A DNA stretch of 64,000 nucleotides from Polytrichum commune (lineage: Eukaryota; Streptophyta; Polytrichopsida; Polytrichales; Polytrichaceae), in contig OX485809.1 of assembly GCA_950295325.1 (NCBI GenBank), forward strand, positions 1,676,001 to 1,740,000. The letters are read 5' to 3'. Both the position numbers and the translations under genes were made by a program. Every line of letters begins with the position of its first letter. The stretch's first letter is position 1. The notes under the pieces were generated by a model, which saw only the letters and a program-made list of their open reading frames with translations, was not told the origin of the DNA and made no database searches. This document shows positions 1 through 64,000 of the stretch, piece by piece.

Positions 1-290
1 CACCCATACCTATTTGAATGACATGTCATTAAATTTGGATTTGAAAATGGACATGTGTTTAGAAGTGATTGGACTATGTGCTCAGAATTCGTCAACCATT
101 CTAGGCTCAATAGCCAACATAAATGGAAAAAACAAAAACTTATATGATCATTTAATACAAACCAAATTCTTCATGTTGACAATTTAAATATATATTTGTA
201 TGAATTATGAAAAATGTCAAGAAAATGGCTATAGCTTGAATTTGGATTTGCTAATCATCTCGCACTATTCATGTGATTCGTGTTCTTGGA
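1..290 (+). repeat. Rep-S dispersed repeat, copy 1
   Basis: This stretch shares a long, diverged block with at least ten other places in the window. The block runs from 'acatgtgttt' through 'gattggacta', 'accattctaagctcaat', a 'ttaatgaacacgagaatctt'-like segment and 'atgaactccgaaaattatga' to 'tttggatttgctaatcatct'. No coding capacity is visible. The family is unclassified; it may be the tail of a larger transposon or a non-autonomous element. Confidence 0.6.
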
Positions 291-310
291 GACAGGGGTG
301 TTTAAGCTAA

Positions 311-809
311 GGGCCACTTCACACACAAGACTAAGAGCCCGTGACCATTGCACTTCACGCACTCTCATTGGTGAATAGGTAGAGCCCATCCAAGTTCACT
401 TCACACTACGCTTGAGGGTATCACGGAGTATGTGAATGCAAGATGGATGCAAAGTCTGCATGGATTCCTACATGGCATCAAATGGATCATGTTTCATGGT
501 CACTTGGACTATTCTCAAAAACCACCTCTTGGAGGTAGGCCTAACATAAAACCCAGAGATAATGACACTCCAAATGCTCACAACCGTTGATTTATTCTAT
601 TTTATCATGCATGAGGACCCATATGAATAGAAATTCATTGAAATAGCATTTGGTTGAGGGACCGGTCACATATGACTTCACACTACACTTGAGGATCTGT
701 GACCACACTACATGATTTGGGAGGGTGTGTTGGGACGGCCTTTGGGCACTTTCTTGTGGGCTCTTAAAATGTCATGGTCACGGCTCTTGGCTTGTGTGTG
801 AAGTGGCCC
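311..809. mobile_element. PIF/Harbinger-like MITE with TAA target duplication
   Basis: The left end reads GGGCCACTTCACACACAAG and the right end is its inverted complement, giving a terminal inverted repeat of about 40 bp with a few mismatches. The element is flanked on both sides by TAA (308-310 and 810-812), the 3-bp duplication typical of PIF/Harbinger (Tourist-like) insertions. Inside, a 'cttcacactacncttgag' segment occurs twice (about 390-415 and 680-700). It is 499 bp with no transposase, so it is non-autonomous. Confidence 0.8.
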
Positions 810-812
810 TAA

Positions 813-2390
813 GTAGGCCCACTTACCTTACATTCCTCAACATCTGAGCAGACTCACAAGGCAATCACAGCATTGGTGGTGTGTAAGTTAGGAGAATTCA
901 CTGCATAGTTTTTTGGGCCTAATTTGCAGCATGAGACCCGGCACCGTTACTTATTCTTGATTTGATTGACTAATTAATGAATCGTGAGTATCCCAGGTAT
1001 TGGTAAGAGTGAAGGAGGAATTGAACCCCAAAAAAAGATGCGGTCACGGCGTTGGTTTACCCCAGGAAGAGCATCTTTGCCGGCCGAGGCTTCTTGTAAG
1101 TTAGCCCCTGTGCCTCTCCGACAAACCCAATTGAATCTTGCACTAAAATCAATTAAAGAAAATGGGGGAAAAAAATTGCAACAACTTATAAAGTTTCCTC
1201 CCTTTTGTGAGCTAGGGTATTGTGATTTGTTCGCATGGGGAATTACATGGGGCCTACTTGCTAAACCTTAGGCATGTGGGCCTTACACCATCTCCACTCA
1301 TGGTGCCGTAAGCGAGTCACTACCATTGGCATTTTTCTTCTTTTATAGCAAGATTGGATGTTACGTTCCACCTTCAAAGTTCATATATTTAAGATTCTCA
1401 ATGCTCAACACTTTTTGTCATGTAGGCCCTCTCCCAAGAGTCACCCTCCAACACGCTATACTTGGTGAGCTCAGAGTGGGTCTGCATGATACAATCGGTG
1501 AACAGTAACATTTTTAGATGTGTATATAGAATATGGGTGGGACATATCATCTTAATTTGTGCTGAAAATTCTATAAGGTCAATGGTAGAGGTTTGGTTGT
1601 GGCTTCATGAGTTGAGGTGCTCAATGAGTGAGCCCATGGCAATGAGCAAACTTTATTGCTACCATTTGTTCTCTAGGTTATGTAAGGTATGATAGTATGC
1701 TTGTTCCTCCATTTATTATCAAAACCTTTCATTGTCCATAAGATATGTTCTAGAGGACTTCTCTTTGGTAGCGATATCTGGGTAAATATGAGAACATTTA
1801 ACTGGTGTAGGTCTCCAAAGAATAGCCATTTAAAATTTAATTCATGGACGATGAGCAATGTTGGTTATAAATGAGGGGACAAGCATGCCGTCACACCTTA
1901 TGAAGCCTCAAAAGCTGATGGTAACAAGAAAATGTGTTGCCTTCCAATGGCATGTTTTATGTGGTCACTTGTCTTAATTAGACACCTACCTATGCTCAAG
2001 TGGTATATGACAAGGCTTGACGCTTATAATCGAGAATGGACGCTAAACGACACATGCTACAATGAGATTGGATTGTGCGCACATAATATACACATCATTG
2101 TTTAGTGATGAGCACTATTGAGAGGGCCTATGCAATCTCTTAAAGAGGATGACGTTGTTCTTTTTGACCTCTTATATTTTTCGGTCTAAACACCGATTTT
2201 GAAACTTGAATTGACGATCTTCATGATTTGCAATTGCTAAATGAATGACAATTCCCAAGGTGATCCAATGGCCAAGATTGTTTGTGGAGTTGGAAGTGCC
2301 CATGAGAGGGCCACATACCTTAAGATAAACGGGCCTTAAACATACACTTGTAACTCTGCACCCACTTCTCCTCAGACACTAAATACATGT
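813..2390. other. Anonymous AT-rich DNA, no gene recognised
   Basis: Several short open frames occur here, the longest 95 codons at 984-1271, but none shows a known motif or coding-like composition. No tRNA, rRNA or clear repeat end was found. Confidence 0.5.
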
Positions 2391-2394
2391 TTAA

Positions 2395-2590
2395 GAAATA
2401 ATGGTTGGCAAATCCAAATCATCGAGGTTGTAGCCATCTTCCTTGTGATTTTTGGAGCTCATACGGAATCTTATCCATGATCTAAGTGAACAAATTCCTT
2501 CATCTAAATGATCATACAGGTCCTCCCAAATTACATCGACTATTGAACCTAGAGTACTTAGCTAACTTTGGCTGTGTAAGCCCATCTCTT
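2395..2590 (-). repeat. Rep-S dispersed repeat, inverted copy
   Basis: Read on the minus strand, this matches the core of the Rep-S family: the 'tttggatttgcc' block, the 'atgagctccaaaaatcac' block and the 'atgatcattt' block are in the expected order. It is diverged and has no clear ends. Confidence 0.5.
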
Positions 2591-2599
2591 TTAGTATTA

Positions 2600-3730
2600 G
2601 TCTTTTCAGTGCCGTAAGCACACACCATTTTATAGGAGTTCAATTAAGATAAACATTCAAAGTAGGCCAGGTGACCACGTCTTGCGTACGGAGGGTGTAC
2701 ATTAGGATCTTGGTAACAAGAAACTTGGGGTCCACAAAACCTGTGAATGGATCTTATCTTTTGGATTCAAGATTGAACCCAAACTTGAAGTTTGTTTTCT
2801 CAAATTGGGTGGAGTATTGTCTTGAACCATGACCGCCAAGATTTGACAGGAAAACGTCGCCACAATTAGTGTCACGTCATTTTCTCATACTTTGGACTCA
2901 AGAGCTTAGTGTAAACTACTTGGGTTCAAAACATTACTCTTATCTAATAGTAAGAATGCTCCGTTTTGGGGAATTCCTTCAGTCACGGCCCCTAATGTGA
3001 ACGCACCCTTAATGCCTCAAACACACACAAAAGGAGGCAGGGTGAGGCGTGGTCCAAATGGGGTCAAACTTGGCAACCCCGGTGATGACTCCGGTTCCTG
3101 CTTAGACTAATTCACGAAAGTCAGACACCCGCTGACTCAATCCTTTAATTTGCAGAAAGGAAAACCGTTTGCGAGACTCGAGCCTGGCCTAAGTTAGCTA
3201 GCTATAAGCTACTTGTCAAGCTTACATACTTCCACACCCTACGAGCCCTAGCCACAACACCATAACGGCCTCCCTACTACTCTATATTTGGCACATCCCA
3301 AAACAAAAAAACGTGGGGTTTTGTTGTGTTGTGTTGTGTGCACCATTGTGGCCATAATATTCCTCCTCATCACCAACGAGACTCAATAACAACTTGTTAA
3401 TGATCGCGAGAGGGAGAGAGAGAGTGAGTGTGTGTGTGTTTGCGCGCGCGCGGCGCTTCGAAACCCTTCGAACACGCCTACCTTACCTAAACTACCCCAC
3501 CCAATGATTCATCACTCCCGGAAACCCTCCTCGTGTGCCTAAATATAAAGAAAGAATCGTAAACGAAACTTTTTAAAACCTCCGACTCGTGTCGTAAGTT
3601 AGGGTTCGGGTTTTGAGGCGCGTTGTGATGCAATGTGATGTAGTGCAATGTGCGTGACCGGGTGACGAAGCACATGTTGGTGGTGTTAGCACCATCCACC
3701 CTTTGATGAAGTTCTATCCGGAGTTTGTAT
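2600..3730. other. Anonymous DNA with a compound microsatellite
   Basis: No gene is seen. A short run of 'gttgt' repeats lies at about 3320-3340. A compound dinucleotide tract, GA-rich then GT then GC, lies at about 3410-3455. A 101-codon minus-strand frame (3487-3792) crosses the start of the following repeat and looks like chance. Confidence 0.5.
3410..3455. repeat. Compound microsatellite (GA)n-(GT)n-(GC)n
   Basis: Consecutive GA, GT and GC dinucleotide runs are visible directly. The GC part is notable in an AT-rich background. Confidence 0.85.
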
Positions 3731-4176
3731 TCGAGGCCCACTTTTGGTTTTTCCCAATGATCAAATTCGAATGAGTTTGGTGGACCATGCATGCATGGAG
3801 CCAGCTAAAGGCCATGACCATGTAATTGTGAGGGCCCTTGACCCTCATCCAAAGGCTATACCAGATGTCTAAGGCCCTTGACTCTACCATGGTTTGCCGC
3901 TCGGAGGGTGGACTCTTCATACCACATATGAACTACCGTGAGTTTACAAAGGGGTGTTGTTTGAGGCATTAGCGTACATAATATACATAAGGGAGGGGTA
4001 TTATTTTTCTCTAATGTGTACATCCGAAAAGGTCGTTAAGAAATATGAAGTAAAGGTAGACATACAAAAGGGGGCCCTAAGGTTTGGAGAAAATACTTGA
4101 CAAAAGATGTGTTAGTTTCATCCAATTCATGTTTTCATCCATTGATGTCATATGGTAATAATCCTCAATGACTACC
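3731..4176 (+). repeat. Left copy of a 445-bp direct repeat (candidate target-site duplication)
   Basis: This 446-bp segment is repeated at 5401-5845. By eye the copies differ by eight substitutions and one single-base gap, about 98% identity. The two copies abut the two ends of the retrotransposon fragment at 4177-5400 exactly, with no unexplained bases. Flanking sequence to the left of this copy and to the right of the other copy is unique. That is the geometry of a target-site duplication. Confidence 0.9.
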
Positions 4177-4177
4177 T

Positions 4178-5227
4178 GGAAATGAAATGGCGGATACACT
4201 AGCAAATGCAGGAACACAACAAAACAAACCCGACATCACACCAAGAATCCACATAGCCCGCACTACCCCATATTGGCTAGCAAGTTGCCCAACCGGCACA
4301 CACGACGGAGCAATCCGCAACCTCCGCACATTCATAACAAAAGCACATGAAAGTCAAGAATCCGCATCAGCCAACCAAAAATACCTATACGTCAACAAAT
4401 GGCTATCAAACGAACAAATAAACCAAAAATTGTCAAGTCACTTCTGGAAAAGCAAGCAGGTCCCCGACACACAAATTACCCAAACCCTCAAATTTAGATA
4501 TGCACAATACATGGGCAACCATAGAAAGCATATATTTTGGCCCCTCCAATACCCAAATCCCAACTGCACACTATGCCAAAGAAATGACAGAGACACATGG
4601 CCCCACCTACTATCAACATGCGAACACCCTTATTTAAAAGGGCTTAGAATCTCAAGACATAACAAAGCTGTCCATCTGATCACACAAACACTACAAGCCA
4701 ACAAAAATACCCAATTCTTTACACTGGCCAATGCTCGTAACCTCAACAACCAACCGCCAGACAACACAGTACCCGGTTGGCTCCTAGCATGCACATGCCC
4801 GCAAACGCCATGCCACTGCCAAGCCAAACTAAGACCTGACATAACGTGCATTATAGGAGCCCACAACCAATCACCAACACCGATGCTACCCTCCCCTAAA
4901 CATACAATCCAATTCATCGAATTTACATACTGCCATGACAGATTTCTTGAAGAAGCACTCACCCATAAACACACCAAATATGACCCACTCATCAACACCA
5001 TACAAAGTAACGGATGGAAAGTCAACCCCCTAATCACCATCACAGCCGGAGTAAGAGGTGCTATCCACGAACATTCCATGGAAAAGCTAACCAACCTAAA
5101 AATCCCAAAACACAACATTAAAACCCTCATGAAGAAAATACATGAAAATGCCATCAAATATCTCACATACCTCGTCCTAAACAAAAGAAAACTCGATAAC
5201 AAACAAACCCCTGTCCCCCCACCCTAA
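4178..5227 (+). pseudogene. LINE polyprotein C-terminus: RNase H end, CCHC zinc finger, restriction-like endonuclease-like domain
   Basis: This is an open frame of 349 codons (346 from the first Met at 4187) with no internal stop, cut off at its N-terminus by the truncation. The first residues match the last catalytic block of RNase H (GNEMADTLA). A C-x2-C-x9-H-x4-C finger sits at Met-numbered residues 127-145 and is followed by the arginine- and histidine-rich GLRISRHNKAV stretch. A second Cys/His-rich knot precedes Arg-Pro-Asp at residues 216-218. Glu245 lies in an IEFTY strand, and a K-x-x-K-Y motif follows. The series RPD...E...KxxKY resembles the PD-(D/E)XK restriction-like endonuclease of R2, CRE and Dualen-type elements. 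The RNase H and zinc-finger calls are fairly firm; the endonuclease is by motif only. There is no promoter and no RT domain, so it is not a functional gene. Confidence 0.75.
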
Positions 5228-5293
5228 CTAAACTTAACTAATATAATATGATATAATGTGATAACAAGAGCCCACCTCCCAAAGAGGCATAAC

Positions 5294-5334
5294 GCCCTAT
5301 ATTGCATCACGGGATACCGTGATCAATACAGGGC
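5294..5334 (+). other. Stem-loop in the LINE 3' UTR
   Basis: The arms GCCCT, TATTG and ATCACGG pair with CCGTGAT, CAATA and AGGGC around a GATA loop, with single-base bulges between the helices. Such 3' structures are often what a LINE reverse transcriptase recognises on its template; that role here is inferred. Confidence 0.7.
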
Positions 5335-5353
5335 TAACGGGCTCGCATTCATC

Positions 5354-5370
5354 CCGGTATGCAATACCGG
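5354..5370 (+). other. Second stem-loop next to the LINE tail
   Basis: A perfect 7-bp stem (CCGGTAT / ATACCGG) with a 3-base loop lies just before the pyrimidine-rich tail at about 5375-5400. It is a further candidate for 3'-end recognition. Confidence 0.7.
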
Positions 5371-5400
5371 CGTTATTTTTTCTTTTTCTTTTTCTTTTCT

Positions 5401-5845
5401 TCGAGGCCCACTTTTGGTTTTTCCCAATGATCAAATTCGAATGAGTTTGGTGGACCATGCATGCATGGAGCCAGCTAAAGGCCATGACCATGTAATTGTG
5501 AGGGCCCTTGACCCTCATCCAAAGGCTATACAAGATGTCTAAGGCCCTTGACTCTACCATGGTTTGCCACTCGGCGGGTGGACTCTTCATACCACATATG
5601 AACTACCGTGAGTTTACAAAGGGGTGTTGTTTGAGGCATTAGCATACATAATATACATAAGGGAGGGGTATTATTTTCTCTAATGTGTACATCCGAAAAG
5701 GTCGTTAAGAAATATGAAATAAAGGTAGACATTCAAAAGGGGGCCCTAAGGTTTAGAGAAAATACTTGACAAAAGATGTGTTAGTTTCATCCAATTCATG
5801 TTTTCATCCATTGATGTCATATGGTAATAGTCCTCAATGACTACC
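5401..5845 (+). repeat. Right copy of the 445-bp direct repeat
   Basis: This is the partner of 3731-4176. It starts exactly after the LINE tail and ends in ACTACC, the same six bases that precede the LINE 5' junction. It is one base shorter than the left copy because of one T in a T-run. Confidence 0.9.
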
Positions 5846-7139
5846 CTATCCTTTCTTATTTGAGTTTGCATTCTGGGTACTAGGTGTTTACAAATTGGAG
5901 GCTCCATGAGTGCTCATGGGCTCCCTCGAGTTTTGTTCTCCATATTGTGGCTAAGTTATTATGTTTTTGTCTTTGTTTGTTTGATGCAATCGTTGAGTTG
6001 CATGCTATGGATGAAAATATGTTCAATGATTTTCTCATTGGAAAGTGATAGTGGATTTCATATGTAATAAAGACATATTTAATTCACAATATATCTTGTA
6101 TATATAGTGGAGGCATTTATCACATTAAACTAGAGGAAGCTTAGTATATATACATGATTCCATTTTCTATCATGCAATTAGTACGTATACATTTGTTTTT
6201 TCTCTATGAACTTCTTGTATATGAGGGGATTAAATTTCTTTAGTGATCCACACATGGTAGCTATTGAATCAATTATCTGAACTCTCTTATGTGTGTAAAC
6301 TTTGCTCAAGGCCATTGTCTGCGTGGAGTAGTTGAGGGTGAAGTTTGGTACTCTAGACAAGGTAAGAGAACTAGGAACAATCTGAATCCAGAGGAGAAAA
6401 CAATATATAAGCAAACATATTCAAGTCGGGATTGAAACAACCATGAACAAACGATGAAAAGTGGAGTCAATACTCCTCAATCGACACTCACTATGAACAT
6501 GGGAAAGACTACCGTTTGAAAAAAAAGGTTAAGGAAGGTGAAAGCCATAGCTGTTGCAAGACCATTGTCCTTTGGAGTCTAAAAGACGTTAACCGGGATG
6601 CATGGTGATGCCATGGTTAGTGGCAACATGTGAACCGAAGAGCTAATTGTCTGAGCAAAGGGACTAAAGAAGGTGTACTATCAACCAATGGTTGATTAAG
6701 GCAAGTTCCAAATAAGGACTGACCATAGTCCTTTGTATTTTTTAATAAATTACAAGAACCGAGTATTAATTCAATTTTTCACGAACCAATGAACTTAAGT
6801 TATTAAAGAATAAATAAATAAAATAGAAGTCAGGTCAGGGTTTGGTTTGGTTTATACATCGACACGAATGGGAGCATGTTCCTTGATACGGTGTTTATGT
6901 ATGACCAAGTGATACCGAAAGGGTATTTCCTCCCTCTTGGAGGGTGGCCTCCTTTAGTTTTCAAGAAGAAACGCGATGCCTAACATGTAGGGAGGGGTCT
7001 TAGGGGGGTTGTTTGTTGTCTAGTTTCCTTTTGTTTAGTATAAGGATGTGTAAACTCAATTTTTTGGCCATCGCCTAGCTTTAGAGCTTAATTCTCTAAG
7101 TTAGTAAGAAGTAGTGGCAATAGGTAGTTAGGAACTCAC
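5846..7139. other. Anonymous DNA with one dispersed repeat
   Basis: Apart from Rep-R at about 5995-6240, no feature is recognised. Short open frames are present but unsupported. Confidence 0.45.
5995..6240 (+). repeat. Rep-R dispersed repeat, copy 1
   Basis: Diverged similarity to 17885-18150 and 61665-61945. Shared blocks are 'gttgcatgctatggat', 'tcattggaaa', 'tatgtaataaagacat', 'gtggaggcatttat' with 'acattaa', and a final 'tatatgaggggatt'-like block. All three copies are in the same orientation. It is non-coding and the family is unknown. Confidence 0.55.
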
Positions 7140-7530
7140 TAACAATGAGAACAGGGGGCTATAGTTGTTTGGAGGCTGTTGCAACCACCTTCTCCTCCCC
7201 CGTTGATAAGGAGGAGGTCAGCTTTTGCCAGGGCAAGCTATTTACCATTGTAGAATCCGACGTAGTCTCAACATAGGAGCAATAGGCTTGTAGAAAAGTT
7301 CAAGCACTCAGTGATTGAGGCTGAACTCTTAGCGATAGGCAATGCCAAGCAATAGGCTAGCGGAAGTAGAATCATGAAAAAGAGCCGAGTGATTCGGACT
7401 CTGAGTTAACTTGGAAGCTTTGACAGTAAGAAATAAACAGGTTGTTAAGTGCAATTGTCTTTGGAGTAGAAGTTTGATTTCTATTGATTGATAATTATGA
7501 ATAAAAGAATCGTCTTGTGTGATTTCTGGT
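7140..7530 (+). repeat. Outer direct repeat X, left copy
   Basis: Similar to 17100-17480 in the same orientation. Shared blocks include 'aaccaccttctcct', 'ataaggagaaggt', 'gtagaatcngacntag', 'agcataggagcaata' and the exact 'gagccgagtgattcggactc'. The pair brackets the gypsy element. It may be the LTR pair of an older host retroelement, or two copies of one solo repeat. Confidence 0.6.
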
Positions 7531-7588
7531 AATCACCTTGAGCGTTGGAATAGACGTATCCACCGCCAGGAGGGCGAGGAACTTTGAA

Positions 7589-7823
7589 CAACCTAAACAA
7601 CTATATAACTAACTTAAGACAACTCACTATCTTTTAGGCAACTCTCTATAAATAATTATCAACCATCTAACTTTTAGCAACTAACTTTAGATAACTCACT
7701 ATCTTTAGACAACTAGGTGATCACTCTTAACTTTTCTTCTTACTATCATTTCTATGAAATCAAACAAAATAACAATATCATTTTTATTTTTATTTTATAT
7801 CTTGTAAATTTTGCTTTACGACA
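7589..7823 (-). repeat. LTR-like repeat, left (3' LTR of a minus-strand gypsy element)
   Basis: Matches 15924-16155 with several substitutions and small gaps. Shared blocks include 'gacaactcactatctt', 'aggcaactctctataaata', 'ttttagcaactaacttta', 'gtgatcactcttaactttt' and 'atatcttgtaaa'. On the minus strand the repeat begins with TGTCG, as expected for an LTR, right after a polypurine tract. The outer end is not sharply defined. Confidence 0.7.
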
Positions 7824-7841
7824 TTCACCCCCTCCAAACCT
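7824..7841 (-). other. Polypurine tract of the gypsy element
   Basis: On the minus strand the sequence just before the LTR start is purine-rich (GGAGGGGGTGAA) and is followed directly by TGTCG. This is the normal primer site for plus-strand DNA synthesis and fixes the element's orientation. Confidence 0.65.
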
Positions 7842-7865
7842 ATACATCTTCCAGTATATGCCAAA

Positions 7866-9455
7866 CTAAATATCTTCATCTTGTTCACATGCCTCCTGAT
7901 TTTCTTGTTCATCAAAATCAAAGTCCTCAACACCTGCAAGATCATTTGAAGTAAACCTGCTATCCCGGGTACGCAACTCCCGTATTATATGGTCCTGATT
8001 ATAATCACTTATAATGCGTTTTAGTCCAATATTGAGTGATACAATTTGTTTTAATGTAGGAAACCCTTGTAGACCTTCTAACAAGGAATCCAAAAATGTA
8101 ATTATATATAGGAAATGAATATATTTTGAAGCATATAATTGCATTAAAAACCTAATTATATGATTTTTTTTAATACAAGTACCATAGGTCAAACTACCCA
8201 ACTTTTTGGACTTTTTAATAAAATTTTAACATTGTGAATGAATTATAATTTTAATGGGGGGCTTAATAAATATACAACCCAACTTTTTTTTCATCTCATT
8301 TATTTAATTTGGTCTTCACCCAACTTTCTGATCATTTTAATTTGATATAATTTTTACAAAAGCCGTCCTCTAAGCCGTTTTAAGTACGATGCCCCCTGCG
8401 TATAATATGGGAGTTGCGTACCCGGGCCTGCTATCTCTTCTCCTAAATGTTTTTATCCGCTTCCCAGCCACAAGTATCTTTAACCTTGTGCCATCCAACT
8501 CACGAAGAGAATAGGTGTCATTGTCATGTACTGCAATTACCACATATGGACCAAACCATCTTCGAGCAAATTTTGTAAAGTGCTATGTTGATGTTCCAAA
8601 CTGCTATTGAATACCAACACCCAATCTCCAACATTAATTGGTTCGGATTTTAAATGGTGAATTTGTCAAACCTCTCTTTGTTATATAGTTTGGTAGCCTT
8701 TAATTTCTCTAATGCAATCTCTTGATCTTCAAGCAATCTTTCAAGTTGTTGAATTCGGAGCTCCAATAACCTCTCTCTTGTAATGTCATCCTCTCAATTC
8801 AACACTGACCACGTGAGAATATAATCCTCTACATGCATAATTGGTTTCTGACCCAACATCAACACAATAGGCATATATCCAATAATAGTGCTATAAGTGG
8901 TTCTATCTACCTATAAAGAAAATGGTAGAAGTCTTGGCTAGTGTTTTGGCTTACCTCTACAAGCCTTGACAATAGCATTTACAATGGGAGGATGTCCTCT
9001 CTCACTCTTGTCATTTGCCTCAGGATTGTAAGCAGTTGTCAGCTTCAACTTCACACCATATCTTTCAAAAAAATCTCTAGCCTCGGTTGCATCTAATTAT
9101 CCTCAATCAACCTTCATCCTACCAATGTTACTATATCTGCTAAAGGTATCCTCCAAGATAAATCTACACACATTTATTGTGGTTTTAGTCCTCAAAGCTC
9201 TACCTTCAACATAGTTTGAGAGTTCCTCTATTGCCAAAACAAGATATTTCATGCCCCATAATTCTAAAGGCATAGCTACTAAATCAATCACCAACTGGAA
9301 GTACATACTAAGTGGATAAGTAGGATGCAACTCGTCCTTGTATCCGACTTTAGACAACAACTGACATTCATTGCAAGAAGCCATAAATTCCTCTACATCT
9401 TTATAGAGATCCTTCCACCAATATCATTATTTGATCTTATGATATGTCACCCAAA
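7866..9455 (-). pseudogene. Gypsy integrase and pol C-terminus, broken by frameshifts and by a MITE
   Basis: The N-terminal zinc-binding part is visible as YWWKDLYKDVEEF followed by C-x2-C (CNEC, near 9370). The core follows with VIDLVAMP (first catalytic Asp), LVLA..LSN, VEGRAL and a second Asp in KVD near 9105. A stop or frameshift follows. The reading then resumes with FFERYGVKLKLTTAYNPEA and SERGH, whose Glu fits the third catalytic residue. A chromodomain is not evident. The last 33 or so codons (7866-7963) are separated from the rest by the inserted MITE at 7964-8426 and end in an acidic tail. As it stands it cannot make a working enzyme. Confidence 0.78.
7964..8426. mobile_element. hAT-like MITE with CCCGGGTACGC ends and 8-bp target duplication
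   Basis: The ends are inverted copies of CCCGGGTACGCAACTCCC plus RTATTATA, about 26 bp with one mismatch. The insertion is flanked by CCTGCTAT on both sides (7956-7963 and 8427-8434), an 8-bp duplication as made by hAT-type transposases. It sits inside the end of the gypsy integrase reading frame, so it is younger than that element. It is 463 bp with no transposase. Confidence 0.85.
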
Positions 9456-9579
9456 CTCCTATGTGCCCTGCTTAAAGTGTATCATGAAACTCCTTGAAAA
9501 TTTGATTTTTGGTCTTTACATCATCTACCACTTTCAATGGCATTCCATCTTTTCTTTTTGGCTTTTTTCACAATAAACT

Positions 9580-9720
9580 ATCTCTTAGCAAATAGTCGTA
9601 ACACTGATGTCTAATGTCTTTAAAAGTCTTGTCGACCAATTTTCTTATCTCCTCAAGATATTTAAATAGATGCCAATGTCTCTTTATTTGCCTATATAAA
9701 GATCTTCTCTGAAAGATTGA
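9580..9720 (-). pseudogene. Remnant of the linker between RT and integrase
   Basis: Minus-strand translation gives YLEEIRKLVDKTFKDIRHQ and then YLLRDSLL, which resembles the stretch just before the integrase zinc finger in gypsy polyproteins. A full RNase H does not fit between this and the RT remnant. Confidence 0.45.
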
Positions 9721-9816
9721 TCTTTATCACTTGAATTAGTAGCATGCACATAATCATATTTTTCATCATCATCATTTTCACCAATCTCTACCGTCTCCAT
9801 CTTTTCACAATTAAAT

Positions 9817-10345
9817 CTAGTTCTTGATAGCATATCTGACACAAAATCCATTCACATCTAATATGGAGTCTCTAACCTTATTTTTGTAGCCTTTGATAAG
9901 TATGTCATCCGCAAATGGAATGGTCTTCTCATGCACAAATTCCATTATGATTTGGTTCATGACACTTTGCATATGAGCTATTGAGTTAGTGGCACCTTGA
10001 GACAATGTACACATTTTTATAAGTCCCAATGGAATTTTCATCATTGTTAGATCCTTACTCTTTGATGTCCCCTGAAACTGACCATAACCAAAATAAAGAT
10101 CTCTAATAGAATAGATTGCATGTCATGCAAACACCTCAACAATATCATCTACAATCGGTCCCAATCTTTTGTTTCTAATTGTCACCTTGTTAGCCGGCTG
10201 TATATCTTGGATAAACCTCAAAGCTCCACAATTTTTTTGACACTATGAACCAATGATTCGAATATGGAGCCATAAATGGTTCCAATATTTCCATCTATAA
10301 CTTCTCCTTCAACAAATTCACCAACTTAGGTAGCAAGACTCTTGG
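9817..10345 (-). pseudogene. Gypsy reverse transcriptase remnant
   Basis: Minus-strand frames read EPFMAPYSNHWFIVSKK, then IQPANKVTIRNKRLGPIVDD, and then PLGLIKMCTLSQGATNS, AHMQSVMNQI and PFADDILIKG. The FADD box corresponds to the catalytic YxDD motif of RT, and SQGATNS to the preceding PQG motif. A stop and frame changes interrupt the domain, and the thumb and connection regions are missing. The family is clear; function is lost. Confidence 0.75.
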
Positions 10346-10415
10346 TGCAAGAATTAGCTTGCTATACTAGATAGTTTTCTTGCATCTGTGGCACCCTACC
10401 CTCCACGTGTGCAAT

Positions 10416-10905
10416 CTAAAAATCAAAAAAATCATCATGCTTATAGATCATAAAAATTTCTCTAAGTTGATTCCTATGCCTCTCAAAATTTGGCCTCATT
10501 ACTATGAAAAATTGGATCATTTCATCAAGACTACAAATCCTAGCATACTGTGAACCATCATACAATACCTTAGTTTCCATCATTGTTGCAATGATATATG
10601 GTTGTCCCAAAATGGTTTGATAACTCCTTTGATTTTGTATAAAGAAGGTTTTCTCCACCTCCACGTCTCCAATTTTGACACACATTACTGGACATGTTTC
10701 ATAATCATTATCTTTTCCATCGTTGACAACTCTCAACACCCACCCATGGTTGGTATTAATTGGTCATTTGCATTTCTCATAAATATTTTTAGACACGATA
10801 CTCATCTTAAAGCCATAATCTATCAATGCTAAGATTGGCTCCCCAAGGCCTTCAATTTTCACACGTGTTTCTAAAGTAGCTCTTACCCAAAATGGATGAG
10901 TATAA
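10416..10905 (-). pseudogene. Gypsy aspartic protease remnant
   Basis: Minus-strand translation from about 10880 reads GEPILALIDYGFKMSI, which has the layout of a retropepsin active site with Asp-Tyr-Gly in place of Asp-Thr/Ser-Gly. An open frame of 107 codons (10416-10739) continues with CVKIGDVEVEKTFFIQ and LGQPYI, the usual C-terminal part (ILGxP). Whether Asp-Tyr-Gly is normal in this lineage or a mutation cannot be told from one copy. Confidence 0.65.
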
Positions 10906-11499
10906 ATTATCCACACATCACCATCACTCATCCAGTTTGTATCAATTTCACATTGTGATATTTGTGCCTCTATTGCAATATCATTTGTTTGGCTCTTATT
11001 AGTGTTTCATTTCTCCTTGTTTATCTCCAAAGAAATGACCTCATATTCTTTGATTTTGTCACTGGTGTCCACACTATCAAATCTTAGGGCGAACATTTGT
11101 CCAATCTCGTCATCAGATGATCTAATGCATTTACCATCATTGTTTTCACTATCATTTGCATCTTCTACTTTATCACATCAATGATAACCACACGAACCCT
11201 TTTCCTGGCAATACAAAGAGTTTCTCTTAAAGTAAATTTAATTTTGGCATCTAAAATATTTTCCTCCAAAATACCCTACAAATCAGCTGAGAACTCAATA
11301 TCAAATTGGAGTTTATAGCCCAGTGCCTTATTATTTTCCTTGGTATTGTCTCCCTTCTTGGTTCCTTTGTTATTATTCATCCTCTCTTCCCACTTCTCCT
11401 TTGGTAATGCAACATCAACTCATTGATGTGAAGTAGATTATGGTCCTGGTTCATGCCTCTGCTTTGTATTGTTTGCAGGTCCTTCTTCTGGAGCAATTT

Positions 11500-13268
11500 T
11501 TCTACCGCTTAGAGTCTTTCTATTGTTAGTTGGCTCGTCCCCCTCTTCTTCTTTCCCACTCCTGTCCCTTTTGACCTCCACTGATGCATCACAAGGTTAT
11601 TTCTCTTCCTGCTCACTCATCAAATATGCTTTGATGATGGTTGCATCAACTGGGTCATCCCACACAGTCAATCTCCTTATGGTTTGTGCTCTCTTCACCA
11701 TCAATTCTCTAGATACATGCGTAGAGATTTCCATCTTATGCTCAGCCCCAATTGTATAAGACTCAACCTCCTTACCATGTGATAAATTGTTCCTTCCTAG
11801 TTTATCATCCATTAATTTTCTCATTTCTCCTCTCCCAAAGTTAGTGTCTAGAGGCTCATCTGTTGCAGCATCCCTGATTCTACCTTCTTTAAAGGTAATA
11901 ATACCACTCTTCATGGCATCAACATACAACCCGCAATCACTTTGTTTGTGATTTGGATCATCACACCAAATACACCTCATCACAAATCCCTTCAGTCCTT
12001 CAGTCACGGGTAGATCACTCCATTGTCAAGTTGAACACCACGTACGACCAAAAAAAATCTTCTTTTGGTAAGTTGCACCACCAAAATGGGTCAAAATTTT
12101 ATCAAATTTTTTTCATGAATAGATATACACAGTACCTATGACACAATTAAAAGTGGTAACTAAATTTGATGATTTGTTTTTTTCATAAAACATATCGTTT
12201 CTAACTAGAATGACATAAAATTGAACTAAAAAATTTACTAAAAAAAAAAAGATGACTCAAAAATTCAAAAAAATATACAAAAGATACTATCAATGGTTAT
12301 GTATATGTAGAAAAAATATCATAAATTTTAAAATTATATATGGCATGTAATATAGGGGTAGCAAACTTTGTCCGCACGTGGTGTCAACTTGACAATGAAG
12401 TGACCTCCCCGTGCCTTCGGTGCATCGTGAAGAGTATGACTTTGTGTTTTTTGTCAGAACACCCATCTTTACCTTCAGCTTTCTCATGCCTCTCATTAAT
12501 TCCTCGAGGGTTCCTTCATCTAAGGTCTTACCCTTTGAAAATATTGATAGACTAGAGGGTTGCAAAGTTGTTGCAGGAGCCTTCACATCAATTCTTGACG
12601 TTGGTTCCATTCTCCTCCCTAATCTTATAGTTTTTACCAGTTATTGTTTGGCCACAAGATTCAATGTCTCCTTCACCCTCCTCCAATCATTTGTAAAACC
12701 ACCTTCAGTGGTTCCATCTCTTAGAAGCAAAAAAAAACCTATCTTGTAGTGCATTATCAGCCACTTGCAAAAACAGCTCCGCCTTTCTTTTGTCAAGAAG
12801 GCGTCTCTTCGCCAACGGCAACGCTATGTATTTTTTCTCAAACTCTCTCAACAACTCGTTTGGACCCATCTCATTTCCCTGTTGTTGCTCCACCAAATCA
12901 AGGAAAACATTCTTACTCATTCTCTCAGTATCTTCATCAAAATATTCATCTCTCGATCGCTTTTCAAATGTAGCCCATGACGTCACATTGGCATCTTCCC
13001 AAATCTCTTGGATTCTCTCACAAATTTCGGGAACCACGGCTAAGTCAAAGGTCTGCATCATACGACCCTCTTGTACTTGATGCATCTTCATCTCACAAAC
13101 ATATGCCCTTAAGAAACTTGTAATATTTTTCCCTTCAAATCTACCAACTTTATTAACAACACCTTTGAGGACTTTCGTAGCCTCATGACTACCATAATTT
13201 CTTCTATTCTGCTCCATAAACATCGCTAATGCTCCTAAAATAATTTTCATATTCTGTCTCCCTCCCAT
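11500..13268 (-). pseudogene. Gypsy gag, interrupted by a MITE
   Basis: The best-preserved frame starts at 13268 and runs 187 codons (to 12705) with a capsid-like, charged helical sequence. After a frameshift the reading continues at about 12610-12414. On the other side of the MITE, the frame 12007-11597 contains C-x2-C-x4-H-x4-C (CIWC..H...C), a gag zinc knuckle. The codons for Thr-Glu-Gly occur on both sides of the MITE because they lie in its target duplication. A 60-odd-residue Glu/Lys-rich tail follows. Function is lost. Confidence 0.75.
12005..12413. mobile_element. hAT-like MITE with CACGGG ends, inserted in gag
   Basis: The left end is CACGGGTAGATCACTCC and the right end, inverted, CACGGGGAGGTCACTTC. 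Both continue with ATTGTCAAGTTG and a CCACGT block, giving arms of about 45 bp. Flanks are CCTTCAGT (11997-12004) and CCTTCGGT (12414-12421), an 8-bp target duplication with one later change. It is 409 bp with no transposase. Confidence 0.83.
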
Positions 13269-13549
13269 AGCCTCTTCATTATCCCTTATTATACCCTAAC
13301 CAACTTAGTTGCCCCAAAACGGCTCTCAGTGGAAGCATCAAAATATCGTATAGAGAACTTTGCTATGGGAAAACGCGGAGTTTCTAGCTGCAACTGGACT
13401 AAGTTAAGGATGGTGAATATCAAAACTTGAAACTCGAAACTCTTGACGGAAACATGAGAGAGAGGAAATTGTTCGAAGGGAAAGAAAACTTCCTTCCCTC
13501 CACTTTTATATATGCATTGTAGTAAAATCTTGGTTATGAACAAACCGAG

Positions 13550-15920
13550 GGAAACAATTAGGGAAGACTTAAAAGGTGACTTGTATATCGTCTAGATGTC
13601 TTAGATAAGGATTATTAGGGAAAACACAAGGTTATTTCACTTCATTTTGGATTATGGCTGACAATTGGTTTACGGGTAAGGGATAAAATTCTAAAAGCCT
13701 CCCCATGTCAATACATGCAAATGTGACAGTCTCACACCTCACTTTAATTCCCCAGTCAATAGTCTGGCAGTGAGTTCATTTTAATTGGACCAAGTGCGGT
13801 GCACAAGCATAGGCAAAGCCATAGTCAATAATCTTGTAATAATAACCCATTTTTGTCTCTTTACCGAAGCCAAGGGCGCTTCGGCATAGATCATAGTCTT
13901 TCATTCATTAATCCCTTTTAATGGAACTTGAATATGCAGTTCGGTAATCCTTGCAGGATGGTCAGTCTTCTTTGATTAACTTCAATTTTAATTATGCAGT
14001 CCGACCATAGTCTCTTACCTGGTCTTGGCTAAGGCCATTGTAACTTCTTCCCTCAAGACAATAGGTCAAAACCACTTATGCGTGTTAACATGTTCTCACA
14101 TCCCTCATAAGCTCATTTAGTTTATTCAAAGTTCCAATTTCATATACTTAAATCTCAAGACAATTGATTCAACAACTCATTTCATTATTACAAAGAATGT
14201 TTCAACCATTCAATTATTAATGGTGGTGAAAATTCCAATTAACCTTAGTTCTTTTAAGGTATTAGTAAACAATCGAATCTTACCGATACAATAAGCGGCA
14301 CGTCCTTTTGTCTTCTCCGCTTCAAGTTGACTCTTCGCAGTCAATGGTCTTAACCCGTTGACCCTTCAACTTCCACCAAAGGTTAGAAACAATTTCTCCA
14401 TTTACACTGAGAAGACAATAGTATGACTCTTTGCTCATTTTGGTTGTGCCTGGAGAGCCAATGCTACAATTCCCTATTACTTTCACATATTACAACGACA
14501 CTACTCCCTTTACCCAAATTGATTTAGTGAATGAAATCACACTGATGACAATTGACTTGGTGTGCAATCAATTTTAGAGGCAATTTAGAAATCTGTAAGT
14601 ACAATGATGAAAAGTCTATGGCCTCTTAACTATTTCATGCACTCAAGCAAATAGGGGCTACATTAAAATAATTATATATTGTCATGCAGCTTTAATCATA
14701 TGATTATACATAAAATAACTGCAAACTCTCACTTGAGGAATCATTCCTCTTACACACTTTCAAAGTACTTAAGAGTATTAAGATATAGTCATGGCATTAA
14801 AACTCAATTCAAGATGGCTACCATCACCCCATAACTCAAGAATCGGAGATAATATTCAAAGTGATTTGTACAAAGATTATCCGCTTAATCGATCCAGTTA
14901 TACCCATGAACAAATCAGTTTTGCAGTCTGGAGTGTTGTCAACAGTACGTTCAATTATACCCTAATATTGCTCAACTTCCCAAATCCCGAAGTAAAGGTA
15001 TTGAAATAACAGTAGGAAATGAATTAGAATAAGACCATAGCCTTGCTTTAGTCTGCACTGCAACCAGCCCGAACAAAGCCTTAGTTACAGGAATTCACTT
15101 TACTCGAGGTCCAACAGTAGCAGGAGAATATTTGGTTCAATACTAACTCCCTTAGCCTGATCTACTCAGTCCCTAGTTTACTCAGGCTATTGACAAAGGT
15201 TGGCAACAATCTCTTACCGGCATACCATACGACAGACAATTGAAGACAATTAACTGCTCACAAATTACTCGAAGAACCATATTTCAGGACTCTCTCCTGA
15301 CATATTTACAAATCCACCCTCGATTAAATTACAGACTTGCACTCAAACAGCTGATTCTTTCCAAACCCCCTGGAAGTAAATCAATAACAAGAACATACAA
15401 CAGACTATGGACTTGTCCTTCAACTCAGAAGCTATCTTTGAATTACAAAATTTTTTGCCACTCAACTGGATTGCCTTATGCGTGAATTCTGGCACACAAA
15501 ACAAGTCACACAGACAATTCAAAGGTCAATGTAATCCAGTCCACACCCCTTGGAATTACTTCAAATTGTACTTCGATTCCAACAAGATCATTCAAAAGAC
15601 AATAGACTAGGTGGTATATCAAAAAGTTCTAAAATCAAGGTAAAAATTCTACTCTTCGGCTCTCCCAGCCTTTACTCAAAAAATCCGAGAGAGAGTTATG
15701 AGCTTGCAACTCCCTAATAGATCCCGAGGATCGGCCAAGTCCCGGTAACTTCCTCAACCACCACAGACTATTGTCCAACTAGTTATTGTTTCTAATCTCC
15801 GGAGACAATTGCCTATTCCCACTAATCCATTTAGGTAATAACTAGATAAGTAAAGGCTCTAATTACACTTATTCCATAAATGAACAAAAAAGTCTGAAAT
15901 TTACTACCACATGCATTCAC
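13550..15920 (-). other. Gypsy 5' leader region
   Basis: About 2.3 kb between gag and the right LTR holds no long reading frame. Part of it (13640-14060) is similar in inverted orientation to 25440-26100, so it belongs to the element family rather than to unique DNA. Recurrent 'ccatagtc'/'gactatgg' and 'attgact' words are noticeable. No primer-binding site was identified next to the LTR. Confidence 0.5.
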
Positions 15921-15923
15921 ATT

Positions 15924-16155
15924 TTAGACAACCATATAACAAACATAAGACAACTCACTGCCCTTTAGGCAACTCTCTATAAATAACTATCAACTATCTA
16001 ACTTTTAGCAACTAACTTTAGACAACTCACTATCTTTACATAACTAAGTGATCACTCTTAACTTTTCATTTTACTATCCTTTCTATGAAATCAAACGAAA
16101 TAATAATATCATTTTTAATTTAATTTTATATCTTGTAAAAGTTTGCTTCACGACA
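15924..16155 (-). repeat. LTR-like repeat, right (5' LTR of the gypsy element)
   Basis: Partner of 7589-7823 in the same orientation. The outer end reads CGACA on the plus strand, i.e. TGTCG at the LTR start on the minus strand. The copies differ at many positions, so the insertion is old. Confidence 0.7.
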
Positions 16156-17099
16156 ACGGAACATTTTAATTAAAGCAAAAATGAAAGGGCCCTATTACCA
16201 TGGATCATTTAGAATACTTTCACTCCATTGTTTGATTTTTATCATAAGAATGCACATTAATACATGTCATATAATGATATTCTCAAGTATGCAATTGAAC
16301 ACAAGACTTTATACACTCTACAACACTAGTAGATTCAATTAGCCGCATGACCTCCCGTGAATGAACTTGCCACTCTTGTAGTCCACCTTGCACATAAATA
16401 CTGACAATCATGTGGGGGCAACTTAGCCTCCTAGTTGCATCCAAAAATTGATGGCAACCGCAACTAACATCCCCCTATTCAAACACACCTCTTCCAATGT
16501 GCCTGACCATGCTCAAATGTGAGTCATAATGTTGAATGTGAGTCAAATGTGAGTCAAAATGCTCATAATGTTGACCTTCATTGGGGTCCAAAGTCATGCC
16601 CCAATGTTTAGAACGTCTTGCATGATGCAGTCATTCCTCCAATAAGAGCGAAACATGTGTCAACATTATGTCCTATCACATGGGTTGCCCTATGCATCCT
16701 AGATGGACCAAAAGTGGTTGCCAACCACTATAACTCCATATATAAAGCCTACATAACATCGCCTCCCAACATTCCAGCAACTCATCCAAAACACTTATCA
16801 TTTTTCCTTGGTCATTGTAGTGCAATCCTTGTGGGTGCACCACGGTGTATGTTGGGTAGATGTATTTGCAAGACTATTTTGTGTTGTTTAAGGTTGATAT
16901 GTGTGTGGTAGACATGAAGTTCAATGAACACAAGTGTAAGAGCAATGTCCACATGTGCATTGAAAAATAAATAAATGGCAAGCAACATGGCAAAAAACAA
17001 CTAGGAAAGAACGAAACGTAAGTCAACATAAAGCACGAGCACTAGCAAATACATAGAGGAGGAAGGAGAGAGCAAAGAACCAAATGTATTGTCTCATCC
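16156..17099. other. Anonymous DNA, no feature recognised
   Basis: A short local repeat of 'aatgtgagtca' lies at about 16515-16560. A 97-codon plus-strand frame (16618-16911) has no recognisable motif. Confidence 0.45.
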
Positions 17100-17480
17100 A
17101 TATTAGGAATATAAGGCTATTGCCGTGATAAAGTGGCTATTGGATGTAACCACCTTCTCCTTCCTCTCGACAATAAGGAGAAGGTTGGCCAAGGTAGAGT
17201 CATGTTATTTTCATATGTAGAATCAGACATAGCCTTAGCATAGGAAGCAATAAGTTGTGGAACCCCAAATCTTATTAACCAAGGTCGGTTCTATAGCTTA
17301 TAGGATTGATCCCAAATAAATCTTGAGGATAGATGTAGGTTGATTGAGCCGAGTGATTCGGACTCCTAATTTTTCTTATTAAACTTTGACACATGAGTGA
17401 AAGACGATGTTTTTTCGACAATTGTATGTGTGTATAGAATAGTGATTATGAAACTTTGTCATTTAAAATAAGAGAATGTT
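17100..17480 (+). repeat. Outer direct repeat X, right copy
   Basis: Partner of 7140-7530; see that entry. It ends beyond the exactly shared 'gagccgagtgattcggactc' with a further weakly similar block 'attatgaa...aaaagagaat'. Confidence 0.6.
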
Positions 17481-17884
17481 GTGAGATGTATGGAAGATGA
17501 GGCTATGAGCATTAGGTATCATGCAAGCAGTTTGTTAAGTGGGTAGTGAAGTGATTGAGAGGTTGTGTGAGTCAAGATTGAACTTAGATGAATGAACATT
17601 GGTGATAGGCCATGAGTGAAAGAAATAAAGAGGGTTAAGTGAGAAACTTGGAGGAGTCTTGGTTATTAAGAAGCATATTGGATGATATCATGATTAAGAT
17701 GAATAATAAGAGGATTGTGGCCTAAACAATGATCCCATGTAGGAGAGGAAGTAAGAATTGAAGGGTAGGAAAGTTGATGTGGAAGTGGATTAGGGAAATC
17801 TTGGCAATAGCTTGAAAGGCATAGTGACTGTGAATTCATGAGAGGCAACAATGACGAAAAGAAGAATGACCGAGTTGTAGGATT

Positions 17885-18150
17885 TGAAAGTATTATAAGT
17901 TACATCTTATGGATAAAATTTCTCAAAGAAAGTGAAAGTGAATTGTATATAAAATAAAGACTTGTTTGTTTCATCATTTATGTCTTGTGTATGTATTTGA
18001 TATGTTTTTCACATTAAATTTTAAAAAAATCATATTAACACATGAGCCTATTATCTAGTGTACCATAAGTACACATACTTTTGTTTTCCTTTATGATATT
18101 ATTGCATATAGGAGGTTTTATTTCATAGTCAACCTTGTGTAGACCGATTT
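17885..18150 (+). repeat. Rep-R dispersed repeat, copy 2
   Basis: Shares 'agttacatcntatggata', 'cctattatctagtgtac' and 'aggttttatttcata' with the copy at 61665-61945. It is non-coding. Confidence 0.55.
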
Positions 18151-18334
18151 TAATCACATACATGTCACGGTTGGTTCTCACTTGATTATGTATTATGGGT
18201 ATCCAAATTTCCATAGATTAAACTGAAAGACCAATGTTAGGATCCACTACATAGAACATTTCAAATAAGGTGTTCTCATTGATAACCTTTTAGTTGTGAA
18301 ATTGTAAAGTCCACCAAGGAATGTTTTTGACCCC

Positions 18335-18670
18335 GAGTTCTTGGACATGGTCCCCAAATTAAACCCACCCTAAGGATTATTTATCTTAATTGAAAACATG
18401 TATTTGTGTGGTATGCGATTTGGTGTGGCTCCAAGGACTTTTGTTTGAAAGAAATTGGACTACATGCTCAAAAAATGATAACCATCATTCTAAGCTCAAT
18501 AGTCAACAAGATTGGGAGGACCTATATGACTTATTTAACAAGCTCAAGAATCTTCTATTGATAATGAACAAGATATTCATATGAGATCCATAAATTCATG
18601 AGTAGAGTGGGTATGGCCTTGATTTGGGTTCGGTAAGCATCTCATACCAGCAGTGCATTCCATATCCTAG
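18335..18670 (+). repeat. Rep-S dispersed repeat
   Basis: One of the longer copies. It includes the upstream 'gtatttgtgtggtatgcgat' and 'tttggtgtgg' blocks, then 'attggactacatgctcaaaa', 'accatcattctaagctcaat' and 'gataatgaacaagatattca', and ends at 'taagcatctcata'. Confidence 0.65.
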
Positions 18671-18699
18671 AAGAACTTCATTACATTATTTAGTTACAT

Positions 18700-20730
18700 G
18701 GTTGTGTTCCATTTTGTATTGAGCATTTGACATGGGCCTTCACTATCTTACCTCCATGAGCAGAAACTTAGGAAATAGGAAGAAATTGATGCCGATATGA
18801 ATAATGAATAGTGCAAGTATGGATAGTGTGCCCAGGGAGTGCATTGTTCAAGTACTGTATTTATACACGTGGGTGCACAAAAGGGGTATTATTTAAAACA
18901 AGCATGTACAAAATGTACGTACAAGAGACATATTGCTATTAAGCAAGAAGTAGATATACATGAGGCTATAGAAAAATATATGTAAAGTACGCATTTACGT
19001 GTTTACGCGTTCAAGTCAGACCTGGACCAAGAATCATGTGTTTTTTCATCCACTAAGTAACGACTTTATAACTAAAAATCCACGATTTGATATTATACAT
19101 ATAATAGGGCCATATTTGTGCATTTCTAAACATTTGTACACATGTTATATACAATTTTTGTATTTGTTTTTGGACCCTTGTGTATGTATGGAAATGTATT
19201 TTGAAGCAATGAGATTTGTAAGTATATTGATTGATTTTAGCAAAAATAAAATGTATACAGGGGTATTTTAATAAGGGGCATGCACGCACGTGATGCTTGG
19301 TTTTAATGAATAGTGCACTCCTTGAGATAGTGTGAGTAGTGTCAATATTTTCAATGATAGTGATGCCATGAATAGTATTTTGGGGAAAATATTGGGATGA
19401 ACATTGTTTCTTGCAAATATTATTGGGATGCGTAGTGATTCTTGCACATAGTGCCGGGAATATAACTCCACCCAAATTTTCAAGTTGAGTCTAAATGTAT
19501 GAATAATAACAAATAATCTTGCTTTGTTCACTGACTCTTGGGATATAATTGACATATTCTAGGGTCGTGGAACTGACCCACATGGTTGAATAATGTTATG
19601 TTAGTGGCCAGTCAAAATTTTTTTTTGAAGGCCAAGGCTAGATGCCCACCTCTTTGAGGTGGACCCCCACAACTTTTACCAAAGTAAAGGGGGTCTAGTA
19701 AAAACATGACCCACGCATATTTGTGGTACCTTTAACGTAATTGGAGTTCCTACACTAGAGTAGAGCCACCCATTTCCAATTAGGATCCCATCAAGAATCT
19801 ATAGGGTGCCATAAGTTTGATAAGGTTGGGACTAATTTTGGTAATTCTTTTTGTGGGTGGCTAAAATGAGGTTCCATGTCTCACAATGTCTAAGGTTAGT
19901 TTCCATGTGGGTTGCTCACCCATTGTATTCTAGAGTGAATAAGGAGAAAACTGGCCAATTGTAGAGGGAATGAGGTGGGGTAGGTTTGTATGTGCCAACT
20001 AGCTATTCCCATCTTCTCAAATCTAGGCCCACTTACTAACCTCTTCTTCATGGTTACCAAAGATAGAGTTCTACACTAACATTGATTCTCTTGAGTCTTG
20101 AACCGGTCTTAATCCTTCGGCAACCGGCACTTGTAGGTCAAAGATTCTTTACTGGACACATGGAAGTCTAGTGGCCCTCCACATTCTAGCAGACCACCGG
20201 AATGTGGTTGGGTGGTGGCTTGTGTTTAACTGTATGTGAACACCTCCGACCCACTACTATCTAGAATCCAGTGGGCAAGCAACCTACATGATAACCCACC
20301 CTAGGTCTCCAACTTTGGTTATGGTATCACCAGCTTTAAGTGCTAAAGTGAAGAGCAATTTGTTTCAAAACAAGCGGTTATGGCAGACTCTAGACAGTGG
20401 TAATGCATTTGGGCCAACTTCTGACATAAAAAATCCCCATTAATTTCAATTTAAGGAATAAAGTTACCAAAGTTCTCTGACAGTCCTCCAAAATTCGATC
20501 TTCCTACGCATGAAACATTTGCACCACCTCATATTTCTCCAAGTTTAGCACAAAATCTCTTCGAGGATCAGTTATGGGTGCCTCTTTTAAATCAGAGCCT
20601 TTGATATTAATTTCAAGCCGTATATCTCAACAAAAGAAACCTAATACTATAAAAAACTTTCCTAAGTTTTCACCTTGGGTAACAAAGGTAGGGGCCCAAC
20701 TCAAAGAAATGATCCTATTTAAGACCCATC
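18700..20730. other. Anonymous DNA, no gene recognised
   Basis: Overlapping open frames at 19053-19555 (minus) and 18999-19271 (plus) show no motifs. The stretch 19620-20330 has a moderately higher GC content and could be an old retroelement fragment, but nothing identifies it. Confidence 0.4.
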
Positions 20731-21182
20731 TACACTCTAAACTCCGTAGTATCACACTTGTGGCAACAACGTGCATGTGATATTACGGATAGTTTTTTAG
20801 TGTTAACATGGATGTGTGATACTAGTGAATTAGTGTAGCATGTGACACTATGGAATAACACAAAATGCAACATATTAAATGGTGTGGTGTGGTCCACTCC
20901 ACTTGGCCTTCCGGGGCGATGTGGCATATGCATGCACCAACATTCAACAAGCGGCAAAAGAAGAAGAAGAAGATCCACATATTGACACATGGCGCAATGC
21001 TAGGGTGTGAGTTGACTTCTTTGATGATTTGCATTAATGAGAAAATTTGTGATATAAGGGAGAGAAAGGTGGCAATAAGGAGTGAGATTTGAACTACTGT
21101 ACGAACATCCTTTCCCTAGGGTTTCAGGATATTAGAAAGTGAGTGACATTATGGTGGTTGATATTACGGAGTTTAAGATGTA
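20731..21182. mobile_element. MITE with TACACTCTAAACTCCGTA-type ends
   Basis: The left end TACACTCTAAACTCCGTAG and the inverted right end TACATCTTAAACTCCGTAA form an imperfect inverted repeat of about 24 bp, followed by similar 'tatca' blocks. TA borders both ends. It is 452 bp and the interior is non-coding. The superfamily is unclear. Confidence 0.6.
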
Positions 21183-21529
21183 TATGGAGCATCACCACTA
21201 ACGGTTGCGACATGCCAAATAATTGGGCACGGGTGGGGGCAACCTACATGGCATCCCATGTGCTCCCCCATTGACCGAGGGAGGCACCCATGACCATGCC
21301 CATCACTCAAAACCCCCTAGCACCCAAACCCATGTGGCCCACACCCCTCCCATTGGCTTAACTACACTCACTCATCACCACTTGCCTTGTGAGAAGGGGA
21401 AATTATCATATACGCACGAGGTATATATAGTACCCTCTCATTGACGCATTATTAAAAAAAAACAAAGCCCTCAAATAGTACACAGCCCGCAGGTCACTTA
21501 CTTTTACTTCGTTTCAGTCATCCACTAGG

Positions 21530-21650
21530 GGCAGGACATGGAGTGTCAACACTATAACCTTTTGCAACTCTTTATACGATGATATCTTAGAAATAATATG
21601 AACTTGCTTTCATTCAATTCATAATGTAATTTTGAAATGAGAGTCACATA
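21530..21650 (+). repeat. Local direct repeat, copy 1
   Basis: Similar to 22199-22320; shared blocks are 'gggcnggacatgnagtgt', 'aacactataa' and 'gatatcttagaaa'. Copy 1 is broken at its right end by the palindromic MITE at 21651-21798. Confidence 0.6.
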
Positions 21651-21798
21651 CATAACATTTATTCAAATCCATAACATTGTGTTGTGGGACTGATAGTATT
21701 CCATGGAATATTCCTCACATTCAGTTTGCGTGTGGGAAATATTTTGTGGTATATTGTTAGTCCCAGAGAACATTGTTTTGGATGTAAATAGTGTTATG
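21651..21798. mobile_element. Palindromic MITE with CATAACAT ends, copy 1
   Basis: The whole 148 bp folds back on itself: CATAACAT..ATAACATTG..GGGACT..AATATTCC on the left meets its inverted complement on the right. A relative lies at 35460-35615. TA borders both ends. It is non-autonomous. Confidence 0.65.
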
Positions 21799-22198
21799 TA
21801 ACGTGTGGAGCATAGTTTATGTTGATCCACCTAAAAGGTTTAAAGCTATGTAGTTGCATGGTGGGCGTTCAAAATTCTCCCTAAACCCTAAAAGCATGCA
21901 GGTGTTTGAAATTACAAACTCGTAGGGACAAAGATGTGTTTCCATTTCATACTTGCAAGGTATTTCAACCATGCTTTGGAAGCATGCGTGTTGACTCTTT
22001 GCAAAGTCATTTAGCAAACCCATTCACCACACTCATTCATCGCACCACATCCACCTATCTTACCATTCACAGCACATACACCAAACTCTCATAATGCAAT
22101 GCCATGACCTAAATCAATCTCTTTCACATTGTAGACCTAAACAATCATCCACCATCTTCATCTACTTTCTTCATCCGTCAACAAATTTTCATCCTATA

Positions 22199-22320
22199 TG
22201 GGCGGGACATGCAGTGTAAACACTATAATCTTTTTGCAATTCTTTATACCGTGATATCTTAGAAACACTATGAACTTAATCTCATTGAATTAATAACAAT
22301 CTACATACTTTTTAACTGAA
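22199..22320 (+). repeat. Local direct repeat, copy 2
   Basis: Partner of 21530-21650. Confidence 0.6.
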
Positions 22321-22329
22321 AACCACATA

Positions 22330-22920
22330 TTGTGCATGACATATTTTATTTTGAATTCACTTCAATTCCTTTGCTACCATCAATTAATTTTTTTTATAAA
22401 AAAAACCTATCTTTGGCCGCACGTAGTTTCTAGTTTTCGAGGAGTGTATGCCCTAGGGTTTCTCACATGTAATCACAAATCCATGTTTCAATGTCTATAG
22501 CATATCGTCTATAGCGTCACTTACTATTTGGAGTCAATTGATTACTTGCAAAAACAAAGACAAGTATATAGTACACTTAATCAATATTATATACTAGAGT
22601 ATATTCAAAATCTATTTTTTTTAACCTTTTGAGTAAAACATTATTATGGTACTAAGTGATTCCAAATGGTTTAGGGCACTAAATACCATTAGTGATGTGG
22701 TAAGTCTTCACATTTATTATTCGTAAAAACTTTGAGTTGCACTTCAAGAGTAAGGAAATAGTCATCTTGGATTCCTCCTTTCGTCTTTTACATTTAAATA
22801 TGATAAAGAAAATTCATGTAATTTCTATGTTTAAATAAATCCTCCACGATCTCATATAGATTTTGAAGTTTGAGAAGTGCACTTTTAACTTGTAAAGGAC
22901 ATGGGGGATCCATTTGAGGC
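22330..22920. other. Anonymous AT-rich DNA
   Basis: No gene is seen. 'gtcacttactatttgga' at about 22515 is shared with the inverted repeat of the MITE at 62325-62529, possibly a fragment of that family. Confidence 0.4.
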
Positions 22921-22924
22921 CACT

Positions 22925-23250
22925 ATAGGGTAGATGTGCCTAAATCCAACGTATCGATAATCCAAACACTTACATTTGAAGTGTTATGTGAGTAGGTGTG
23001 GATCTAAGAGAGGCCACCAAAAAGAGAGGCATATCTAAAAAGGATTGGACTATGAATAAAATTTGCTAACCATTCTAAGATCAATAATGATCTTTACGAC
23101 GATGATTTCATGAGAACGAAAATCTTCGCTTTGGCAATGAAGAACACGTTTATATAAATTCCAAAAACTATGAGGCGAATGGGTACGGGCACAATTGAGA
23201 TTTGTTAATTATCTCACACTAATTGTGTGTTTCATATCTTGCGAGAGGAG
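22925..23250 (+). repeat. Rep-S dispersed repeat
   Basis: Contains the 'tgtggatctaag', 'ggattggactatga', 'gctaaccattctaagatcaat', 'tatataaattccaaaaacta' and 'gatttgttaattatctcaca' blocks in family order. Confidence 0.65.
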
Positions 23251-23975
23251 GGTGCAGAAATTATAAAAAGTGTCCAAGTAACAAACATCGACCTTATAGC
23301 TCCGGAAATTGACAATTGGGATGATTATCGACCACAAGGTTCTTTATCCAACACGCCACACGAAGACAAGTGGACGGCCCACGTGGATGAAACCGTTACT
23401 CATAATCATCCACTTTGTCGATTTCGGTTACCTGATTCCGAACTTCGCTTTTAACCCTAATGAATCCGGGAACCGATGGGCCCACTTTAAATATGCAACC
23501 AACTAAATTATGCATCGTGCATGGTTCAAGTGGTCCTGGTACCTCATGCGATTCCTTAACCCCCACACATTCCAAGCAACGCATTTTGGGTTGATGGATG
23601 ATCCCCCCCCCTTTCATTAACCCTCACCTAACTCATTCATCCGCAACCACAATAACTACAAACATCAAGCTAACATGGATATCTATCCACTGACACATGG
23701 GCTGTGTGATTTGGATATGATTTAGAATGTGGGAAAAAAAAGGGTGAAAGTGGAAAGTGGTCGTGTTTGCGCTGCGTTAGGAGCTCTTGTGAGGGTGTTG
23801 ACTCCCACTCCAATGCTAACATTGTATGAACATCAATGACGTTCGTTTTGATGAAAAAACAAAGTATGTTTTTTGAAGTTCATGTAACTCTAACAACATA
23901 TAAGGATTTTCCATAATGTTTTCTAAGAGATGATAAGGTATATGGATCTTCAATGATTTCCAACAGCCCTCTTCT
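23251..23975. other. Anonymous DNA
   Basis: Plus-strand frames at 23227-23454 and 23309-23506 and a minus-strand frame at 23396-23617 overlap and lack motifs. A C9 run lies at 23603-23611. No supported gene. Confidence 0.4.
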
Positions 23976-23979
23976 CATA

Positions 23980-24130
23980 GGATATGAAACATGTGATTAG
24001 TACAAAACAATTACCAAGTCCAAAGCATTCAAGGGTATACTCATTTTCCTCATAATTTCCAAAGTTTGTATGAATATCTTATTCATTATCAAAGAGAAGA
24101 TTCTCGTGTTCATTAAGTGGTCATATATAA
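23980..24130 (-). repeat. Rep-S dispersed repeat, inverted copy
   Basis: On the minus strand it reads 'gagaatcttctctttgataa', 'tgaataagatattcatacaa', 'attatgaggaaaatga' and then 'acatgtttcatatcctatga', matching the 3' half of the family. Confidence 0.65.
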
Positions 24131-25439
24131 GGTCTCACAATTATGTTGATTATTAGAGTTATTTTTTAACTCGACCGGAGTTTTAGTAGGGAGTTGGTTG
24201 TTTCGCATGCATAACTTTCCATGTTCAGTAAGTTTTGGGTGCATGCTTGGAGTCAATGTGGTGGTTTGAACGAAGGACATTCCATATTGGTTCATTGGGT
24301 ACCAAACTCATTTTGACATCTCTTGGTGCTCTAACATTTGATTGGCACCCAGGGTGCACTAACTTTATGGGCACATGTGGTGCATAAAGAAGTAGCACAT
24401 CCTCTTATATATAGTTTATATGTTTTAGAAGAGGAGAATAGAGACACAATTGGGATTAATTCCTTCGAACCTCTATTGGAGTGTCGATAGTCCTTAAGAG
24501 TTGTCGACATTGAAGGAGGACCAAGGATTGATCCTTTATAATCAAGTTCAAATATAGCATGTGAGCGCTACCGAATCTTAGAAATATTAAAATGAGGATC
24601 ATATCCCATTTTACTAATTGTATATCAATTTGAATTTGACTATAAGTCTTCCTTGGAGTGAACTTTTGTTAATCTTGTGACTCAAAATTATATATCCAAA
24701 ATCAATGGCCTTTGTATCATGTCCTACACTCATCCAATTATAGGTCAAAGAGTAGGATAGGGTGAGAATGTAAACAACGTATCGAAAGAATGTATGAGAG
24801 GGATTGGTGAGGTTGTGATATTTGTCAATTGGATGGAGAAAAGGCCACTAGAGGTGTTGTGTTGGTTGGTTGGTTCTTGAGTAATTGCTGGGAGTATTCT
24901 TAGAGCTAATGACATGCACATATTTGAATTATGGGAACAATGTTGAAATATGCATGTAGTCTATGGTCTCTAATAAGTAGCGAGTTAAATGTAACTCCTT
25001 TGAATTGAATTAAACCACATGCACTTGCATGTTGAATGGTAGCAAGGTAATTGTTTAAATTGAGAGATGATAGAAAATTAAAGTAGGGAGAGGTTCATCA
25101 CGGGGATTAGGTTGAGTGTGGGTCTGGTTGAACAATCTCCATGATTAATTGGTATTAATGTTGGGTATTAATGTTGGTATTGACTAGTCAATAGGTTGTA
25201 TGAGGGAAATTTGATTATAGATCAATTTCATGGAGTGAGCACTGGATTGTCTAGGATACATTGTGAATGATTCAATCCAAATCGATTGAACATGAGTAAT
25301 AAATAATTGTGATACAATATGATTGGACTGCATATTCTCACATGATACTAGGATTGCAATTGTTAACTTTGTTCTAATGAATGATGGACCATGAACAATA
25401 AAGTTAGTTTGAAGCATATATAGAGAGAATTCCTTGATA

Positions 25440-26100
25440 AAGATTATGGTCTTTGTGGGATTAAGAAGCTATTGACATAAGAAGGATTGGTCATAATCAT
25501 CGAGGGTTGTCATTATAGAATATATGATGTTACCTTGCGTGTAAAAATTGAGGGTTCAGTGAGAGAATTGTTCCAAGAAACCTAAACAACCATAGCCTTT
25601 CTTCTAAGTGGATATTTCATGTCGGCCAAAATTAAAGAACATTGTCACCCTTAAGTGAGAATTGTATTGCCATTTAAAGTTACATTATAAAAGGTTTGAT
25701 TAAGATGAGATAATTGACTACACCAAAGTGCCCATGACTTTGGTAAAGAGACTAAAATGGGATACTTTATGAAATAACATTGTCGAAGGCTATGCCTATG
25801 CTTGCGCACTGCATTAGGTCCAATTTAGATGAACACATGGCCAAACTATTGACTAGGTAAGTAGACCGAGGTGTGTGATAGTCACAAATGCACGTAGTAT
25901 TGAAGTCGAGAGACCTCCCACACACTTTGTTTGTATAAATGAATAAATTGTTAGCTTAAATCGTAATACATTTGAAATAGACCTATGATTATCTTGATCG
26001 AACTTATATGAAACACCTAATTGATACAAGAATCACCATTTACGTCTTCCCTAAGTATTTTCTTGGGTTTTTGTTTTATCCAAGAGCTAAACTACAATCA
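25440..26100 (+). repeat. Second, decayed copy of the gypsy leader, opposite orientation
   Basis: Reading this strand against the minus strand of 13560-14060 gives matching blocks: 'aagtgcccatgactttggta' against 'aagcgcccttggcttcggta', 'tgcctatgcttgcgcactgc' against 'tgcctatgcttgtgcaccgc', 'ggtccaatt', 'ggtgtgtga.agtcac', and 'gtcttccctaa'. It shows the gypsy family has more than one copy here. No gag or pol is seen beside it. Confidence 0.6.
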
Positions 26101-26750
26101 TTGTTGGAATTCATCAAGATCAAGTGAAATTAGATTCTAGAATTAAATGAACAAACTTGAGAAGATAAATAACGTAGAAGAATGTGAGGGAAATTCTTTG
26201 ACCAAGTAATTCGAAAACAAGAGGATGTAAGTCCCAAACCATGTAAGTGGTAGGGTAGGTGAGAAATCACTTAAGCTTCAATTGCAGCTGGAGACAATCG
26301 AGAGACACATACCTAGTTCATCCTAGAAACACATAACCTTATCACAAAGATTTTAGGGAACATAAACTAATAAAATTTGATGGATCTCATTCTAGGGTTT
26401 ATATAAAGAGACTTGGGAAACCATTCAATTAAAATGAATACTTACCTCTTGTGTTTCAATCAAGTGTCAAGGAAGACCAAGGGACTAGTTTAAATACTTA
26501 AAGTTGGAAATAATGTTGGAAAACTAAGTGCTATAGTTTGGGGGAAAAACTATAGAACTTTGAGGAGTTCAAAGTATACTTGGAAGAGGTTGCTTCTCTT
26601 CACATATAAAAATTAGGGATACCATTCGCTTATAAACAAGTTACGTATATAGCAATTGAAGATAGCTCCTGAATCTAAGGTGTGACATTCATGCAACCAG
26701 TCAAGCAGCGGGTTACACCATCAAAGATTGAGAGACCCTCTTAACTTGGG
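26100..26750. other. Probable continuation of the decayed gypsy leader
   Basis: AT-rich and without reading frames. It follows the matched part at 25440-26100 but no longer aligns convincingly with the first copy. Confidence 0.35.
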
Positions 26751-27045
26751 AGGCGACCTCAACAATCGTAACTTCATATCAAACGCTTGAGGTATAATGC
26801 TAGCACACCAATGTCAGTGGAAGGAGTGAGTTAGATCGCAACTTCAAAGTGGACTTCAGGTCTAAAGCATGCACACTAACATTGTTGGATTGCAACTTCA
26901 GAGTGAGCTTGAGGTTTGATGCATGCAAACCAATGTTGCTAGGAAGGAATGAATTGGATTGCAACTTTGGAGGGAGCTTGAGATTGGAGTGGGAGGAGGG
27001 AGTTGGATTGCATCTTGACGGTTGGTGCGTGCACACTTAGCACTA

Positions 27046-27686
27046 TAGTAATCTCCCGCTTAAGTACGCACCCATCTAAATACACATCCCGGTTCAGTGC
27101 GCAGCTTTTTTGACAAAACGTAGGGTTCATACTCTATTGTTTGAACATGTCATGCATAGTCATTTGCTGCGAATGCATGATTTTTTTACGCTTGACATTC
27201 AATGTCAGTTTGTTAACGTTTCGCTGAAACGTCTCAAACAATCGTTGTAGTTCATCATACATTTGTTCAGCTTCCGTTTGAATAGCGGAGCAAAGCAATT
27301 GGTCGTCGATGTCGAGGACAGTGTTGTGTAGAGCTTCAAAGCCTTTGAAGTCGGTAGCACTTTCAAATTTAGCAAATGTCTCGATAGGTTGGATTTCATT
27401 GCAAAATGTTCTCCCAATTGTCCCCGAGTTTCTGGATGACGCTTTCACTGACTTCATACTCCCGTCCCAGCGCCCACTTCCTCAACGCGTTCAACTTGCT
27501 CAACTTTGCAATGATTCCACATCATTGGGCTTCGGTCAAGCCGGTTGCCTCAGGTTTCATCCGTTTCCCATTGCAAATCATCGAATCAGAGGGTCTAGAA
27601 AGTGATATGAGTAAAGTACGCACCTACCAACTAAGTGCGCACCAACGGCTCCGGTTCAAAGTGCGTACTTAAGCAAGAGAACACTT
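27046..27686. mobile_element. pogo/Tigger-type element inserted in the minisatellite
   Basis: Both ends carry inverted copies of a 26-bp terminus containing GCTTAAGTACGCAC exactly. TA lies at each boundary (27044-27045 and 27687-27688), the target choice of Tc1/mariner/pogo elements. Comparison with intact minisatellite units ('agcaatattgtgg') confirms a TA insertion site. Subterminal 'ccggttca' and 'gtgcgcac' words recur. The interior holds a minus-strand transposase-like C-terminus only, so this is an internally deleted derivative of 641 bp. Confidence 0.75.
27134..27457 (-). pseudogene. Probable pogo/Tigger transposase C-terminal fragment
   Basis: An open frame of 107 residues. From about residue 28 on it looks protein-like: FKGFEALHNTVLDIDDQLL and then an amphipathic helix EAEQMYDELQRLFETFQRN. 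It ends QQMTMHDMF, which fits a PCNA-binding pattern of the type Q-x-x-(I/L/M)-x-x-(F/Y/M)-(F/Y). A PIP-like C-terminus is known for pogo transposase, and the terminal repeats and TA target agree. An overlapping frame in another phase upstream suggests a frameshift near 27420. The DNA-binding and DDE domains are absent. Confidence 0.5.
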
Positions 27687-28249
27687 TATTGTAGAGGAGT
27701 GAATCGGATCACAACTTTGGAGCGAGCTTGAGGATTGATTCATGCACGTTGACACTATTGTGGAAGGATGAGTTGGATTGCAACTTCGGAGCGAGCTTGA
27801 GGGTCGATTTGTGCACACTAGTGATGTTGTGGAGGAGGGAGTTGGATGGCAACTTCGGTGTGAACTCAAGATGAAATGCTAGCACACCGGTGTGAGTGGG
27901 AGGGTGGAGTTGGAACACAGCTTTGGAGTGAGGTTGATGGTTGATTTGTGCACACTAGCAATATTGTGGAGGAGGGAGTTGGATCACAACTTCAGAGTGA
28001 GCTTCAGGTTTGCCAAGGTTCAAGCCATCCTCTCCATAAGTCAAGTGCATTATCTTTGACCATGGTGGACATTTTTGTTGTGAGCACTAGGTTCAATTCA
28101 AGACATATCCACACCCTAATCTTTGGGTCGAGTTTGGATGTGGAATTTGCCACATGAAGGGCTATCATAATAGTCACATTGTCACGTGGCATGGAAAGAT
28201 TGCATTTGAATGTCCCACCTAAAAAACTAGCGATTTTTTCCATTTTTGC

Positions 28250-28400
28250 TTTTTGCGCTTAAGAGTTTAATCTTGTACATTTGGGGTTTATAATATGTCG
28301 TTGGAAGGGTTGCCAAAATTCTTAATTTTTCTCAATGTGTATTAAGGATCAGACTTGTGCATTTAGGGATTTGAATATGCCACCCAAAGGGCTGTCGAAT
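28250..28400 (+). repeat. Short diverged tandem duplication
   Basis: 'aatcttgtacatttggggtt', 'tataatatgtcgttggaagg' and 'gttgcc' recur about 100 bp later in altered form ('gacttgtgcatttagggatt', 'tgaatatgccacccaaaggg', 'ctgtcg'). Two diverged units, non-coding. Confidence 0.5.
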
Positions 28401-29570
28401 TCCATAAGAGTACCATTCTTTGGGTTTTTGTGTGTGCATGTAGGTTCATGTTCCCTTTGTGTTTAAGAATTATTGCTTTGGATGGTATCTTGGTTCGGGT
28501 TTTAGGCATCGTACTTATTTGTGCTTTGTTGTTGTCTTGCATTGTGATACACCCTGAGACATCAAACAACTCTATTCTACACTCCAAGTTGAGTGCCTAT
28601 GAAACACAACAACCAATGTGCATGTGCACCTCCGACAAGTCTAAATGTACTTTTCTCTCACCACCAGCCCCAACCGCAATATTTGCGGAATTGCTCATGC
28701 ACCTAGTCCTAAATCTCAAGTGCAAATCTATTGACAAATCTATGAAGCGTAAACGACTTAGATCCGTCTCTTTGCTTCTATGCACTACTTGCAGTCTGCA
28801 TCTCCAGTCACACCAACACTAAACCCAGCCGCACCACATGGCATGGAGCAAATTCTCAAGCACACAAGGAGCACTTCGCATGGAGGCGGAACGAAGAGAA
28901 AAGCAACCACTAAGAGAAGGTAGGTCTTGGCCAATGGACGTACTCATCTAGGATCCATGACAATATTTGTTCACTTACACATAAGAAGTGTCATATGAAA
29001 AGTTACCATATTGACATAAAACACCATATGAGACTAAATATCACATTTAGTGTACTTCTATTATTTGGGTAAAAAATGATACTCTCGGTTAAAACTCATA
29101 ACAACATGTAACTCCAAATGATAACCCCCACTAAGTAGACCAAGACCCAAAAAGTGTAGGCAACAATACCACGCTGTTTGGAAGGAAAAAACCACCCTCT
29201 CTCCACCAAATACCACCGTTATGAATGAGCACAGGCAGGCAGGCACCTTTGCTACTTTGCTGTTTTCTAACTTGTTATACACACTTAGAATATCATAATC
29301 GTAGTGGCCATTGGTTGATGGGCATGCGATTTTTGTCCCCATTTTGCCCACTCCAACAACACTTCAACAACATTAACTAAATGTCCCCTAGTAGGCTCCC
29401 TCCCCACCCATGAGCCTAAGTTAGAGTACTAGCTCCGGACATAGTAGTAGAGGCCACATGAGTAGGGGCCAAGTTAGCTGCCATCATGGCTCCCTATAAC
29501 TCACACCACTTTCAACACTCATCACTCATGGTCATGTCAGTGTTTTGTGTTTATATATATATATATTTTT
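28400..29570. other. Anonymous DNA, no gene recognised
   Basis: A 130-codon plus-strand frame (28430-28822) is the longest here but has no motif or homolog I recognise. The left part encodes a hydrophobic stretch that could be chance. A TA dinucleotide run lies at about 29553-29566. Confidence 0.4.
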
Positions 29571-29580
29571 ACTTTTTTTT

Positions 29581-29642
29581 GGGGGGGGGGGGAGGAAGGG
29601 AGTGTTGTGAGGTCAAATTGCATCAAAAATAGTCCCCCCCCC
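29581..29642. repeat. G12 ... C9 homopolymer pair
   Basis: A run of 12 G (29581-29592) and a run of 9 C (29634-29642) are only about 40 bp apart and could form a hairpin. No target duplication was found, unlike the G-run elements at 33544 and 47743. Confidence 0.6.
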
Positions 29643-29723
29643 TTTTAGAATCAAGACTTGGAAAAGGGGTGAAAGGAGGGTCCAAGATGCCATGGGGCTA
29701 GATTACATCTTCATCCGGTTGGG

Positions 29724-30019
29724 CCCCGCCCCTCCCATGCCTCCTTCGCTACTTGGTTTTATTGTCTGCACTTGTGTGGGAACTCTGCCTCGTTGGGAAC
29801 CAATGTGACAATACCTGGTCACTTAAGCCATTAAGCTCCTTTGACATGTCAAGGAACTCCATCAATTAACTTGGGTATATTGAAAGTGATGCCAACTTGA
29901 ATATTTGTAATTTTGTCTAGGTATTGTCACGTTGGTTCCCAATAGGGAAGAGTTCCCAGGTAGGTGCAGGCAGGATGACCGGGCAATGAATGAGGCGTGG
30001 GAGGGGGGGGGGGGGGGGG
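29724..30019. mobile_element. Foldback/MITE element with arms of about 95 bp and a G17 end
   Basis: The left arm (29724-29815) and the inverted right arm (29925-30019) share 'cctcccatgcct', 'tgtgggaactct', 'ttgggaaccaa' and 'gtgacaatacct' in order. The outermost part is C-rich on the left (CCCCGCCCCTCCC) and G17 on the right (30003-30019). Short unique DNA joins the arms. No target duplication is clear. Confidence 0.7.
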
Positions 30020-30768
30020 CAAGTCGAACACATGTGTGATTTAGCCCGGGGCTTCAAGAACATAACATTCAAGCAAGATGATGGCGATGTTTTGATAGTA
30101 TTTCATTTAGGGTTAAGCTCTAGTTTCCTTCTTCGCACTTGGTAGTCTTATATCATGGAGTTTTGGACATGCTCCAATGCTAGTTCCTCTACGGATTTGG
30201 ACAAAGAAATCCTTTTGGAGTTGGAAGCGGATATGTTTTGATTGTAAAAGTTGTTGGCACTAAAATTTCAATCTTTTGCCATGTATTTCTTTATTTTTGT
30301 GGTATTTTATATGTACCACTTAGGTACTTTTATGACGTTATCTCAAAAGTTACATTACATGTAATAATGTTTCACACACCTAGAACACCCTATATTATAT
30401 ATAATTAGTTTACAAATTTTACCCACAATTATTATATCAAACCCTAAATATTAATCCCACATAGTTCTTACGTTTCTTTTTGCCAGTGCCCTCCCCAAGC
30501 CTCCCATTACACGTACATAGAAGGTCCCTTCAAACTCGTTGATCTAAGTGAATCTCCACAACAATTTAGCCAATTTATGATTGAAACCTCCTCAAATGAA
30601 CTTCAAGTTTTCCTTTATTGAGCCTATGGTGGCCAATAACCTCTCAAGTCTACATCAGAACCACAAATTTGGAATCCACGTTAACATGTCAGAGTATGTT
30701 GGAAATGGGTGTTTACTAGAAGTCAAGGTACTCCCAATGCAACAATTCGCTTGGGGAGCGAATGCCAA
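30020..30768. other. Anonymous AT-rich DNA
   Basis: An 80-codon frame (30581-30823) overlaps the next element and has no motif. Nothing else seen. Confidence 0.4.
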
Positions 30769-31134
30769 AGCTACACTATATAGTCCTATTAGTGTGGGTG
30801 GGGAATTAGTGTGGAACAATTAGTGTGGACCACACTACTTTTCTAGTCAAAGCTGAAATTAACGTGGGTCCGATACCCAGGGTCTTTCCACAAGTCTTCA
30901 TCAAGTCTTCCGACCAACACATTAAACATGAGTTATAGGACAAAAGTAGCACAAATAAAATAATCACCCACACTGATTTTCTAGAAAATAATTATTGAGG
31001 CCCACGCTAATTTTAACTAGAAATGTAGGGTGGGTTGAAAATTAATGTGGTCCACATTAATTCTCATTATGAAAATTAGCATGGGCTCTAGAAATTTCAT
31101 GTGGCCCACATTAATAGGATTATTTAGTGTAGCT
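30769..31134. mobile_element. MITE with AGCTACACT ends
   Basis: The left end AGCTACACTATATAGTCC and the inverted right end AGCTACACTAAATAATCC continue with TATTARTGTGGG, about 33 bp with a few mismatches. The interior repeats 'taatgtggnccacattaat'-like palindromes several times. It is 366 bp with no coding. A target duplication is not clear. Confidence 0.7.
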
Positions 31135-31333
31135 CGTGAGATAAAAACATTAGAACATATTTGGAAGAAGAAGTAAAGAAGAAGCGGGGAAGGATTGAAT
31201 TTTGAGGTGGCCATGGAGCTTGATAGTGCAAAATTGTTGTAATCTTGTCCAATGACAAACATCATGTTTTGGATTATAAGTGTGTTGGAAAGGGAACATT
31301 CCAAAGTAATTGGCAAGGGGACCCTCAAACAAC

Positions 31334-31662
31334 CACTAGTAGCAAAATATGCCAAAAAGAACTGCAACCAAAATCGGTTGCGGTTCTTTTGACCAACCTA
31401 ATTTGTAGTCATTACACGACTAGATATTTGTTTTTTTGGTTTAGTGATTGAATTTTTAAACATTTATGAGCGTGTAATATACCGTTGGAAAGGTCTTGAA
31501 AATAAATTTCTAACAGTATATTACTCGCTCAAAATTTTAAAATTGCAGTCGCACAACGCAAATGAAAAATGTGTAGTTGTTTAATGACTACATATCAAGC
31601 TGGTCAAAAGAACCGCAACCAATTTTGGCTGTGGTTTTTTTGGGCATAGGTTTCTACCAGTG
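31334..31662. mobile_element. CACTA (En/Spm-type) non-autonomous element with AAC duplication
   Basis: Ends are CACTAGTAG... and its complement ...CTACCAGTG. AAC flanks both sides (31331-31333 and 31663-31665), the 3-bp duplication of CACTA transposons. The inverted arms extend about 80 bp. Each arm contains a smaller inverted pair built on 'gaaccgcaacc', as is usual for subterminal transposase-binding arrays in this superfamily. It is 329 bp with no transposase. Confidence 0.85.
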
Positions 31663-31777
31663 AACCCACTAGCACTTGCCCTTAGACACCGCAAATTTGA
31701 CCCAAACTCAACATACTACTCACTACTTGTCTAGGAAACAATGTATGACAAGTGAGCATGTCACAAGGCTTGATTAT

Positions 31778-32017
31778 TCATTTCTTATTGTCACCTGTAA
31801 AATGCTTATAGGTCCTAACATTATGATCCCACTCAACACGCTTGGCATAAGGATCAATATCATAACATAATCCATCTTGGGTGGAGATATTAAAATCATT
31901 AAGATCTTTGTATTTCCTCATTAAGTAATATCTCCTCTCAAGATCTACCACAACAATGTGCAGTTGCTTGAAGGTTGTCTTTATGTGAGGAACTTTGCGA
32001 CTAGTTTCAACGTCCAA
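31778..32017 (-). CDS. Unrecognised coding-like fragment
   Basis: A 79-codon frame, open upstream to near the left end of the next transposon. Its composition (many charged residues, DLERRYYLMRKYKDLNDFN) is more protein-like than other frames nearby. No family is recognised. It may be a piece of a transposon protein cut by the insertion at 32043. Confidence 0.3.
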   Translation of the reverse strand: MDVETSRKVPHIKTTFKQLHIVVVDLERRYYLMRKYKDLNDFNISTQDGLCYDIDPYAKRVEWDHNVRTYKHFTGDNKK

Positions 32018-32042
32018 CTCAATGCAACATGGAAATTTGTAA

Positions 32043-32988
32043 TACCGTAGTTTACTAGCAGGTTAGGCAACTTGCTGCCTAATATTTAATTAAAGTTCAA
32101 AAAGTAGGTTCGGCATCTTAAAATAGTATATTCATATTTTCGGCAATTTTCTCTTTTAATTTTTAAAAATTTGGATTACATTCATTTTTAATTTTCTATT
32201 TCAACTTATATCTTGTACATCTCTCTTGCATTGAATGACAAGTAAGATGTGAGTGAAGAGCTGAGAATGCCCTGTGCTTTATGCAAGTAGAGTGGAGTTG
32301 TGTTCAACAATGCATATGGGATATGTAAACTTTGAGGTGAAGCACCTAGTTAGACGTCATTTTTATAACACGCATAACTTTTGCATAGAGTCTTCAAATG
32401 ACATAAAATTTGTTGGAGGTGAAATATTACTTGATTTCTAAACTTTTCTTAGACCAACAAAATTCCAAAAAAGTTGATCTTCTATGCACAAATGAGCTCC
32501 AAAAGACTGTTATGAACGCATTTTAATTTTTTGATCTTTACACGGCTGCAATGTTTTGTCCATATCTTTTGCATAAAGACTTATTTTGACACAAAACTTG
32601 TTGGAGGTGGAAGAAGGATTGATTTCTCAACTTTTGTTAGTTGGACAAAATTCTATAAAACTTCATCTTCTATGCTCAATTGGACTCCAAAAAGTTGTGT
32701 ACAACACATTTGAAAAGCCTCGCCTAGAGTCTTGCTACTTCTTAACCCATATTCTTTGTGGACTAATGTACGTGAGCTTGATTACAAAAGGAGCACCTTC
32801 TCTCCTTCAAAATTCACATATGCTTCCACTGTAAGTAAACTCTAGTGAGAAGTAAAAATTTCTTACTTTTAGGCAATTTTGAAAAATAATTAATTTTATA
32901 TTCGGCAAAAAATGCCAATAATATTCCAAAAGTTTAGGCATCTATTTTTAGAATTATTTTGTGCCGAACCAGCTATTAAACTACGGTA
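32043..32988. mobile_element. TIR element with TACCGTAGTTTA ends
   Basis: The left end TACCGTAGTTTACTAGCAGG and the inverted right end TACCGTAGTTTAATAGCTGG continue with TTMGGCA, about 28 bp with three or four mismatches. TA at each edge suggests a TA target. The 946-bp interior contains a diverged direct duplication of about 185 bp (about 32370-32540 and 32558-32725) with shared 'cttttgcataaagact' and 'acttgttggaggtg' words. No coding region is intact. Confidence 0.7.
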
Positions 32989-32999
32989 TACATGCATAT

Positions 33000-33540
33000 G
33001 CTCATTCTAAACGTTAATCTTATTGAAACCCTCTCCACCTAACCGTTCCACATGCTTGTAGCCTCGATTTGGACCGTCCAATAAAAGTCAGTGTATGTCA
33101 AAAGGTCCTTCATTGCATCGTCTACAAGGGTTCAATCCAACTCGGAGTATGAATTCCAATCAACTTGTGGATCCTTATATGGACTCGTTATGAGCATTGG
33201 ACGAGCTAGCACAATCCATATTGGACCTGCCAGCATAGCACAATCCATGTCACTATATACCATTACATTAACCTTCTATGTAGTACAAGCCAACACGCTC
33301 ATCGGAAATGTAGACACCCACTTTGGGTGGGTAGTAATGGATGTTGCTCTCCAACAAATCAACCTCCCCTTCACCATAAAGAGAATCTTTAAGAGTTACC
33401 CTAAGCAACTCTAAATCCTTAACATTGAGATACATAAAACTTTATATAAACATGTAGTGTGGAATGCACCGAATTGAAGAGTGGAAAGCAATGTTTAAGC
33501 TTTCTCATTGCCATCATATAAAACCATAGCAAGGACCTCC
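33000..33540. other. Anonymous DNA with one open frame
   Basis: A 107-codon plus-strand frame at 33091-33414 has no motif I recognise. I do not call it a gene. Confidence 0.35.
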
Positions 33541-33543
33541 AAT

Positions 33544-33883
33544 CTCGGGGGGGGGGGGGTAGTCATTGGTTGGAGTAGCACTATACGTGCGAACAAATGA
33601 TAGGGTATTTTAAAAACATGGGGGCAAAATTTTATAATTGGACTTAAGAGTAATATAGGGTATCAAAAATGGCACTGGACATCTTTAAAGTACTATAGGG
33701 TATGGAATAATAGGGAATTTGGAATTATAAGTAATGCAAGCCATTTTTCTATTAACCCAAAGTAGAATTTTACATAATGATAGCATGTGAAAAAAAAAAT
33801 TGAAAGTAATACCCCCCTATAAAATAGTGGTTGTTCGCACCTATATCCTTAACTTTCTAACACACTGCCCCCCCCCCCCCGAG
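33544..33883 (+). mobile_element. G-run-ended DNA element, copy A, with 8-bp target duplication
   Basis: Ends are CTC followed by G13 on the left (33547-33559) and C13 followed by GAG on the right (33868-33880, GAG at 33881-33883), an inverted repeat made mostly of a homopolymer. CCTCCAAT flanks both sides exactly (33536-33543 and 33884-33891). A subterminal inverted pair ATATACGTGCGAACAA / ATATAGGTGCGAACAA lies inside each end. It is 340 bp with no coding. Copy B at 47743-48083 is about 96% identical by eye. The 8-bp duplication suggests a hAT-type transposase. Confidence 0.9.
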
Positions 33884-33899
33884 CCTCCAATCCTTAAAC

Positions 33900-34340
33900 C
33901 TCGTCAACCACTTGTTGATCACCCGGAAAGTTGCGTAACATGTGGTAGATGAAACCAACCATCACCACTTGTGATTCATGAGTTGGAGATCCCACATGAT
34001 TCCAATGGCATTCAGTGTGTTGATCTTTAAAGGGTTACACTCTTCCTAAACTTGTGGAAGAATGTGCTTAACCATAAGATCATTTGGGAGACTCATTATG
34101 TAACACACTAGGGGGTCCTCAAGGGTAAACTCTATGATGAACTTTACGGGGTACTTGCGGGCCTCGAAATTCCAATCCATTTCGCATGCTATGTAGTGCA
34201 ATGACAACTATTGTAAGGCGGGGATTGAATACAATAGATTCTTCTTGTGTGCACCCAAAACAACCTCTAGTTTGTTTCACATAGACATGATATCAACATT
34301 AACCTACACCACAAGACAATCGAGAACAACAATCTCTTAG
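33900..34340 (-). pseudogene. Degraded coding-like region, family unknown
   Basis: One minus-strand frame is open across about 400 bp except for two stops, with text such as ACEMDWNFEARKYPVKFII and LPNDLMVKHILPQV. That is longer than expected for an AT-rich region, so it may be an old gene or transposon exon. No family is recognised. Confidence 0.3.
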
Positions 34341-34530
34341 GCACTGTCAAACTAAAGGGACGTGTTTTTATTGCTACATTCACTTCACATGTAGTAATAT
34401 GCAGCCATGCATTTCACTTCAATGTCCGTCACATTACGTCACGTTTTGTGATGGCAACATGATGCTGGACCCAAAAGCGTCACATTTGGGGGGGGGGGGC
34501 AAAACAATTTACGTTGAGGTAAAGTGTCAA

Positions 34531-34887
34531 TTGTTAGCGAGCAATCAACTATTAGGAAGCAATTTGATATAAAACGGGTACAAAATCAATACAAAATAAG
34601 AAGCACATCACGAAAGCAAGATTGCATTAACCTTGAGAGCTCCTCCTCCGAGCTCTCTCTTTTATATCCCCAAAGGAACTCATAGTCTTATCCTTCTTTA
34701 TCCATAGTATCTAGGAGATACTTTTAGAAGTCTTAAGTCTTACTAATCTTAGACTTAAGTTTCCTTTTCTATGTACATAGATCTTTTCACTCTAAATGAC
34801 GAGGTTGGGTCTATGGACACCTAGTCATCGACAACAGTGTCATAATACGATTCACTTTTTTAACTAGTTGATTGTTGACGAGCAACC
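34531..34887 (-). repeat. Possible solo LTR
   Basis: Bounded by near-identical 17-bp words (attgttagcgagcaatc at 34531 and attgttgacgagcaacc at 34871). On the minus strand it has a TATA-like GATATAAAAG at about 34660-34671, followed by a GAGAGCTC...GAGCTCTC hairpin and T-rich sequence, a promoter-plus-leader layout as in plant LTRs. No partner LTR is visible in the window. Confidence 0.35.
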
Positions 34888-34889
34888 GC

Positions 34890-35455
34890 CCTGGTGTGTC
34901 AACTGCTCTTAAGCAATCCTCTTTGAAGTTGACTGCAACCAGTGCAGTCGATATGTGGACTGCATGTCCACCCAAAGACATGTGATGTTCATGGGTTGGG
35001 TGGGGAGGGGTCACATCCAATCGAAGCCCTCCCCTTGGGTATATATGGACCCCACTTCCATTTCACCCTCACTCCAGTGGGTCCTTGGTTGTTGAACAAC
35101 CATTGCCACTTGGAGACCGAGGTGAGTTAGAGGGCCCACATTGTGGGTTTGTGTTCGGGAATTGTACTTTATGTGTGGTTTTCCGCAATTAAGGTCAAGG
35201 CATTCACAGTCGATCATGTTTATTTAACCGCTCCCTAGGGTCGTGTAATGTGACCGACATGCATGAGATCCATGTTTCTTAACAAATGGAGTCAAGGTTT
35301 ATATGGTGGTGGCTTGTAATCAGATGAGCAGTTATTGGTTAACCTATAGATCCACTATGTGTTCCCCTACCTTTACTGCTTCAAAATTTATAGCAAATTC
35401 CATATTCATGAGGGAAAAAACCAATAAAATTCTTCTTCTTCTTTGGATTCTTCTA
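34890..35455. other. Anonymous DNA
   Basis: A 'gggtatatatgg' TATA-like motif at about 35036 follows a G-rich stretch. No reading frame is linked to it. Confidence 0.35.
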
Positions 35456-35459
35456 AGAA

Positions 35460-35615
35460 CATAACATTATGTAGATCGATAACAATGTTATGTGGGACTA
35501 ACAATATTCCACATATTATTCCCAAAATCAGATTGAATGTGGGAAATAACCAAGAATATTCCGTGGAATATTGTCAATCCCATAAAACATTGTTATGAAT
35601 TTGGATGATGTTATG
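35460..35615. mobile_element. Palindromic MITE with CATAACAT ends, copy 2
   Basis: Relative of 21651-21798. Arms share CATAACAT, 'ataacaatgtt', 'atgggacta' and 'caatattcca' with their inverted complement. Sequence between copies has diverged. Confidence 0.65.
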
Positions 35616-35619
35616 AATT

Positions 35620-38145
35620 TATTTCTCTTTGCCCAAACAAAACCCCCACCGTTACTCCTCCTAAACAGATGCAGACTCTCTTATTTTTATCAGTTTTATT
35701 AGATGCGTCTACCTTAGGGGTGGGAATGCTCCAACACCCACCCAGCTAGTTCACCCCCATAGTTTGGTGACCGGAAAGCTCCTTTTTGGGAGGCTTGGAA
35801 TGGAGTAAAATAGAGATTATATCATGTGGGAGTGTGCATGAGAATAAAGTGGCAACAAAAGGACATGTACAAAGTTTGTGCATGATGTGCATGCACGTAA
35901 AACCATTGTAAGAAATAGGAATTTTTGAGGTTGCCATGACAAACGAGCAAGCAAAGGTGGGCCATCGGGCACTCAATTGTGTCTAAGCTTACTTAAAAAC
36001 CCTCCCAAGCGCATGAGCTCCATATCCCAATGTCATCATCATATCTAGCTTAACTTACACCTATCCGCATAGATCCCAACAACAATCGGCACCACCTTGT
36101 TCTTCATCATCATTAGTTACGAAGGAACCATTCATGGGCACGGTTCTATGGATGTCCCTCCATAGTTGCTTGTGTAGGATAAAGTGGGCCAAGAAAGTTG
36201 AATTTCGGCAATCAAATGCCAAAAATAGGGAACCACAAGAATGCTAGACTTTTCATGCGTAGGAAATTGACATTAAGCTCTCACTACTAGCAAGTACTCA
36301 AACACTTGGGTTGTTTTTTTCTTTTTCTTTTATGTTGTTGTGAGCATAGTCCAATGTTGGTGTGGTCTTGTGCAATGTCCACTGCCTTATCCAATTTGTG
36401 GGTCTAGCCAACCAAGGCATTTGGTTTTCAAGTGACTCATTTGAGTGTGTTCACATTTTTATTTTATTTTCTTGCAAGCAAAACCCTCGATCTACGCAAG
36501 TAGATCTCTTAGTCGGGCCTATAGTCCATCTCTTAATTTGAGGTGCATCCATATCCCTAGCAAGGGTTATAAATATGTACGAATTTGGTGTACCTAGTCT
36601 GTACATGAACCCAAACATTGCTTTTTGGAAGCCATATGATCAAGCGTGTTGTCCATCCCCATGATGACAACTATTGAATAAATATAATTTAATCTCCCAC
36701 TTGGGACCATGATTGCACCCAACTTAATTTCATTCTAAAGAGAATCACGTACATACAAGCATATATTCGGTACACGTGATGGGATCTCCCGTTTTGTGGG
36801 GTTTTCTATATTTTATAAGTCCTACCATTCAGAGTCACACCATAAAGGTAGTTGTAATCACTCATCATGCAAAAATCTCTAATTTCAACTACTTATAGCA
36901 GTAAGCGGTGCACTTAGTGATACAAATTTTCACATTTTCAAGATAGCCAATATGGAGACCATTGTTGAGTGATGATGCCACATATGGATTATAAATATAA
37001 GCTTTCATCCAACATTTGACGATCTCATTATTTTTTTGCACTTTTGTGTTGGATTTCTTGACATGGTTTCAACCATGAAAAACGTTCACATTTATTTGGT
37101 TATTCTTGAATCACAATCTCACAATAAATTGCTAGACTATTAAAGATTAGGTCCACCATGCATTTCTTACATGAAACGGGAACATGTACATGTGCAAATG
37201 GATACACTTGTAATAGATAAGCCCTTATGCAACTTCTATATTGACATCTAAGGCTTAAGAGTAGTGATAGCCATGTTGATGGGTCCAGCAAAAACATATC
37301 CACTAGTTTCATGTACGTTTTCACTTTTAGCTTACATGGATGCCACAAATCTTTCACCATTTCCTATGAGACGGATTTTGTTTCATAAAAGTTGCCTCCT
37401 ATGAGTTTATTACCGACATTCGTCAATATTTAAGCTGATAGGACCAATTTGAGGTTTATAACATAGAGGTTGTCTTCTCAAAATAAAAAATTACAGGCTC
37501 TACATAAATAGACATTGTTTGCATTCTCCCCACCCCCAATTCACCTTCCGCCTCAGGTGAATGTTCACAACACCTACCGAAAGTGCCATATCTTAAAATT
37601 AATGAGTACACGATGAATGGAGGATACGAACCCATTTCAAATTTACATGTGATGGGTGAATCTACTTATAAAATATGAATATGCTCAAACCAACAATAAA
37701 CTATTCGATGATCTTTTCGACAAAGAATCTTCATCAATAAGCATCTAAAAAGCTTACAAAACTTTTTCATTAGGGGGGGCATTGTTTGACCAAAAGTTGG
37801 GATATAAATGTCCGTGGCGTGCTCCCATTGGCTTCATCATGAGGTAGTTTTGTAGGGGGGTGGCATATGGGAACAATTTTGAAACGGGGAAACCGGGTGA
37901 TCTCCACTTGTGGTTGGGCATGGGAATGTTGGTGCATAATTGACACACCCAAATATCTCCTCCCCGCTCTCAAAGTCACACACTCATGAGTGCCGGCATC
38001 CTCCCTCCCATCACCCTATGTGCACCTTGTAGGTCCCTTTATCCACCATCTAGGAGCCAAGTTTCGAGATTAAGAAAACCCAATAGATGGTGTTGAGAGC
38101 TTTAAAGGTCTTAAATGGCTATTTCTTCCGACTAGCCCACTTCTC
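35620..38145. other. Anonymous DNA, no gene or repeat end recognised
   Basis: Frames up to 86 codons (37100-37360, minus) occur without motifs. No tRNA or rRNA is seen. Confidence 0.4.
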
Positions 38146-38149
38146 CAAG

Positions 38150-38300
38150 GATTTTATGAAACGCACGATTAGTATGAGATGGTTAGCAAATCCAAATCAA
38201 GGTTCAAGCCACTTTTGTTGTACATTTGAAAGCGCATCCTACTCACTAGAAAGTGAAGATTCGTGTGCTCATTAAATGGTCATAAAGGTCATAATTTCAC
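38150..38300 (-). repeat. Rep-S dispersed repeat, inverted copy
   Basis: Minus-strand reading gives 'ccatttaatgagcacacgaa', 'tcttcactttctagtgagta' and then 'ttgatttggatttgctaacc', in family order. Confidence 0.55.
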
Positions 38301-38452
38301 ATATTCTACAAAAGTTTTTTTCCTTCTAAAAAAAAGGTCTTTATAAGAGGATATCATAAGAAAAACAAGCCAAAAAAAAATGAAACAATCATACTAGTAG
38401 CTTCAAGACTTGCACACAATATCATCATGTTGATATTAGTTGTTACCATACA

Positions 38453-38769
38453 TAAGGTAGAGGGGCACATTCCCGCTCGAATTTCAGATTGGCATGTTCA
38501 TTGGGGAGTTATTAAGGGGGAATCAATCTTGGAAGATGTGCAAAGTACATTGGAAATTGGACCGATTGGAATAATTAATTTTGGATTAATATTGAATTAG
38601 TTATGAATTTTGGAAGGAGAACTCATAGGGGTACCCAAAACCACTCACCCCAAAAATGTACACCATGATTACATAGAAATTTGAGGTACGAAGTTATAAT
38701 GTACCTCTTGTTTGGATAGGTCTAGTGAGCAGTTTAAGGACCCGAGCGGGAATGTGCCCCTCTACCTTA
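38453..38769. mobile_element. MITE with perfect 27-bp inverted repeats, TA borders
   Basis: TAAGGTAGAGGGGCACATTC plus CCGCTCG at 38453-38479 is repeated perfectly in inverted form at 38743-38769. TA is the outermost dinucleotide on both sides, consistent with a Tc1/mariner-type target. It is 317 bp, the interior is AT-rich and there is no transposase. Confidence 0.85.
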
Positions 38770-39900
38770 AGTCCCCACACTCTATTACTTTAAAGAATCA
38801 ACATTTAAGACTCCACCTTGATATACTTCTAGTTCATGCCCACCTTTTGAAAGGAAGGCATTAACCCATCAGTACAAGGCGAACATGTTCACATTCATGT
38901 TGGTACTAGAATATCAAAATTTCTTTTCTTTTCTTTCCATGAGTCTATTGACTCCTCTCGGGGAGGTCACTCCCTCTTATAATAATGCATACATGTGTGC
39001 TCAAGACTTATTTATCGGGGGGGATTATTTACCTTCTAGAAAAGAAAAGTATGGTATGTATTATAAGGTATAGTGCTTTTCAAACAAAAAAATGTATTTT
39101 AATACACCCTATCAATAATTATAATTTTTTGGGGGAATCGTTTAAAAACCCCCTATTTACTTATACCGCCAAAGAAAATTCGACGAAAGATTGCAATTCA
39201 AATAATGCACTAAGCTTTTCCCTCCCAGGATGTAGGTAGAGAACATTAACTCCACATTTGATACATTGGCTCAGTAACGTTCAAGCCAGCCAGCCTACAA
39301 AGTCATCCATCCAAGCTTTTTCAACATAAAATCACCTCTTTTCATTCACTAGCACAGACCCTACCCTAGACCCGCCACCCTTAGTAATTGTTTCCACATT
39401 ATTTTATATGTACTGACTAGATAAAAGAGGCCATTATTGTAATGGTATTTTACATGCAAACATGATTCATTATTTTTAAAACCCCTATATTATGTGTATT
39501 ATTTGTGCAAAATTTATCCACAATGAATATATTGGACCTTATTTTTTATCGCACGTTCTTTCTACGATTATTGCTATTGACCTCCCCGAGTGACTCCTTG
39601 GACTTTGAAATTAATTGAAGTACAATGTCGCATCATCAAACCACCAAATCCAATACTCACCTTCAATGAACTTAATTCAAATGCTCCGTATTTATAAGTA
39701 TATACTACATTAACATTATTGTAATTTTGGAACTACATAATATTACAATAATAAACTTCCTCTATTATTGGTTTCTAGTTTATACCAATCCATGCAACAT
39801 ATATGTATAAGTATCCATTTAGAGCAAAATTCTCCAATGACCCACACTATATTGATCGGGTAGATTGGAGTAAATTATAGTCAAAGAAACATTGACATTT
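38770..39900. other. Anonymous AT-rich DNA
   Basis: An 84-codon frame at 38985-39239 has no motif. Nothing else is recognised. Confidence 0.4.
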
Positions 39901-39904
39901 CTTG

Positions 39905-40060
39905 GTGAAGGATATAAGATAGACATGACTAACTCCAACACATTGATAACCACTTATGTTTGAGTAGATGTAGATCTAAGGACATATATTAAAATGACAT
40001 GTGTTTAAAAGATATTGCATTACATGTTCAAAATATGCTAACCATTTTAGGTGACCCTAA
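39905..40060 (+). repeat. Rep-S dispersed repeat, partial
   Basis: Only the 5' part is present: 'tgtttgagtagatgtagatc', 'taag', 'acatgtgtttaaaagatatt' and 'atgctaaccattttag'. Confidence 0.55.
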
Positions 40061-42180
40061 CCCCTAAACCACTGACATTTGGGTGTAGTCAATGGTCTCG
40101 TGTTAATTAGGCCCTTCTAATGTAACTTGGAAAGGGAGTGCAGTCATCCTTCCAAGATTTTCAATTTTCTTTTTATTAATTTTTTTTCTTAATTAGAGTG
40201 TCTAACAATGATCAATACCTAGTCCTTGCCAAAGTAATTATGATGTTCATGAATTGCAATAGTAGGCCAAACCACATATGCGGGTTAATAGATCATGGGA
40301 TGATTCATTAATTTATACTTTTTCTAATTTGGAATTCAATTTATGCTCTTGCTCTCTTGCTCCAGAGTCTTTTTAGATGTTCCTTCCATTTGTTATGTCC
40401 CAAGACTATTGACTAGTGTGTTCATTTATTATGTTTTGACTAATTCAATGTTATCACTCTAGCATATTAGAGTCAAATCACTTTAGTACATCCAATGAGA
40501 GCACAATACTTATTGGAATTCCAACCATCAAATTCTCTCGCCTTCTCGATGTCTTCACAGCCAATGTTCTCGGACCGTTGTCCGTTCAAGTTCTTTGTCC
40601 TCCTAACATTCACAAAAAACAACCAAGGTACCGAACATGCACCAAACTATGGCCTCTTGACCTCAAAAGTATTCACCTCCTCTTGTTTTCTTGGTTTTGT
40701 ACACCGACTATATCACTTGCATATCACAACAACATCCTTCTTAAAGGCAATTACTCAAATTCTAAAAGACCATAGTCTTTACCAAGTTCATATTCATATA
40801 TTCTTCACTCAATATTTCTCTCCTTAATACTAATAACTCAATGCTCCGATTAATGTGAATTCTCTCAATAACTCGAAACACTCATACTAGACAATGATTC
40901 TCAATGAGATCTTCATGGATCCTCATAATTATCAAGGATTCCCATAATAAAGAGAAAAATATATTATATTTGTCCCACTACATGATGTTTAACTATATAA
41001 CACAATCAAACAATAACCTATGAGATATGAGACTATGATGACAACAAAGGTTGATCAACTCGGAGAAAAGAAATCCTCCAATACACCATGAATCCACTTA
41101 CGTGCCAAGTGCATTATGTGGTCTTTTCCCAATGCATTGAGTCCTAACTATCAATAATTTACTTCACACAATTCTCTATTGAATCTTTTTGTGCCACAAA
41201 CCATTGATTTTGTATTTCTCCCAATCTATGCAACATTATCCATAAGTCTCTCACAACATACAAGACCATGCACATGAAAATTGTTGCACAATTTCAACAA
41301 CATTCACTCCAGAATAGAATTCTCAATCGTACACAAAATTAATCATACAATGGATTGGAGAATCACTCTCCGTCCAACAAAACCACTAGCCTTCACAAAC
41401 TAGGATGCATTTCCTTCACAAAGGATCGATCTCTTATTCTAATATTATCACAATTACCTTCTTTTACAAGTCAATTATTATTCCATCAAAGGTTCAATGT
41501 AGGTAGATTTATGGTCTAAGACCCTTTCTTCATAAATCCACTGCCTATATATAGCAACAACAAGGCAAGTGTTGATTTTGCACGATGGTGCCTATTCCTA
41601 TCAAACCACAACCTTCTATAATATTTTTTTCTTCATATCTCCTAGTCTATGGCATGATTTAACACATGCCAATTAAATGTCTTGTTCTAATGGCCTCTTA
41701 TCACAATAATTTTCTAATGAAGGCAATAATTTCAAACTTTTGACTTCACACAAACACACTTATGTAGAGTATAACTTTCTTGTTGTCATGGAGCTAGTAA
41801 GTCTTACTACCGACAAATATAATTCTTCAATATTTTATAGAAAGATGAAGTAATTTACAAAAACAACATATTTTTAATGTATTTATTGATAAAGACACTC
41901 AAACGATCTTGTTATCATGGTCAAAGGTGAGCACAAAGGAATGAATGAGCCTTCTAGAAGTCACCATATAGGATGATTTGTAGAGTAACAACTTTTGTAG
42001 AGGAATGGAAGTACTTTGTGCACTCATGCACGAAAGCAATACTTGGTCCTCATTAAAGCCTCAAAAGTGCATTTGTGAAATAGACCGCGGCCATTCAATT
42101 TGATCTCACATCATAAGGATAATTTCACGAGGACCTCAAAAAAAACACCGAATGGGGTTGTGTGAATGGGTTCTAGGTGA
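40061..42180. other. Anonymous AT-rich DNA
   Basis: Low-complexity, C/A/T-rich plus strand. A 110-codon frame (40495-40827) has no motif. Words such as 'agactattgactag' and 'gaccatagtcttt' recall the gypsy leader, but no convincing alignment was found. Confidence 0.35.
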
Positions 42181-42187
42181 TCACAAG

Positions 42188-43218
42188 TCAATACCAAAAC
42201 GATTGATTGCCGATTCCCAAAAGAAAGACAACACTAGCATGCCAAGGCTTTGGGCAATACATAGGTCCCTTCTTTTCGCATGTTCTTTTCATATATAAGT
42301 CGACTCGCCGCTTAATATGTATGTGGTTGAATGGAATTTCCTCCTCATAGGCTAATATAACCGTGGTGAGAAAATACGGGTCCATACAATAGATCTCCCA
42401 TTTAATATGTAGTGGTCCAACTAAGTCCACTTTCCCTTTACACTTGTGGGTGTTTGCGACAAAAAGGGGGCCTCACAAAAGCTATCACTCACAACTATGG
42501 GTCTATGTTAGCATAGGAGGCTTTTGAACTTGCATCATAACTTCCTAATCACGGTTGTTTGCCAAGAGATTAACACTAAATGCGATTCTCTTCCTAGAGA
42601 GGGGGAAGGGGGGTTGTGGTTTTGGGTTTGTTTCGCTTGCACTTTGTCACTTGCCATGTTTATCCCCATCATCGTAAACCCCACTTTGTACTAGCTTTAG
42701 CACTACGACACTTGGCATCACTCAAATTCCATACATTGTAGCTCATTATCCTCGAGAGGACATCCTAAGGCCGCCACAATGTTCTCATGGTAGGAATGAG
42801 GAGTGTTCAAGACATCATGGATGTGGTAAACCAAAGTTTGATTGCACGTCTCAAGAGTCCTTGAATTGTTGTGAACTAACAAGCTAAGTAAGGTAGTTGA
42901 TATGTTCCTGACCACCACCCCATTGTTGCAACTTAAGCCAACCTATTTCTGTGCAATACAACACTAATTTATGATCAATATTGACATGTCATGGTCGAAG
43001 TCCAACTTAGCCAAATGTCCGTGGTTAAGTTGATAGCTCGGTTTAGATTGCAAGCATATTTAGGTGCCACGATTATCGACGATGAGAATGAAGAATTCTC
43101 GGTAACTGATCCAATGATTGGAAAGAGGGTAGCCAATATCATGAGCATAGATCAAAGAGAATGTCCACTTGAGTACATATTTTTCATAATTATTTGGTTA
43201 TCGCGTAGACAATCTTGA
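42188..43218. other. Several short unrecognised frames
   Basis: Minus-strand frames at 42188-42430 and 42718-42918 and a plus-strand frame at 42991-43218 have fairly protein-like composition but no motif. They may be decayed transposon exons; I do not call genes here. Confidence 0.25.
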
Positions 43219-44340
43219 ACCAAAAAAATTGTTTCTTATTCCTATTTCTCTATGAGGGGGATTCGTTTTCTCTGATATACGTGAACTATATATATGCTAA
43301 ATTGCTTAACTAGTCATGATTGGGTCACCTACGTTATATTGGACAACTTGCCAAAAAACTTGCCAAGAATTTCATAATTAACTTCTATTTGCAATATTGG
43401 TGAATTGATTTCTCAAACATTTGGTGAAAATCTCCAATTTAAGTTCCAATTTAAAGTTTCAACACCGATATTTGTTTGCTAGTCCATAAGAATGTTGGTA
43501 TAAAACATTGACATTCAACCAAATACACTGTAAATTATTCTATTTAGAATTTACCAAGCATCCAAAACATGTCGTTGCCAGTACAAGGTAGGTTTCAAGT
43601 ATGCAAATTTAGTGCATTTGAAACCATAAACATGGGTTCATCCTAAGATGCTCATTGAAAATAATTACATAGGAAGGGAAATATTAAGTCTTGTTTAAGC
43701 TTAACAAGGTGATGGTTGAGAACATTTAGGAAAATTGCGAAGGTTTGAAATAGTGAAACATGTAATAAAAGTTAACTGGTAATTTCACTAAATTGTGTTA
43801 AAGTCAATGAACAAACTACCCCAAAAAAGTTACACCCGAACACAACAAAAACTACACACATATGAAGATGCTTATGGACTAGATAGCCGCCAAGAAGATA
43901 GTGGACAACGAGCTGCAAAAGTAGCGAGTCATCCTCCTGTTCAAGAGTTGCTTATCAAGCACAACCGTTGTGCTCATGGATGTAAACTGTACGTTATGAA
44001 TGAAATATCGCGTGTTTGTGGATAGAACACACAAGATAATTATTACAAGCACCCTCCACTTGGATGAGCAACCGGCTATGGTAACATTTTGGCACTCAAC
44101 TATTCCCAAGTCACGAGAGTCAAGATGGTGGAGTCTCCACGTAACTATTTAATGAAGCATAATCGAATAATACTACAATGAAACGTAATGCAAACTAGAA
44201 TAACCAAACTACATCATGTGCAATATAATGAAACGTCATGACTTATTGTACTCACAAACGCGAAACAAAGTGAGTGGGATATTTACTTACAATGCAATGT
44301 GAAGTCGTTTCTTTGAACTCCAACTCCTCCTTTTCACCTG
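43219..44340. other. Anonymous AT-rich DNA
   Basis: No gene is recognised; a 76-codon plus-strand frame (43795-44025) overlaps another on the minus strand. Confidence 0.35.
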
Positions 44341-44344
44341 ATCT

Positions 44345-44524
44345 ATGGCTGCAGAAATCTATGAATGTCGTAGATATCAAAAACTCCCAAATTCCACAAG
44401 AATCGAAGATATTGAACCTCCAAGCTCAGGTGCAGTGACCCCTCGTGAAGTTACCCAGTACTCTGTTCCCCAGATGATTAGTACTGCCACGTGTCAATTA
44501 GGCGACGGTGCATCACCCTGGTGA
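44345..44524 (+). CDS. Small unrecognised open frame (59 codons)
   Basis: Starts ATG at 44345 in a good context (ATCTATGGCT) and ends TGA at 44522-44524. The peptide begins MAAEIYECRRYQKLPNSTR and is hydrophilic. Two CCACGTGTC G-box/ABRE-like words lie at about 44488 and 44564, and the local GC content is higher than around it. It could be a first exon, a gene fragment or chance. No homolog is recognised. Confidence 0.25.
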   Translation: MAAEIYECRRYQKLPNSTRIEDIEPPSSGAVTPREVTQYSVPQMISTATCQLGDGASPW

Positions 44525-45009
44525 TCTAAGTGGCGACCCAGCTGGCCCACAGGTACTTGCCACGTGTCAGGACACTTCGTGTCAGTGTACTCATATGCAC
44601 TTCTATGACCGTATGTTCTCCTAGAGGTGGGCCACGTGGATTTTCCCTACCATATCCTTTTCCTTTTGCTGGATTTTTAAATTAGACAATTTACTTAATT
44701 TGCCATGAAGCTATGGCCATGCTAGACACCCACTTCTTTGAACTAGGCCCCACCAACACTATGCAAGGGAAAACGCAGTCAGTTTTGTTTTTCTTTATTT
44801 GATTATAATAAATAAATCAATTTGGATGAAAATAACCTATAAAATCAATGGGGATTTGATAATGATTATAATATTTTGGAAATTGAAATTATTGTTGTTA
44901 TTTATCCTAATTATTTACCTATAATGTTTAAATAATGATTTTGAAAAGAGTTTGACATGCTCTCTCTACGGTGTAACTGACAGGACCAAAATACGTCGAG
45001 AAAATTCCA

Positions 45010-45320
45010 ACATAACAATAATTTGGACACTTGTATTTGAGTGGGATGTCGTTTGGTGTGGATCTAACAATATATTATACTCCAAAGAGACATGTGTTTC
45101 AAATACATTCAACTGCAGTTAACCATTCTAAGCTAAATAATCAACATGATTGGGAGGGCCATCTCATCACTTGATGAACACGAGATTCTTTGATTTGAAA
45201 ATGAATAACATATTTATATGAACTCCAAACATTACAAAACAATTAGCTGCAAAACATGATTTGGATTTGTTGATCATCTTGTACTACCTAGTCCTATGAG
45301 AAGTGGGTGCAAAGGGAAAC
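45010..45320 (+). repeat. Rep-S dispersed repeat, near full-length
   Basis: Shows the complete order of family blocks from 'cacttgtatttgagtgggat' and 'gtcgtttggtgtggatctaa', through 'taaccattctaagctaaata' and 'tcacttgatgaacacgagat', to 'tttggatttgttgatcatct' and 'atgagaagtgggtgcaaag'. Useful as the family reference. Confidence 0.7.
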
Positions 45321-46379
45321 GTATGTGAATAACACGCATGTACCTTAGTTTTTCTTTTCCTCGACGATTTGAGCTCGGAATTAATATCAAAGACCCTAAT
45401 CTAGTGAGACCCATTCATGATGAATTAACTTCAAAACTCTATTCTTACTAGACCCCCTAAACCTTCACATGTGGGGCCCACGTCAAGGAGGTGGAGGGGG
45501 GGGGGGGGTTGGGCGGTGAGCTTTTTGTGTGTATGGTAAGACTAAGGATTCGGAGATTTGGGACTTTGGGAAAGGAGAGGCTTCGACAGCCATGAGTTGG
45601 GAAAAGGGGGAAGCGGCGGAAGCGTGAAAGGCGATTATTTCATCAAGGTACTTACAAAGACAAACTCTCTTTTATTACCCGTGCGCTACATGCATACCGT
45701 AGTAGGTAAGATACTCTTGGCTTATTTGACGATAGTTGCATTCTTTTCTTCCTCCAAAAGGCCAATTTCATGCTCTCCTTTTTGGTATGGTAATTGAAAA
45801 TCATATATTGGTACACTTATTCAAACGAAGGCACGCGTATGTGTATAAACATCGACTCCATGAAGAGCAATCATGAATGTAGAGTTTCTTCATCTACATG
45901 TTGTCATCTTTTGAGGATAGGCTCCATGGAGAGAGGGAATCATCATATGTGAGCGTACCTCTCATGTATCCAACATAACAACCTTTAAATAATATGTAGT
46001 TCGGAGTTCACTTTTTAAAGTTGATTTAACATTGTAGTTAACTTTTTAAATCCCAAATTAGTGAACTTCATGTCATTTGAGATGAATAATCGATAAACCT
46101 ACAGGGGGTCGAGTTTTCGTGTTGGATGGATGAGAGGTATGCTCGTACACGATAACTCCCTCTCTTCCAGACTCCATCTTATAGCCAAGTAACATGGATG
46201 AAAGATGTCAAACAAATGTTAAAAATTTAGGGTTTATGGGGTGAGTGCACACTCTCATGTGTGATAATATGTCACTTCATAGTTGCTTGGGTTTGTTGGT
46301 AATCAAACTTCGGAGTTGAAACAAATATTGGATTGGTGTATAGGTGAGTGCATGGTATCAATAATTGACGTCAATAATG
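45321..46379. other. Anonymous DNA
   Basis: A G13 run lies at 45496-45508. A 79-codon frame (45558-45797) starts just downstream but has no motif. Confidence 0.35.
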
Positions 46380-46560
46380 GTATCAAAGGACCTACATGTG
46401 GGGTTCAAAATCATATTACCAATCAAATAGTGTAATTTGGTGGGTATGTGAAGGTGAGAGCATCTTTGTGTACTGAGTTATTATTTGGGTCAATTCATCA
46501 ACATCATTTAATTGTTGGTGCATGAAGGTTTTTGCATGGTATATAGTCCTGAATGATATC
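46380..46560 (+). repeat. Rep-T dispersed repeat, copy 1
   Basis: Similar to 61990-62170: 'acatgtggg', 'ggtgggtatgtgaagg', 'catctttgtgtac' and 'cttgcatggtatata' occur in order. Confidence 0.5.
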
Positions 46561-46599
46561 ACATGGTCAATGGGTCTTAAATTAACACTCTTCTCTTTG

Positions 46600-46870
46600 C
46601 ACCCACTTCTTGTGGGATATGAACCATGCAATTAGTACAAGGCGAATAGCAATTCCAAATCGTGTCCGCAACCAATCTCGTCACAAATTTCAGGGCTTAT
46701 GAATATCCATTTCATTGTCAAAGTGAAGATTCCTTGAGTTTAAAAATGAAGATACGGGTCCCCCTTACAATGGTTAACAAATTTTGGACACGTAATTTAA
46801 TTTAATTTCAACACATGTTTTTTTGGTCTTTGTTCTTAGATTCACATCCAACCAAATACCACCCCAAATA
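46600..46870 (-). repeat. Rep-S dispersed repeat, inverted copy
   Basis: The minus strand carries the blocks 'ccacaagaagtgggtg', 'gattgcatggttcatatccc', 'atatccattt', 'aaccattgtaagg' and 'ggtttggttggatgtgaatc'-like sequence in family order. Confidence 0.55.
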
Positions 46871-47742
46871 CATGTGTCCGTTTTATTGAAGCATAATAGA
46901 ACTAGAGATCATATTGCACAAGTAAATACACAATCACAAAGGCATATAAACAATGCTTTGAGTGAGATGATCACCTCTACTCCTTGTTTTGCTCTTTATT
47001 GCATTTTTCCTTATGGGCTCATACAATGCATATGAAATATCTCAACTCCCAATTCCCACAAGCCATATGGATTTATTCAAACCTTATCCATTTGTATACC
47101 TCTAGCCTTCACAAATCCTATGACTACAAGCAATCTAATACTCTTACCTCGGCACGCTTACAATAAAAACCGAATTAGGCACATCTACCTTAGGTCAAAA
47201 TTATATCCAATCAATTGTAATTCGGAATTTAAAATTTTCAAAGGCTTCTAGTTTAATCGCAAGGGTAAACAATTTTTTTTAGAAAGATACGTTTAAACAT
47301 GTTGGAACTTGTAAGTACTTACATGTACATTGGGTTATTGCCATATGAGGATGAATGTTTCTTAAGACACTTAGGTTAAAACATAGTGAACTATCTAGAA
47401 TTTTACATTATACTTACCTTCAAATGCCTTGTTAGGGTTTGTTTATACACAATCCTTTAGTGTTTCTTTCAATTGGAACATCAAGTTGACAATAGCCTCT
47501 ATCTCACAGAAGCTACTCCACTTTAGGGAATTAGTTGGTTTGAAGCCATCATGATAAACTTTCAGTCCCATTAGCTTTTTTTGGGTTCCCGAACTTTATA
47601 ATTAATTTCATTTCATTTCACTTGATTTGTATTGCATTATGGCCAGGCTATAATATGCAATTGATCTATGTGTAGGGTGAAATGTCTCTCATTCATGTCA
47701 ACAGTGTCGGGTGGTGTTTTTTCTCTCGATGTGTAGTATAAT
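46871..47742. other. Anonymous AT-rich DNA
   Basis: Short overlapping frames only. Nothing recognised. Confidence 0.35.
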
Positions 47743-48083
47743 CTTGGGGGGGGGGGGCAGTGTGTTAAAAAGTTAAGGATATAGGTGCGAACAACCACTA
47801 TTTTATAGGGGGGTATTACTTTCAATTTTTTTTTCACATGCTATCATTATGTAAATTTCTACTTTGGGTTAATAAAAAAATGGCTTGCATTACTTATAAT
47901 TCCAAATTACCTATTAATCCATACCCTATAGTACTTTAAAGATGTCCAGTGCCATTTTTGATACCCTATATTACTCTTAAGTCCATTTATAATTTTTAGC
48001 CCCCATGTTTTTAAAATACCCTATCATTTGTTCGCACGTATATTGCTACTCCAACCAATGACTACCCCCCCCCCCCCCCGAGA
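47743..48083 (-). mobile_element. G-run-ended DNA element, copy B, with 8-bp target duplication
   Basis: Inverted relative to copy A (33544-33883). Ends are CTT-G12 on the left (47746-47757) and C16-GAG on the right (48065-48080, GAG at 48081-48083). AGTATAAT flanks both sides exactly (47735-47742 and 48084-48091). The body is about 96% identical to copy A by eye. Homopolymer length differs among the four ends (12, 13, 13 and 16). Confidence 0.9.
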
Positions 48084-49530
48084 GTATAATATTTGATAGT
48101 CATCTAAGAACCATAGATGAAGTGCTTTCATTATCTCCCATGGGGATTCTAAATTGGTCTATTATATTTGTACATGGCTAACAACCATATGTGTTTTTGA
48201 AATGCAAACGATTTATTGAACAAGGTTTAATAGTGCACTGAAAATCAAATGATTGAATATAGATTTGAAAGGAAGAAGTTTATGATACGACCCATGATAC
48301 ACTCAAATTCCAAGTTGCATGCACTTATGATGTCTACATAAACTCGCCCATTAAGAAAGTGAAAAAGCAAACAACCATTCTATATTACTGAACTTCGTAG
48401 TCATAAGAAACCTCAAATGGATCTCGAATTGGTCTAGTGGAATCTAGTTGAAATGATACGGCCTTCAATACATCTTGTAAGGGACTTGATTTCAATGTAA
48501 CCCCTTCATCAATGATGAAAGATGATAAATGTAGTAAAGCTCTAGCCATGCATATTAGGTGGATGCCTACGTAACAACTACCATGCCTTGGTCCCCACCC
48601 CAACTTTTACATATCTTTGCAATTTATAAAGTTTACACATTGTAACAACACATATTCATAAATGGCTTGAGAAAGAGAAACATACGATATATATATACCC
48701 CATTTTTCACTGCTTTAGAGGCTAAATGATGGAAAGTAGATTCCCATCATGGGGCAATAAAGAGTAAGAGGGTAATTTAAAGAATATACAAATGAATGGG
48801 GAGAACCGGCTACTAGTTACACATAAAGCGGTTCATTTTTTCAAACTACCGGTTCAAAATCAAAACCTTAGGACATGAATCGAAACATATTTTGAAAAAC
48901 ATACGATCTCATGTTAAAATACAAGGAATAATCAAAATATTTCATTGAAAAAGTGGTTGATATTAAAGAAATAATGGTACCGGTCAAGTTGGCTCAAATT
49001 CCTCCATGTTCATTGCAATATATCATCAACAAACTAGAAAGATTATCATTCTCCATTCCTCTATTAAACGTTAATGAAAATACTCCATCAAGTCTTCATA
49101 AGAGATTCCTTTGGTCAACCTTAAACCCAATTGAAGATGATAAGAAGAAGATGAAGTAGAAGAAATCCTACAATGTGCACAATCAATTCAATGGGACCTA
49201 GCAATCCATGGGGAATATTCTTGAATAATAACTTTATGATCCAACTATTATGCACCACTCATGCTAAAATATGACAAAGTCGACAAAAGTAGCCTCAATC
49301 TAGGAAAGACGGCATCAACTGCATGTTGCAAACCGTGAGGGCTATTGTAGGCATATAGCCATTCTAGCACAAACCTATGCAAAATTATTGATTAATTTGC
49401 CAAATTCTAGTGTGGCATGTTAAGAACTTATTTGGAAGAAGAAAAAATAAAAATAAAAATAGTGTGAGTATTCATTAACTTCGACCTTTTCAAAATTACT
49501 GAACTAAGAAGTGGTAGGTTTTCACAATGC
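48084..49530. other. Anonymous AT-rich DNA
   Basis: A 72-codon minus-strand frame (48385-48603) is somewhat protein-like but unrecognised. 'accggctactagt' and 'ctaccggttcaaaa' words at about 48800 and 48850 form no clear structure. Confidence 0.35.
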
Positions 49531-49539
49531 ACATTGGTT

Positions 49540-49720
49540 CATTTGCAACACATGGGAGAAAAGCCATCACATAACTAAAGTGGGGTTAGTGGTGACAATC
49601 CATGTGGGATATGTGAACTTAGAGATGAAGTCCCAGTAGTCCTCTTATTCATAACTTTTATATAACGACTTCAAATCACAAATTTTTTGTTGAAGGTGGT
49701 ACTAATTTGATTCTTGAAGT
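49540..49720 (+). repeat. Fragment related to the interior of the 32043-32988 element
   Basis: 'tgggatatgtgaacttagag', 'atgaag', 'cataacttttatataacgac', 'ttcaaat' and 'ttgttgaaggtgg' match 32300-32425 in order. No terminal repeats are seen here. Confidence 0.5.
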
Positions 49721-49726
49721 TTTTGT

Positions 49727-49752
49727 TTTATTTTATTTTATTTTATTTTATT
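49727..49752. repeat. Microsatellite (TTTTA)n
   Basis: About five units of TTTTA, visible directly. Confidence 0.85.
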
Positions 49753-51340
49753 AACTAATTCAATGCCTGTGATGCCACTTTTGGAGTCAAATATTCTAAA
49801 ACTTAAAAATCTATGCTACCAACTTATTGTATTTCACGACCTTCCCATGGTTGAGGTTACTAGACATTGTGACACTCTCGCAAGAAGTTGTCTACTTGAA
49901 AAGCACGAAACATGGTCTGAGATGACTCTAAACTGCCGGACGATAGTGGAAAGGTACCCAAACCGAACGGAGTGGCTGGCAGCTCGATTTCCAGCTGTGA
50001 AATTGTATCTCTACTTGACGGAAAACTAACCAAGTGGTCAAGCGCCTCATGTGTTCCCAAAAAAAATTTATTAAAATTAAAGGAGGAGGAGAAGAAGAAG
50101 ATCATAAGCAATCTACATATTTACTGTCAAGTTGAACCAATGTGTAGGGTATGGATTGGAGTTCGTGGTGTCCATGTAAACCCATCAAGTGCATGTGAAA
50201 GGGCCGGATTTTCCCAACTTGACCCATCATACTAATTTTGGGTCTTCAATTCCATTTTCGGAGTCAAATTGTCTAAACATCACCATTTTCATGTTATAGA
50301 ATGATTCACTCATCTTCACTTTCTCAATTAATGACAATTTTTACCAAATAATGTTATTTACAAATAATCTATAAAATATTCACACCCTTGCTATAAAATA
50401 ATTTGATGTGTGTTCACCTTCCTAATGAATGAGTTTACATAGACACCAAGAATCCCTAGCCCCAAGTTTGGTTTTTTATTGACTTGGATGAAAGTGTTAT
50501 AGTATAAGACCCCCCCCCCCCCAAAAAAAACCCTTCAAACCTTCAAACCAATGGTTTATTTTCTATTTTTAACACCAAAATTAGCTTCAAAGACCCCAAA
50601 TTTGTGAAAACTTGAGATGATTTGGCCAACTCATTCTAGTTTGGCCATAGTCAATCAACTTGGAGTATGTGACAACATCCTAATATCACCAATATATGTA
50701 ATTTAAAAAAATTGTACTAAGAAACACATGACTCATTGCATTTACACCTTCATGACATTATTCATATGGGGTTGAGTTCCCCTTCTACTCATACTAGGTG
50801 CCCCAAAACAAACACCAAAACTAATCAAAGAGCACGCCAACATGGTAACCATGTACTACTTTTTGATGCCAACCACATGGAATGCCCAAGAATGAGGTGG
50901 TTGTTGTTTCACCATGGATGGCATGAGTCATTTCACTACGTTAGTAAAGTAAGGTAGACATATGTATGTTTGTTACCCACAAGTAATTTCGCATAAGTGT
51001 AGTACAAGTGTGATACTGGAGTGATTTTTCATGGGATTGGAAATTGATATCATAATGATTAGCCCCAAATAAATAAATAATTACAAATTATTTCCAAGTT
51101 TTGAGATTATCAGAAATTTTCAAAAGCAAGATTCTCTCCCAACCCATATTCATAGCCTAGGTTGGCCTATTTCCAATAGTTGGGGGATGAAAACTCAAGT
51201 ACCATACTCAATTGTGTTGCCAAGGTGCATGTCAAGGAGAGAAAACAATTTCCATGTCATACATGATTTCAAGATTGTAGATTCAATGTTTGAATCCGGA
51301 GCTCGACAACTCTAACTTACTTAAAACTGGAGATGGTTTT
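49753..51340. other. Anonymous DNA
   Basis: The stretch 49880-50060 is less AT-rich and has overlapping frames (49763-50029, 49972-50235) without motifs. A C13 run lies at 50510-50522. No gene is recognised. Confidence 0.35.
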
Positions 51341-51357
51341 TAGACTCACGGAACCTT

Positions 51358-51382
51358 TTCTTTCTTTCTTTCTTTCTTTTTT
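51358..51382. repeat. Microsatellite (CTTT)n
   Basis: About six units of CTTT followed by a T-rich run. It borders a C/A-rich block (51400-51615) of unknown origin. Confidence 0.8.
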
Positions 51383-51839
51383 GTTTTTTTGGGAGACAAA
51401 AGGCCAATGAGCCAACGCCAAAAAATTGAAACCAAGAAAGGAAACGCACCCACTTCGAGAGGAGGCGGGACCCCTCGGACATGAAACACCGCCACGTAAA
51501 AGGTAACAACATCAACCCAACCTAGGATAACCCACCGGACCCACCCAACCAGGGACCACCCCCATCCCACCTCCCAAGGACAACCCCGAGACCACCAAGA
51601 CAACCCTTAACAAAGAGTTGGACACCCTACCTACGTTGTTGTTTCCATTCAATATGCTCCAACTATGTTCCAAGGTTGAAGAAATCTATGTTCCTGATAG
51701 AGAAATTTATTGTGTAAACCACAAACCCCTAGCAAAGTGGTTTCCTAAAGTAGAGGTACCAAATTCGGTGCCTCCGGTTGAGCTTCAGACTTCAATATTT
51801 TAGCGGTTAGTGGTGGGGGGGGGGGTGAAGAGACACCAA

Positions 51840-52100
51840 CAAGACGTGTTGAAAATAGTTTGGACTACTACGTGCTCAAAATTTATCAACCATTCTAAGC
51901 ACAAAAACTCAACATAAATGGGAGACAAGGGAAGGAGTGGGAGAAAAGGAACTTATACGCTCGTTCAACAACTCATAGAATCTTCACTTTGTAAATGCAT
52001 AAGATATTCACACGAACTCCGAAAATTACGAGGAGAGCGGCGACATGCACAATCAAGATTTGCTCATCATCTTGCATGAGAAGTGGGTGTAGAGAGAGGG
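51840..52100 (+). repeat. Rep-S dispersed repeat
   Basis: Contains 'agtttggactactacgtgct', 'caaccattctaagca', 'gaatcttcactttgtaaatg', 'ataagatattcacacgaact' and 'caagatttgctcatcatctt', and ends in 'gagaagtgggtgtagag'. Confidence 0.65.
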
Positions 52101-53055
52101 AGGGGGGAAACATAAAAAAGGAAAAGAGAGAAGAAGGTATGTTTAACAAAACGGCTCGGCATGTCAAGGGGGGGGGGGGGGGGAGGGGGTGGGGTTGCTT
52201 TATGTGGCGTGTTGGGGCTCACTTGCACTTTTTTCTAGCATGCTGGATCTCTTCACGAATATAAGCTTCATGCATGGGCCCAAGTTTGAAATATTGTTCT
52301 ATTCTTTACGTGTTTTTCCCACCAACATGGCATGGCTAGGTGGGCGGATAAAAAGTTGCATCAAGTCATGGGACGCATTGAGTATCTTATAACATGTTCC
52401 ATCACACCCGAGTTCGTTACGTGCCCGACAACCTTGACCCTTAAAGGACGTGGGGTCTCAATATACGGCCATATCACACAACTTATACGCGCTTCACCAA
52501 GTTCCTAGTCATATTTTATATACTTATGTGTTTGAAATCTTATTATATGCATTATCTTATGTCATGGAGATATTTAAAAAATATACTCATACTAGGCATT
52601 GATGATTCAAAATGCATTTTGATTTTATGCTTTTCATTGTGTTGGCATGTTGCATTGAATTTGCTAGTCGCCACTAATCGCTAGTACATGGTGAACAAAC
52701 TCGGCATTTCCGCATCATGATGTTTCGTCATTTAAAACCCAAGGCAAAGTTTCTTCTTTTTTTTGGGGGGGGGGGGGAAGAAATATGAACTATCCAAGGT
52801 GGATGTGGACGCCTTGGACATGTACTGCAATCTCACATTTGCAAGCATGAAACTCATGAACAGATTGTGCCATTGGGAGGTGGTAGAGAGAGAGATTTTG
52901 AGTGGATGCAAATCCTAATTGAGACTTCAACAACACTTAGATCAGTTGTCCTAGATGCTTATACATGTACATGCTAGTAATTCTCATACTCTCATTGTGT
53001 TTGAGGTGAAAAGAACTTTAGTTTGGATTTGTGTTTGGCTATTGCATAGTTGTTG
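52101..53055. other. Anonymous DNA with two G runs
   Basis: G16 lies at 52168-52183 and G13 at 52765-52777. No gene is recognised. Confidence 0.4.
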
Positions 53056-53096
53056 AGCTTTTAACGTTTCATTGGTATGTGCGTTTATTCATGCTT

Positions 53097-53320
53097 GCAG
53101 ACGTAGTGTCCACCACCTAGTTGTGTGTGAGAAGGACTCTACAATATTTGATGCCATCTTGTCAACATTGATTAACACTATACCAACATATAGTTTATGT
53201 GGATCTATGGCACATAACACCTCCGTTGCATCCGATGAAGGACATGTTAAGAAGGTGGCAATAAAAATGAATAGAGTATGTAAATTTACAATCTATCCAT
53301 ATTATACATCCATAGCTTGA
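53097..53320 (+). pseudogene. Possible exon of an unknown gene or transposon
   Basis: A T-rich tract and 'gcttgcag' at about 53090-53098 look like a 3' splice site. They are followed by an open frame reading HHLVVCEKDSTIFDAILSTL and KKVAIKMNRVCKF to a stop at 53318-53320. The text is protein-like but no family is recognised, and no upstream exon was found. Confidence 0.3.
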
Positions 53321-53935
53321 GAAGTGCACAAATGAGGTCTAATATTTATGATTTTGTTCTATATATAAAAGAAAAATATCATTCTCCTCCAAGTTCTATT
53401 GTGTGTTGTCTCCATATGAGGAGAGTGTCGCTTAGGTCATAACATAGTTAGTGACACCGGTTCCTTGTCGTAGGTCTAAATGACTTGCTAGTCCCCCATG
53501 TATAGATGATAAGGTAGATGACTGCATTGAGCTTGGTCATTAGTCTAAACTAGTCTAAACTAGTTTATGGCTACTTTAATTGAGTGTGTGTGGCGTGGTT
53601 TGATTTTACGTTTTCATAATGTGTATTGTGTTGTTTGTGAGATTGATGTATTCACCTCCATCTTCGCTATGTGTTCTAACAACTTCTTTGTGCAAATTTT
53701 GGTACAATTAAAGTGCTAAAATGCAACAATTACAAGAATCATAATCATAGCAAGTTTCACATGTGTTGCCGATTTAATTTTGTTCATTAATCCTTTACCC
53801 GTATGTCCATGATCACTTTGGTGTTAAGTGATTTGACATATACCAAGGTAACCTGACAAAAGTGCTAAAACAAATCCTCAATGCTCGTCACTCATCGCTC
53901 ATATGATAGTGCTCCCTCCCCCCCCCCCCCTTATT
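53321..53935. other. Anonymous DNA
   Basis: A C13 run lies at 53918-53930. No gene is recognised. Confidence 0.4.
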
Positions 53936-53939
53936 TGGG

Positions 53940-54170
53940 TTATCCCACCGCAAAATTTTGGTGACTAACAAACTTTGTCCATTGATGGACATGTAGGATT
54001 TCAATTCACTTTGACATTCATTATATGACACGCATGCCCATTATCACTTTTATTTTTGGTGACCATGTGTATCACAAAGTGGGATTGCCATTCATTTCTT
54101 CACCCATGAGAGATTTTGGAAAGTAGTGGTCGTAGTCACTTTTTACTAATGTAAACATGCCCTACGAAAG
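53940..54170 (+). repeat. Local direct repeat, left copy
   Basis: Similar to 55410-55660: 'tatcactttnatttt', 'ggtgatcttgtgtanna', 'aaagtgggattgccancca', 'tgagagattttngaaa' and 'gtggtcgt'. The 1.5-kb spacing and same orientation would suit LTRs or a tandem duplication. No TG..CA ends are clear. Confidence 0.5.
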
Positions 54171-54576
54171 TATAATTGGAGACCCAAGTAGTATAATGGA
54201 GAAGAATTGGCCCTCAACATATACGAAACTAGTTTTTAGGAGACATATTTTATCATCTAGGATGAGTTTATGTAAAGTAGAGGTTGTTAAACTCAACACC
54301 CCACCTAAAATGAACACCCTAAAAAATTGCACAACACTTGCATATTGATTACAAAAAATTTAACCAACTCAACATCAAGCTCCCCTACTGAATATGTGTA
54401 ATCTACAATATAACATTGAAACGTTATAATTTTTGCATATGGAAGCCGAAGAAGGCATATTAAGGTGCATTGGAACCTCTTTCATTTCCTAAAGACAAAG
54501 AATTGAATTTCCTTATAAAAATTAATAATAAATATACTCAATGTTCAAATTGACGGTTTTAGCACCCTCTACCTTA

Positions 54577-54812
54577 GGGCTTGTCTGCAATACCATTGTA
54601 CCTTTACCAAGTTGGCTATTTAATAGGTGAATATGCATATAATATATTTATATATTATAAAATCCATGACTTAAAGGGAGAAACGTATTTCCTTATATAT
54701 ATATTTAAAGATTCTAATATATGATTTTCAGAAAATTGGTTTTCCCTTAAAATAATTTAATTGGTGCCAAAAGTGGTAAAGGTACTATAATAGTGTCCAA
54801 TGACGAAGGCCA
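54577..54812. mobile_element. PIF/Harbinger-like MITE, TTA borders
   Basis: The left end GGGCTTGTCTGCAATACC and the inverted right end (GGCCTTCGTC...) share a strong inner inverted block TAGTACCTTTACCA with minor change. TTA lies next to each end (54574-54576 and 54813-54815). The arms are imperfect. No coding. Confidence 0.5.
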
Positions 54813-54815
54813 TTA

Positions 54816-55405
54816 AGTTCTAATTTCTCTCATTAGTTGAGAAATGAGTGGACTTTCTTTTACACAATGTCATCAAATTTTTAAATGACCATGTCAAAGA
54901 ATGCACAAGAAAGTGACATCAAAGTAATATGGAGTCCAACATGTTTATAAATAAATAATGTTCGGTGGTCACCTAGATTTTACGCTAACATAATTCAACT
55001 AAGTTGTCTAAATGAAAATTATGGTGACCGTGTCAAGGGAAATTTACTTTTAACCTAGCAGAAGAAGAAAAAACAAATCTAAATCTCTAGAAAATCATTT
55101 AAAACACTACATCATGATATAAGTTTGCATTACAAAAAGGCTTTTAAAATGGCATGGAGTTCTCTTGCTCATGGTTGGCAGTCTGAAGACCACGACCAAT
55201 AGAAATTCACATCAAATTTTGGAAGCCATGGTCATGTGTCATAGTATGAAAGGGATTCACACCATGAAATAGTGTTTTTAATGGGTTTAAAACAATCAAC
55301 TGAAAAAACATTGGCTAACTTTGACATATTTGACATCAATATCGCTAAATATAAAAAATCATTGACATGGTCACCCTTATTTTTGGTTGAGACAACCTAT
55401 TTGGA
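54816..55405. other. Anonymous AT-rich DNA
   Basis: No gene is recognised; a 92-codon frame (55272-55550) runs into the repeat that follows. Confidence 0.35.
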
Positions 55406-55409
55406 TTCT

Positions 55410-55660
55410 CTCGCCACAAAATCCATATCACCACCAAATATTATCCATTTCAAGACATATATAGGATTCCATATCACTTTCATGTCACTTCTCATCCATT
55501 TTTTGACACGCTCACCTGTGGTCACTTTTATTTTAGGTGATCTTGTGTAAAATGAAGTGGGGTTGCCACCCATTTCAATTGTCTCAACAAATGAGAGATT
55601 TTCAAAAGGGGTGGTCGTGATCTTTTGTCACGACATTGTTTATGATATTTACCATCACGT
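55410..55660 (+). repeat. Local direct repeat, right copy
   Basis: Partner of 53940-54170. Confidence 0.5.
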
Positions 55661-55847
55661 ACTCTATTTGTGAAGGGCCTACAATAGATTCCTAAACACA
55701 ATATTCATTCAAATGAGAGTTTTCCAGTGAATTGAGAGTACATAAAGCAAACTATTAATCCAAGAATGAAATGAAAACCACTGGAAAGTTGTAGAGTACA
55801 AGTAAAAAAAACAACATTTGATTTTCTGCTGTAAATTCCGCCGTAAA

Positions 55848-56116
55848 TTCCATTGAAATGGGAGTATGTTAAGCTGGGAAATCGACTCATTTAGGTCGAC
55901 TCAACCTAAATTGACAACATATTGTCCTCATTTAGGTCGACTCAACCTAAATTGACAACATAATGTCCTCATTTAGGTCGACTCAACCTAAATTGACAAC
56001 ATAATGTCCTCATTTAGGTCGACTCAACCTAAATTGACAAAATATTGTCCTCATTTAGGTCGACTCAACCTAAATGAGTCGATTTCCTAGCTTAACATAC
56101 TCTCATTTTAATGGAA
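55848..56116. mobile_element. TIR element built around five 41-bp tandem repeats
   Basis: Inverted arms of about 49 bp (left from 55848, right to 56116) begin TTCCATTRAAATGRGAGTAT and match with three mismatches. Between them a unit containing TTAGGTCGACTCAACCTAAA starts at 55891, 55932, 55973, 56014 and 56055, exactly 41 bp apart. The units are nearly identical, and the first and last merge into the arms. The unit core is itself close to palindromic around GTCGAC. No coding. Confidence 0.88.
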
Positions 56117-56119
56117 ACT

Positions 56120-57275
56120 ACACGTCTGAAGTATAATCTAGTATTTATCAACCTAACATGACTTTTAGGTGTCCAAATGGCCAATATTATTTTGAGAGGA
56201 TCCCACTCTCTCAAAATATTGAATATCATGTTCCTAGAGGTCTCAAAGTTTCACGTCCACTAATTGCCAATATGATAGTATTCATCAATAGAATGTACTT
56301 TTCAAATGCAATATTATTTGTGTTATGACGATTAGTGAAACACATTGGGATACTTGAAATGATAATTTTGTGTTTTGGATCAATGAATCAATATTATCAT
56401 TGAGCATACTAATGGAAAGTGCCATGTGTTTACATTTTGTTGTGCAAGAGAAAGATATAATTGAGCATACTAATCCCAAAGTGTCAGTTGTGTACAACTT
56501 TAGTCAACTTGTAGACCATTGTGTAATATAGGCATACACCTCATGACATTATTGAACATACTCGTGTCAAGATATTAGTTCGCACACTTGGACACCAAGT
56601 GTGCTGAGGTGACACGAATGATGAAGTTGTTGATCATTAGTACAACGTAGCATATGCCTCAAAAATAGGGTAAGTGACACTATTATGCATGTGACACTGA
56701 ATACCATAATCAGTGGTATTGTAAACCGGCCCTTAGACACCATGACGTGGCAGCCATTGAAACCGGGGGCGAATTGGTAATTTAAGTCCACCTCATTCAG
56801 GGGTTCAAAGCCCTAGGAAGACTTTTGCAGTGAAGGTGTCCGTAATGGTGAAAGTATTTTTTTTGCAAACTAACTTCTCTCACCGGTTTAATAATAATAA
56901 TAATATTGGTGATGTTTCATAATTTAATTTTTTGAGATCATTCTAGGTCTCCTCAAAGGTTCAACTTTGAAAATCCATGTAAGCACACACATTACACCTA
57001 GGTGTATGAAAACCATGTGTGTGTTGTGTTGTGTTGTGTTGTGTGTATGTGTGACAATAGGTACAAGGTATGCAGGTGTTGTTCGGTTGTTTTTCTAGTT
57101 CATACACTTACATTGAATTGGTGTGTGGTTAGGTGAGGATCAAGGGACAAACATCATGAGAAAACGTGTTGTAAAAGGATTGAACGACATCTTCAAATTG
57201 TATCGACTACCCCAAACTCGATGATGAACATAATATAGGAATCAACAAACATGCACTTTGGATAATCATAACTAA
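56120..57275. other. Anonymous DNA
   Basis: A (GTGTT)n run lies at about 57018-57045. 'gtgacactattatgcatgtg' at about 56670 echoes words in nearby MITEs. No gene is seen. Confidence 0.4.
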
Positions 57276-57750
57276 GGGGCGGTTTACACTATGGACCATG
57301 AAGTCGTCCCACGTAAGAGGCCTATTTTGCGTGGGACGACTTCATGGGACGACTTCCATGGTCAGAGTTACTAAAATATTAGTTTTCATGGTTCGTGGGC
57401 CCTTCACTAGGTGTAAACCGAATGTGGACCATGAAGAATGACCATGCACCAAAAAGTGGAGTCATTAACTAAGTTGGAAAAAAAATCATTAAAATGGCAT
57501 TTTTTTTGACATGGGCCCTTGCTATTTTTCTTAGACCACCTCTTTTGCTTGTCCCAACGGAAAACCCGTTGGACCATGGCAGTGGATAGAGTAGGCTTAA
57601 AAAAACAAATTTGTGGACCTCAACCTCCGTGGTCACTCTGTCATTTTTTCCTTGGTGTAAACCCAAGTCGTCCCGGGACGACTTCAACGTCCAATCACAT
57701 CGCTTAGACGGCCGTGGGACGACTTCATGGTCCATAGTGTAAACCGCCCC
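57276..57750. mobile_element. PIF/Harbinger-like MITE with perfect inverted repeat of about 38 bp
   Basis: GGGGCGGTTTACACTATGG plus ACCATGAAGTCGTCCCACG at the left is repeated perfectly in inverted form at the right. TAA flanks both sides (57273-57275 and 57751-57753). 'cgtgggacgacttcatgg' recurs inside the left half in both orientations, giving nested hairpins. It is 475 bp. Frames inside (57469-57735 and 57519-57707) are by-products of the repeats. Confidence 0.85.
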
Positions 57751-57753
57751 TAA

Positions 57754-58974
57754 ATCAATGGAAATCCAATTTTTACAACAACTGCATCATAGATTTGCTA
57801 TTGTAACAAAAGTTTTGTTGTGTAAATCTACTTGATAGAAGTTGGAGAACATAGGAAATGAAGCGAATAACACCCACATACCTACCCTCTAGATGTACAT
57901 TTAAAGTACTCAAGGAAATTGATGGTATGCGAAGAATATACAAGAATCCGCAACAATTTGTCAATGACCTCATTTAAATTAGAGCTTCATTACATCAAGA
58001 AGTCTCACACGAAGTTTACATAGAAGAACATGGAATCATGTTGGACCACCATTAATTTGGCCATGCTCTAACTGTACCAAGAATCAACCCCCCACCCCAC
58101 ACCCCACCCCAACACACACATGCACACACACAATCGAAATCACTTGGAAAGTGAGGTGTTTTAAACAACTTTTTGTGAATATGAAACTCAAGCGCGGTAA
58201 AAACTTGTTATATAAGGTGGGTGCTAAAGTGGCATAAAGTGCAACAAAAAGCGCACTCCATGATTATCGTGGAGGTGAAAGGTCGAAGTTGGAGTTTGTG
58301 TACATTTGCACTCCAAATGCTATTTCAATATTCCCTCATCACACCTTGCATCGAATCCCTATGTTACAGTAATATTCTTGTTCTCTTGACAACAAAGGGA
58401 ATGAGTCGTCAACCTACTCCCCCTCCTCCTCCTCATGGTTTTCGGGATTCTCGGCTACCTTATGCTAAGAACCCAAACCACCAACGAATTTGTTGTCCTA
58501 GAATGGAATGAGATACCAAAAGAAAAACATGCATCACCCATGAAGACAAATCTTTCAACCTTTGGACCTTATGAGATGACGATGCCAACATGCACATAAA
58601 GAATGCCTAGTTTTGGTGGTGGACATGAACTTAACTTTTAAAGGTCTAAGAGGCACATAAATGTACGACCTATATTGTAAGCGGGTCTCAACATCTAAAG
58701 GTCAAAGAAGGATTTTTTGTTCGGGCAACCATCTCTACCTGTCCATACCAATGGATATGTTTGTATTATAGTCTTTTGAATCGGGACATATGAACAGTTG
58801 ATTTTTGTTTGGAACAACAATCTTAACTTCATGAACATGTCATCCGTACAGTTAGATCCATCACTAGAATACAATTTTTTTCATTATTTTATTTTTATTT
58901 TTATTTTTGGCTTGGTTGGGGGGGGGGGGATAGTTTAGCATATGATTTGGGAGATTAAAGGGCCATTTTTATGT
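57754..58974. other. Anonymous DNA
   Basis: C/A microsatellite-like sequence lies at about 58088-58132 and a G12 run at 58918-58929. A 96-codon frame (58221-58511) has no motif. Confidence 0.35.
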
Positions 58975-59140
58975 TTTCACCCACTTCTTGTAGGATATGA
59001 AACATGCAATCACTCCGGGATGATTGGCAATTCCAATTTTTGCTTGTAGCCACTTTCCTCATAATTTCCTCACCTTGTGTGAATACCCTTTTCATTGTAA
59101 AGAATCAAGGTTCTTTGTGTAATTAAATGACAATATATTG
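58975..59140 (-). repeat. Rep-S dispersed repeat, inverted copy
   Basis: Plus-strand text 'acccacttcttgtaggatat', 'gaaacatgcaat', 'cctcataatttcctcacctt' and 'gtgtgaatacccttttcatt' is the inverted 3' half of the family. Confidence 0.65.
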
Positions 59141-59189
59141 GTAACAAAAGTTTACTCTTTATCTTCTTCGATTTACATATTTATATGTA

Positions 59190-60430
59190 ATATATTGTGT
59201 AATTTACATGCTACACTACCACAAATATATTCCATCAATCACCCAACAAGAATCCCCCACATCTACTCACAATCTCCTCCACAAATCTTTCAACCAAACC
59301 TCCAGCAAGGGACCCTCTGATTCGCCCCCAAACCTTAATAAACACTGCCTCAACCTCACCCCCACTCAATATGTGCAAGCCTAGCCAATATCTCAATTTG
59401 ATCTACATATTAGAAATCCTACACCACCTACTTCCATATCCACATCTCGAGCCGAATCCAACCTACAAATCCTACATAAAATAAAGCATAAAAAATCAAC
59501 AAAGCCATTCAAAAATCACCCCAAGACAAACCTAAGTCAAGAACACACACCATGCATCCCATGACCACCCCACCAACACCATTACAATAACATATACACT
59601 ACATCTCACATAAACCCCACCAGTTCTCCCCATAATAACAAACACGCCACACACATGTCATACCAAAACCTCAATTATAAAGCCAAAAATTACATGGCCA
59701 TGGCACATTGCCAATATGCTACACCTTAGCTTGCAATATCTACACCCATACCCAACCAAGCCCATAAGCCCACTAGAATAGAAACCAAAACCTTCTCTCA
59801 AAACCACAACAATGAGCAACCATACAATCCAGCAAAAACACACATTCAAGTAACCATGAGTTTACCCAGTCCACACTTGCACCGAGGTAGACTCACGACA
59901 ACAATAATAGATCTACACCAAGAGCACACCATCTGGCACCAACACTCAACAATAACAACAAACCATCGCCATGAGCACATTGCCCAACACCAATAGCAGA
60001 TGGCAAGAACATACCATCACCAAGATTGCACCACCCTTGCACCAACAACCGGCAGAAATAAAATACCATCACCAGGAGCGCACCGCTCAACACCTGCGGT
60101 AGAGAAGAAGCGAACGCTGCTACATGGGACAAGTTACAGAATGGGAAACCAGAATCATGAGCCAACAACTTTCAAACACCTCTCAAGAACAAGGGCACAG
60201 CTACCAATGGTGATGATCTTGACATGGAGCTGAAGAATGTATCTCCAACCCAGGGGAGTAGTTCCCTAAGATACTCAATTTCACAAAGTAGTCCCATTGG
60301 TAGCCAATGCCACCTAGAGGCTTCACTTGCAATCATTAATCTAGAAGAGTTTGCACCAAATGCAAAATGAAGAAAACCCAAATGGAGAAGAGATAATGGC
60401 CCCAATCAACACCCACCAAGGGGAAAAGAA
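59190..60430. other. Strongly A/C-skewed block without genes
   Basis: The plus strand is rich in A and C and poor in G and T for about 1.2 kb. The LINE coding strand at 4178-5227 has the same skew. It may be a decayed LINE segment, but no motif of RT, endonuclease or gag was found. Confidence 0.4.
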
Positions 60431-60549
60431 CACTCCGCAAACATGAAACAAGGGAACCGCCCTCAAAACTGATATTTTCTTTCAATTGTGGCTCAACCTC
60501 CCCATTCATAAGGCCATTGCCATAGAAAGAGGGAAAACACCATTCAAAA

Positions 60550-61460
60550 AAAGACTAACTATGTTGCGCACCTCTCCATGAGTGCCTGCAACACCATGGG
60601 CACAACGGGGACCCCAGAGTGACACCAGGGACTTGTGGCACCATTGGTGAGAGGGCCCAAGTGATCCTACTGTGGGTGAGGGCGCCGGGCATTGGGAACG
60701 CCTCCCACCCATGAAGACTACGAATCACAAGGGAAAGGCCATGAGCTCTGAGTAGCTTATGGCATCCGGATTCTAGAATGCTCAAGAACACCTCAATTGG
60801 AGGTGTGAGCTAGGAGATATGGCAATTTGAGTGGGGTGTTGCCTAGGGACAACACCCTGGGACAACAATGACTTGGGAGTGGCACCCGCGACTGCCTAGG
60901 TTTGAAATGCCATAACTTCTTTAATACTTGCCTGAATGGGGCAAGTGAGGGTCTATTGGCATTTACGTAAAGAGCACATGCTAATAGAGTGGTTTCTTGA
61001 TAACATTAGAGATCATGGGAAGAACTTAAGGTGGTCTAAAGCTGTTGGGGGCATCTAGCCCAGCGGCTATGGGAAAATGTCTACTTGGCCCCAACCTAGG
61101 GAGAGAGACAAAAGGTGACTAGACGGTGGGGTAGGGGCCCTGCCCAAAGTCCTAGAGGCTTATATGGGTGAGGCAGCGTGGCCGACTAAACCCACCTGGA
61201 GCCGAACAACACGGCCTCCACGGGCATTGGTTTAACATGGGGGCATAGTTGCATAGTATGGTTCGGATTGTTGTAGTGTTGCTCCGGCAACGCGATGATC
61301 AACTAAAGATTGGACTTCCATGGATGGAAGTCCACATCTAATTGTTAGTTACCGGTTAAGGGGAGAGTCCCAAATGGAGATGTACAAAGGGTTGGTCCCC
61401 CACCTATGAGCTAATGAGGTCCGCGGTATGGGGAGCTAAGCATTCACACGGTGGAATCAA
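60550..61460. other. GC-richer block, possible retroelement remnant
   Basis: Base composition rises above that of the flanks. Text such as 'ccataacttctttaatactt' and 'gggagagtcccaaatggaga' is reminiscent of LTR sequence, and 'ggacttccatggatggaagtcc' at 61313-61334 forms a 9-bp hairpin. No gene can be supported. Confidence 0.3.
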
Positions 61461-61664
61461 CATCGACATTGTTTTATTTCATTTATTTGTGGACCCTTTG
61501 ACCTAATTTCCCGGCCTTTGCACATGGAGGTGGGGATATGTGGGGGATTTGTTCATGTCAAAATTCAAATGGATCATAGTGGACTTATGACTTCACCGAT
61601 CATGTAATTGTAGGTCTAGATTATATTATGGTTCTAGCTTCAATGACGTATGATCTACATTGTC

Positions 61665-61945
61665 ACAAGTTACATCCTATGGATAAAAAGACATTTAATG
61701 ACTTTGTCATTGGAAATGGAATGCTAATTATATATGTAATAAAGGCATGTTCATTTTGTGGTTGACTTTTTGTGTATGTAGTGGAGGCATTTATGACATT
61801 AATTTTAGAACCTCGTTATAGATACATTCAAGTCTATTATCTAACATACATTAGTGTATATTGTATGATAGCATCTATTTTCTCCTCCTGTAAATATTAT
61901 GTATACATGGGGTTTTATTTCATACTCACCTACGCAAGACATTTA
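61665..61945 (+). repeat. Rep-R dispersed repeat, copy 3
   Basis: See 5995-6240 and 17885-18150. 'tatatgtaataaaggcatgt', 'gtagtggaggcatttatgac' and 'ggggttttatttcata' are shared. Confidence 0.55.
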
Positions 61946-61989
61946 GAACTCCATTGAAGAGTCCATCCCTAAAGTATATTTGTAAATCT

Positions 61990-62170
61990 ATGGTATCAAA
62001 ACATGCACATGTGGGTATTAGAGTTTTAATATCATTCAAATATTGATATCGGTGGGTATGTCAAGGGGAAAGAATCTTTGTATACCTGGTTCATATTGAG
62101 TCAAAAACATTCTAACCCATATTGATACAATGACAAATTTACTTAGGAATGAAAGTTCTTGCATGGTATA
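61990..62170 (+). repeat. Rep-T dispersed repeat, copy 2
   Basis: Partner of 46380-46560. Similarity ends at 'cttgcatggtatata', right where the 5S-like sequence starts. Confidence 0.5.
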
Positions 62171-62277
62171 TACACTTAACCCTGAGGCCTTGACTCGGAT
62201 CCCATGGCAACTCCAAGTTAAGCCATCTAAGGCCATGATAATACTCAGATGGGTGACCTTGATTTCCGGTGCACCCT
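62168..62277 (+). pseudogene. 5S rRNA-like relic
   Basis: 'cggatcccatggcaactcc', 'aagttaagccatctaagg', 'gataatactcagatgggtga' and 'cc...ggtgcaccc' follow the order and spacing of plant 5S rRNA (CGGATCCCATCAGAACTCC, AGTTAAGCGTGCTTGG, GTAGTACTAGGATGGGTGAC, CC...TTGCACCC). The internal box A and box C promoter parts of 5S are the best-kept segments. The 5' 30 nt are poorly conserved. It is either a dispersed 5S pseudogene or the head of a 5S-derived SINE. Confidence 0.7.
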
Positions 62278-62324
62278 ACCACTTGTAATTCACCCTATCA
62301 TAGTGGGGATATCTAGGTGAACTA

Positions 62325-62529
62325 CACTAAATATGATAGTTAGTGTCACTTACTATTTGGAATTACGCAATGCTATATCTATTTACTATACATTTCATAT
62401 TCTAACAACAAATGTCAATACATTATAGAACATTAACAACTTTACATGGTAAGAAATTACATTGACAGTAGTAAGATATAGCATTGTGTAACTTCAAATA
62501 GCAAGTGACACTAAATACCATATTTAGTG
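62325..62529. mobile_element. MITE with CACTAAATATG ends
   Basis: The left arm 62325-62380 and the inverted right arm share CACTAAATATGRTA, TTAGTGTCACTT, CTATTTG and CAATGCTATATCT: about 56 bp with few mismatches, leaving little unique sequence in 205 bp. CACTA-like ends, but no 3-bp target duplication was found. Confidence 0.7.
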
Positions 62530-62539
62530 AGGATACGTT

Positions 62540-63204
62540 CAACCAACTATGTGGAAACATAGAGGTTGCCCTCAAGGGAGATAAGTGCCAACCAATTGTC
62601 CGCACTCAGTCAAGGTGTTCACCTTCAAAAACAAACAATGATCATTGGGACCCCTCTAATTCTTGTAATACCCATTTCAAAATTACATAGAATTTTGGAC
62701 TAGCCTTAAAAATGAAACGACACGATAATGGCAACATCGGAGTCACCTTGCGTCTTTTTGCTTTGTGCCCTTAAACCCCATGTAGGAGCTTAAACACTTG
62801 GCCCTTTTCAAGAAGATGAGGGAAGGGGGGGGGGGGGGGTCATTCTTGAAGAAGAAAACTAAGATCTCAATGGCAGAAAAGGTTGAAGACTTAAAAAGCC
62901 TAAATAACGAGCCTATAATGGGCCCTCTGACTAGCCAAGGGTCGGATGTGTTAGACAAGTCAGTGGGATAACTTGTAAGTACACCCTAACCTTGATATTG
63001 TCACACCCTCCGTTTCACCAAAAAGTGTGATATAAACAAGGTGTGACATACTTGATAATGTCACATTTTGTGCATAATGTGATATTATCAAAAAATATGT
63101 AGAAAATCAAAATATAATTACAATTTTTTTTAAAAAAAATACGAGACTTCAATGTTTACCAATGTAAAATCTAATTCAAAATTGTGAATAACAACAAGAG
63201 CACA
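62540..63204. other. Flank and 3' non-coding end of the Tigger element
   Basis: A G15 run lies at 62825-62839. Repeated 'gtcacacc', 'gtgtgatat', 'aatgtcacat' and 'gtgatattatca' words at 62998-63092 look like subterminal repeats of the transposon whose coding end follows. The exact element end was not found. Confidence 0.4.
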
Positions 63205-64000
63205 TCATAATGTGTCATTGAGATCAGGTAAAGACCTCTCACTAGAGACAAAGAAGCTTCTAATGTCACATTGTTTTGTTGATGTTAAATGTGCAACACC
63301 AATTCTAATGAGTTTGTCATGGATTTTTTCCATTTCTAACAACTCATGAGTGCTTAAAATCTGAGAACCTTGGCTAGCCATAAAATTCAAAACATCTTTA
63401 GCATATTTTTGTGCATCGCTTAGCTTCACTACTTTAGACTCATCATCATTGCTATCAACAATCAATGGGTCCACTTCCATGGAATCAAGAACCTGTTCGC
63501 CATCTTGCACTAATTGCACAAGCTCCTCATTAGAAAATTCCACCTCAAAATCATCTTCACCTTCCATGTTTATGTACTCCAAAGGACAAAGCTTTTCTAC
63601 AGGCTTGCCTTCAACATCCAAACCCAAATTTAATGCGGCGATGAGTCTACCCAATTCCAAAGTTGCTTCCTCCATTTTGGACTTCATACGTTCATCAAGA
63701 TTGTTTATATCTGCATTCCACTCTGCATGCAATATGGCGGACTTTCTCCAACAATTTCTAATGGTTTGATCATCTAATTCATGCCATGCCGCCACACACC
63801 ATAGCATAGCTTGAAATACATCAACATTCAATTTTCCCAAATCTTCATTTGAGTTGTTATCAATTTGTTGCAAAGTCCAGGCAACAAGCTTGCGCTTATA
63901 GCACATTTTGAATGCTGCAATCACTCCTTGATCCAAAGGCTGAACAACTGAAGTCACATTTGGTGGAAGGAACAAGATAGTGATATGGGAGAGTACAAAA
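63205..64000 (-). CDS. pogo/Tigger-type (CENP-B/jerky-like) transposase, C-terminal part
   Basis: An open frame on the minus strand from the window edge to a TGA at 63205-63207, at least 257 codons. It is partial because the N-terminus lies beyond 64000. Near its start ILFLPPNVTSVVQPLDQGVI is the hallmark block of Tigger/pogo DDE transposases, with the third acidic catalytic residue in LDQG. It continues FKMCYKRKLV and NCWRKSAI, also typical. A long acidic region (EDDFEVEFSNEELVQLVQDG) and a Lys/Ala helix follow. Near the end KQCDIRSFF matches the PCNA-binding Q-x-x-I-x-x-F-F box described for pogo. The first acidic residues and the CENP-B-type DNA-binding domain are not in the window. No frameshift is visible, so this copy may be recent or intact. 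Confidence 0.88.
   Translation of the reverse strand, partial: FVLSHITILFLPPNVTSVVQPLDQGVIAAFKMCYKRKLVAWTLQQIDNNSNEDLGKLNVDVFQAMLWCVAAWHELDDQTIRNCWRKSAILHAEWNADINNLDERMKSKMEEATLELGRLIAALNLGLDVEGKPVEKLCPLEYINMEGEDDFEVEFSNEELVQLVQDGEQVLDSMEVDPLIVDSNDDESKVVKLSDAQKYAKDVLNFMASQGSQILSTHELLEMEKIHDKLIRIGVAHLTSTKQCDIRSFFVSSERSLPDLNDTL

Follow-up and report, generated by a model that had tools for sequence, protein, structure and literature searches.

The 340-bp element at positions 33544 to 33883 (+ strand) of the window, i.e., the whole 64-kb stretch of DNA that was analyzed, is a MITE made up of both termini of an autonomous DNA transposon of 8.4 kb, joined together with about 8.1 kb of the middle absent. 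We describe here the mobile unit, its ends and target duplications, its parentage, the protein family that the parent encodes, and a site conserved near the ends of the family. Judging from sequence comparison, we put at about 0.78 the probability that the MITE is moved in trans by the enzyme of its parent, has an 11-nt G-rich tip, and owes its homopolymer ends to the lengthening of a G8 run by slippage. The family as a whole, a cut-and-paste DNA transposon plus its MITE, stands a reasonable chance of representing a new superfamily. The fuller proposal is that these elements form a superfamily of DNA transposons not yet described in plants, with a putative ~1,500-aa transposase that bears a P-like string and lacks any recognizable homologue, 11-nt G-rich tips made into homopolymers by slippage, and a conserved GTGNGNNC site; we hold it at slightly short of even odds.

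A MITE family with G-rich tips and 8-bp target duplications

The element, which we call copy A, begins with CTC-G13 (33544 to 33559, +) and ends with C13-GAG (33868 to 33883, −), and the 8-mer CCTCCAAT flanks it on both sides (33536 to 33543 on the left, as read from the sequence, and 33884 to 33891 on the right). The original prediction of a DNA transposon with these boundaries, these tips, and a perfect 8-bp duplication was correct to the base. Inside the tips lies a pair of subterminal sites, GTGCGAACAA at 33587 to 33596 (+), of which GTGNGNNC is the conserved part, and its inverted counterpart at 33831 to 33840 (−), which are candidate transposase sites. A second copy of the same MITE, copy B, occupies 47743 to 48082 (−), with 96.7% identity over 333 bp. 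It reads CTT-G12 ... C15-GAG, has its subterminal sites at 47785 to 47794 (+) and, inverted, at 48028 to 48037 (−), and is flanked by AGTATAAT at 47735 to 47742 and 48083 to 48090.

Elsewhere in the window, we noted part of a pogo-like DDE_1 transposase, 264 aa long (PF03184, E = 4.3e-17), at 63208 to 63999 (−) and a 351-aa open frame at 4172 to 5224 (+), which looks by eye like the end of a LINE open reading frame and whose only Pfam match, DUF2043, was below the cut-off.

Almost the full 340 bp recurs across the genome, with 96 to 100% identity in the 40 matches scored out of 1,551 candidates. A 33-base core, allowing at most 3 mismatches, matched 848 + 799 = 1,647 times genome-wide, and its reversed control pattern did not match at all. 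A pattern of seven or more G and then GTGCGAACAA matched 1,218 times on the reverse strand, its backwards control giving 1 and 0 matches; the forward count of 7,765 is too high because one long run can be matched from several overlapping starts. The abundance of the MITE is thus about 1,200 to 1,650 copies in this 408-Mb plant genome, which has seven large contigs, with the window on a contig of 42 Mb.

We sampled 81 copies, comprising the 40 scored body matches including copy A, copy B, and 40 exact core matches, the latter being the first 40 by position of 100 listed, taken irrespective of their ends. The target duplication was a perfect 8 bp in 72 of the 81 copies, had one mismatch in 7, and was worse in 2 (L015 and L073). 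When flanks were swapped between copies, an 8-mer with at most one mismatch was found in 22 of 16,007 pairs, as opposed to 79 of the 81 true pairs. CTC formed the tip at 71 of 81 left ends and equally at 71 of 81 right ends, the median divergence from the consensus was 2.2%, and the 72 sites with perfect duplications showed a target preference for T as the third base (0.56) and A as the sixth (0.47).

Empty sites that have one copy of the target and lack the G-run were found for 12 of the 81 copies by matching the joined flanks, across the insertion point, to repeats in the window or at other fetched loci. These are paralogous sites rather than alleles, with identities of 73 to 87%, and the clearest belong to L002, L004, L018, L029, L032, and L061. 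Four lie in the window: that of L002 inside a repeat at 5877 to 5884, and those of L029, L004, and L018 near 19979 to 19986, near 21121 to 21128, and near 61100, respectively. The original prediction had asked for a genome-wide search with the element body and named copies with non-G ends or devoid of 8-bp repeats, or G-runs that predate the insertion, as evidence against itself. The search returned more than 1,000 copies, 79 of the 81 sampled keep an 8-bp duplication with at most one mismatch, and the paralogous empty sites of 12 copies lack the run. The reading as a DNA transposon therefore holds, and the element is a MITE in that it is short, non-coding, and present in many copies, has inverted tips and sites as well as target duplications, and has an autonomous partner with the same ends.

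An autonomous parent supplies both ends of the MITE

The parent is represented by two loci, L045 and L047, of 8,426 and 8,423 bp, which are 99.54% identical to each other. L045 is flanked by the duplication GTGATTTC and has tips of G11/C8, and L047 is flanked by GCAATGGT and has tips of G8/C9. Positions 9 to 171 of the MITE (window 33552 to 33714, +) match the left end of the parent, its positions 4 to 165, at 91% identity, and positions 173 to 333 (window 33716 to 33876, +) match the right end, its positions 8259 to 8420, at 87%. The deletion junction in copy A, as placed by this alignment, is at 33714/33716.

A protein search of the genome revealed a large family, with 1,757 candidates, of which 49 were scored, at 42 to 100% identity, and we read 14 loci among these 49. 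Eight of the 14 have both ends and an 8-bp duplication (perfect in seven, with one mismatch in the other); a single end was found for three (L046, L050, and L054) and none for the remaining three (L051, L052, and L053) in the stretches read. The bounds of six of the eight complete elements are also set by near-identical pairs (L040/L041, L043/L044, and L045/L047), and those of L048 and L049 rest on the end scan plus the shared motif. L040 and L041, reached by a pattern for family ends with an interior unlike that of the MITE, are two 6,351-bp elements that have the same kind of ends, differing 8-bp duplications, and long open reading frames without a Pfam match.

L043 and L044 make up a second autonomous subfamily, of 5.8 and 7.1 kb, that is 99.5% identical in the longest match, the longer element having extra sequence. 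In the parent's 5′ non-coding portion (L045, 7571 to 7710; L047, 7542 to 7681), we noted a repeat common to the flank of the MITE copy L061, to L053, and to L049. The 3.1 kb upstream of the parent's open reading frame may hold a captured or nested repeat.

The parent encodes a large protein with a P/THAP9-like residue order

The one long open reading frame of the parent encodes 1,509 aa, and five full-length relatives encode 1,490 to 1,499 aa in a single open frame. Seven family proteins, six of them full length, aligned with a mean column identity of 64%. The dN/dS ratio was 0.10 in the only one of 21 pairs with unsaturated dS, the remaining 20 pairs being saturated. Because it is the only long open reading frame of the parent and is common to diverged elements with such ends, this protein is most likely the parent's transposase, a DDE/D enzyme.

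Searches against known families gave little. Among 24,736 Pfam models, at E ≤ 10, there were three sub-threshold names, each in one of the seven members (best E values of 0.038, 0.24, and 0.28), and NCBIfam returned one match below the cut-off (E = 0.14), i.e., no credible family. In the PDB, searched by sequence, a single protein matched nanobodies only (E = 0.55 to 1), the whole-family profile matched nothing, and the core gave one meaningless match (E = 1.4). In viral contigs, a pattern from one protein had 0 matches and a pattern from the alignment had 55, none a tblastn relative; there was likewise no relative among 134 pattern matches in bacterial and archaeal genomes.

The residues invariant in all seven members include D700, D819, D821, D866, H869, D1058, and E1061. 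Among them is the signature D700, D819, D866-x2-H869, D1058-x2-E1061, which has the residue order of P and THAP9 transposases, with spacings of 119 residues between the first two Asp, 47 from the second Asp to D-x2-H, and 195 from D-x2-H to E. Column shuffling produced the signature string in 0 of 20,000 trials, with windows chosen after the data had been seen. We read the signature as suggesting P-like working parts rather than P membership.

A subterminal site is conserved at the ends of diverged elements

GTGNGNNC was present at all 21 ends entered, starting 24 to 33 nt inside the G-run; the background was 191 of 20,000 windows, each with 14 start positions, drawn from the 64 kb. The 21 ends, 19 from autonomous elements and 2 from the MITE, cover diverged families and include near-identical copies. 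Those of L050 and L054 were included although no duplication confirms them, and two unconfirmed candidate G-run ends (L053 at 1490 and L046 at 7657) were left out. The suggestion that the subterminal GTGCGAACAA pair is the binding site thus gains weight, its GTGNGNNC core being kept throughout, and GTGNGNNC is likely the recognition site of the transposase.

Tips with an interrupted G-run mark a sub-lineage

A pure homopolymer is not required at the tip, as some copies have the interrupted 11-nt tip CCCGGGGAGGG, with a G4-A-G3 block. Two copies of the position-chosen sample, L071 and L090, carry CCCGGGGAGGG at both ends together with perfect duplications. Genome-wide, there are 34 such ends (21 + 13) in 26 elements, of which we read 22. 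The block was present at both ends in 20 of them, five having point changes in one tip, and was paired with a pure run in the other 2. The duplication was perfect in 15 and perfect at a tip-adjusted offset in 3 more (L103, L110, and L115), had one mismatch in 3, and had two mismatches in 1, so that 21 of the 22 have at most one mismatch.

The G/A block was 8 nt long at all 42 ends that bear it. As 20 of the 22 elements were found through the exact pattern at one end, this constancy is biased towards unchanged length; the partner end kept the block in 18 of these 20, as did all four ends of L071 and L090. The constant 8-nt block, along with parent tips near G8, suggests an 11-nt founder tip of the form CYC-GGGG-R-GGG.

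The interrupted-tip copies form a near-clade, with 21 of them grouping with 3 others at a support of 0.85, and tip type requires 5 changes, compared with a shuffled mean of 20. Their mean distance, 0.0435, exceeds that among pure-tip copies, 0.0342, and they are therefore probably older. At MITE alignment columns 219 and 223, the parent's bases are mostly present in interrupted-tip copies and mostly absent from pure-tip copies, while the parent itself is pure-tipped; body and tip type thus tell different stories. This sub-lineage serves as a natural control that parts what the end requires from what slippage adds.

The G-run probably lengthened by slippage

Strictly pure tips numbered 138 of 162, with runs of 6 to 25 nt that peak at 8 and at 13 (16 tips at 8, 4 at 10, and 25 at 13). 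In the parents and autonomous relatives, the runs are 6 to 15 nt long. Exact G-runs on both strands of the genome number 5,267 at length 8, 5,886 at length 10, and 4,206 at length 13, and the numbers expected from the frequencies of the window run count are about 4,200, 240, and 3, respectively. G-runs are thus ordinary up to about 8 nt and hugely over-represented beyond. Family tips may supply some 440 to 600 of the genome's G13 runs (25/138 tips × two ends × 1,218 to 1,647 copies), a minor part. Because the genome has more G10 than G13 and the tips have far more G13 than G10, the genome pattern alone does not explain the peak of the tips at 13.

Outside both copies, the window has 10 G/C runs of at least 12 nt in 63 kb (9 when one run near an end motif is left out), compared with about 0.002 expected under a first-order model. 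Such runs were rarer elsewhere, with 1 in 138 kb of transposase loci, family tips excluded, and 1 in 23 kb of MITE flanks. Since long G/C runs abound in the window and the genome, the G-run alone is not the unusual feature of the element. The density of long G-runs was higher in the window than at the other loci that we read, and A/T runs of at least 12 nt occurred once in about 201 kb, in contrast to the excess of long G-runs.

The left and right runs of the same copy showed no correlation (rho = 0.16, P = 0.33, in the 40 copies chosen by position), and similar copies did not have similar run lengths (rho = 0.05 and 0.07). There was no relation between run length and divergence at the left (rho = 0.27, P = 0.11) or right end (rho = 0.01, P = 0.95) in 38 copies, L015, L071, and L090 being excluded, nor between run length and identity to copy A (rho = −0.11). 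Run length thus did not rise with divergence and gives no indication of slow lengthening with age; slippage at the moment of insertion, an equilibrium that is quickly reached, or source copies that already had about 13 G are equally compatible with these data. A C6 run inside the MITE has a length of exactly 6 nt in 71 of the 79 copies where it could be read, as a length threshold would predict, and an internal A-run, by a rough measurement, is also variable. In L021 and L022, which have identical flanks, the left run differs by one G. L021 is on an unplaced 21-kb contig (C39) and L022 on a chromosome (C4), and the two represent the same insertion as a duplicate or second haplotype.

That the long runs arose through errors of assembly or sequencing is highly unlikely. 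Homopolymers are error-prone, and the one-G difference between L021 and L022 could be taken that way, but the internal C6 is exact in nearly all copies and one-base errors would not create a second peak at 13.

The original prediction had offered another reading of the run, as a structural end, quadruplex or slip-prone; in a functional version of this reading, the transposase would read such DNA and selection would act on the length of the run. In keeping with this, at least 4 G stand in a G-rich tip at every family end found, point changes aside, and the tips peak at 13 while the G-runs of the genome do not. About 8 G, or G4-A-G3, is too short for a three-tetrad intramolecular quadruplex, however, and both G8 and G4-A-G3 copies still carry target duplications; beyond the element, too, long G-runs are over-represented. 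Of that proposal, the place of the run within the ends stands, and its structural role is weakened by parent tips near G8 and by the interrupted-tip elements, to the point that we regard a functional run as quite improbable. The founder tip, including that at the left end of copy A, was probably CTC-G8, lengthened by slippage. If the functional block is 11 nt long and slippage stretches a pure G8, the homopolymer is probably a side effect and not something that the transposase recognizes.

Proposed mechanism and implications

In the mechanism that we favor, a DDE/D transposase with the P/THAP9-like string would bind GTGNGNNC about 38 nt from the tip, cut at the CYC tip, and insert the element with an 8-bp stagger, and the MITE would be mobilized by it in trans. 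The functional tip would be the 11-nt G-rich block CYC-GGGG-R-GGG, as the two tip types suggest, and a pure G8 block would be extended by polymerase slippage during or after insertion. Slippage may act at insertion, which the filling of a long single-stranded end would favor, or in later replication, and the same process seemingly acts on other G-runs of the genome above about 8 nt.

More than 1,000 MITEs and several autonomous relatives with open frames of ~1,500 aa thus point to a transposase outside every profile library that we searched. For land plants, one review puts the number of superfamilies of such elements at six (PMC9033089). In mostly open-access literature outside Repbase, consulted in part, we found no description of such a G-run-tipped element; the family may already be known in Repbase. 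According to its description, one MITE program discards candidates with a homopolymer of at least 8 nt in the terminal repeat, and others act similarly (PMC4726161). This filter may have kept the family hidden and suggests that comparable families may be missed systematically.

Comparison with known transposon superfamilies

The 8-bp duplication is shared by several superfamilies, and the original prediction had proposed looking for a hAT-type transposase gene with the same ends. Like hAT transposons and plant hAT MITEs, the family has 8-bp duplications, short tips, subterminal sites, and abundant MITEs; an 11-nt tip with subterminal sites resembles hAT in general plan, and hAT genes are abundant in the genome (PF05699, 150 matches scored of 1,060 candidates). 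Unlike in hAT elements, none of the seven members of the parent's protein family matches a hAT profile at E ≤ 10, given that weak matches can be lost to filters, though PF05699 is readily detectable in the same genome. The tip here is CYC-G8, and CTC is unlike the usual hAT start. The D-x2-H to E distance of 195 is close to those of P (192) and THAP9 (199). A hAT partner was rejected on the ground that a parent with the MITE's own ends encodes a protein family without a hAT profile, and that a hAT MITE is mobilized here by a hAT transposase is accordingly very improbable.

A second possibility, which we view tentatively and below even odds, is that the parent truly belongs to the P superfamily, as a highly divergent plant representative. 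The P signature is D230, D303, D339 (D-x2-H), and E531 in DmTNP and D304, D374, D414, and E613 in THAP9 (PMC8230255), with D528, three residues before E531, being a GTP-binding residue (PMC7776569). Traits of P given by the latter source are a target duplication of 8 bp, binding sites of 10 bp inside the element, and a 3′ overhang of 17 nt. The family here shares the order D, D, D-x2-H, D-x2-E, invariant in its seven members and absent from the column shuffles, a D-x2-H to E distance in the range of 192 to 199, the 8-bp duplication, and a conserved internal motif that is a candidate binding site. The P element is also listed among the superfamilies of angiosperm MITEs in a review (PMC10004981).

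The family differs from P and THAP9 in protein length (1,490 to 1,509 aa) and in profile similarity, as no P, TNP-like, or THAP profile was matched at E ≤ 10 by any of the seven members; a genome search with PF21787 was empty, and the same search was matchless in control genomes too. Its first two Asp are 119 residues apart, compared with 73 in P and 70 in THAP9, i.e., there are 46 to 49 extra residues, and the second Asp is 47 residues from D-x2-H, compared with 36 and 40. The G-rich tip is 11 nt, in contrast to a 31-bp repeat in P. The host is a plant, with plant-type TTTAGGG repeats at four of five contig ends fetched (the fifth reads N), and THAP domains are absent from plants according to a review (PMC7776569). 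If the parent were a P member, the tip would lie inside a long 3′ single-stranded end, and poly-C gap filling would stretch the run at each jump. The P-like string makes a link between P-type enzymes and plant transposons testable.

Novosib and Zisupton/KDZ may also make 8-bp duplications, and it is possible but unlikely that the family belongs to such a Repbase superfamily with few public profiles. Both are named as superfamilies in Repbase papers (PMC4455052, PMC5753468), and Novosib is among the superfamilies of angiosperm MITEs (PMC10004981). No such family was matched in the Pfam models, which may not hold them all, and the likeness is a possible shared 8-bp duplication. Finally, a pineapple MITE with simple-sequence ends, as described in the available part of its report (PMC8449440), is similarly a MITE tied to a simple repeat; in the family described here, the G-run lies within an 11-nt terminal repeat and the autonomous parent is known.
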